Source: an uncultured Oscillospiraceae bacterium
GTDB lineage: Bacteria > Bacillota > Clostridia > Oscillospirales > Oscillospiraceae
Direction: 5' to 3'
NCBI GenBank assembly: GCA_947631865.1
Contig: CANRNF010000022.1
Location: forward strand, 1 to 38,861
DNA: 38,861 nucleotides
The first letter of the stretch is position 1. Each line of letters opens with the position of its first letter. The position numbers were made by a program, and so were the translations under genes. Under the pieces are notes generated by a model. It saw only the letters and a program-made list of their open reading frames with translations, searched no databases and was not told the DNA's origin. This document shows, in pieces, positions 1 through 38,861 of this stretch.

Positions 1-705
1 TACATGGCCTCCCCGGACATCAACACCGAGGACTTCCAGGCGGCGGTGGACTTCCTATCCGTCCAGGAGAACGTGGACCCGGACCGGATCGGCATCATCG
101 GCATCTGCGGCTGGGGCGGCATGGCCATCAATACGGCGGCCCTGGACACGCGGGTGAAGGCCACGGCGGCCATGACCATGTACGACATGGCCCGTGTCAA
201 CGCCAACGGATATTTCGACGCCGAGGATAGCGCCGACGCCCGCTATGAGAAGAAAAAGGCCATGAATGCTCAGCGTATCGCGGACTTCAAGGCGGGCAGC
301 TATGCCCTGGGCGGCGGCGTGGTGGACGAGCTTCCGGAGGACGCGCCCTTTTTCGTGAAGGACTACTACGACTATTACAAGACCCCGCGGGGTTATCACC
401 CCCGCAGCCTCAACTCCAATGGCGGCTGGAACGTCATCGGCTGCATGAGCTTCATGAATCAGCCCATCCTGCGCTATTCCAACGAGATACGCTCCGCCGT
501 ACTGCTCGTCCACGGGGAGAAGGCCCACTCCTGCTACTTCAGCCGGGATGCTTACGCCGCCATGGTGAAGGATAATCCCTGGGCAGGCAATAAGGAGCTT
601 CTCATCATCCCCGACGCGGTACACACCGACCTCTATGACGGCGGCGGCAAGAACGCCATCCCCTTTGATAAGCTGGTGGCATTCTTCCGGGAGAATCTGT
701 CATGA
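1..705 (+). CDS. alpha/beta hydrolase, YcjY/dienelactone-hydrolase type (5-prime partial)
   Basis: The reading frame is open from base 1, so the true start lies upstream; the ATG at 4 is probably an internal methionine. The visible 233 residues cover the second half of an alpha/beta hydrolase. The nucleophile elbow reads GICGWGG (about residue 35 from that Met), with Cys where classical esterases have Ser, as in dienelactone-hydrolase-like and YcjY-like families. A later VLLVHGEKAHS segment and PDAVHTDLYDG (His about 207) fit the acid and histidine parts of the triad. There is no signal peptide in the visible part. The substrate cannot be told from sequence. The stop overlaps the next start (ATGA), so translation with the flavodoxin/reductase gene is probably coupled, suggesting a shared detoxification or redox role (inference). 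Confidence 0.85.
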   Translation, partial: YMASPDINTEDFQAAVDFLSVQENVDPDRIGIIGICGWGGMAINTAALDTRVKATAAMTMYDMARVNANGYFDAEDSADARYEKKKAMNAQRIADFKAGSYALGGGVVDELPEDAPFFVKDYYDYYKTPRGYHPRSLNSNGGWNVIGCMSFMNQPILRYSNEIRSAVLLVHGEKAHSCYFSRDAYAAMVKDNPWAGNKELLIIPDAVHTDLYDGGGKNAIPFDKLVAFFRENLS

Positions 706-2087
706 GGCGGGCCGTCTCCCTGCTGCTGGCCATATGCCTGTGCCTTTGCCTGGCAGTGCCTGCGGCGGCAGAGGCCAGCAGCAAAGTGCTGGTCGCCTAT
801 TTCTCCGCCACCGGCACCACCAAGGCGATCGCGGACCATGCGGCGGACATCCTGGGCGCGGACATCTATGAGATCGTGCCAGCCGAGCCCTACACGGACG
901 CGGACCTGGCCTACTATACCGGCGGGCGCGCCGACCAGGAGCAGAACGACCCCTCCGCCCGCCCTGCCATCGCGGGCGGCGTGGAGGATATGGGACAGTA
1001 TGACACTGTGCTGCTGGGCTATCCTATATGGCACGGCCAGGCCCCCCGGATCATCTCAACCTTCCTGGAGGGCTATGATCTCTCCGGCAAGACCATCTTG
1101 CCCTTCTGCACGTCCCATTCCAGCGGTATCGGTTCCAGTGACGACGACCTGTACCCCCTGGCGCCGGACGCCGACTGGCTGGACGGGACCCGTTTCCCCG
1201 CTGGGACGACCAGGGATGAGATCGCCGCATGGCTGGTTGAGTGCGGCATAGAGGCCGCTCCGCAGGTCGGCGTATTCGACTTTGAAAGGAAAACCGTTAT
1301 GCTCAACAGCGGCTACGAAATGCCTATCATGGGCCTGGGAACATACAGCCTTTCCGATGAAGAATGCTATAACTCCGTCACCGCCCTGCTGCAAGCAGGC
1401 GGGCGGCTCATAGATACCGCCTATATGTATGGCAACGAGGCCGCCGTAGGCCGGGCTGTCCGGGACTCCGGCATACCCCGTGAGGAGATATTCGTCATTA
1501 CCAAAATATACCCCGGAGCGCAGTATGCGAACCCCGAACAGGCCATCCAGGAGGCCCTCGATAAACTGGACATCGGCTATATCGACATGATGTTGCTCCA
1601 CCACCCCGGCACCAACGACGTAAAGGCGTACAAGGCCATGGAGCAGGCGGTGGCAGAGGGCAAGATACATTCCCTGGGCCTTTCCAACTGGTATGTGAAG
1701 GAGCTGGAGGAGTTTCTGCCCCAGGTGAATATCATGCCCGCCCTGGTGCAGAACGAGATACACCCCTACTACCAGGAGAACGACGTGATACCCTATATCC
1801 AGAGCCTGGGGATCGTGGTCCAGGGCTGGTATCCCTTTGGCGGACGCGGCTACACGGCGGAGCTTTTGGGAAACGAGACGATCTCCGCCATCGCGGCGGC
1901 CCATGGCGTGTCCTCCGCGCAGGTCATTTTGCGGTGGGATCTGCAAAAGGGCGTGGTGGTCATCCCTGGCTCCAGCAACCCGGACCACATTCGGGAGAAT
2001 CTGGACCTGTTCGGCTTTGAACTTACCCAGGACGAGATGGATCAGATCAACGGGCTGGATAGAAATGAAAAGCACGACTGGTATTGA
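702..2087 (+). CDS. Secreted-type flavodoxin / aldo-keto reductase fusion
   Basis: 461 residues in two domains. Residues 1-25 look like a signal peptide (MRR, a hydrophobic Leu/Cys run, then VPAAAEA). Residues 28-190 are a flavodoxin: the phosphate loop SATGTT follows the first strand VLVAYF, and YPIWHG is a typical FMN-contact loop. Residues 196-461 are a complete aldo-keto reductase with the catalytic tetrad Asp238, Tyr243, Lys268 and His300, plus the C-terminal IPGSSNPDHIREN cofactor-binding segment. The start overlaps the upstream hydrolase stop (ATGA). A flavodoxin joined to an NADPH-type reductase in one chain is unusual, and an export signal on it is odd because both cofactors are normally cytosolic. 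The domain calls are firm; the partner, substrate and location are unknown. The N-terminus could instead be a membrane anchor. Confidence 0.88.
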   Translation: MRRAVSLLLAICLCLCLAVPAAAEASSKVLVAYFSATGTTKAIADHAADILGADIYEIVPAEPYTDADLAYYTGGRADQEQNDPSARPAIAGGVEDMGQYDTVLLGYPIWHGQAPRIISTFLEGYDLSGKTILPFCTSHSSGIGSSDDDLYPLAPDADWLDGTRFPAGTTRDEIAAWLVECGIEAAPQVGVFDFERKTVMLNSGYEMPIMGLGTYSLSDEECYNSVTALLQAGGRLIDTAYMYGNEAAVGRAVRDSGIPREEIFVITKIYPGAQYANPEQAIQEALDKLDIGYIDMMLLHHPGTNDVKAYKAMEQAVAEGKIHSLGLSNWYVKELEEFLPQVNIMPALVQNEIHPYYQENDVIPYIQSLGIVVQGWYPFGGRGYTAELLGNETISAIAAAHGVSSAQVILRWDLQKGVVVIPGSSNPDHIRENLDLFGFELTQDEMDQINGLDRNEKHDWY

Positions 2088-2349
2088 TTTTACGCGAGAT
2101 AGGGGTGGTAACTATACAGACAGCAGAGCCGCCAATATAAACAACTCCGAAGCTAAATGGGTGCATTGTCCTGTTTGCAGGAATAAAACGAGGATAAAGG
2201 TTTATGAAAATTCGGTTCTGCTGAACTTCCCCCTCTTTTGCCCAAAGTGCAAGCAGGAACACAACGTCAGCATCATCCAAATGAAGATGGTGATAAATGA
2301 TGAGCCTGCTCCGCCACCCCGGTCACGTTTCCAGTATAAGTACCCCTAA
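2065..2349 (+). CDS. Cysteine-rich KTR-type protein of mobile elements (start uncertain)
   Basis: A 94-residue frame whose core WVHCPVCRNKTR...NFPLFCPKCKQE is the signature of the Cys-rich KTR family, small zinc-ribbon-like proteins carried on Tn916-like conjugative elements of Firmicutes. The four cysteines are C35, C38, C59 and C62, as two CPxC knuckles. The first 30 residues do not look like the family, and the ATG at 2065 lies inside the end of the upstream reductase gene without a clear ribosome-binding site. The natural start may therefore have been lost when the element decayed. Base composition here is clearly more AT-rich than the flanking genes, which supports transfer. No function is established for the family. 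It is followed 24 nt later by a broken XRE regulator. Confidence 0.6.
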   Translation: MKSTTGIDFTRDRGGNYTDSRAANINNSEAKWVHCPVCRNKTRIKVYENSVLLNFPLFCPKCKQEHNVSIIQMKMVINDEPAPPPRSRFQYKYP

Positions 2350-2372
2350 CAGAAACACGGGAGGTGAAGCAC

Positions 2373-2584
2373 ATGAGTGATGATCTTTTCCCCGCCCGCC
2401 TGCGTAAACTTCGGGAGGCAAAGAAGCTCAGTGGAAGAATATTAAGTGAGTTGTGTGGATTGTCAGATAATATGATCGGGAGGTATGAGAGAACGGAGAC
2501 AGGAAACCGTCCATACAAACACTGAAGGTAATTGCGGATTTCTTTCAAGTGTCTCTCGATTACCTTGTGGGCCGGGATGAATAA
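2373..2584 (+). pseudogene. XRE-family HTH regulator, frameshifted
   Basis: A good ribosome-binding site (GGGAGGTGAAG) precedes the ATG at 2373. The first frame encodes a Cro/C1-type helix-turn-helix (LRKLREAKKLSGRILSELCG, then LSDNMIGRYER), then breaks at about 2495-2507 and stops early at the TGA near 2523. The rest of the family, PSIQTLKVIADFFQVSLDY and LVGRDE, continues in another frame from 2507 to the TAA at 2582-2584. A net +2 or -1 indel in the stretch coding for the turn before helix 5 explains this. Together with the KTR gene it looks like the remnant of an integrated element. A sequencing error is possible but less likely, given that the neighbourhood also looks decayed. Confidence 0.75.
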
Positions 2585-2669
2585 TTATTGCTGTTTCCCC
2601 AACAGAACCCAAAACATTCCCTCTGCCTCTGCGGTCCCAGCACGAGCATCCGTAGCAGAAGCCGCCGTT

Positions 2670-2716
2670 GCTGTCAATGGTCAAGATGAACGGCTCCCCG
2701 AGCCGCCATTGACAGC
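2670..2716. repeat. Compound stem-loop, 11-bp outer and 5-bp inner stem
   Basis: GCTGTCAATGG (2670-2680) pairs perfectly with CCATTGACAGC (2706-2716). Inside it, CGGCT (2691-2695) pairs with AGCCG (2701-2705). The 10-nt stretch 2681-2690 bulges on one side only. It lies in the gene-free region after the broken XRE gene, and there is no T-run after it on either strand, so it is not an ordinary terminator. Confidence 0.6.
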
Positions 2717-2740
2717 CCCGCCTGCTTCCGCTCTCCCTGT

Positions 2741-2785
2741 CTGTAAGATGGGCGACAGCCATTTCTGCTGTCGCCCATCTTGCAG
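2741..2785. repeat. 19-bp hairpin
   Basis: 2741-2759 pairs with 2767-2785 over 19 positions with a single G-T pair, leaving a 7-nt loop (CATTTCT). This is a very stable structure with no following T-run. The loop resembles that of the hairpin at 3314-3352. Confidence 0.7.
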
Positions 2786-2817
2786 TATCTGTTCCTTGCC
2801 CCACACATCAATGGTCG

Positions 2818-2934
2818 ATGTCCGCATTTAAGTGCCCTGGACCACTTCTGCCGCAAGGGATTGGAGCCGTTAAACGCAAGGGGGTAATGGTGGTATATGG
2901 CGACACCCGAAATCGAGGGTCTATATGCGGACAT
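2818..2934. repeat. Structured repeat unit A (117 nt)
   Basis: First of three tandem imperfect units. The unit is closed by a perfect 10-bp inverted repeat, ATGTCCGCAT (2818-2827) with ATGCGGACAT (2925-2934). Inside are a G-rich segment GGGGGTAATGGTGGTATATG and a 3-prime hairpin ACCC...GGGT. After the unit comes the tract ACATACTT plus AT-rich sequence shared with the other units. Its middle differs from B and C: it carries CCGCAAGGG, the reverse complement of the CCCTTGCGG found in B and C. Confidence 0.7.
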
Positions 2935-2992
2935 ACTTAAAATTATTTAATGATTGTTGCTATATGTGTGACCCGGTGAAAACAAGGCTTCG

Positions 2993-3109
2993 ATGTGACG
3001 CTTTTGGCCGGTCAGACCCCTTGCGGCGTGGGGCTTTCAGAGCACCAAAGTCAGGGGGGTAAGGGTAGTATACGGCACACCTCGAAAACCGGGGTCTATT
3101 GCGTCACAT
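2993..3109. repeat. Structured repeat unit B (117 nt)
   Basis: Second unit, starting 175 nt after unit A. The closing stem is ATGTGACGC (2993-3001) with GCGTCACAT (3101-3109), 9 bp and perfect. The stem sequence differs from unit A on both sides, so pairing is kept by paired changes. Internal features are a hairpin holding CCCTTGCGGCG, the segment GGGGGGTAAGGGTAGTATAC followed by GGC, and a 3-prime hairpin ACCTC...GGGGT. Confidence 0.7.
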
Positions 3110-3169
3110 ACTTCAAATTATTTAATTACTTATCGCGGTACTTGTAATGCCATGAGTTCATGGGGGCCT

Positions 3170-3286
3170 ATGTTACGCTTTAGGGCTTCTGAATCCCTTG
3201 CGGCGCAACAGGTTCAAATCGTCAAAGTTGAAGGGGGAATGATACTATACGGCACCCATCAAAAACTGGGGTCCATTGCGTGACAT
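3170..3286. repeat. Structured repeat unit C (117 nt)
   Basis: Third unit, starting 177 nt after unit B. The closing stem is ATGTTACGC (3170-3178) with GCGTGACAT (3278-3286), 9 pairs including one G-U type pair. Internal features match unit B: CCCTTGCGGCG, GGGGGAATGATACTATACGG and a 3-prime ACCC...GGGT hairpin, followed by ACATACTTCAAAA. All three units are exactly 117 nt from stem end to stem end, with spacers of 58 and 60 nt. Confidence 0.7.
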
Positions 3287-3313
3287 ACTTCAAAAGTTTT
3301 AAGCAGATTACAA

Positions 3314-3352
3314 CAGACAACGGCTGGTGCATTTCGCACCAGCCGCTGTCTG
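3314..3352. repeat. 17-bp hairpin
   Basis: 3314-3330 pairs with 3336-3352 with one mismatch around the loop ATTTC. It is stable, but neither strand has a following T-run of the usual kind. It lies just after the tandem units. Confidence 0.65.
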
Positions 3353-3367
3353 CTCTGTCGATTCCAA

Positions 3368-3422
3368 TTCCGTAAGGCAGTTACCACTTTTCAATTTTTC
3401 GGTGTCATACTGTCTTACGGAA
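3368..3422. repeat. 13-nt inverted repeat with 29-nt spacer
   Basis: TTCCGTAAGGCAG (3368-3380) and CTGTCTTACGGAA (3410-3422) pair over 13 positions with one G-T pair. It closes the gene-free region before the end of the CDF gene. It could be the last member of the structured series or the outer end of the mobile-element scar. Confidence 0.5.
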
Positions 3423-3466
3423 CCCCTCCGTTGCCAGGCCCTCGAATCTTCAAAGCCGTTCAGACG

Positions 3467-4645
3467 CTACCCTCTTGGTGCCATGTAATCCCTGTCGATG
3501 GTGATGGCCACCTCCGCCTCCGGGTACTGCTCCCGGACCGCGTCCTCCAGCACCCGCCGCAGGGCGGCCTCGGGAATGTCCGTGTCCGGCGGGGCGAAGC
3601 AGTCGAAGCGGACCCGGGTCCGGCAGCCTTCCTGGGAAATGTCCATGTCATGGATGGTGAAGCGCCGGTCCAGGGGGGCGATGCGGCCCATGACGTAGGT
3701 CTGCAGGCTGTTCTCGGGGGTGTCCCCCGGGGCCACCGGGTCCAGCTGGAACAGGATGTGCAGCCCGTCCTTTTCCAAAAACTCGTCGGCCAGGGCGATG
3801 AGGGACCGGTGCAGGGCCATGATGTCCTCGTCGGCGGAGACCACCACGTGGGCGCTGGCGTAACGCCGGCCGGGGCCGTAGTCGTGCAGCAGCAGGTCGT
3901 GGGTGTCCAGCACGCCGGGGCAGGCCATGATCCGTGCCCGGATGGCCTCTATCACGTCCGGGGCGGGCATGCGCCCCAGCAGGGGGTCCAGGGTGCCCCG
4001 GACAAGGCCGTACCCGCTCCAGAGCACGAACAGCGCCACGCCCACGCCCAGATACCCGTCCAGGTCCAGGCCCGTGAGCCGGGCTATGCCCATGCCCAGG
4101 AGCACCACGCCCGTGGCGATGGCGTCGTTGCGGCTGTCCGCCGCCGTGGCTGCCAGGGTCCCGGAGGCGATGCGCCTGCCTGCGTCGGCGTTGAAGGCCA
4201 TCATCCACAGCTTCACCAAAATGGACCCGGCCAGCACCCCGGCCATGGCCCAGGAGAATATGGGCGTCTGGGGGTGCAAAATACGCTCCACGCCGCTTTT
4301 GAGAAGCTCCAGCCCTGCCGCCAGGATGAGCACCGCCACGGTGAGCCCGGCCAGGTACTCATACCGCCCGTGGCCGTAGGGGTGCTCCGCGTCCGCGGGC
4401 CGGGCCGCCAGCCGGAAGCCCAATAGGGTTATGATGTTGCTGGCCGCGTCGGACAGGTTGTTCACGCCGTCCGCCACGATGGCCACAGACCCGGCGGCGA
4501 GACCGGTGAGGAGCTTGAACAGGAACAGGGCGGCGTTGGACACGATGGCGAGAATGCTTGCCATCTGGCCGTAGGCCACCCGGACCTGGGGCTGGTCCGT
4601 CTTGTCCCAGTCCTTGATGAACCGGGACGCCAAAAACCGAAACAT
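3467..4645 (-). CDS. Cation diffusion facilitator (CDF) metal exporter
   Basis: 392 residues, a cytoplasmic-membrane metal/proton antiporter. The start at 4645 is chosen over an ATG at 4675 because AGGAGG sits 7 nt upstream of it. Six membrane helices occupy about residues 25-210. The transport-site pairs are Asp59/Asn63 in TM2 (VADGVNNLSD) and Asp170/Asp174 in TM5 (AADSRNDAIAT), and the conserved HPYGHGRYEYL follows TM2. In this family a D/N + D/D site is associated with manganese rather than zinc, so Mn(II) export is likely (inference). The C-terminal 180 residues include the usual cytoplasmic dimerisation domain plus an extra domain of similar size. It has its own promoter at 4671-4700. 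Confidence 0.92.
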   Translation of the reverse strand: MFRFLASRFIKDWDKTDQPQVRVAYGQMASILAIVSNAALFLFKLLTGLAAGSVAIVADGVNNLSDAASNIITLLGFRLAARPADAEHPYGHGRYEYLAGLTVAVLILAAGLELLKSGVERILHPQTPIFSWAMAGVLAGSILVKLWMMAFNADAGRRIASGTLAATAADSRNDAIATGVVLLGMGIARLTGLDLDGYLGVGVALFVLWSGYGLVRGTLDPLLGRMPAPDVIEAIRARIMACPGVLDTHDLLLHDYGPGRRYASAHVVVSADEDIMALHRSLIALADEFLEKDGLHILFQLDPVAPGDTPENSLQTYVMGRIAPLDRRFTIHDMDISQEGCRTRVRFDCFAPPDTDIPEAALRRVLEDAVREQYPEAEVAITIDRDYMAPRG

Positions 4646-4670
4646 ACCGCCGCCTCCTTTCCTATGGAGC

Positions 4671-4700
4671 ATCATATGCGCCGACTCGTTTTTTTGTCAA
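4671..4700 (-). promoter_or_regulatory. Promoter of the CDF gene
   Basis: On the minus strand, TTGACA (4695-4700), an 18-bp spacer and TATGAT (4671-4676). The start would fall about 20 nt upstream of the CDF ATG, just before its AGGAGG. Confidence 0.7.
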
Positions 4701-4730
4701 TAAAAATTTACTCGCCCGCCGACAGTGCAA

Positions 4731-4756
4731 AGCCGGCCACCCGAGGGTGACCGGCT
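4731..4756 (-). terminator. Hairpin terminator of the sigma/anti-sigma operon
   Basis: AGCCGG...CCGGCT with CACC/GGTG continuing the stem and one mismatch. On the minus strand it is followed by TTTGC, so the T-run is short. It lies after the anti-sigma stop and before the CDF promoter. Confidence 0.5.
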
Positions 4757-4938
4757 CCGCAACAAAGAAGAGAGGAGTGAAAAATGAAAATGTCGATGGG
4801 TGATCTCTGCTGTCTCGGTCCCGGGGGCGTCGGCTCGCTCCCTTGACCTTGTGACTGTATGATACCGCACTCCTCCCGGGGATTGGTGAATAAACTTGTA
4901 ATGATTTGTAAACAAAAGATGAATGGTTTATTAACAGC
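4757..4938. other. Non-coding stretch downstream of the anti-sigma gene
   Basis: No convincing gene. On the plus strand, GAGGAG precedes a 20-codon frame (4784-4846, MKMSMGDLCC...) that is too short and too isolated to call. Confidence 0.4.
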
Positions 4939-6069
4939 TCAGGCGCCGGGGACCGTCAGCTCATGGCCCTGGAAGGTGACGGCGGTCACCTCGTCCAGGT
5001 CGATGGGCGCGGCGAACTCGTAGTGGTCCACGTGGGCCTGCAGCTCCTCCCGCCAGCCGCCGCCGGAGCCCACGATCTCCGCCCGGCCGCTGCCGCCGGC
5101 CAGCTCGACCTGCAAGTCCTGGCCGATGTCGGGGCCGCTCTCCGGGCCCTCGCCCTCCCCGTACTCGCCCTCGTACACAAAGGTGCACACGGCGCCCATG
5201 GAGTTGAGCTTCAGACTGGTGACGGTCACGTCTACCTCCTCATACCGGACCTCAAAGCCGTCGGCGCTGTCGATCATGGTGCCCGGCTCCAGAGTGGATC
5301 TGTCGAAGGGCTCGCCGTTCAGATAGTCGTGGGCGAACCGGGCCCTGGCGGTGAAGGGCTCGTCTACCAGCTCTATCTCCCCGTTCTCACCGGGCGTCAG
5401 GGTGAACTGGAACACCCAGGGGCCCTCGACATAGGTCTCCTCGCCGTCATACCCGTTCTTCAGATAGTCCACCGTAAGCGTCAGCGGGCTGGAGAAGTCG
5501 ATGTCCCGGTCCAGGTATTTGGAGTGGACGGTCGCCTCCATGACCTGGGTGAGCATCTCGCCTGTCTGGTCGAACTGGCTCATCCCGGCGCCGGTGAACA
5601 GGTCCTCCGGCGCATCCGGGTCCCCGCTGGTCAGCCGGCCGTACAGGATAGTGTCGTGAAGCTCTGTCTCCCCATCCCCGGGCTGGGCGGTCAGGGTCAT
5701 AAAGACATGCTCTCCGTCGGTCATAGCTGATCCCAATGTCACGGTCCAGCCGCCGGCGGTGACAGACTGGCCCACGTCCGCGGCGGCCCGGTCGATATAC
5801 TCCTTCTGCCTTTCGGTGAGCTCGGTCTGGCTCGCTGTGGCGAACCAGCTTTTGAACCATTCCGCCCCGTCCAGGGCGGCGTAGGCGGTGACCCCCAATG
5901 CCAGCACCAGCGCCGCCGCCAGGGCCAGCGTGACGATGCGTTTTGTGTATTTGTGCGTTCTCATATCCTGCTCCTTTCTCATGACCGCCTTTACCCGCCT
6001 CAGCAGGGCCGGGTCCGGGCTTGCTGGGGCCAGCGCCCGGCGGAGCAGCACATCGGTATCAGTTTTCAT
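4939..6069 (-). CDS. Membrane-anchored DUF4179-type anti-sigma factor
   Basis: 376 residues. The N-terminal 40 residues are a short cytoplasmic sigma-binding segment (LLRRALAPASPDPALLRRVKAV). One membrane helix follows (IVTLALAAALVLALGVTAYAAL, about residues 44-65), then a large extracytoplasmic beta-rich domain with the QTELTERQKEYID...GQSV motif typical of DUF4179 proteins. The start at 6069 is the first ATG and overlaps the sigma gene by 11 nt; a TTG nine bases upstream is less likely. The gene pairs with the ECF sigma factor immediately upstream, so the likely job is to hold that factor inactive until an envelope signal is sensed. No protease-site motif could be identified. Confidence 0.8.
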   Translation of the reverse strand: MKTDTDVLLRRALAPASPDPALLRRVKAVMRKEQDMRTHKYTKRIVTLALAAALVLALGVTAYAALDGAEWFKSWFATASQTELTERQKEYIDRAAADVGQSVTAGGWTVTLGSAMTDGEHVFMTLTAQPGDGETELHDTILYGRLTSGDPDAPEDLFTGAGMSQFDQTGEMLTQVMEATVHSKYLDRDIDFSSPLTLTVDYLKNGYDGEETYVEGPWVFQFTLTPGENGEIELVDEPFTARARFAHDYLNGEPFDRSTLEPGTMIDSADGFEVRYEEVDVTVTSLKLNSMGAVCTFVYEGEYGEGEGPESGPDIGQDLQVELAGGSGRAEIVGSGGGWREELQAHVDHYEFAAPIDLDEVTAVTFQGHELTVPGA

Positions 6070-6574
6070 CTTCCCCAAGTCCTTTCTCCACCAGGGCCCG
6101 GGCCGTGTGCAGACGGCGCTTCACCGTCCCCACGGGAAGACCCAGGGTCAAAGCGATGTCGGCTACCTTCATCTCCATGGAATAGTACAGCACCAGGGGC
6201 AGGCGGTATTTTTCCGGCAGGGAGGCCGCCAATTGCCGCACCCGCCGCTCCTCCTCCCGTGCCAGCAGACTGGCCTCCGGGTCGTCCCCGCCGGGAAGAG
6301 TCCGGTCCTCCAGAGGCTCCGAGGGGGCGATGCGCTCCCGGCGGGCGTATTTCCGCCGGCGGCTGCGCCACAGGCTGAGGGCCGTGGAGAACAGGAAGTT
6401 CTTCGGGTCCTCCATGAGTTTCCGGGGCCGCTCCAGGGCTTTTAAAAAGGTATCCTGGAAAAGGTCCTCCCCGTCCTCTTTGGAGAAGGCCAGGCTCCGG
6501 CAGAAGCGGTAGAGCATGGGCCCGTACCGGTCCGCCAGACCGTCCGTATCCACTTTCGCGCGCAAGCCGTCCAC
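6059..6574 (-). CDS. ECF-family RNA polymerase sigma factor
   Basis: 171 residues, starting at GTG with GGGGG 7 nt upstream. Region 2 is at about residues 15-75 with EDLFQDTFLKAL, the core-polymerase-binding and -10-recognition helix. Region 4 is at about 110-165 (LPEKYRLPLVLYYSMEMKVADIALTLGLPVGTVKRRLHTAR), with the -35-recognition helix-turn-helix. A basic Arg-rich linker (SRRRKYARRERI) joins them, and regions 1 and 3 are absent, as expected for ECF factors. It is co-transcribed with the overlapping anti-sigma gene. It points away from the CNNM genes, sharing a 140-bp divergent region. An autoregulated ECF promoter is likely there but I could not assign its elements. Confidence 0.9.
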   Translation of the reverse strand: MDGLRAKVDTDGLADRYGPMLYRFCRSLAFSKEDGEDLFQDTFLKALERPRKLMEDPKNFLFSTALSLWRSRRRKYARRERIAPSEPLEDRTLPGGDDPEASLLAREEERRVRQLAASLPEKYRLPLVLYYSMEMKVADIALTLGLPVGTVKRRLHTARALVEKGLGEDEN

Positions 6575-6644
6575 GGACAGGCCCCCTTTCCCCGCTGGTG
6601 TGTACGCCTGTATATCGCCGCGGGACCGAAGATGGTTCGCTCAG

Positions 6645-6673
6645 TTGACGAAAAATTTATGATATGCTATAAT
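6645..6673 (+). promoter_or_regulatory. Sigma-A promoter for the CNNM pair
   Basis: TTGACG (6645-6650), a 17-bp spacer and a perfect TATAAT (6668-6673). Transcription would start near 6680, about 38 nt upstream of the first CNNM start. Confidence 0.85.
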
Positions 6674-6717
6674 ACCAAATCGATTTAACATTGGAAAGCA
6701 AGAGGTGGTTTTTCCAG

Positions 6718-8010
6718 ATGGATGATGGCAGTTGGCTGTCTATCCTGTTTCTGATCGCACTCGTGGGCATGGCCATGTACTTCGCCTTCGCGGAGACGGC
6801 CTTCGCCTCCGTATCCAGGACCCGCATCCGCGTCCGCCAGGAAAAGGGGGATGCGAGGGCCAAAAAGGCCATGTGGGTGCTTGATAATTTCGACCGGGCT
6901 ATCACCACGATCCTCATCGGCACCAATATCGCCCATCTGTCCGCCGCGGCAGTGGTCACCGTGCTGGTGACCCACCATTTCGGCATGGGCGCGGTGGCCT
7001 GGGGGACGCTGGCGACGACGCTGGTCCTGTTCTTTTTCGGGGAGATGCTCCCCAAGTCCATCGCGAAAAAATACAGCGAGCGGTTCTGCCTGGGCACCGC
7101 CGGTTCGCTGTGCTTTTTTATGCACTTTTTCGCCCCCGTGGCGGCGGTGCTGACCCTCATCGGCCAGGCGGCGGCCAAGCTCTCCAAGGGGGAGGGCGAG
7201 GTGTCCGTGACGGAGGATGAGCTCTACGACCTCATCGAAGACATGACCGACGCGGGCAGCCTGGACGAGGACCAGGGAGACCTGGTCCAGTCCGCGCTGG
7301 AGTTCGGCGACATCACCGTGGAGCATGTGCTCACCGCCCGGGTGGACATGGCGGCCATCGACGTGGCCTGGCCTGCGGAGAAGGTCATCGGGTTCATCCG
7401 CTCCCAGCGGCACACCCGCCTGCCCGTCTATGAGGGGCAGATCGACCAGATCATCGGCATTTTGCAGATACGCAAGTACATCAAGGCCTGGCTGAGCCAG
7501 GGGGACGATACGGACATCCGCGGCCTGCTGGACGTGGCCTATTTCGTCCCCTCCACCACGAAGGTGGACGACCTCCTGCCGGAGCTGAGCCGAAACCGCT
7601 CCAACATGGCCATCGTCACCGACCCCTGGGGCGGCACCCTGGGCATCGTAACGGTGGAGGATATCCTGGAGGAGCTGGTGGGCGAGATCTGGGACGAGGA
7701 GGACGAGGTGGAGGAGCTGTTCCAGCCCATCGGCGGCGGCCGCTACGAGGCCGACGGCCGGCTGGACGTGGACGAACTGTTTGAAAAGCTGGGCTGGGAG
7801 GACCCGGACCACGACGAGGAGCTGGTCCACAAGCCCCTGGCCGAGTGGACCCTGGAGCACTTTGACCTCATGCCCCAGCAGCGGGATAAATTCATCTACC
7901 ATGACCTGGAGTTCACGGTGTCCGACGTGCACCAGCACCGCATCCGCAAGCTCACGGTCCGCCTCCTGCCCAAGGCGGAAGAGACGGAGAAAGGGGGCGG
8001 GGCGGAATGA
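6718..8010 (+). CDS. CNNM/CorC-type membrane protein with CBS pair (first copy)
   Basis: 430 residues. The ATG at 6718 follows AGAGGTGG by 9 nt; a TTG at 6691 has no site. The N-terminal DUF21/CNNM domain (about 1-190) has several membrane helices and the conserved FAETAFASVSRTR and FGEMLPKSIAKKY motifs. A CBS pair (about 205-330) and a C-terminal CorC_HlyC domain (about 340-425, starting GRYEADGRLDVDELFE) follow. The family is linked to magnesium transport or homeostasis; the old hemolysin name is not supported by mechanism. It overlaps the next, paralogous gene by 4 nt, so the two may form a heteromer (inference). Confidence 0.92.
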   Translation: MDDGSWLSILFLIALVGMAMYFAFAETAFASVSRTRIRVRQEKGDARAKKAMWVLDNFDRAITTILIGTNIAHLSAAAVVTVLVTHHFGMGAVAWGTLATTLVLFFFGEMLPKSIAKKYSERFCLGTAGSLCFFMHFFAPVAAVLTLIGQAAAKLSKGEGEVSVTEDELYDLIEDMTDAGSLDEDQGDLVQSALEFGDITVEHVLTARVDMAAIDVAWPAEKVIGFIRSQRHTRLPVYEGQIDQIIGILQIRKYIKAWLSQGDDTDIRGLLDVAYFVPSTTKVDDLLPELSRNRSNMAIVTDPWGGTLGIVTVEDILEELVGEIWDEEDEVEELFQPIGGGRYEADGRLDVDELFEKLGWEDPDHDEELVHKPLAEWTLEHFDLMPQQRDKFIYHDLEFTVSDVHQHRIRKLTVRLLPKAEETEKGGGAE

Positions 8011-9287
8011 TCGGCTATATCCTGGCCCTTCTGGTGTGCCTGGCCCTGTCCGGGTTCTTCTCCGCGTCGGAGATGGCCCTGTCCTCCGCCAACCGGCTGC
8101 GCCTGGAGAACGCCGCGGAGGACGGCAACGCCAGCGCCAAAAGCGCCATCAAGCTCCTGGATGACTTTGACAAGGCCCTGGGAGCCATCCTCATCGGCAA
8201 CAACCTGGTGAACGTGGCGGCCAGCTCCATCAGCTCCGTCATCGCCATCGGCGTCGCCATGCGCACCGGCGTGACGGACGGCTTGGCCTCCACCGCGGCC
8301 ACCGTGTGCGTGACCATTTTGGTCATCATCTTCGGCGAGACCATGCCCAAGATCATCGCGAAAAAGAACGCCACCCGCTTTTCCCTGGCCGTGGCCGGGC
8401 CCCTGCGGGCCCTGGCGGTGGTGCTGTCCCCCCTGGTGTGGTGCGCCGTATCCCTCACCCGTCTGGTGGGCAAAGCCTTGAAGGGCGAGGACCAGGAGGA
8501 CGCTCAGGAAGCGGCGGTGGAGGAGCTGCAGTCCATCATCGAGACTGCCCAGGACGAGGACGTGCTGGACGACGACCGGAGCGAACTTTTACAGGCCGCC
8601 CTGGACTTCGGCGACGTGTCCGCCAGCCAGGCCATGACATCCCGTGTGGACATGATGGCCCTGGACATCGACGACGGCCTGGAGAAGATATTGGAGGAGG
8701 TCAGCGACTGCCCCCACTCCCGGCTGCCCGTCTACGAGGGCGACACGGACAACATCATCGGCGTGCTGCACCTCAATACGCTCTATAGAGCTCTGCTGGA
8801 CAGCAGCGATGTGGATATCCGGGACCTGCTCACGGAGCCCTGCTGGGTGTACAAGACCGTGAAGCTGCCCGCGGTGCTGGAGAAGCTCCGGGCCCAGCAG
8901 ACCCACCTGGCCATCGTCACCGACGAGTACGGCGGCACCGCCGGCGTCATCTCCATGGAGGATGTGCTGGAATACCTGGTGGGCGACATCTGGGACGAGA
9001 CCGACGAGGTGGAGGAGGAAGTGGTCCAGACCTCCGAGGACAGCTGGGAGCTGGACGGGGACCTGTCCATAGAGGACTTTCTGGAGCTGGTGGACCTGGA
9101 CGGCGAGGAGTTCGACTTCGAGAGCGAGACCGTTGGCGGCTGGGTCATGGAGCTCATGGAGGGCTACGCCTCCGCCGGCAGCGCCGTCACCTATGAGGAC
9201 CTGAACATCACGGTCCTGGAGGCGGACGACAAGCGGGTGGAGAAGGTCCGGGTCACCCGGAGCAAAAAAGAAGAGGAGAAAGAATAA
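8007..9287 (+). CDS. CNNM/CorC-type membrane protein with CBS pair (second copy)
   Basis: 426 residues, starting within the stop of the first copy (ATGA). It has the same order: DUF21/CNNM membrane domain with SGFFSASEMALSSANRLRL and FGETMPKIIAKKN, a CBS pair with DEYGGTAGVISMEDVLEYLVGD, and a CorC_HlyC domain. It is more acidic after the CBS pair than the first copy. Paralogous pairs of this family in one transcript are common in Clostridia. The last codons (EEEKE) and stop lie in a sequence block copied 614 nt downstream at the end of the small RHH gene. Confidence 0.92.
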   Translation: MIGYILALLVCLALSGFFSASEMALSSANRLRLENAAEDGNASAKSAIKLLDDFDKALGAILIGNNLVNVAASSISSVIAIGVAMRTGVTDGLASTAATVCVTILVIIFGETMPKIIAKKNATRFSLAVAGPLRALAVVLSPLVWCAVSLTRLVGKALKGEDQEDAQEAAVEELQSIIETAQDEDVLDDDRSELLQAALDFGDVSASQAMTSRVDMMALDIDDGLEKILEEVSDCPHSRLPVYEGDTDNIIGVLHLNTLYRALLDSSDVDIRDLLTEPCWVYKTVKLPAVLEKLRAQQTHLAIVTDEYGGTAGVISMEDVLEYLVGDIWDETDEVEEEVVQTSEDSWELDGDLSIEDFLELVDLDGEEFDFESETVGGWVMELMEGYASAGSAVTYEDLNITVLEADDKRVEKVRVTRSKKEEEKE

Positions 9288-9385
9288 TACATGCGCGGGG
9301 CTATTGCCCCGCGCATTCTGCTTGGAAGCCTCCCTCTGACGAGGGAGGTGGCCCGGCGAAGCCGGGACGGAGGGAGAGATAATCT
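9274..9385. repeat. Left direct repeat of the RHH cassette
   Basis: Starting at AGGAGAAAGAATAATAC, this block covers the end of the CNNM gene, the hairpin at 9291-9316 and the left half of a palindromic repeat. It recurs at 9888-9996 with only a few differences, apart from the small variable hairpin inside the palindromic repeat. Confidence 0.75.
9291..9316 (+). terminator. Hairpin after the CNNM pair
   Basis: ATGCGCGGGGC pairs with GCCCCGCGCAT (11 bp) around TATT. The following sequence is ATTCTGCTT rather than a clean T-run. A near-identical hairpin follows the small RHH gene at 9905-9930. Confidence 0.55.
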
Positions 9386-9442
9386 ACTTCTCTCCCCCAG
9401 TCACCGCTTTCAGCGGCGACAGCCCCCTCGTCAGAGGGGGCC
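9328..9442 (+). repeat. Palindromic intergenic repeat, copy 1 (complete)
   Basis: About 115 bp with complementary outer ends: GCCTCCCTCTGACGAGGGAG at the left, CCCCCTCGTCAGAGGGGGCC at the right. Each end is itself a hairpin, and small variable hairpins (CCCGGCGAAGCCGGG) sit inside. It resembles a MITE. Other copies are at 9941, 20070 and 30049. Confidence 0.8.
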
Positions 9443-9444
9443 TT

Positions 9445-9606
9445 TTACTGCTCAGTATCCCCGCAGGTTTGGATATATATCTCCTCCGCTTCTTCCAGGG
9501 CTTTTTGCAGGACCTTCGCGGCCGCCGCCCCGTCGCCGGGAAGCGCGTCCAGCGCCTTGCTGGCTGCCGCGCACATGATATAGTACATCTTCTGGTAATC
9601 CGGCAT
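9445..9606 (-). CDS. Small helical protein, MxDYxxMY...AEExYI family (copy 1)
   Basis: 53 residues starting at 9606, where GGGGG precedes the ATG by 8 nt; a longer frame upstream has no such site. The product begins MPDYQKMYYIMCAAASKALD and ends AEEIYIQTCGDTEQ. It is predicted almost entirely helical and acidic, without a signal or membrane segment. A clear paralogue lies at 25817-25969. It is divergent from the RHH gene at 9722 across 115 bp rich in TGCAAT/ATTGCA motifs. I do not recognise a function; the small size plus a divergent regulator resembles a toxin-antitoxin or prophage-control pair, but no toxin motif is visible. Confidence 0.65.
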   Translation of the reverse strand: MPDYQKMYYIMCAAASKALDALPGDGAAAAKVLQKALEEAEEIYIQTCGDTEQ

Positions 9607-9641
9607 AGTATCGCCCCCTTTCAGCGATAGTTTATCATTAA

Positions 9642-9704
9642 CGCAATGCAATTGCAATGCATATTTTTGGCGCGTATCGCATTATGATATGTATTGCATG
9701 AAGC
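9642..9704. promoter_or_regulatory. Divergent control region with TGCAAT/ATTGCA motifs
   Basis: The stretch holds the 10-bp palindrome TGCAATTGCA, flanked by further GCAATGCA and ATTGCATG copies. On the minus strand TTGCAA, a 17-bp spacer and TAAACT could serve as promoter for the 53-aa gene. The motif cluster is a plausible operator for the RHH protein. Confidence 0.45.
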
Positions 9705-9721
9705 AGAAGCGAGGTGAGGGC

Positions 9722-9901
9722 ATGGCCGGATTTGAGATACCAAGGACGCCTGCTACGACCAACAAGACCATCCGATTCCCCAACGACGTCATTGATGATA
9801 TTGAGAAGGCCATCGCCGGAAAGGACTGCACCTTCTCCGCGTTCGTCATTGCCGCGGCCCGAAACGCTTTGCGGGAGCTGGGGGAGAAGGAGAAAGAATA
9901 A
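9722..9901 (+). CDS. Small ribbon-helix-helix regulator
   Basis: 59 residues from the ATG at 9722, which has GAGGTGAGGGC directly before it; an ATG at 9689 has no site. The sequence NKTIRFPNDVIDDIEKAI followed by CTFSAFVIAAARNALREL matches an Arc/CopG-type ribbon-helix-helix: a short DNA-contact strand (KTIRF) and two helices. The likely role is an autoregulatory repressor of itself and the divergent 53-aa gene. Its last codons and stop share a 28-nt identical block with the end of the CNNM gene upstream, so the C-terminal KEKE residues may have come with the repeat. Confidence 0.7.
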   Translation: MAGFEIPRTPATTNKTIRFPNDVIDDIEKAIAGKDCTFSAFVIAAARNALRELGEKEKE

Positions 9902-9996
9902 TACATGCGCGGGGCCAATGCCCCGCGCATTCCGCTTGGAGCCTCCCTCTGACGAGGGAGGTGGCTCGCCCGTCAGGGCGAGACGGAGGGAGAGAT
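9888..9996. repeat. Right direct repeat of the RHH cassette, with truncated palindromic repeat
   Basis: Second copy of the 9274-9385 block, including the hairpin 9905-9930 and only the left half (9941-9996) of the palindromic repeat. The copy breaks off after GACGGAGGGAGAGAT, and the rpmB terminator follows. Confidence 0.75.
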
Positions 9997-10014
9997 TCCT
10001 TCACAAACAAGGAA

Positions 10015-10041
10015 AGAGCCCGGAGCGTTGCTCCGGGCTCT
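10015..10041 (-). terminator. Terminator of rpmB
   Basis: AGAGCCCGGAGC pairs with the 11-nt CTCCGGGCTCT around a short loop. On the minus strand TTTCCTTGTTTG follows. Confidence 0.75.
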
Positions 10042-10056
10042 TGTATTTACGGAAAA

Positions 10057-10245
10057 TCAGACGGCGCGCTGGACCTTGCCGCTGCGCAGGCAGCGGGTGC
10101 AGACATACACATGCTGGGGCTTTCCGTCCACGACCGCCTTCACGCGCTTTACGTTGGGCTTCCACATGCGGTTGGAACGCCGGTGGGAGTGGCTGACCTT
10201 GATGCCGAAAGTCACGCCTTTTCCGCAAACCTCACATTTTGCCAT
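10057..10245 (-). CDS. rpmB: Large ribosomal subunit protein bL28
   Basis: 62 residues, full length for the family. It begins MAKCEVCGKGVTFG and contains the basic HSHRRSNRMWKPNVKRV core. Two CxxC pairs (CEVC near the start, CTRC near the end) form the zinc-binding version of L28. The ATG at 10245 has GGAAGGAG upstream. It is monocistronic, with its own promoter and terminator, and divergent from hprK. A small perfect stem (CTGTCC/GGACAG) lies in its leader just upstream of the ribosome-binding site. Confidence 0.97.
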   Translation of the reverse strand: MAKCEVCGKGVTFGIKVSHSHRRSNRMWKPNVKRVKAVVDGKPQHVYVCTRCLRSGKVQRAV

Positions 10246-10286
10246 CGTAATCAGCTCCTTCCTACTGTCCGGCGGACAGCCTCAAT

Positions 10287-10315
10287 ATAATAACAGAGCC
10301 TAAGACAAAATGCAA
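10287..10315 (-). promoter_or_regulatory. Promoter of rpmB
   Basis: On the minus strand, TTGCAT (10310-10315), a 17-bp spacer and TATTAT (10287-10292), about 40 nt upstream of the start. Confidence 0.7.
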
Positions 10316-10427
10316 GCATTTTTTTCACGACCGGGAAAAACTTGAAAAAATCCGGCGGGAACGATTGCGCCGAAGGCGGTTCTGTATTAAAATATAATAG
10401 ACATAAAATGCAAAGGAAGTGGTCCGC

Positions 10428-11369
10428 TTGGAGAAGAAATACTTTGTGAGCCTGCCGGAGCTGGCGAAGGAGCACGAGCTGAGGGTGGTCTACGCCTCCC
10501 CGGACTATGAGTCCATCCGCGTCGGTTCCATGGACATCAACCGTCCCGGCATCCAGCTCATGGGCTATCTGGAACACTTTGACGCCAACCGTATCCAGGT
10601 CATCGGCCGCAGCGAGAACGCCATGATGGAGGAGCAGGACAGCCAGCAGCGCACCGCGGGCTTCGCCGCCATCATGAGCCGGCGGCCCCCGGCGGTCATC
10701 GTGGCCCATGACGAGGTGGTGCTGCCCGAGTGTCTGGAGATGGCCCGGAAGTACGGCGTGACCCTCCTGACCACTACGGTGGATACCTCTGAGTTCTCCG
10801 CCCGGTTCATCCACTCCCTGCGCTATCACCTGGCCCCCCGGGAGACCATCCACGGGGTGCTCATGGAGGTCTACGGCGAGGGCATGCTCATCATCGGCGA
10901 CAGCGGCGTGGGCAAGTCAGAGACCGCCCTGGGCCTTTTGAAGCAGGGCCACCGCCTCATCGCGGACGACGCGGTGGAGATCCTGCGGACATCCTCCTTC
11001 CACCTGGAAGGCCGGTCCCCGTCCATCATCAAGCACTTCATGGAGCTGCGGGGCATCGGCGTCATCAACGTGCCCAGCGTGTTCGGCATCGGCGCGGTGA
11101 AGCCCTCCTGCCAGATCGACCTGGTGGTGCAGATGGAGCTGTGGGACGAGTCGAAGCACTATGACCGCCTGGGCCTGGACACCCGGACCACCGAGTACCT
11201 GGGCGTGGACGTGCCGTTGGTGACCATCCCCGTCCGGCCCGGCCGGAACCTGGCCGTCATATTGGAGATCGCGGCCATGACCAACCGGCAGAAGAAGACT
11301 GGCTACAACGCCGCCGAGGACCTGGCCCGCCGGGTGGACGAGAGCGTGGATCTGGGACTGGGATTTTAA
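10428..11369 (+). CDS. hprK: HPr kinase/phosphorylase
   Basis: 313 residues. It phosphorylates and dephosphorylates Ser46 of HPr and so controls carbon catabolite repression. The TTG at 10428 is preferred because AAAGGAAG lies 8 nt upstream; a GTG at 10419 is the alternative. The C-terminal kinase domain has catalytic His142 (IHGVLMEVYG), Walker A GDSGVGKS (157-164) and the family signature ELRGIGVINVPSVFGIGAV. The C-terminal GYNAAEDLARRVDE helix is also typical. A TATAAT at 10393-10398 is the probable -10, but the -35 is poor. It is the first gene of the long operon through yigZ. Confidence 0.95.
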   Translation: MEKKYFVSLPELAKEHELRVVYASPDYESIRVGSMDINRPGIQLMGYLEHFDANRIQVIGRSENAMMEEQDSQQRTAGFAAIMSRRPPAVIVAHDEVVLPECLEMARKYGVTLLTTTVDTSEFSARFIHSLRYHLAPRETIHGVLMEVYGEGMLIIGDSGVGKSETALGLLKQGHRLIADDAVEILRTSSFHLEGRSPSIIKHFMELRGIGVINVPSVFGIGAVKPSCQIDLVVQMELWDESKHYDRLGLDTRTTEYLGVDVPLVTIPVRPGRNLAVILEIAAMTNRQKKTGYNAAEDLARRVDESVDLGLGF

Positions 11370-11379
11370 GTAAAATTTA

Positions 11380-11399
11380 TTCGCCTCTGCGGAGGCGAA
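11380..11399 (+). repeat. 8-bp hairpin between hprK and murB
   Basis: TTCGCCTC/GAGGCGAA around TGCG, directly upstream of the murB ribosome-binding site. There is no T-run, so it may be a processing site or stability element rather than a terminator. Confidence 0.45.
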
Positions 11400-11413
11400 C
11401 TCTGCGAGGCTTT

Positions 11414-12325
11414 ATGGGTTATTCAAAGCTGGTAAACGACATACGTAAAATCATGCCCGGGCTGGACCTGCGGGAGCGGGAGCCCATGGCGGAGCACTGT
11501 TCCTTCCGGGTGGGCGGCCCCGCGGCGGCCATGGCCCTGCCCCGGTCGGCGGCGGAGCTGGAAAAGCTCTGCCGTCTGCTGCGGGAGCACGGGGTGAAGC
11601 CTCTCATCATCGGCAACGGCACCAACATCCTGCCCCCGGACGAGGGTCTGGACCGGTTCGTGGTGGCCTCCTGCCCCGGGGTGGGGCAGGTGACCGTGGA
11701 GGGCAGCACTGTCACGGCGGACTGCGGCGCTACCCTGGCAGCGGCAGCTATGGCCGCGGCGGAGGCCGGACTCACGGGTCTGGAATTCGCCCACGGCATC
11801 CCCGGCAGCGTGGGCGGCGGCGTGGTCATGAACGCGGGCGCCTACGGCGGGGAGCTGAAAGACGCCGTGGCGGAGACGGTGTATTTGGACGAGGAGCTTG
11901 TCCTGCGGACCGTGACCGGACCGGAGCACGATTTTTCCTACCGGCACAGCATCTTTTCGGGCCGGGAGGTGGTCATACTGCGCACCTCCTTCGCCCTGTC
12001 CTCCGGCGACAGGGACGCCATTCAGGGCAAAATGCGGGAGCTGGGGGCGAAGCGCCGGGCCAGCCAGCCCCTGGATATGCCCTCGGCGGGCAGCACCTTC
12101 AAGCGGCCCGTGGGCGGCTACGCGGCGGCCCTCATCGACCAGGCGGGCCTGCGGGGCTTCACCATCGGCGGGGCCCAGGTGTCAGAAAAGCACGCGGGGT
12201 TCGTGGTGAACGCCGGCGGCGCCACCTGCGCCGACATCCTGCATCTCATGGACCACATCCAAAAGACGGTTTTTGCCAGAAACGGCATCCTGCTGGAGCC
12301 GGAAGTGCTGGTGCTGGGGAGATAG
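11414..12325 (+). CDS. murB: UDP-N-acetylenolpyruvoylglucosamine reductase
   Basis: 303 residues, cytosolic FAD enzyme that makes UDP-MurNAc for peptidoglycan. FAD-binding motifs are HCSFRVGGPA near the start and IIGNGTNIL (65-73). HGIPGSVGGGVVMNAGAYGG (127-146) is the diphosphate-binding loop. Catalytic residues expected in the family are visible: Arg177 (YRHSIF), Ser227 (PSAGSTFKRP) and the Glu of LEPEV near the C-terminus. The short C-terminal half is that of a type II MurB. GAGG precedes the ATG by 4-5 nt. It is the usual neighbour of hprK and rapZ in Clostridia. Confidence 0.95.
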   Translation: MGYSKLVNDIRKIMPGLDLREREPMAEHCSFRVGGPAAAMALPRSAAELEKLCRLLREHGVKPLIIGNGTNILPPDEGLDRFVVASCPGVGQVTVEGSTVTADCGATLAAAAMAAAEAGLTGLEFAHGIPGSVGGGVVMNAGAYGGELKDAVAETVYLDEELVLRTVTGPEHDFSYRHSIFSGREVVILRTSFALSSGDRDAIQGKMRELGAKRRASQPLDMPSAGSTFKRPVGGYAAALIDQAGLRGFTIGGAQVSEKHAGFVVNAGGATCADILHLMDHIQKTVFARNGILLEPEVLVLGR

Positions 12326-12327
12326 AG

Positions 12328-13179
12328 ATGGAGTTTCTCATCATCACGGGCCTCTCGGGCGCGGGCAAGACCCGGGCCGCGGACATATGCGAGGACCTGG
12401 GCTATTACTGCGTGGACAACCTGCCGGCGGCGCTGCTGGGCAGGTTCGCGGCGCTGTGCCTGGCCACCCATGGCCGGTACGAGCGGGTGGCCCTGGTGAT
12501 GGACGCCCGGAGCGTGACGGACTGCGCGGAACTCACCCAGGCGCTGGACGAGCTCAAAGCGCTGGACTGCACCGTAAAGATGCTCTACCTGGAGGCGGAA
12601 ACGCAGACCCTCATCCGCCGGTACAAGGAGTCCCGCCGGCCCCATCCTCTGGGGAAGCGGGGCCAGACCATCGCCCAGGCGGTGGAGCGGGAGCGGGAGT
12701 TCCTCGCGCCTGTCCGCGAGCGGGCGGACTGCATCATCTGCACGGACGCCGCGCCCCTCAATCAGCTGAAGGCGAAGATATGCCGGTGCCTTGACCAGCA
12801 GGAGCTGCCCTTCGCCGTGACGGTGATGAGCTTTGGCTATAAGCGGGGCCTGCCCCCGGAGGCGGACATGGTCTTCGACGTGCGGTGCCTGCCCAACCCC
12901 TATTACGAGCCGGACCTGGCGGAGCTCACCGGGCTGGACCAGCCCGTGGCGGACTTCGTCTTTAAAAATGGCCACGCCCAGGCCATGCTGGCGAAGCTCA
13001 CGGAGCTGATGGAACTGACCATCCCCCTCTTCGAGGCGGACCGGCGGGAGCTCACCGTGGCGGTAGGCTGCACCGGCGGCCGCCACCGGAGCGTGGCCAT
13101 GGCCCAGGCCCTGGCCGAGTCGCTGAAGGACATGGCCGCCGTGACGGTGATACACCGGGAGCTGGGCGGCGGGTCATGA
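12328..13179 (+). CDS. rapZ: RapZ/YvcJ nucleotide-binding protein
   Basis: 283 residues. The N-terminal P-loop domain starts at once (ITGLSGAGKT, Walker A at about 8-15), with the family DNLP motif near residue 31. The C-terminal domain has GCTGGRHRSVAMAQALAE, the conserved metabolite- or RNA-binding end of the family. In Enterobacteria RapZ controls glmS through small RNAs; in Firmicutes its role is less clear (nucleotide hydrolysis, competence). It starts 2 nt after murB and overlaps whiA by 4 nt. The gene normally next to it, yvcK, is missing here. Confidence 0.95.
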   Translation: MEFLIITGLSGAGKTRAADICEDLGYYCVDNLPAALLGRFAALCLATHGRYERVALVMDARSVTDCAELTQALDELKALDCTVKMLYLEAETQTLIRRYKESRRPHPLGKRGQTIAQAVEREREFLAPVRERADCIICTDAAPLNQLKAKICRCLDQQELPFAVTVMSFGYKRGLPPEADMVFDVRCLPNPYYEPDLAELTGLDQPVADFVFKNGHAQAMLAKLTELMELTIPLFEADRRELTVAVGCTGGRHRSVAMAQALAESLKDMAAVTVIHRELGGGS

Positions 13180-14090
13180 GCTTTTCATCGGATGTAAAGG
13201 CGGAGCTGTGCCGGGCGGGGCTCACCCGCCGGTGCTGCGCCCTGGCGGAGGCCTACGGGGTGCTTTTGTACGCCAATACCTTCTCTCTGGGACAGATCCG
13301 GATCATGACCGAGAGCGACGCCTTCGCCGCCCGGCTGCCCAAACTGTTCCGCAGAGCCTTCAACGTGGACTTCGACGTGCTGCCCCCCGAGGACGGGGCG
13401 GGCAAGCGGTCTTTTCTCATCACCGACCCGGACAAGCTCCGGGCCATTTTCACCGCCTTCGGCTATGACCCGGACAGAGCGGTATCCCACCACATCAATC
13501 TCGCGGTGGTGGAGCAGGAGTGCGACCGGGTGTCCTTCCTGCGGGGGGCGTTCCTCGCCGGCGGCAGCGTCACGGACCCCCGCCGCAGCTATCACCTGGA
13601 GCTGGCCACCGGCCACGAGAGCGTATGCCGGGAGAGCCACGCCCTTCTCCTGGAGATGGGATTCGAGCCCCGGGACGCGGTGCGGGGCCGGACGTGGATC
13701 ACCTATTTCAAACGCAGCGGGGTCATCGAGGACTTTCTGGTGACCCTGGGGGCCAGCGTCTCCGCCATGGGCATCATGGAGGCCAAGGCGGAAAAGCACA
13801 TGGCCAACGCCATGAACCGGCTCACCAACTGCGACATGGCCAACGCCGACAAGATCACCGACGCGGCGGCGGAGCAGCTGGCCGCCATCCGGGCCATCGA
13901 GGCGGGGCCGGGGCTGGACGCCCTGCCCCCGGCGCTGCAGGAGACGGCGCTTTTGCGCATCGCGAACCCCTCCTGCTCCCTGTCGGACCTGGCCCAGCTG
14001 GCCTATCCGCCTGTGACGAAAAGCTGCATGAACCACCGGCTGAGAAAGCTCCTGGAGCTTGCCCGGACGGTCAATGAGGAGAAGATATGA
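13176..14090 (+). CDS. whiA: WhiA DNA-binding protein
   Basis: 304 residues. It has the N-terminal whiA/LAGLIDADG-like fold, with FLRGAFLAGGSVTDPRRSYHLE as the first endonuclease-like core helix; the catalytic acidic residues of true homing enzymes are not expected. The C-terminal helix-turn-helix is SLSDLAQLAYPPVTKSCMNHRLRKLLELA. The family affects cell division and chromosome segregation in Bacillus and sporulation in Streptomyces. It overlaps both rapZ (upstream) and dnaE (downstream) by 4 nt. Confidence 0.95.
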   Translation: MSFSSDVKAELCRAGLTRRCCALAEAYGVLLYANTFSLGQIRIMTESDAFAARLPKLFRRAFNVDFDVLPPEDGAGKRSFLITDPDKLRAIFTAFGYDPDRAVSHHINLAVVEQECDRVSFLRGAFLAGGSVTDPRRSYHLELATGHESVCRESHALLLEMGFEPRDAVRGRTWITYFKRSGVIEDFLVTLGASVSAMGIMEAKAEKHMANAMNRLTNCDMANADKITDAAAEQLAAIRAIEAGPGLDALPPALQETALLRIANPSCSLSDLAQLAYPPVTKSCMNHRLRKLLELARTVNEEKI

Positions 14091-17000
14091 GCTTCGTACA
14101 CCTTCATGTCCACAGTGAGTACAGCCTCCTGGACGGGGCCTGCCGCATCGATGAGATGGCGGTCCGGGCCAGGGAGATGGGCCAGGACGCCCTGGCCGTC
14201 ACCGACCACGGGGTCATGTACGGCGTGGTGGACTTTTACCGCGCCTGCCGGAAGGCGGACGTGAAGCCCATCATCGGCTGCGAGGTGTACGTGGCCCCCC
14301 GGGGCCGGACGGACAAGGAGTATGGCGTGGACAACAACTACTCTCACCTCATCCTCCTGTGTCGGAACGAGACGGGCTATCACAACCTGTGCAAGCTGGT
14401 GAGCGAGGGGTTCGTGAACGGCTTTTATATCCGCCCCCGGATAGACTGGGACCTCTTGCATGAGCACGCCGAGGGGCTCATCTGCCTGTCGGCCTGTCTC
14501 GCCGGGGACATCCCCCAGAAGATCGTGAACGGCCAGTACGAGGCCGCCAAGGCCCGGGCCCTGGAGCTTCGGGACCTGTTCGGCGAGGACGGGTTTTACC
14601 TGGAGCTGCAGGACCACGGTATCCCTGAGGAGCGCCGGGCCGCCCAGGGGCTCATCCGCATCCACCAGGAGACGGGTATCCCCATGGTGGTCACCAACGA
14701 CGCCCACTACCTGAAAAAGACGGACGCACCCATCCAGGACGTGCTCATGTGCATCCAGACGGGCAAGACCGTGGACGACCCGGACCGGATGAAGTTCTCC
14801 GTCCAGGAGATGTACCTCAAATCCGAGGAGGAGATGCGGGCCCTGTTCCCGGACTTCCCCGAGGCATATGACAACACGGTGAAGGTGGCGGCGCTGTGCA
14901 GCTTCGACTTTGAGTTCGGCAACTACCATCTGCCCAAATTCCAGCTCCCCGCCGGGGAGACGGACAGCTTCGAGTACCTGAAAAAGCTGTGCTACCAAGG
15001 TCTGGCGGAGCGGTATCCCGGTTACGGGGAGGAGCATACCAAACAGCTGGACTACGAGCTGGGCGTCATACGCCAGATGGGGTTCGTGGACTATTTCCTC
15101 ATCGTCTGGGACTTCATCGCCTTTGCCAAGGGCAGGGATATCCCCGTGGGTCCGGGGCGGGGTTCCGCCGCTGGGTCCGTGGTGAGCTACACCCTGCATA
15201 TCACCGACGTGGACCCCATCAAGTATAAGCTCTTCTTCGAGCGGTTTCTGAACCCCGAGCGGGTCACCATGCCGGATATCGACATGGACTTCTGCGTCCG
15301 CCGCCGGGGCGAGGTCATCGACTACGTGACGGAAAAGTACGGCGCGGACCACGTGGCCCAGATCGTCACCTTCGGCACCATGGCGGCCAGGGCCGCCATC
15401 CGGGACGTGGGAAGGGTGCTGAACGTGGGCTACGCCGAGACGGACGCGGTGGCGAAAAACGTGCCCTGGGCCCTGGGCATGACATTGAACGAGGCCCTGC
15501 GGCTTTCCAAGCCCCTCAAGGAGATGTATGACTCCGACGAGAGGATCAAAAACCTCATCGACACCGCCCAGGCCCTGGAGGGCATGCCCCGCCATGCCTC
15601 CACCCACGCCGCCGGCGTGGTCATCTCTGCCAAGCCCCTCACCGATTATGTGCCTCTGGCCCGGAACGACGAGTCCATCGTCTGCCAGTTCGACATGGTG
15701 ACGCTGGAGCAGCTGGGCCTTCTCAAAATGGACTTTCTGGGCCTGCGGAACCTGACGGTGCTGAAGGACGCGGAGACGCTGGTGCGCCGGGTGCAGCCGG
15801 ACTTCCGGGCGGACGAACTTCCCGAGGACGACCCGGAGACCTTCCGCATGCTCTCCGAGGGCCATACCAGCGGGGTGTTCCAGTTGGAGTCCGCGGGCAT
15901 GACCGGCGTGTGCACGGGTCTGAGACCCCGGTCCATCGAGGACATCACCGCCGTCATCGCCCTGTACCGGCCGGGGCCTATGGAGTCCATCCCCCGGTTT
16001 TTGGAGTGCGCCTCCCACCCGGAACGGGTGACCTATAAGCATGAGCTGCTGCGGCCCATCCTGGATGTGACCTACGGGTGCATCGTCTACCAGGAGCAGG
16101 TCATCAGCATCTTTCAGCGCCTGGCGGGGTTCTCCCTGGGCCAGGCGGATATGATCCGCCGGGCCATGTCGAAGAAAAAACACGACGTCATCGACGCCGA
16201 GCGGAAGGCCTTCGTCTACGGCGACCCGGCCCGGGATATCCCCGGGTGCCTGGCAAACGGTGTTTCCGAGACAGTCGCCAACAGCATTTACGACGAGATA
16301 CTGGACTTCGCCTCCTACGCCTTCAACAAGGCCCACGCGGTGTGCTACGCCGTGGTGGCCTACCGGACCGCGTGGATGAAGCGCCACTGGCCGAGGGAAT
16401 ATATGGCGGCGCTTCTCACCAGCGTGCTGGACATGCCCGGAAAGGTGGCGGAGTACATCGCCGAGTGCAAGGCCATGGGCATCGACCTGCTGCCCCCGGA
16501 CGTGAACGAGTCCGACGCGGACTTCACCGTGGCGGGGCGGAACATCCGCTTCGGTCTGGCTGCTGTGAAGGGCGTGGGCCGAGGGTTCGTGAACGAGCTC
16601 ATGGCGGAGCGGGAGGCCTCCGGCCCCTTCACCGCCTTCGACGAGTTCTGCCGCCGGCTCTACGGCAAGGAGTTGAACCGCCGGCCGGTGGAGAGCCTCA
16701 TCCGGGCCGGTGCCTTCGACTCCATGGGCTATAAGCGCAAGGCCCTTTTGCAGGTGCTGGATAAGGTCCTGGAGGGGGTGAACTCCGCCGGACGGAAGAA
16801 CGTGGAGGGCCAGTTCGACCTGTTCTCCATGGATATGGATGGGGGCGAGCCCGCCTCCACCCTGGAACTGCCGGACGTGGAGGAATTCACGGACCGGGAG
16901 AAAATGGAGATGGAGAAGCAGACCACGGGCCTGTACCTCACCGGCCATCCCATGGACGGCTATCGGGACACGGCCCGGAAGCTGGGGGCCGCCTCCATCG

Positions 17001-17626
17001 GCGCCATCATGGAGGACTTCACCGGCGAGGAGGGTCCCAGCCGGTTCCACGACGGACAGTACGTGATCCTGGCGGGAGTGGTGTCCGCCGCCCGGACCCG
17101 GACCACGAAGAATAATACGTTGATGAGCTATGTGACGCTGGAGGACGACTCCGGCTCCATGGAGCTCTTGGCCTTCCAGCGGGCACTGGACCAGGGCGGG
17201 GCATACCTGCGGGAGAACGCGGCGGTGTGCTGTGCCGGGCGCATCTCCGTCCGGGACGAGAAGGACCCCCAGCTCATGCTGGACGCGGCCTACCCCCTGG
17301 ACGGCCTGGAGGACAACGCCATCGCCGCCATCAAAAACGCCGCCCGGGATGGGGGCTACGCCGGCCGGCGGACCCCGGCGCCTGCGCCCGCGCCTGCCGC
17401 GCCCATGAACGGGGGCGGGCAGACCCTCTGGGCCAAGGTGCCCAGCCGGACCCATCCGGCCTTCCACCATATCGAGCTGGTGCTCAATATGTTCCCCGGT
17501 ACGGAGAGCATGGTGGTGTATTTCGAGGACACGAAAAAGCGCATGGGCGCCCGGTGCCTCATCCACCCGGCCCTGGTGGAGGAACTGAAGGAGACTTTGG
17601 GCGAGTCCAACGTGGTGGTCAAGTAA
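14087..17626 (+). CDS. dnaE: DNA polymerase III alpha subunit, DnaE type
   Basis: 1179 residues. The N-terminal PHP domain begins FVHLHVHSEYSLLDGA and includes VTDHGVMYG. The catalytic palm has PDIDMDF with Asp397 and Asp399. Next come the helix-hairpin-helix-rich C-terminal part and an OB domain (YVILAGVVSAARTRTTKNN...YVTLEDDSGSMELLAF). It is shorter than PolC and lacks an exonuclease insertion, so it is DnaE. In Firmicutes with PolC, DnaE mainly extends primers. A 40-residue Ala/Pro-rich linker near 1115 leads to a last small domain. The start overlaps whiA by 4 nt. Confidence 0.97.
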   Translation: MSFVHLHVHSEYSLLDGACRIDEMAVRAREMGQDALAVTDHGVMYGVVDFYRACRKADVKPIIGCEVYVAPRGRTDKEYGVDNNYSHLILLCRNETGYHNLCKLVSEGFVNGFYIRPRIDWDLLHEHAEGLICLSACLAGDIPQKIVNGQYEAAKARALELRDLFGEDGFYLELQDHGIPEERRAAQGLIRIHQETGIPMVVTNDAHYLKKTDAPIQDVLMCIQTGKTVDDPDRMKFSVQEMYLKSEEEMRALFPDFPEAYDNTVKVAALCSFDFEFGNYHLPKFQLPAGETDSFEYLKKLCYQGLAERYPGYGEEHTKQLDYELGVIRQMGFVDYFLIVWDFIAFAKGRDIPVGPGRGSAAGSVVSYTLHITDVDPIKYKLFFERFLNPERVTMPDIDMDFCVRRRGEVIDYVTEKYGADHVAQIVTFGTMAARAAIRDVGRVLNVGYAETDAVAKNVPWALGMTLNEALRLSKPLKEMYDSDERIKNLIDTAQALEGMPRHASTHAAGVVISAKPLTDYVPLARNDESIVCQFDMVTLEQLGLLKMDFLGLRNLTVLKDAETLVRRVQPDFRADELPEDDPETFRMLSEGHTSGVFQLESAGMTGVCTGLRPRSIEDITAVIALYRPGPMESIPRFLECASHPERVTYKHELLRPILDVTYGCIVYQEQVISIFQRLAGFSLGQADMIRRAMSKKKHDVIDAERKAFVYGDPARDIPGCLANGVSETVANSIYDEILDFASYAFNKAHAVCYAVVAYRTAWMKRHWPREYMAALLTSVLDMPGKVAEYIAECKAMGIDLLPPDVNESDADFTVAGRNIRFGLAAVKGVGRGFVNELMAEREASGPFTAFDEFCRRLYGKELNRRPVESLIRAGAFDSMGYKRKALLQVLDKVLEGVNSAGRKNVEGQFDLFSMDMDGGEPASTLELPDVEEFTDREKMEMEKQTTGLYLTGHPMDGYRDTARKLGAASIGAIMEDFTGEEGPSRFHDGQYVILAGVVSAARTRTTKNNTLMSYVTLEDDSGSMELLAFQRALDQGGAYLRENAAVCCAGRISVRDEKDPQLMLDAAYPLDGLEDNAIAAIKNAARDGGYAGRRTPAPAPAPAAPMNGGGQTLWAKVPSRTHPAFHHIELVLNMFPGTESMVVYFEDTKKRMGARCLIHPALVEELKETLGESNVVVK

Positions 17627-17643
17627 GAAGGAGAGATACAGCC

Positions 17644-18915
17644 ATACAGGATACGACAGTAAAAAAGGAGCGGGCCGCGCTGGCGGGCCTCGCGGCGGCC
17701 AGCATGGACCAGGCGGAGCGCAGCGACGACGTGTCCATGGACGAGCTGTGGCGTCTGGCGGAGACGGCGGGGGCCGAGCCCGTGGGCGCGGTGCTCCAGA
17801 CCAGGGACAAGCCGGACCCCCACAGCTTTCTGGGAATGGGCAAGGTCCAGGAGCTCAAGGACCTGGTGGAGAACGAGGGGTGCGACCTGGTCATGTTCGA
17901 CAACGACCTGACCCCTTCCCAGGCAAGAGTGCTGGAGAAGGCCCTGGGGGTCCGGGTGCTGGACAGGACCGGGCTCATTTTGGACATCTTCGCCCAGCGG
18001 GCCCATACGAGGGAGGGCAAGCTGCAGGTGGAGCTGGCCCAGTACCGGTATCTGCTGCCCCGGCTCACAGGCATGTGGACCCACTTAAAGCGCCAGGCGG
18101 GCACCTCCGCCCCTATCGGCACCCGTGGCCCTGGCGAGACCCAGCTGGAGACGGACCGACGGCACATCCGCCGGCGCATCCAGAAGCTCAGCGAGGAGCT
18201 GGAACAGGTGCGCCGTGTTCGGGGCACCCAGCGGCGGCAGCGGGAGCGCAACGCCGTGCCTGTGGTGGCCTTGGTGGGCTACACCAACGCGGGCAAGAGC
18301 ACGCTGCTCAATACACTCACCGGGGACAGCATCCAGACCGGGGACAGGCTCTTCGACACCCTGGACACCACCACCCGGCGGCTGGACCTGGCCGAGGGGG
18401 GACAGGCCCTTCTCAGCGACACGGTGGGCTTTATCCGAAAGCTGCCCACGGAGCTGGTGGACGCGTTCAAGGCCACGCTGGAGGAGCTGACCTACGCGGA
18501 CCTTCTCCTGCACGTCATCGATATCTCCAACCCGGACTGGGAGACCCAGGCCCGGGTGGTGGACGACCTGATCGTCCGCCTGGGGGCGGGGCAGACCCCC
18601 TGCCTGCGGGTATATAATAAATGTGACGCCTACTTCGGGCGCCTGCCCTCCGGAGAGGACGAGATATGCGTCTGCGCCCGGACGGGGGAGGGCACCGGCG
18701 CGCTGCTGTACGCCGTCGGCCGGAAGCTGAGCGGGGACCTGACAAGGGTGGAGCTGCGGGTGCCATACGATCAGAGCGGGCTGGTGGAGCGGCTGCGCCG
18801 GGAGGCGAACGTGCTGGACGTGCGGTACACGGACGAGGGCGCGGAGGTGCTGGCCGTGGTGCGGCCGGCGCTGCGGGACGCTGTACGCCCCTACGAGGTG
18901 GAGCGCCATGAGTGA
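17644..18915 (+). CDS. hflX: Ribosome-associated GTPase HflX (probable ATA start)
   Basis: 423 residues if started at the ATA at 17644. The N-terminal HflX domain runs to about residue 180 with HSFLGMGKVQEL, DLTPSQARVLE and PIGTRGPGETQLETDRRHI. The GTPase domain follows with GYTNAGKST (from residue 212), the DTVGF G3 motif and the YNKCD G4 motif. HflX rescues stalled ribosomes by splitting them. No ATG, GTG or TTG lies between the preceding gene and 17704. The ATG at 17704 would remove the first strand (RAALAGL) of the conserved domain. AAGGAG lies 11 nt before the ATA; a CTG at 17680 after AAAAAAGGAG is the alternative. It is in operon with dnaE (17 nt gap). Confidence 0.9.
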   Translation: MQDTTVKKERAALAGLAAASMDQAERSDDVSMDELWRLAETAGAEPVGAVLQTRDKPDPHSFLGMGKVQELKDLVENEGCDLVMFDNDLTPSQARVLEKALGVRVLDRTGLILDIFAQRAHTREGKLQVELAQYRYLLPRLTGMWTHLKRQAGTSAPIGTRGPGETQLETDRRHIRRRIQKLSEELEQVRRVRGTQRRQRERNAVPVVALVGYTNAGKSTLLNTLTGDSIQTGDRLFDTLDTTTRRLDLAEGGQALLSDTVGFIRKLPTELVDAFKATLEELTYADLLLHVIDISNPDWETQARVVDDLIVRLGAGQTPCLRVYNKCDAYFGRLPSGEDEICVCARTGEGTGALLYAVGRKLSGDLTRVELRVPYDQSGLVERLRREANVLDVRYTDEGAEVLAVVRPALRDAVRPYEVERHE

Positions 18916-19519
18916 GCGGATGCGCCTTCGGGGCTATGGCACCGGGGAGTACGAGGAAAAGCGCTCCCGGTTCATCGGGGAGGCGTTCCCCGTGGCCAGC
19001 GAGGATGAGGCCAAGGAATATCTGGCCAAGGTGAAGAAAAAATACCCTGACGCCCGGCACCACTGCTGGGCCTGGGTGATGCCCGACGGGGCGGCCCGCT
19101 GGTCCGACGACGGGGAGCCGGGCGGCACCGCGGGCGGGCCCATGGCGGCGGTGCTGAAGGGCGCGGACCTGTACGGCGCGCTGTGCGTGGTGACCCGGTA
19201 CTTCGGGGGGACCCTCCTGGGCAGCGGCGGCCTGGTCCGGGCCTATTCCAAGGCGGCGACATTGGCCCTGGCGGACGCGGGCACCGAGCCGGACCCGGAG
19301 ATGGCGGAGCTCGCCGTGGCCTGCCCCTGGGACAGCGTGGACCGGGTCCACCGGCTGATCCGGGAGTATGAGGGGGCGCTTTTGGAGAGCGACTATGCCT
19401 CCGACCCGGACCGGGCAAAGCTCACCGTGCGGCTCCTGGCGGATAAGACGGAGACGTTCTCCCGCCGGGTGACGGATGCTACCAACGGACGAGCGGCGGT
19501 AACGCCGTCAGAACGATAA
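18908..19519 (+). CDS. YigZ/IMPACT family protein
   Basis: 203 residues. The N-terminal UPF0029 domain carries the conserved KKKYPDARHHCWAW, DDGEPGGTAGGPM and VTRYFGGTLLGSGGLVRAYS motifs. A C-terminal ferredoxin-like domain (DUF1949) follows. The eukaryotic relative IMPACT regulates GCN2; the bacterial protein binds nucleotides or RNA and its role is unknown. It overlaps hflX by 8 nt and is the last gene of the operon, followed by a hairpin terminator. The last 15 residues are not family-like and vary. Confidence 0.9.
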   Translation: MSERMRLRGYGTGEYEEKRSRFIGEAFPVASEDEAKEYLAKVKKKYPDARHHCWAWVMPDGAARWSDDGEPGGTAGGPMAAVLKGADLYGALCVVTRYFGGTLLGSGGLVRAYSKAATLALADAGTEPDPEMAELAVACPWDSVDRVHRLIREYEGALLESDYASDPDRAKLTVRLLADKTETFSRRVTDATNGRAAVTPSER

Positions 19520-19536
19520 GAAGAGGCTTGGGAATT

Positions 19537-19568
19537 CGTAAAAGTCAGGTTTGATCCCGAAAACGTCA
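19537..19568. repeat. 32-nt direct repeat, left copy
   Basis: Starts CGTAAAAGTCAGGTTTG and ends CCGAAAACGTCA. The second copy at 21150-21181 differs at three adjacent positions. The two copies bracket the RiPP-like island. Confidence 0.75.
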
Positions 19569-19595
19569 GGGCCGGCGCGTTGAAGACGCCGGCCC
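19569..19595 (+). terminator. Terminator after yigZ, with a -35-like loop
   Basis: GGGCCGGCG pairs with CGCCGGCCC around CGTTGAAGA. No strong T-run follows. The loop contains TTGAAG, followed 18 bp later by TAAAAT (19604-19609). Confidence 0.6.
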
Positions 19596-19609
19596 GGCTA
19601 TGTTAAAAT
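19580..19609 (+). promoter_or_regulatory. Possible promoter for the RiPP precursor
   Basis: TTGAAG (19580-19585) in the terminator loop, an 18-bp spacer and TAAAAT (19604-19609). It would give a leader of about 125 nt before 19741. Confidence 0.45.
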
Positions 19610-19740
19610 TAAAAGAGAAAAAGTTTCGCTCCGCGCCGGCCCTTTTGGGCGGATGGGACGTATAAAGAGACGGAACACAAAGTGGAGAGACGGCGCGAAG
19701 CGCGTTTCAAATAGAAAAGTCTGAAAGAGGAGGAGCATCC

Positions 19741-20028
19741 ATGAACGAGGAAATGATCGGGAAGCTGAAAGAGGCGAAGTCTGTGGAGGATGTGATTGCC
19801 ATTGCCAGGGAATACGGCAAAGAGCTGGCCGTGGAGCAGGCCCAGGCCCTGCTGGACCGGGTGAAAGCCGCCGTGACCGGCGAGCTGTCCGACGACGCCC
19901 TGGGCGCTGTCGCCGGGGGCCGGACGATCGGCCATTCCCATAATGATCCCCTTAGAAATCCCCGTGTGGAAATGGGAGGACAAGGAGGACAAACAGTAGA
20001 AGACGCGGCTGACCCCCATAATTGGTGA
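19741..20028 (+). CDS. RiPP precursor with Nif11-like leader
   Basis: 95 residues after a strong AGGAGGAG site. Residues 1-60 are a Nif11-type leader: KEAKSVEDVIAIAREYGKEL, then a helix, ending in ELSDDALGAVAGG with the Gly-Gly cleavage site at 59-60. The 35-residue putative core begins RTIGHSHNDP and ends ADPHNW. It has no Cys, one Ser and two Thr, many His/Asn/Asp/Gly, and a single aromatic residue, the C-terminal Trp95. Such leaders are cut by C39-type peptidase/ABC exporters, but none is encoded in the window. The neighbour is a convergent gene ending at 20077 (48-nt gap) on the other strand. The precursor assignment is well supported; that it is modified, and how, is inference. Confidence 0.8.
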   Translation: MNEEMIGKLKEAKSVEDVIAIAREYGKELAVEQAQALLDRVKAAVTGELSDDALGAVAGGRTIGHSHNDPLRNPRVEMGGQGGQTVEDAADPHNW

Positions 20029-20069
20029 AAAGCGGCGCGGCGCGACTTAGCATCCAACGTATAGAATAA

Positions 20070-20183
20070 GGCCCCCTCAGACGAGGGGGCTGTCGAGCGA
20101 AGCGAGACTGGGGGAGGGAAATGATCTATCTCTCCCTCCGTCTCGCCCTGGCGGGCGAGCCACCTCCCTCGTCCGAGGGAGGC
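20070..20183 (-). repeat. Palindromic intergenic repeat, copy 3 (complete, reversed)
   Basis: Same family as 9328-9442, in the opposite orientation: CCCCCTCAGACGAGGGGGCT at the left and CACCTCCCTCGTCCGAGGGA at the right. The 3-prime end of the gene 20077-21069 is formed by this repeat. Confidence 0.8.
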
Positions 20184-21069
20184 TTTTGGCAAGTTCTTGC
20201 GTTTCCCGATAATAGAAATTCATCGTCAGCCGGTCCCGGTCGTCCAGGGCCAGGGCGACGATCGTGCAGGTAAACCGGGGACGGGCGTCGTCCCAGGCCA
20301 TCAGTTCCCCGAGCTGCTCGTGCAGCAGGGGGTCCAGTTCCTTCCCAAACGCCTCGGCCAGGCCCTGATAGAGGAATATCGGATCGGCGATGTAAATTTT
20401 ATATTTCCGCTCCCCGGTGAGCCAGTAGTCCGTCCCGACCATGAACACATGTCCGCCGCAGCAGCCGAGCACGTCCCGGACCAGGGGGCAGAGGCGCCGA
20501 AAGGCGGGTATGCCGCTTTGCTCCAGATAGGTCAGGAAATAGCCGCTGTCGTAACGGCCCAGCCGCGAGGGCGTGGAGACATCCTTATGCCTGCGGCAGA
20601 GATAGTGGCATTTCAGGGCGGTGACCCGGTCGTCCTCAGAGACGAAGCCCAGAAAGTGCATGCCGGCCAGCGGAAACACCCGCGCATCGCATATGGGCAT
20701 GGCGGCCAGCTTTCGGATCTCGGCCTCCCGCTGGGAGAACACGCCGAAGTGGCCGCCCAGCCAGGAGAAGAGGGCCTCCATATTCTCGCCGGTGCGTCTT
20801 TTGAGGCCGATATCATAGCGGTACCGCCGGCGGCTGCCGGTGTCCTCCGCCAGGGTGAGAAAGTTTATCATATCCCGCTCCCGCAGAAGGTCAATGAGGG
20901 AAGATTGCCGTCCCTCGCTGCGGGCGCTGGTATAGTCATTTTTGTAGTATATCTTGAACAGCGGCTCTTCCCCGCCGATATTGACGCCCAGATAATCCAC
21001 CTGCTGCTGGGCGTAATCCTCGCCGTGCCGGGCCACAAATTCGTCCAGCTTTTCCTGCCAGTCCGCCAT
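20077..21069 (-). CDS. Unrecognised protein of the RiPP island, possibly ABBA-prenyltransferase-like
   Basis: 330 residues, start at 21069 with AAAGG upstream and a consensus promoter at 21101-21129. There is no signal or membrane segment. I do not recognise a family with confidence. Several predicted strands end in a K/N-x-Y pattern: FKIYYKND (Lys39, Tyr41), LKCHYLCRR (Lys153, Tyr156), YKIYIADP (Lys224, Tyr226) and MNFYYRET (Asn284, Tyr286). This recalls the repeated Lys/Tyr pairs lining the barrel of aromatic (ABBA) prenyltransferases, whose length also fits. That is a weak inference. From about residue 296 on (SLPRTREV...) the reading frame is the palindromic repeat, so the original C-terminus was replaced or extended. 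Position beside a Nif11-leader peptide suggests a modifying enzyme. Confidence 0.6.
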   Translation of the reverse strand: MADWQEKLDEFVARHGEDYAQQQVDYLGVNIGGEEPLFKIYYKNDYTSARSEGRQSSLIDLLRERDMINFLTLAEDTGSRRRYRYDIGLKRRTGENMEALFSWLGGHFGVFSQREAEIRKLAAMPICDARVFPLAGMHFLGFVSEDDRVTALKCHYLCRRHKDVSTPSRLGRYDSGYFLTYLEQSGIPAFRRLCPLVRDVLGCCGGHVFMVGTDYWLTGERKYKIYIADPIFLYQGLAEAFGKELDPLLHEQLGELMAWDDARPRFTCTIVALALDDRDRLTMNFYYRETQELAKSLPRTREVARPPGRDGGRDRSFPSPSLASLDSPLV

Positions 21070-21100
21070 GAGAGCACCGCCTTTCCATAGAGCTTATCCT

Positions 21101-21129
21101 ACTTTAAAGTTTGCGGCCCCGTCTGTCAA
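21101..21129 (-). promoter_or_regulatory. Promoter of the RiPP-island enzyme-like gene
   Basis: On the minus strand, TTGACA (21124-21129), a 17-bp spacer and TAAAGT (21101-21106), about 25 nt upstream of the expected ribosome-binding site. Confidence 0.7.
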
Positions 21130-21149
21130 CCGGGCGGGGGCGGCCATCG

Positions 21150-21181
21150 CGTAAAAGTCAGGTTTGGCTCCGAAAACGTCA
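21150..21181. repeat. 32-nt direct repeat, right copy
   Basis: Same orientation as 19537-19568 with three changes in the middle. It marks the right edge of the island just before the dgt leader. Confidence 0.75.
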
Positions 21182-21230
21182 TAAAAATTTTTTCAAACAA
21201 AAAAGGGAAAAAACAAAAATGCGGCGTATA

Positions 21231-21264
21231 GAGGTATTGCAAAGTGATTTTGCGATACCTTTTT
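21231..21264 (+). terminator. Intrinsic terminator in the dgt leader
   Basis: AGGTATTGCAAA pairs over 12 positions (one G-U type) with TTTGCGATACCT, followed by a T-run. It lies only about 20 nt upstream of the dgt ATG, so it either ends upstream transcripts or acts as an attenuator. Confidence 0.7.
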
Positions 21265-21283
21265 ACATATGGGGTAAACGAAC

Positions 21284-22294
21284 ATGTCGGATACGCCCAG
21301 CTTTCGGGAGATACGCCAGCGGCAGGAGGAGCTCATCATCGGGCCCTACGGGACCCTGTCGGTGAACAGCAAGGGCCGGCCCATGCCGGAGCCGGAGGAC
21401 GAGGTGCGCACCTGCTTCCAGCGGGACGTGGACCGGGTGACCCATTCCAAGGCCTTCCGCCGCCTGCGCCACAAGACCCAGGTGTTCCTGCGCCCCGAGG
21501 GGGACCACTACCGGACCCGCCTGACCCACACCCTGGAGGTGGCCCGCATCGCCCGGACCATCGCCCGGGCCCTGGCGCTGAACGAGGACCTGACGGAGGC
21601 CGTCGCCCTGGGCCACGACCTGGGCCATACCCCCTTCGGCCACGCGGGGGAGCGGGCGCTGCGGGACATCACCGGGGGCTTCCACCACTATGAGCAGAGC
21701 CTTCGGGTGGTGGACAAGCTGGAAAAGGACGGCAGGGGTCTGAACCTGTGCCAGGAGACCCGTATGGGCATTTTGAACCACACCACCGGCAAGCCGAAGG
21801 ACACCCTGGAGGCGGACGTGGTGCGCCTGGCGGACCACATCGCCTACCTCAATCACGATTTGGACGACGCGGAACGGGCGGGCATCGTCCAGGCCACGGA
21901 CGTGCCCCTTCTCATCCGCACGAAGATCGGCACCCGCAACTCCCGGCGCATCAACGCCATGGTCACGGACGTGATCCGGTCCAGCGGGGAGGGCGTCGTG
22001 CGGTTTTCCGACGAGATGGATAAGGTCTACACCGCCTTCGAGGAGTTCATGTACCAGGCGGTGTACCACAACCCCACCGCCAAGGGGGAGGAGTCCAAGG
22101 TCAAGGGCATCCTGGCCCCTATCATGGAGTATTACGGCAAGCATCCGGACAAGCTCCCTCTGGAATTCCGGGCTATCGCGGACAGGGAGGGCGTGGCCGT
22201 GGCCGTGACGGACTATGTCTCCGGCATGACCGACAGCTTTGCCATCTACGCCTTTGAGAATCTCTTCATCCCGGCCAGCTGGTCGGTGAAGTAA
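21284..22294 (+). CDS. dgt: Deoxyguanosinetriphosphate triphosphohydrolase-like protein
   Basis: 336 residues. HD-domain metalloenzyme: RLTHTLEVARIAR (His82) and GHDLGHTPFGH (His111-Asp112) give the metal ligands, and the later DHIAYLNHDLDDA supplies the last Asp. The N-terminal RQEELIIGPYGTLSVNSKGR and FQRDVDRVTHSKAFRRLRHKTQV are typical of the dGTPase-like family often found beside dnaG in Clostridia. It probably hydrolyses dNTPs to deoxynucleoside and triphosphate. GGGG lies about 10 nt before the ATG. dnaG follows after 40 nt. Confidence 0.93.
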   Translation: MSDTPSFREIRQRQEELIIGPYGTLSVNSKGRPMPEPEDEVRTCFQRDVDRVTHSKAFRRLRHKTQVFLRPEGDHYRTRLTHTLEVARIARTIARALALNEDLTEAVALGHDLGHTPFGHAGERALRDITGGFHHYEQSLRVVDKLEKDGRGLNLCQETRMGILNHTTGKPKDTLEADVVRLADHIAYLNHDLDDAERAGIVQATDVPLLIRTKIGTRNSRRINAMVTDVIRSSGEGVVRFSDEMDKVYTAFEEFMYQAVYHNPTAKGEESKVKGILAPIMEYYGKHPDKLPLEFRAIADREGVAVAVTDYVSGMTDSFAIYAFENLFIPASWSVK

Positions 22295-22334
22295 GTATAA
22301 ACAGGCCAAGAGCCAGCGAAGGGGGGATCCGTCC

Positions 22335-24077
22335 ATGGCATTTTCCGAGGAATTCATTGAGGAGCTGCGCCAGCGCAGCGACATCGTGGACGTGGTCAGC
22401 TCCTACGTGGCGCTCACCAAGCGCAGCGGCGCCAACCTATTCGGCCTGTGCCCCTTCCATGGGGAGAAGACCCCCTCCTTCGCCGTCAACAGCGAGAAGC
22501 AGATCTACCACTGTTTCGGCTGCGGCAAGGGCGGCAGCGTCATCGGCTTCATCATGGAGATCGAGAACCTGGACTACCCGGACGCGGTGCGCTTTCTGGC
22601 CAAGCGGGCGGGCATGGAGGTGCCCGAGGACGCCCCGGACCCCCGCCGGAACCGGCGGGAGCGGATGCTGGCCCTGAACCGGGAGGCGGCGCGGTTTTTC
22701 CACGCCCAGCTCATGGGCCCCGCCGGCGGGCCGGGACAGGCGTATGTGCAAAAACGGGGCATCAGCAAGAAGACGGTCATCCGCTTCGGACTGGGGCTGG
22801 CCCCCGACAGCTGGCAGAGCCTTACCGACGCCATGACCGCCCAGGGCTTCACCCGCCAGGAGCTGGTGGACGCGGGCCTTTCCCGGGTGGGGAAGAGCGG
22901 CGGTCTTTACGACTATTTTCGCGATCGGCTCATGTTTCCCGTCATCGACGTGCGGGGCAGCGTCATAGGCTTTTCGGGGCGCATTTTGGGGGACGGGGAG
23001 CCCAAGTACCTGAACAGCCCGGACACCCTGGTCTACAGCAAGAGCCGGAGCCTATTCGCCCTGAATCTGGCTAAAAAGTCCAAAAGCGGATATATTCTTC
23101 TCGCGGAGGGAAATATAGACGTTGTCAGCCTCCATCAGGCCGGGTTCGACAGCGCGGTGGCCAGTCTGGGTACCTCCCTCACGCCGGACCAGGCCCGGCT
23201 GATCTCCAATTACACCCAGAAGGTGGTCATCGCCTACGACGCGGACGCCGCCGGCCAGAAGGCCACCCAGCGGGCCATCGGCATCCTCCAGCCTTTGGAC
23301 CTGAAGATCCACGTGGTGAAGATACCGGGGGCCAAGGACCCGGACGAGTTCGTCCAGGCCAACGGCCCCGACAAGTTCCGCCAGCTCATCGAGCGCAGCG
23401 GCAACCAGATGGAGTACCGCCTGGAGGAGACGGCGGCCCAGTTCGACCTCACCGCCGACGACGGGCGGCTGAACTATCTGCGGGCCGCGGCCCGGCTCAT
23501 CGCCTCCCTGCCCGGGAGCGTGGAGCGGGAGATATACGGCATGCGGGCCGCGGAGAAGGCCAACGTGTCCAAGGACGCCTTCATGCTGGAGGTGGAGAAG
23601 GTCCGGCGGCAGAACGCCGCCGCGGCCCGGAAAAAGCGGGAGCGGGAGGCCGCCGCGCCATTGCGGGCCGCCCAGCCCGCGGAGCGGAGCCTCCGATACA
23701 CGGACGTACCAAGCGCCGTGGCGGAGGAGGGAGTGCTGAACCTGTTGTGCCGGTTCCCGGAGCAGTTTAAGGACCTGCCCCTCACTAAGGAGGACTTCAC
23801 GTCCCCGGCCCTGGGCGGGCTCTATGAGGCCGTGGCGGCCCGGGCCAGTCAGGGCGAGCACGTGACCATGGCGTCCCTGGAGCAGCAGTTCTCCCCGGAG
23901 GAGACGGCCCTTCTGGCCGGTATATTGCAGCGGGACGAGATCACCGCTGCGGCCGCGGACAAGGCCATGGCGGACTACATAAACAAAATGCGCGCCCAGA
24001 GAGACAAGACCACCGCCGGCGACGACCTGCGGGTGTACGCGGAAAAGCTGAAACAAACGAAAGGGTATGGTTCATAA
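22335..24077 (+). CDS. dnaG: DNA primase
   Basis: 580 residues. The N-terminal zinc finger has Cys39, His42, Cys60 and Cys63 (CPFH...CFGC). The RNA-polymerase domain with the TOPRIM fold carries [14 protein letters not shown] (catalytic Glu) and [14 protein letters not shown] (DxD-type metal site). The C-terminal DnaB-helicase-binding helical domain starts near residue 455. Its stop is 2 nt before the rpoD ATG, the macromolecular-synthesis operon arrangement. Confidence 0.97.
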
Positions 24078-24079
24078 GG

Positions 24080-25435
<1,356 letters not shown>

Positions 25436-25441
25436 TGCAAG

Positions 25442-25476
25442 AACTCCTGAGACATTGCGTCTCAGGAGTTTTTACT
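25442..25476 (+). terminator. Terminator of the dgt-dnaG-rpoD operon
   Basis: AACTCCTGAGAC pairs perfectly with GTCTCAGGAGTT around ATTGC, followed by TTTACTTTTC. It probably also serves the convergent XRE gene. Confidence 0.9.
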
Positions 25477-25479
25477 TTT

Positions 25480-25665
25480 CTATTTCTTTCTGCGGGGGTC
25501 CCGTTCGGCGATATAGTCGCAGCTCACGCCGTAAAAATCAGCCAGCCGGATGATGAAAGAAAAGGGCGGCTCCCGCTTGCCCTGCTCATAGTTGGTGTAG
25601 GTGGTCTTGTGCATGCCCAGCTTTTCCGCCAGCTTCACCTGGGTCAGGTCGGCGTCTTCCCGCAA
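25480..25665 (-). CDS. XRE-family HTH regulator
   Basis: 61 residues from the TTG at 25665. The helix-turn-helix LTQVKLAEKLGMHKTTYTNYEQGK is complete, followed by REPPFSFIIRLADFYGVSCDYIAER, a standard single-domain Cro/C1-type protein. Family members usually begin with a YxxIRDLRED helix; the in-frame codons just upstream give LYYRRIRD. Translation may therefore begin at a CTG at 25689, which has GGGGAGGG upstream. It is divergent from the small helical protein at 25817 and probably represses both genes through the three operators at 25734-25801. Confidence 0.85.
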   Translation of the reverse strand: MREDADLTQVKLAEKLGMHKTTYTNYEQGKREPPFSFIIRLADFYGVSCDYIAERDPRRKK

Positions 25666-25733
25666 GTCCCGTATCCTTCTGTAATACAGACGCCATCCCT
25701 CCCCTTGTATTGATGGCGTTATTATGCCTCATT

Positions 25734-25801
25734 ACAACGAATGATGTTGACAAAATACATCAAACGATGTATTATTATGCCTTGAATACAACATTTGGTG
25801 T
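25734..25801. promoter_or_regulatory. Three 14-bp operator dyads
   Basis: ACAACGAATGATGT (25734-25747), ACATCAAACGATGT (25757-25770) and ACAACATTTGGTGT (25788-25801) share ACA-W-C-N4-G-R-TGT. They overlap or flank the promoter at 25747-25775 and are the obvious binding sites for the divergent XRE protein. Confidence 0.65.
25747..25775 (+). promoter_or_regulatory. Promoter of the small helical protein (copy 2)
   Basis: TTGACA (25747-25752), a 17-bp spacer and TATTAT (25770-25775), overlapped by two operator dyads. Confidence 0.85.
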
Positions 25802-25816
25802 ACGGAGGAGAATAGG

Positions 25817-25969
25817 ATGACAGACTACGAGAGGATGTATCATCTGCTGTTCAATGCCATCACAGACGCGCTGGAGGAGCTGGGGTCGGATGCGCCGAAT
25901 GCGGCCGCTGACATTCTCCGGCAGGCGCAATGCGATGCGGAGGAAATGTATATCAAGTCAGAAGAATAA
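25817..25969 (+). CDS. Small helical protein, MxDYxxMY...AEExYI family (copy 2)
   Basis: 50 residues after an ACGGAGGAG ribosome-binding site. It begins MTDYERMYHLLFNAITDALE and ends DAEEMYIKSEE. It matches the 53-residue protein at 9445-9606 along its length: DYxxMY near the start, an AL..L motif, AA...L..A and AEE-YI at the end. It is acidic and all-helical, with no membrane segment. It is under a strong promoter with XRE operators. The family function is unknown to me; the repeated pairing with a DNA-binding regulator is the main clue. Confidence 0.75.
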   Translation: MTDYERMYHLLFNAITDALEELGSDAPNAAADILRQAQCDAEEMYIKSEE

Positions 25970-25972
25970 ATG

Positions 25973-26004
25973 CTCCCCGGGACGGCGGTCCCGGGGAGTT
26001 GCGT
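25973..26004 (+). terminator. Terminator after the small helical protein
   Basis: CTCCCCGGGAC pairs with GTCCCGGGGAG (11 bp), followed by TTGCGTTTTG. The TTGCGT directly after the stem doubles as a -35 element. Confidence 0.75.
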
Positions 26005-26027
26005 TTTGCCGAATGGTGTGATATTCT
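25999..26027 (+). promoter_or_regulatory. Promoter of the structured small-ORF transcript
   Basis: TTGCGT (25999-26004), a 17-bp spacer and TATTCT (26022-26027). Transcription would start near 26034, within a UUCG-capped stem (26030-26051). Confidence 0.6.
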
Positions 26028-26033
26028 GTCCCT

Positions 26034-26250
26034 GGTGCTTCGGCACCAGGGCGCTGAACAACGGCGGGCGGTTAGTCACACTCCCCGAAAGGGGGTGAGG
26101 CTTATGCCTATTACGTTGACGTTACATATCGGAAGGTATACGATAACGCTGACCGTAAAAAGGACGAACCGCCACCCTGGCCGGTGACGGTTCTCCAAAA
26201 GAACTTTAACTAGCAGGGGCTAACCGCTTGTCACGGCGCCCTTTTTGTAT
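26034..26250 (+). ncRNA. Compact structured transcript carrying a 27-codon ORF
   Basis: Ends are inferred from the promoter and a T-run at 26242-26246. Structures: a 9-bp stem with UUCG loop at the 5-prime end (26030-26051); a GAAA-capped hairpin (26081-26095) covering the first half of the ribosome-binding site GGGGGTGAGG (26091-26100); complementary GCGGTTAG (26068-26075) and CTAACCGC (26220-26227) that can join the two ends; and GTGACGGTT (from 26185) able to pair with AACCG...GTCAC near the 3-prime end. Competing pairings of this sort are seen in type I toxin mRNAs, but the assignment is inference. Confidence 0.5.
26104..26187 (+). CDS. 27-residue beta-rich basic peptide
   Basis: The ORF reads MPITLTLHIGRYTITLTVKR and then TNRHPGR. 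The ribosome-binding site GGGGGTGAGG ends 3 nt before the ATG. The alternating hydrophobic/polar pattern (TLTLHIG, YTITLTV) favours a beta hairpin, and the tail is basic. It is too short for ordinary gene calling. The ORF sits in the middle of the structured transcript 26034-26250. It could be a type I toxin-like peptide or a regulatory leader; I recognise no named family. Confidence 0.5.
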   Translation: MPITLTLHIGRYTITLTVKRTNRHPGR

Positions 26251-26352
26251 GCCTATTATAGACCGCGCAGGGACTGTATGTCAAGTCCGGCGCGGCATTT
26301 TGTTTTACCCTCCCGGAATATGAACAAATTACAAATTATAAGGAAGGGGCCC

Positions 26353-26381
26353 TTGACAGATACTGAAAGACGTGGTAAATT
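26353..26381 (+). promoter_or_regulatory. Promoter of the hrcA operon
   Basis: TTGACA (26353-26358), a 17-bp spacer and TAAATT (26376-26381), with the CIRCE element overlapping the -10. Confidence 0.85.
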
Positions 26382-26406
26382 AGCACTCGGATAGAAAGAG
26401 TGCTAG
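26380..26406. promoter_or_regulatory. CIRCE operator
   Basis: TTAGCACTC (26380-26388), 9-nt spacer, GAGTGCTAG (26398-26406): one base off the CIRCE consensus. It is the HrcA binding site and lies just downstream of the promoter. Confidence 0.95.
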
Positions 26407-26438
26407 CAGCGCAGAGCCGGGAATGCCAGGAGGCGGAC

Positions 26439-27539
26439 ATGGAACTGAGCGAGCGGAAAAAGAGGATACTGACCGCCGTCGTGGAGGGCTACATCGCCAC
26501 GGCGGAGCCGGTGGGCTCCAAGGCGCTGGCCCAGACCATCGGCTGCTCCTCCGCCACCATCCGCAACGAGATGAGCGAGTTGACCGCCATGGGCTACCTG
26601 GAGCAGCCCCACACCAGCGCGGGACGGGTGCCCTCCCCGGCGGGCTACCGGCTGTACGTCAATGAGCTGATGGAGAAGCAGAAGCTCTCCGAGGCGGAGA
26701 CCGCCGCCATCAACGAGAAGCTGGCCCGCAAGGACGAGCAGATCGAAAAGCTCATGGCGGAGGTGGGCCAGCTGACCAGTTCCATGACCCAGTACCCGGC
26801 CTACGCCCTGACCATGAAGCCGCCGGTGGCGGTGAAGCGTTTCGATTTCATCTATGTGGACGCCAACACCTTCATCGTGGTGGCCCTTCTGACGGACAAC
26901 ACGGTGAAGAACAAGCTGATCCACCTGCCTTTCTCCGTCCACCAGGAGCAGATCACCACCCTCTCCAGCCTCTTCAACGCCAACTTCACCGGCGTGACGG
27001 ACCGGGAGATCACCGACTCCATCATCCGCTCCACGGAGCGGGCGGCGGGGGACACCTACGGCCTGGTGGCCGTGGTGGCCAGCTTCACCATGGAGTGCCT
27101 GGCCGCGGCGCGGACCGCGCCATTGCGGGTGGCGGGCCAGTCCAGGCTCCTGGACCAGCCGGAGTTCCGGGACCCGGACAAGGCCCACGCCCTCATGAGT
27201 TTCATCTCCGAGGGCAGCCACCTGATGGACGACCTGCCCCCGGCGGGCATGGGCACGGACGGCGTGCGGGTGACCATCGGGCCGGAGAACATGGCGGAGG
27301 AGCTGAAGGACTCCAGCGTGGTCATGGCCTCTTACGACGCCGGGGATGGCATGCGGGGCTATATCGGCGTGGTGGGACCCACGAGAATGGACTATTCCGG
27401 CGTGGCCGCCAAGCTGAGCTACATCGCCGCCGGCCTGAGCCGGATGCTGGCGGGGACGGACGCCCCCAGGGGGCTGGACAACAAATTGGTATTGAAGGAA
27501 AGTGGTCATTATGAGCAAGAAGGAAGAGAAGAAGAATAA
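26439..27539 (+). CDS. hrcA: Heat-inducible transcription repressor HrcA
   Basis: 366 residues. The ATG at 26439 follows AGGAGG by 6 nt; an upstream in-frame start overlaps CIRCE and is rejected. The N-terminal winged helix (LSERKKRILTAVVEGYIATAEPVGSKAL...SSATIRNEMSEL) and GYLEQPHTSAGRVPSPAGYR are the family DNA-binding region. A GAF-like domain and the C-terminal GVVGPTRMDYSGVAAKLSYIA follow. It represses its own operon through CIRCE and is stabilised by GroEL in model species. It overlaps grpE by 29 nt. Confidence 0.97.
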   Translation: MELSERKKRILTAVVEGYIATAEPVGSKALAQTIGCSSATIRNEMSELTAMGYLEQPHTSAGRVPSPAGYRLYVNELMEKQKLSEAETAAINEKLARKDEQIEKLMAEVGQLTSSMTQYPAYALTMKPPVAVKRFDFIYVDANTFIVVALLTDNTVKNKLIHLPFSVHQEQITTLSSLFNANFTGVTDREITDSIIRSTERAAGDTYGLVAVVASFTMECLAAARTAPLRVAGQSRLLDQPEFRDPDKAHALMSFISEGSHLMDDLPPAGMGTDGVRVTIGPENMAEELKDSSVVMASYDAGDGMRGYIGVVGPTRMDYSGVAAKLSYIAAGLSRMLAGTDAPRGLDNKLVLKESGHYEQEGREEE

Positions 27540-28074
27540 CGCCCAGAAGCCCGGGGAGCCCAAGAAGGAAGAGGCCGAGAAGGCCCCGGAAAAGGCGCCG
27601 GAGGCGGAAGCTCCCGCAAAGGAGACCAAGGCGGAGCCCAGCGAGACCGATAAGCTGAAGGCCAGTCTCGCCGAGACCAACGACAAGTACCTTCGCATGC
27701 TGGCGGAGTACGACAACTACCGCCGCCGCAGCGCCAAAGAGCGGGAGAGCATCTACGCCGACGTCCGGGCGGACACGGTGAAGAAGTTCCTGCCGGTGTA
27801 CGACAACCTGGCCCGCGCCATCCAGCACGAGACGGACGAGGAGACCCGCAAGGGCGTGGAAGGCATCTTCAACCAGCTCAAGTCCATCCTGGAGGGCCTG
27901 GGGGTCAAGGAGATCGAGACCGTGGGCAAGAAGTTCGACGCCAATCTCCACGACGCGCTGCTGCACATCCAGGATGACAAGTACGGCGAGGGCGAGATCG
28001 TCCTGGAGCTGGAAAAGGGCTTCATGCTGGGCGACAAGGTGATCCGCTTCGCCAAGGTCCAGGTGGCCAATTAG
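27511..28074 (+). CDS. grpE: Nucleotide exchange factor GrpE
   Basis: 187 residues, starting at the ATG at 27511, 8 nt after AAGGAAAG. The first 50 residues are a charged K/E/A/P-rich tail. The long coiled coil covers about 50-110 with LRMLAEYDNYRRRSAKERE. The C-terminal beta domain ends GEGEIVLELEKGFMLGDKVIRFAKVQVAN. It releases ADP from DnaK. The 29-nt overlap with hrcA suggests coupling. A small GTCCC/GGGAC hairpin follows the stop. Confidence 0.96.
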   Translation: MSKKEEKKNNAQKPGEPKKEEAEKAPEKAPEAEAPAKETKAEPSETDKLKASLAETNDKYLRMLAEYDNYRRRSAKERESIYADVRADTVKKFLPVYDNLARAIQHETDEETRKGVEGIFNQLKSILEGLGVKEIETVGKKFDANLHDALLHIQDDKYGEGEIVLELEKGFMLGDKVIRFAKVQVAN

Positions 28075-28145
28075 CGCATACCCGTCCCGGAAGGGACTTC
28101 AGGATAAAAATAATTTACGACTTATAATACAGGAGGAACATCAAA

Positions 28146-30005
<1,860 letters not shown>

Positions 30006-30012
30006 GCATGAC

Positions 30013-30039
30013 GGTGGGCGCGGGCACTCCGCGCCCACC
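30013..30039 (+). terminator. Hairpin after dnaK
   Basis: GGTGGGCGCGG pairs perfectly with CCGCGCCCACC (11 bp) around GCACT. CTGTAAAAAG follows, so no T-run; it may reduce readthrough into dnaJ or protect the dnaK mRNA end. Confidence 0.55.
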
Positions 30040-30048
30040 CTGTAAAAA

Positions 30049-30159
30049 GCCTCCCTCGGACGAGGGAGGTGGCGCGGCGACAGCCGCGACGGAAGGAGAG
30101 AAAGTCTTTTTTCCCTCCCTCAGTCGGCTACGCCGACAGCCCCCTCGTCTGAGGGGGCC
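30049..30159 (+). repeat. Palindromic intergenic repeat, copy 4 (complete)
   Basis: GCCTCCCTCGGACGAGGGAG at the left and CCCCCTCGTCTGAGGGGGCC at the right, with variable inner hairpins (GGCTACGCC and CGGCGACAGCCG types). It fills most of the gap between dnaK and dnaJ and ends directly before the dnaJ ribosome-binding site. Confidence 0.8.
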
Positions 30160-30177
30160 TAAGAGGTAGTGATTTTA

Positions 30178-31302
30178 ATGGCAGACAAACGGGATTACTA
30201 TGAGGTCCTGGGGCTCAAAAAGGGCGCCACGGACGAGGAGATCAAAAAAGCATACCGCAAGGCCGCCAAGGAGAACCACCCGGACCTGCATCCGGGGGAC
30301 AAGGACGCGGAGGCCCGCTTCAAGGAGGCCAACGAGGCCTATGCCGTGCTGTCGGACCCGGAGAAGCGGTCCAAGTACGACCAGTTCGGCTTTGCCGGGG
30401 TGGACCCCAACTTCGCCGCCAACGCCGGCGGCTTCACCGGGGACTTCGGAGACCTGGGGGACATCTTCGGGGACATCTTCAGCGGATTCGGAGGGTTTGG
30501 CGGCTTTGGCGGCGCCCGGCAGCAGAACCGCACCGGCCCCCGCCGGGGCGAGAGCCTGCGGGTGCGCCTGGCCATCTCCTTTGAGGAGGCGGCCTTCGGC
30601 TGCAAGAAGGACATCAACATCACCAAGGTGGACCAGTGCCCGGACTGCAAGGGCACCGGCTGCGCCCCCGGCACCACGCCGGAGATATGCCCCGACTGCC
30701 GGGGCAGCGGCACGGTCATGCGCCAGCAGCGCACCCCCTTCGGCATGATGCAGTCCACCGGCCCCTGCCCTAAGTGCGGCGGCTCCGGCCGGATCATCCA
30801 CTCCCCCTGCTCCAAGTGCCGGGGCGCGGGCTCCATCCGGGCCCAGCGGAAGCTGAATGTGTCCATCCCCGCGGGTATCGACGACGGGGAGACCGTCTCC
30901 CTCCGGGGCCAGGGCAACGCCGGGGCCAACGGCGGCCCCGCCGGGGACCTGCTGGTGACGGTGCAGGTGCGGCCCAGTCCCACCTTCCAGCGGGAGGGCA
31001 CCAACATCTACACCACCGCCACCGTCAGCTTCGTCCAGGCGGCTCTGGGCACGGAGATCCAGGTGCCTACCCTGGACGGCCAGGTGAGCCTGAACATACC
31101 CGAGGGGACCCAGACCGGCTCGGTGTTCCGCCTGCGGGGCAAGGGCGTGCCCAACGTGCGCACCGGCCTCAAGGGCGACCAGTTCGTGACCGTAGACCTG
31201 ACCACGCCCAAGAACATGAGCCGCCGGCAGAAGGAGCTTCTGCAGGAGTTCGCGGACCTGGCGGGAGAGAAGACGGGCGGCAAGCGGAAAAAGCGGTTTT
31301 AA
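30178..31302 (+). CDS. dnaJ: Chaperone DnaJ (type I Hsp40)
   Basis: 374 residues from the ATG at 30178 (AGAGGT 10 nt upstream; a GTG at 30169 is too close to it). The J domain has HPD at 34-36. A Gly/Phe-rich linker follows (FSGFGGFGGFGG). Four zinc-ribbon repeats are CPDCKGTG, CPDCRGSG, CPKCGGSG and CSKCRGAG. The C-terminal substrate domains end in GKRKKRF. It stimulates DnaK ATPase. A terminator follows at 31327. Confidence 0.97.
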   Translation: MADKRDYYEVLGLKKGATDEEIKKAYRKAAKENHPDLHPGDKDAEARFKEANEAYAVLSDPEKRSKYDQFGFAGVDPNFAANAGGFTGDFGDLGDIFGDIFSGFGGFGGFGGARQQNRTGPRRGESLRVRLAISFEEAAFGCKKDINITKVDQCPDCKGTGCAPGTTPEICPDCRGSGTVMRQQRTPFGMMQSTGPCPKCGGSGRIIHSPCSKCRGAGSIRAQRKLNVSIPAGIDDGETVSLRGQGNAGANGGPAGDLLVTVQVRPSPTFQREGTNIYTTATVSFVQAALGTEIQVPTLDGQVSLNIPEGTQTGSVFRLRGKGVPNVRTGLKGDQFVTVDLTTPKNMSRRQKELLQEFADLAGEKTGGKRKKRF

Positions 31303-31326
31303 AAAACGAACATTCTCTTAATCTTT

Positions 31327-31355
31327 ACCGGGGACATTGAAGTGTCCCCGGTTTT
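31327..31355 (+). terminator. Terminator of the hrcA-dnaJ operon
   Basis: ACCGGGGACA pairs with TGTCCCCGGT around TTGAAG, followed by TTTTGG. The loop sequence is also a -35 element of the next promoter. Confidence 0.85.
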
Positions 31356-31365
31356 GGTATATAAT
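31337..31365 (+). promoter_or_regulatory. Promoter of the mannosyltransferase operon
   Basis: TTGAAG (31337-31342, in the terminator loop), a 17-bp spacer and TATAAT (31360-31365). Confidence 0.7.
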
Positions 31366-31414
31366 AACTACGATTGTTTACTTATGCGGACTTTCGGAAA
31401 AGGAATCCCGATAT

Positions 31415-33283
31415 ATGACCTTGAGCGAGATCACATCCCATCTGACGATCATCTTCCCCCTGGCGGTGGCCTTAGGGATATTGCTCTGGTGCTGGCGATG
31501 GGCGGATATCCATCGGAAAAACGCCCTGGTCCCGGCGGCGGAGCAAACGCGCCCCGAGCCGGACCGGTCCATGAAGAAAAGGGACTGGCTGGCGGTGGGC
31601 GCGCTGACGGCGGTCTACGCCGTGGTGGCCTTCGTGGGCCTGGGCTCCACCAAGGCGCCCCAGACCTACCTCCACTTCCAGCAGGGCAACACCTATGCCC
31701 AGCTGGAGCTGGCCCATCCCCAGGTGATCAGCGGCATCCGCTACTGGTCCGGCCTGTGCACGGCGGACTATGAGCTGCAGCTTTCCGTGGACGGGGAGAC
31801 CTGGACCGACCAGATACAGGCCAACGGCACCTCGGGCATGACCCAGCAGTACACCCAGCTGTTCCGCTGGAACGACGCCATCCTCAACGGGGACCGGGGC
31901 GAGTGCCGGTATATCCGCATCGTTTCCGGCGGTGAGGAGTACCTGGGAGAGGTGGCCGTCTACGGCGAGGACGGGCTTTTGATAGACGCGTCGGAGATCA
32001 CGGCCGCCCCGGGCTGCGAGATGCTCCTGGACGAGCAGGACACGATCCCTGACGCTTACAGCTATAAAAACGGCACCTATTTCGACGAGATATACTTCCC
32101 CCGCACGGCCCTGGAGCACATCCAGGAGCGCTGGCCCTACGAGATCACCCACCCGCCTATGGGGAAGATGATCATCTCTCTGGGCATCCGGCTGTTCGGC
32201 ATGACGCCCTTCGGCTGGCGGTTCATGGGGACCCTCTTCGGCGTGCTGATGCTGCCGTTTTTGTACCTGCTCTTGAAGCGCATGTTCGGCTATCTCTCCG
32301 TGGCCCTGGCCGGGAGCACGGTGTTCGCCTTCGACTTCATGCACTTTGTCCAGACGCGGCTGGCCACCATCGACTCCTACGGAGTGTTCTTCACCATCCT
32401 CATGTACCTCTTTATGTACATGTGGCTGACGGAGCCGCCGGACAGGGAGAAGAAGCGGCTGCTGTGGCTGGGCCTCGCGGGCCTCAGTTTCGGCTTCGGC
32501 GCGGCCAGCAAGTGGACCGGCGTCTATGCGGGGGCGGGTCTCGGCGTGCTGTGGCTGGCCTACTGGATAAGCCGCTTCGTGAAGGAGAAGAAGGCGGTCC
32601 GGTGGGAGTTTCTCCAGAATGTGGGCTGGTGTCTCATCTTCTTCGTGCTGGTGCCCTGCGCCGTGTACTATTGCAGCTATTGGGCCTACGGCCCCAGCCA
32701 GGGGGCGGGCGGGCCCTTCCGGTGGTTCTCGCCCCAGTACCTGCAGGTGGTGCTGGACAACCAGACCTATATGTGGGACTACCACTCCGACCTGGTGGCC
32801 ACCCACCCCTATGCCTCCAAGTGGTACCAGTGGCTGTTCGACGTGCGTCCCATCCTGTACTACATGGACAACCCCGGCGCCGGCACCACCATCCGCTTCG
32901 GCGCGTTCAATAACCCCATGGTCGCCTGGGGCGGTCTGGCTGCTATGGTGGGCATGGGCTGGCTGGCCATCCGGGAGCGGGACAAGAACGCCCTGTTCAT
33001 CCTCATCGGATATCTTGCCAATCTGCTTCCCTGGGTGCTGGTGAGCCGGCTCACCTTCGCCTATCACTATTTCCCCTGCGGGGTGTTCCTGGTGCTGGCC
33101 ATCGGCTATCTCTTCGCGGATCTGCGCCGCTGGGACGCCAGCTGGAAAGCGTCGGTGGGGGGCTTCACGGCCGTCTCGGTCGTGCTCTTCGGCATGTTCT
33201 ATCCCGTCCTGGCCGGTACCGAGGTCAGCACGGAGTACTGCCGTATCTTCTTAAGGTGGTTTGCAGACACATGGCCGTTTTAG
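31415..33283 (+). CDS. GT39-type (protein mannosyltransferase-like) membrane glycosyltransferase
   Basis: 622 residues from the ATG at 31415; the frame extends upstream over the promoter, but no better start exists. Two N-terminal membrane helices flank a basic linker. A discoidin-like lectin segment (about residues 80-190, YLHFQQGNTYAQLELAHPQVISGIRYW...YELQLSVDGETWTD) is followed by the catalytic part. The conserved Asp-Glu of the first external loop is visible in YFDEIYFPRTALEHI, then ITHPPMGKMIISLGIRLFG and about 9 further helices. The family transfers mannose from a lipid-phosphate donor to proteins outside the membrane. The target is unknown. Confidence 0.88.
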   Translation: MTLSEITSHLTIIFPLAVALGILLWCWRWADIHRKNALVPAAEQTRPEPDRSMKKRDWLAVGALTAVYAVVAFVGLGSTKAPQTYLHFQQGNTYAQLELAHPQVISGIRYWSGLCTADYELQLSVDGETWTDQIQANGTSGMTQQYTQLFRWNDAILNGDRGECRYIRIVSGGEEYLGEVAVYGEDGLLIDASEITAAPGCEMLLDEQDTIPDAYSYKNGTYFDEIYFPRTALEHIQERWPYEITHPPMGKMIISLGIRLFGMTPFGWRFMGTLFGVLMLPFLYLLLKRMFGYLSVALAGSTVFAFDFMHFVQTRLATIDSYGVFFTILMYLFMYMWLTEPPDREKKRLLWLGLAGLSFGFGAASKWTGVYAGAGLGVLWLAYWISRFVKEKKAVRWEFLQNVGWCLIFFVLVPCAVYYCSYWAYGPSQGAGGPFRWFSPQYLQVVLDNQTYMWDYHSDLVATHPYASKWYQWLFDVRPILYYMDNPGAGTTIRFGAFNNPMVAWGGLAAMVGMGWLAIRERDKNALFILIGYLANLLPWVLVSRLTFAYHYFPCGVFLVLAIGYLFADLRRWDASWKASVGGFTAVSVVLFGMFYPVLAGTEVSTEYCRIFLRWFADTWPF

Positions 33284-34089
33284 TGGATTTTCATTGCCAT
33301 ACGAATATATCCCAGGACAGCAGCGCGCCCTACTATGACATGGTCATGGCGGAGTACGCCGCGGGGGTCCGGTACCTTTGCATCACGGACCACTGCGACA
33401 CGGTGGACTGGCATACGCTGGAGCTCAACCCGGCCTGCCGCACCGTGGCAGAGCGGGAGCGGGAGGCCTACGAGGCGGTGAAGGACCGCATCCCCGGGGA
33501 CCTGCACCTGCGCAAGGGGATGGAGCTGGCCGAGCTCATCTTCCACCCGGAGCTGGCCGAGGAGCTGTCCACCCCGCCAGGGCTGGATTTCATCCTGGGG
33601 TCCTACCACATCTCCCAAGAGCACGGGGACTACTATTTCCAGGACTACCGGGACCCGGCGTTCCGCCGGGAGCTCATAGACATCTACCTGCGGGACCTGC
33701 AGCGGGTGGCGGACCTTGACTATTTCGACGTGATGGCCCACATCGGCTACTTCCGGCGCTATGCCTCCTGGCAGGGGGTGGACACGGGCCTGACCCTCCG
33801 GGAGCACGGGGACAGGGTGGAGCGCCTCCTGAAGACCCTCGTCCAAAACGGCAGGGGCATCGAGATCAACTGCTCCGGCCTGCGGGACGGGGTGGGCCCC
33901 TTCCCCTCGGAGGAGATACTGAAGCTCTATAAGTCCCTGGGCGGCGAGATCGTCACCGTGGGCTCCGACGCCCACAAGCCCCAGGACGCGGCCAAGTGCG
34001 TGGACCAGGGGCAGGAGGTCCTGAAGGCCTGCGGCTTTAAGTACGTGACCGTATTCGCCCAGCGGAGACCAGAATTCATCCCACTGTGA
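33271..34089 (+). CDS. PHP-domain phosphatase, histidinol-phosphatase type
   Basis: 272 residues from the ATG at 33271, overlapping the mannosyltransferase stop by 13 nt. PHP metal-binding motifs are DFHCHTNIS near the start, ITDHCDTVDWH, the Glu of LRKGMELAEL, HIGYFRRY and GSDAHKP at the end. This fits the HisK/HisJ type histidinol-phosphate phosphatase. No other his gene is in the window, so the substrate is not certain; other phosphoesters are possible. Confidence 0.82.
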   Translation: MAVLVDFHCHTNISQDSSAPYYDMVMAEYAAGVRYLCITDHCDTVDWHTLELNPACRTVAEREREAYEAVKDRIPGDLHLRKGMELAELIFHPELAEELSTPPGLDFILGSYHISQEHGDYYFQDYRDPAFRRELIDIYLRDLQRVADLDYFDVMAHIGYFRRYASWQGVDTGLTLREHGDRVERLLKTLVQNGRGIEINCSGLRDGVGPFPSEEILKLYKSLGGEIVTVGSDAHKPQDAAKCVDQGQEVLKACGFKYVTVFAQRRPEFIPL

Positions 34090-34107
34090 AAAAGGAGAGG
34101 TTCATTT

Positions 34108-34542
34108 ATGATCGCGATCGCATCGGACCACGCAGGCTATGCCCTGAAAGGCATCATCATCGACCATCTGAACGAGCGGGGCATCCCCGTCCAGGACCTG
34201 GGCTGCGGCGGCGAGCCGGTGGACTACCCCCTCTACGCCGATAAGCTCTGCCGGGCCATAGTGGAGGGGACCTATGAGCGGGGCATCCTGGTCTGCGGCA
34301 CAGGCATCGGCATGTCCATCGCCGCCAACAAGATACCCGGCATCCGGGCGGCTTTGTGCGGAGACTGCTTCTCCGCGGAGATGAGCCGCCAGCACAACGA
34401 CGCCAACGTCCTGTGCCTGGGCGGGCGCGTGGTGGGCTCCGAGCTTGCCAAGCGCATCGTGGACACCTATCTGGACACGGGCTTTTCCCACGGGGAGAGC
34501 CACACCCGGCGTATCGGCCAGATACGCGATATGGAGAAATAA
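34108..34542 (+). CDS. rpiB: Ribose-5-phosphate isomerase B
   Basis: 144 residues. It begins MIAIASDHAGYALK with the substrate-binding Asp-His. The catalytic Cys is in GILVCGTGIGMSIAANK, and SAEMSRQHNDANVLCLGGRVVG is also typical of RpiB/LacAB. It interconverts ribose-5-phosphate and ribulose-5-phosphate in the pentose phosphate pathway. AAGGAGAGG lies 9 nt upstream. The next gene starts directly at its stop. Confidence 0.95.
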   Translation: MIAIASDHAGYALKGIIIDHLNERGIPVQDLGCGGEPVDYPLYADKLCRAIVEGTYERGILVCGTGIGMSIAANKIPGIRAALCGDCFSAEMSRQHNDANVLCLGGRVVGSELAKRIVDTYLDTGFSHGESHTRRIGQIRDMEK

Positions 34543-35661
34543 ATGCCCTACCGTCCCAAGGACATATACAGGGGCCGCCGGAAATTCAAGGTGCCTCTGA
34601 ACATATTCCTGTTCGTGTTCGCGTTCCTTCTCATCGGGGCCGTGTCGCTGTTCTACTTTTTGCAGCAGTACGCGGTGTACGACGACGAGGGGGCGCATCT
34701 GGAGCTGCCCTTTGGCAAAAAGGAGGAGGAAGCCCCTCAGGAGGACCCCGCGGTGGTCCAGCCGGACCCCACCTTTGAACCGGTAGACGTGCAGGTCATC
34801 TGGGAGGACCCGGACTTTGAGGACGTGGACCTGGGCGGCTGGGAGGACTTAAAGCCCATCCAGGGCCGGTTCATACCCATCGCCGAGGTGACCGGCGGCG
34901 GTCTGGAGGCGGCGGTGAACTCCGTGGTCACGGGGGACTATAACGCCGCGGTCCTGCAGATGAAGGACGCCGGCGGCCAGCTGGCCTGGCCCTCCGCGGT
35001 GGCTACCGCCGTGTCCTACGGCACCTCTGGCGTCACGGACGTGTCGGCGGCCGTGGCGGCTCTCCACGACGCGGGCAAGTCCGCCGTGGCCCAGATCAGC
35101 TGCTTCACCGACGCCCTGCTGGCCCAGCGGAACTGGACCGTGGCCCTGGTGAAGGACGGCATGTCCTATCGGGACGGGGATGGCCGGAGCTGGGTGGACC
35201 CCTATAACCAGACCGTCCGCACCTACATCACGGATCTGGCGGAAGAGCTGGCCGGCATGGGCTTCGACGAGATCATCCTGGCGGACCTGGAGCACCCCAC
35301 CACCGACTCGGAGACGGGCTTTACCTATACCACCCAGCTTCGCACCAGCCCCGACCCGGTGGTGGCCGTGTGCCAGCTTGGCCGGCGGGTGGCCCTGGCC
35401 CTGGAGGGAACAGGCACGGCGGTGTCCGTGCGGCTGAACGGCACCTCCCTGCGCCAGGGGATGGGAAGCCAGACCGGCCAGGACATCGGCATTTTCTGGC
35501 GGCTGTTCGCCCGGCTGTACTGCCCCACCGACCCGTCCATTTTGGCAAACGACATGGAGCTGGCCCTGGACAAGATGAACGCCGGGGAGGGGGACGTGCG
35601 GTTCGTGCCCCTCATCGGCATTGTCCCGGAGGTGGGCGATTCCTACGTGATAACAAGCTGA
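34543..35661 (+). CDS. Membrane-anchored DUF4015-type (glycoside-hydrolase-like) protein
   Basis: 372 residues. One N-terminal membrane anchor (NIFLFVFAFLLIGAVSLFYFL, about 20-41) with positive residues before it, an acidic Pro-rich spacer (about 50-105), then a TIM-barrel-like domain from about 105. LGGWEDLKPIQGRFIPIAEVT and GFDEIILADLEHPT resemble the DUF4015 putative glycoside hydrolases, with the Asp-Leu-Glu of the latter as candidate acid residue. It is likely outside the membrane. It begins on the base after the rpiB stop. Activity has not been established for most of the family. Confidence 0.65.
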   Translation: MPYRPKDIYRGRRKFKVPLNIFLFVFAFLLIGAVSLFYFLQQYAVYDDEGAHLELPFGKKEEEAPQEDPAVVQPDPTFEPVDVQVIWEDPDFEDVDLGGWEDLKPIQGRFIPIAEVTGGGLEAAVNSVVTGDYNAAVLQMKDAGGQLAWPSAVATAVSYGTSGVTDVSAAVAALHDAGKSAVAQISCFTDALLAQRNWTVALVKDGMSYRDGDGRSWVDPYNQTVRTYITDLAEELAGMGFDEIILADLEHPTTDSETGFTYTTQLRTSPDPVVAVCQLGRRVALALEGTGTAVSVRLNGTSLRQGMGSQTGQDIGIFWRLFARLYCPTDPSILANDMELALDKMNAGEGDVRFVPLIGIVPEVGDSYVITS

Positions 35662-35665
35662 GCTT

Positions 35666-35687
35666 GTCAAAAAACGAGTTTTTTGAC
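35666..35687. repeat. Short perfect hairpin after 35661
   Basis: GTCAAAAAA pairs with TTTTTTGAC around CGAG. The A- and T-rich arms could act as a bidirectional terminator, but there is no T-run beyond the stem. Confidence 0.5.
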
Positions 35688-35731
35688 CGCGCTGATTAAA
35701 ACTGCTCGGCGAGAGTGGATCCCGCCGGCAG

Positions 35732-35768
35732 GAAGTCAAAAGCCTGTCGTACAACGGCTTTTGACTTC
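35732..35768. repeat. 13-bp perfect inverted repeat
   Basis: GAAGTCAAAAGCC (35732-35744) and GGCTTTTGACTTC (35756-35768) with an 11-nt loop. It has no T-run, and looks like a dispersed palindromic element rather than a terminator. Confidence 0.6.
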
Positions 35769-35836
35769 ACGCGCGGGAATGCCGCGCGGCTCGCCCTGAC
35801 CGGGCTTCGCTTCCGTTTTATTATTCTGCGATATGC

Positions 35837-35871
35837 GCCGCCCTGTCCCTCCCGGGATAGGGCGGCTTTTT
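35837..35871 (+). terminator. Terminator of the mannosyltransferase-to-DUF4015 operon
   Basis: GCCGCCCTGTCC pairs with GGATAGGGCGGC (one mismatch) around a short loop, followed by TTTTTG. Confidence 0.85.
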
Positions 35872-35915
35872 GCGGGAAAAACTAAAATTATGTGTGAATT
35901 ATTTATATAAATCGC

Positions 35916-35944
35916 TTGACAAATTTAATGCGCTGCGGTAGAAT
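35916..35944 (+). promoter_or_regulatory. Promoter of the RHH regulator gene
   Basis: TTGACA (35916-35921), a 17-bp spacer and TAGAAT (35939-35944), 19 bp upstream of the start codon. Confidence 0.85.
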
Positions 35945-35963
35945 GTTTTTCGAGGTGAGAGAT

Positions 35964-36614
35964 ATGAAAAAGACCCTGTACAGCCTGATGCTCTCGGACG
36001 ACGTGGTCCGGGCGGTGGACGCCCTGGCCCACCGGATGGGCACCAACCGCTCGGCCCTGGTGAACCAGATTTTGGCCGAGTACACGGATATGGTGACCCC
36101 GGAACGCCGGGTCCAGGACATCTTCCGCCAGATCGGCGAGATACTGGGCGCGGACTCGGATCTGGTGCCCTTCGTGGCCCCCAACGCCACCACTATGAGC
36201 ATGAAGTCCAGTTTGCAGTACCGCTACCGGCCCACGGTGAAGTACTCCGTGGAGCTGTACCGGGACAGGGAGGGCGCCATGGGGGAGCTGGCGGTGGTGT
36301 TCCGCACCCAGTCCCAGGAGCTTCTGGACGCCATGGGCGGCTTCTTCCGGCTGTGGAAAGAGGTGGAGGACGAACTGGTGGCGGCCTATCACGCCACGCC
36401 GGTGGAGTACGCCTTGTATCCCGGCCGCTTTACCCGTTCTCTGGAACTTGCCGGTCGGCGGGATTACGCCACGGCCGACGTGGCCGCGGCCATCAGCGCC
36501 TATGTGCGGCTGTTCGACCGGCTCATGAAAGGGTATCTGGCCGGGAACATGGCCCCCCGGGACGTGGAGGCGGAATACCTGGACTGGCTCCGCGCGGGGA
36601 ATGTGATTTTGTAA
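35964..36614 (+). CDS. Ribbon-helix-helix regulator with a large C-terminal domain
   Basis: 216 residues from the ATG at 35964, preceded by GAGGTGA; an earlier in-frame start lies over the promoter. The first 45 residues are a CopG/Arc-like ribbon-helix-helix (KKTLYSLMLSDDVVRAVDAL, then MGTNRSALVNQILAEYTDM). The remaining 170 residues have a mixed alpha/beta look (YRPTVKYSVELYRDREGAMGELAVVF) with a helical end, and I do not recognise them. Such size is unusual for RHH proteins; the extra part may sense a ligand or partner. clpB follows on the same strand after a 271-bp gap without a clear promoter. Confidence 0.75.
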   Translation: MKKTLYSLMLSDDVVRAVDALAHRMGTNRSALVNQILAEYTDMVTPERRVQDIFRQIGEILGADSDLVPFVAPNATTMSMKSSLQYRYRPTVKYSVELYRDREGAMGELAVVFRTQSQELLDAMGGFFRLWKEVEDELVAAYHATPVEYALYPGRFTRSLELAGRRDYATADVAAAISAYVRLFDRLMKGYLAGNMAPRDVEAEYLDWLRAGNVIL

Positions 36615-36639
36615 GGAGCAAAAACTGCGCTAACCTGCG

Positions 36640-36860
36640 TGGTGCCATGGCGCTCCCTGCGTCGGCAACATCCCTCGCGAACGGTTTCGCTTCGCTCAAC
36701 AATGTTCGTTCGAGGGACGCTGCCTCCTTGGAGCGCCGTCGGCATGCGCTCCCACCCGACGGGCGGCGAGAACCGGCAGTGTCCCGGACGCGGTTGACGA
36801 GCGAAGCGAGCCTTAGCGCAGGAATACTGTCGGGCGAGGCCCCCCTTACACCACATAAAG
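36640..36860. repeat. Probable dispersed repeat between the RHH gene and clpB
   Basis: A gene-free 221-bp stretch with imperfect inverted segments, e.g. CGCTTCGCTC near 36690 and GAGCGAAGCG near 36800. Its translation in one frame gives an open but non-protein-like Arg/Ser/Leu mix ending LSAGILSGEAPLTPHKE. I believe similar open translations recur between genes in related Clostridia (from memory, not checked). Confidence 0.4.
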
Positions 36861-36885
36861 AATTATCATAAGGAAGTGATCTGCC

Positions 36886-38861
<1,976 letters not shown>

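Follow-up and report, generated by a model that had tools for sequence, protein, structure and literature searches.

A Nif11-leader peptide gene paired with a predicted ABBA-fold prenyltransferase of a sequence-orphan family in Oscillospiraceae

In the literature covered, which was available in part, the peptide-prenylating ABBA enzymes are cyanobacterial, and lasso peptides are also mentioned as being prenylated. In Moorena, according to the available portions of the source, MppC adds a geranyl group to Trp82 of MppE, a precursor with a Nif11 leader; the enzyme requires the leader for this reaction and favours a core that has been cyclised by MppM (PMC12715784). NctPC, which is fused to a terpene cyclase, transfers a C20 group to Trp, again according to the part of the source that was available (PMC13290415). 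The principle of a Nif11 leader combined with an ABBA enzyme is thus already known, from cyanobacterial lanthipeptides. Among the literature matches listed, in which subscription papers and preprints were thinly covered, none described an ABBA prenyltransferase next to a Nif11 precursor gene in a member of Bacillota.

The locus described here lies in a window of 38,861 nt, which is the whole stretch of DNA that was analysed. It resembles MppC/MppE in that an ABBA-type enzyme, here a predicted one, is clustered with a Nif11-leader precursor, and in the acceptor, which is a core Trp in MppE and likely a Trp in the window peptide (PMC12715784, available portions). MppE is cyclised by the lanthionine synthetase MppM, whereas no lanthionine synthetase was found among the neighbours in 14.0-25.4 kb of the window and the window core is free of Cys; in addition, none of the prenyltransferase models matched the sequence of the window enzyme. 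NctPC, in the available text, is likewise a barrel-fold enzyme that acts on Trp and has low similarity to cyanobactin enzymes, but it has a cyclase domain (PMC13290415), whereas the window enzyme has one domain. LimF, PagF and PatF are comparable in predicted fold and in size, near 290-300 aa (Foldseek). Cyanobactin F-family enzymes, however, act after leader removal, by the available account (PMC12715784), and have no sequence match to the window enzyme. ComQ/ComX of Bacillus offers a different likeness, in that a Firmicute peptide is prenylated on a Trp close to its C-terminus and is paired with a two-component system, although ComQ resembles FPP/GGPP synthases and not ABBA enzymes (PMC5331326, available portions). 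For the window pair, signalling is suggested by the shared repeats. To our knowledge, ComX has no Nif11 leader.

The precursor and enzyme ORFs are convergent and form an island with a yigZ-like gene (UPF0029) on one side and dgt on the other. The rest of the annotated stretch from 14.0 to 25.4 kb consists of dnaE, hflX, dnaG and rpoD, and no Rfam match was found in 19500-21300. A sequence-only reading had proposed a 95-aa precursor facing a 330-aa protein, and both ORFs are present at the positions claimed (Table 1). The same reading's Clostridium-like host was not borne out, as the near relatives carry the title Oscillospiraceae instead.

Table 1. Positions of features of the two-gene island in the window.
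Feature	Position	Strand	Basis or remark
31-bp direct repeat GTAAAAGTCAGGTTTGNNNCCGAAAACGTCA, left copy	19538-19568	+	Operator-like, upstream of precursor
Precursor promoter-like site (TTGAAG, 18 nt, TG TAAAAT)	19580-19609	+	Consensus scan, 9/12; by itself no proof of function
Nif11-leader precursor, 95 aa	19741-20028	+	Pfam PF07862; homologues beside every enzyme examined
Core peptide, residues 61-95	19921-20025	+	Alignment; single Trp is the last residue, ending TVEDAADP(H/Q)NW
Enzyme ORF as first given, 330 aa	20077-21069	-	ORF list
C-terminal tail of enzyme ORF, residues 291-330	20077-20199	-	Dispersed genomic repeat; outside the relatives' reading frame
Family-conserved enzyme, residues 1-290	20200-21069	-	AlphaFold2 and Foldseek; predicted ABBA prenyltransferase fold
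Enzyme sigma-70-like promoter (TTGACA, 17 nt, TAAAGT)	21101-21129	-	Consensus scan, 10/12
31-bp direct repeat GTAAAAGTCAGGTTTGNNNCCGAAAACGTCA, right copy	21151-21181	+	Junction of island with dgt upstream region

The precursor narrowly passed the Pfam Nif11 model (24.1 bits against a gathering threshold of 23.8, E 4.5e-5), and its leader, residues 1-60, ends in AVAGG, a GG-type cleavage site. These results agree with the Nif11-type leader and GG site proposed from the sequence. With the NCBIfam leader model TIGR03798 the window precursor fell below the cut-off (25.1 vs 32.3 bits); contig C3 of its genome encodes two paralogues that passed it. The C-terminal Trp of the core is its sole aromatic residue besides His.

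The enzyme ORF appears to be longer than the enzyme. A search of its own genome returned 16 matches, namely itself, one paralogue with 48% identity across residues 2-290, and 14 short ones lying wholly within about residues 283-330. In the alignment with nine other full-length members, the six clade I and II relatives terminate at YYRET or YYLET and the three clade III relatives 10-17 residues past the YY. In genomes G216 and G294 the similarity continues past the stop codon, and the repeat therefore follows the gene there too. Because of the tail-only matches, the earlier ends of the relatives and the repeat beyond the stop codon, the last 40 residues of the ORF are read from a dispersed repeat. 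The native enzyme is therefore probably about 290 aa long, without residues 291-330, so that of the original 330-aa description the ORF stands and the length does not.

No credible sequence match to the enzyme was found in Pfam, NCBIfam or the PDB, whether it was searched singly or as a family of ten members, in keeping with the initial observation that it matches none of the usual RiPP enzymes. The ten members reached no prenyltransferase model of Pfam or NCBIfam up to an E of 10, and no PDB prenyltransferase was recovered by sequence profile. Nothing convincing was found outside the genus in genome samples of the family, order and class or in viral contigs, plasmids and phages. Within these sets, which are samples of larger groups, four of the 400 family genomes had a match, its own genome among them and all of the same genus. 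Besides its own genome, the 394 order genomes yielded a single partial match (E 0.008), and the 391 class genomes that same match and one more partial one (E 0.004).

Structure prediction was more informative. AlphaFold2 models of residues 1-290 with four relatives (pLDDT 74.3, pTM 0.78; five models from 45 to 74) and of a 77%-identical paralogue (pLDDT 78.3, pTM 0.81; models from 50 to 78) both have ten strands in five hairpins with helices between them. The two are not independent because both were built on the same five sequences, which are 71-89% identical to the first row. Foldseek searches of the PDB at E <= 0.001 gave ABBA/DMATS prenyltransferases for 49 of 50 chains listed with the window enzyme (the best 50 of 53; best E 1.8e-6) and for 50 of 50 with the paralogue (the best 50 of 52; best E 8.5e-6). 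Many of these chains are copies, and they represent about 12 and about 15 distinct enzymes, respectively. The chains are titled as prenyltransferases or tryptophan synthases of that type, enzymes that generally share one fold. The lone exception was the copper transporter PcoB (probability 0.82). LimF appears in both lists and PagF and PatF in that of the paralogue; all three act on peptides. For the prenyltransferase matches, TM-scores by query length were 0.30-0.58 and rmsd values 6.2-12.8 Å. The assignment to the ABBA/DMATS fold, as a prediction, is judged sound; the detailed models of the enzyme are not. Neither model gave a confident match to an unrelated fold, and the chains listed lend support to the original guess of an ABBA-type peptide prenyltransferase.

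The association of enzyme and precursor was assessed in a genus set of 35 genomes, 13 of them with low contamination and a completeness of 90% or more. The enzyme is present in six genomes and Nif11 precursors of the window kind in eight. All six enzyme-bearing genomes have Nif11 genes (2 to 8 matches each) compared to two of the 29 enzyme-free genomes (G358 and G412, one match each), which corresponds to a Fisher p of 1.7e-5 when the relatedness of the genomes is ignored. The pair thus recurs in five further genomes of the genus, and a Nif11 core lies no more than about 350 bp from all ten full-length enzymes and from the partial or broken copies in L043 and L046. Homologues that always lack a Nif11 neighbour, named in the sequence-only reading as refuting it, alongside a confident unrelated fold, were not seen. 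The layout is convergent in the window, L041, L042, L050 (twice), L051 and L052, and same-strand with the precursor first in L044, L045 and L046. The window, L042, L050 and L051 carry the pair at the yigZ-dgt site; the L052 stretch has neither yigZ nor dgt, and the gene map shows different neighbours for L041, L044, L045 and L046. In ten enzyme-free genomes dgt was found. The short stretch around it also includes a yigZ-like gene in five of these (L137-L141), where about 0.1-0.35 kb separates the two genes and the island is absent; the stretches of the other five show no yigZ. The pair is more than a chance association.

The enzymes fall into three clades with different cores, when each is assigned its closest precursor (for clade III the one directly upstream) in a grouping made after the data had been viewed. 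Clade I (the window, the first copy of L050, L051 and L052; 83-89% alike) has long cores with the C-terminal motif of the window peptide (4/4), clade II (L041, L042 and the second copy of L050; 93-96% alike) has short cores with an EW motif (3/3), and clade III (L044-L046; 89-97% alike, 45-49% identical to the other clades) has cores with a WI motif and an FGK ending (3/3). An additional precursor or core of another sequence lies beside the enzyme in L045, L046 and L051. A core Trp was present in 14 of 14 enzyme-adjacent cores, 12 of them distinct, where 1.6 would be expected from the 0.51% Trp of five window genes, a low background drawn from housekeeping genes. This count includes the cores of L042, L044 and L045, whose leaders lose the reading frame at a poly-G run, and L045 6308-6418, whose leader is partial; it excludes L043 1636-1863 (no GG-core) and L041 12105-12548 and L122 2648-2863 (other core or leader types). 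Trp was also found in 13 of 16 Nif11 cores of the same genomes away from any enzyme, and was therefore rejected as a specific mark of enzyme substrates.

Taken with the predicted fold, these data suggest that the enzyme probably prenylates the neighbouring precursor, and the most likely acceptor is the Trp of the core. An ABBA barrel that does use an isoprenoid diphosphate could instead have as its acceptor a small molecule or some amino acid that is not Trp, with the Nif11 peptide carried along or modified elsewhere. Small-molecule aromatic prenyltransferases do make up most of the Foldseek matches listed, and the window core offers Thr, Ser, His and Arg besides Trp. However, every enzyme examined adjoins a Nif11 gene, the enzyme clades track the core type, and Trp and Gly are the only residues common to all 14 adjacent cores, so that this alternative is considered unlikely.

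A second alternative departs further from prenyl transfer. A barrel-like protein of the same topology might bind the leader without being a prenyltransferase, as a carrier, an immunity protein or a new modifying enzyme. Bacteriocin genes commonly have immunity genes adjacent to them, the enzyme has no sequence profile match, and the models are shallow, with TM-scores around 0.5. Against this, nearly all of the fold matches listed belong to one enzyme class. In addition, the second strand of every hairpin has basic/tyrosine pairs (K39-Y41-Y42, R82-R84-Y85, K153-H155-Y156, K222-K224-Y226 and N284-Y286-Y287) that are invariant in all ten aligned members, as a diphosphate site on barrel strands would require; we presume this pattern to be akin to the diphosphate clamp of known ABBA enzymes. 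The K/N-x-Y strand ends noted at the outset are at these same invariant positions. A leader-binding protein of this kind is thus improbable. Chance proximity of a Nif11 paralogue and an unrelated gene, to which the convergent genes of the window and their separate promoter-like sites might point, is very unlikely because the pair recurs in six genomes, at several genomic sites and in both convergent and co-directional layouts, and the phyletic distributions of enzyme and Nif11 match.

The 31-bp direct repeat occurs twice in the window and in none of 100 shuffles. Its right copy is about 83 bp upstream of the start codon of the enzyme, and dgt begins about 100 bp away from it. Each site consists of half-sites spaced 21 bp, with three in a row at L134 and L135. 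Related sites were counted in 11 of the 35 genomes, with two overlapping pairs counted twice and a control pattern giving 1 in all; the six enzyme-bearing genomes had 8, 12, 13, 5, 9 and 5 sites and the five other genomes 2, 0, 0, 0 and 0. A site was found within 450 bp upstream of nine of 33 Nif11 rows, nine in forward and none in reverse orientation and seven of them at 158-192 bp; the remaining 24 rows had no site upstream. Among the ten enzymes scanned, sites lie 83-93 bp ahead of six start codons, in the opposite orientation and above the promoter-like site, and there was no upstream site for the three clade III enzymes or L041. By inspection, a promoter-like site of the form TTGACA-17-TAA(A/G)(A/G)T precedes seven of seven clade I and II enzymes.

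Both orientations were examined for Nif11 genes and enzymes; for all other genes the listing covers those downstream in the site's own direction. In the stretches examined, sites precede response regulator genes with similar N-termini at seven loci (L047, L119, L124, L127 and L129-L131), a LytTR domain being confirmed for the L047 regulator (6565-7302), the one tested, and M13 peptidase genes, an assignment tested for L047. In four loci a site stands ahead of dgt, and others precede a few transporters and genes of unrecognised kind; several lie ahead of unrelated or unrecognised genes, for example at L121, L123, L133 and L136. Since the repeats bound the island and five enzyme-free genomes have yigZ and dgt without it, a recombination or integration site was considered. 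An operator is preferred, with recombination as the less likely reading, because the sites precede Nif11, response regulator and M13 genes and contain two half-sites 21 bp apart. In the case of AgrA, paired direct repeats are bound with their centre near -60, according to the available portions of the source (PMC4227749). The repeat centre in the window is about 60 bp before the putative precursor transcript start, by arithmetic on the promoter-like site. These results suggest that the repeats mark a LytTR regulon, perhaps one for signalling, and that a LytTR regulator would bind them.

Candidate export functions are encoded apart from the pair in the window's genome, where a C39 transporter lies on contig C3 together with three Nif11 genes, a LytTR-domain response regulator and a GHKL histidine kinase. 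The earlier description of a minimal two-gene system consequently holds locally and not genome-wide, since exporter and LytTR regulator are encoded elsewhere. A C39 peptidase domain was found in six of 12 genomes tested: four of six with the enzyme, two of two with Nif11 only and none of four with neither. No C39 exporter was found in the enzyme-bearing G327 and G416 (93% and 78% complete), and the domain is common, being present in eight of 14 control genomes. In G406, an NHLP-family bacteriocin exporter pair exceeds the NCBIfam cut-offs (TIGR03796, 952 vs 853 bits; its partner TIGR03797, 731 vs 709 bits) about 13 kb from an enzyme gene on the same contig.

Under the proposed mechanism, the Nif11 leader would be the handle by which the ABBA-fold prenyltransferase grips the precursor, and the enzyme, with an allylic diphosphate as donor, would place a prenyl group on an aromatic side chain of the core. 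Trp is the most likely acceptor, and in the window this would be the C-terminal Trp. An NHLP-type ABC transporter with a C39 peptidase, encoded elsewhere in the genome, would then cut the leader after AVAGG as it exports the peptide. Expression would probably be set by a LytTR response regulator through the 31-bp repeats. One may go further and picture a Trp-prenylated Nif11 signal or bacteriocin of gut clostridia, made by a new ABBA family, exported by an NHLP system and under AgrA-like LytTR control, perhaps with sensing, as a counterpart of ComX that uses unrelated enzymes. This extended picture is put forward tentatively, as a rather unlikely possibility.

What is new here is the sequence-orphan enzyme family, which escapes the Pfam and NCBIfam models searched, the Cys-free core of the window peptide and the clostridial host. 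New as well are the absence of any lanthionine synthetase gene from the neighbourhood examined, the genus-wide enzyme-core pairs and the shared repeats. The three enzyme clades with their different cores provide natural enzyme-substrate pairs for studying acceptor choice, and the shared repeats make the notion of prenylated peptides as signals testable in this group. If the proposed reading is true, a leader-guided, stand-alone orphan family in gut clostridia would make RiPP lipidation broader than is known so far.

One core sequence (GMDWGYVDEQIKK..) recurs almost unchanged in the Nif11 precursors of two of the fetched loci, L117 and L041, behind two distinct leaders, and at the sequence level the pair looks as if Nif11 leaders and cores had been swapped. 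Small-protein arrays at three further loci share a second leader-like start, ENKKSxEELADEALDKVAGG, and several of their proteins carry CxxC motifs. Judged from these sequences, they are a possible further precursor family.

Features of the window and of the fetched loci (L-numbers, local coordinates)
Feature	Location	Remark
Nif11 precursors, near-identical core	L117 4103-4363; L041 11812-12081	leaders differ
Small-protein arrays, leader-like start	L047 10078-13000; L048 3454-6509; L052 12678-13223	adjoin Nif11 genes
M13 (PepO-like) peptidases	L047 4277-6295; L048 10690-12753; L129; L130	31-bp site upstream
Poly-G run near Nif11 leader start	L042 ~10380; L044 ~6215; L045 ~5140	out of frame
Dispersed repeat element	window 20077-20199	copies also on contigs C35, C7, C42 and others of the window's genome, G000
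Broken/partial enzyme copies	L043 868-1757; L046 6638-7021	adjoin Nif11 genes

The operator-like 31-bp site also precedes secreted-looking peptidase genes at four loci; M13 membership was tested for the L047 copy, the other three being assigned by likeness.

The poly-G run lies out of frame in three Nif11 precursors, perhaps also in that of L123, and is in frame in related precursors of L041, L050 and L051. The out-of-frame runs may reflect phase variation or sequencing error.

The dispersed repeat extends the enzyme frame by about 40 residues, and searching G000 with the enzyme protein gave 14 matches of this type. The broken or partial enzyme copies beside Nif11 genes suggest that modules turn over.
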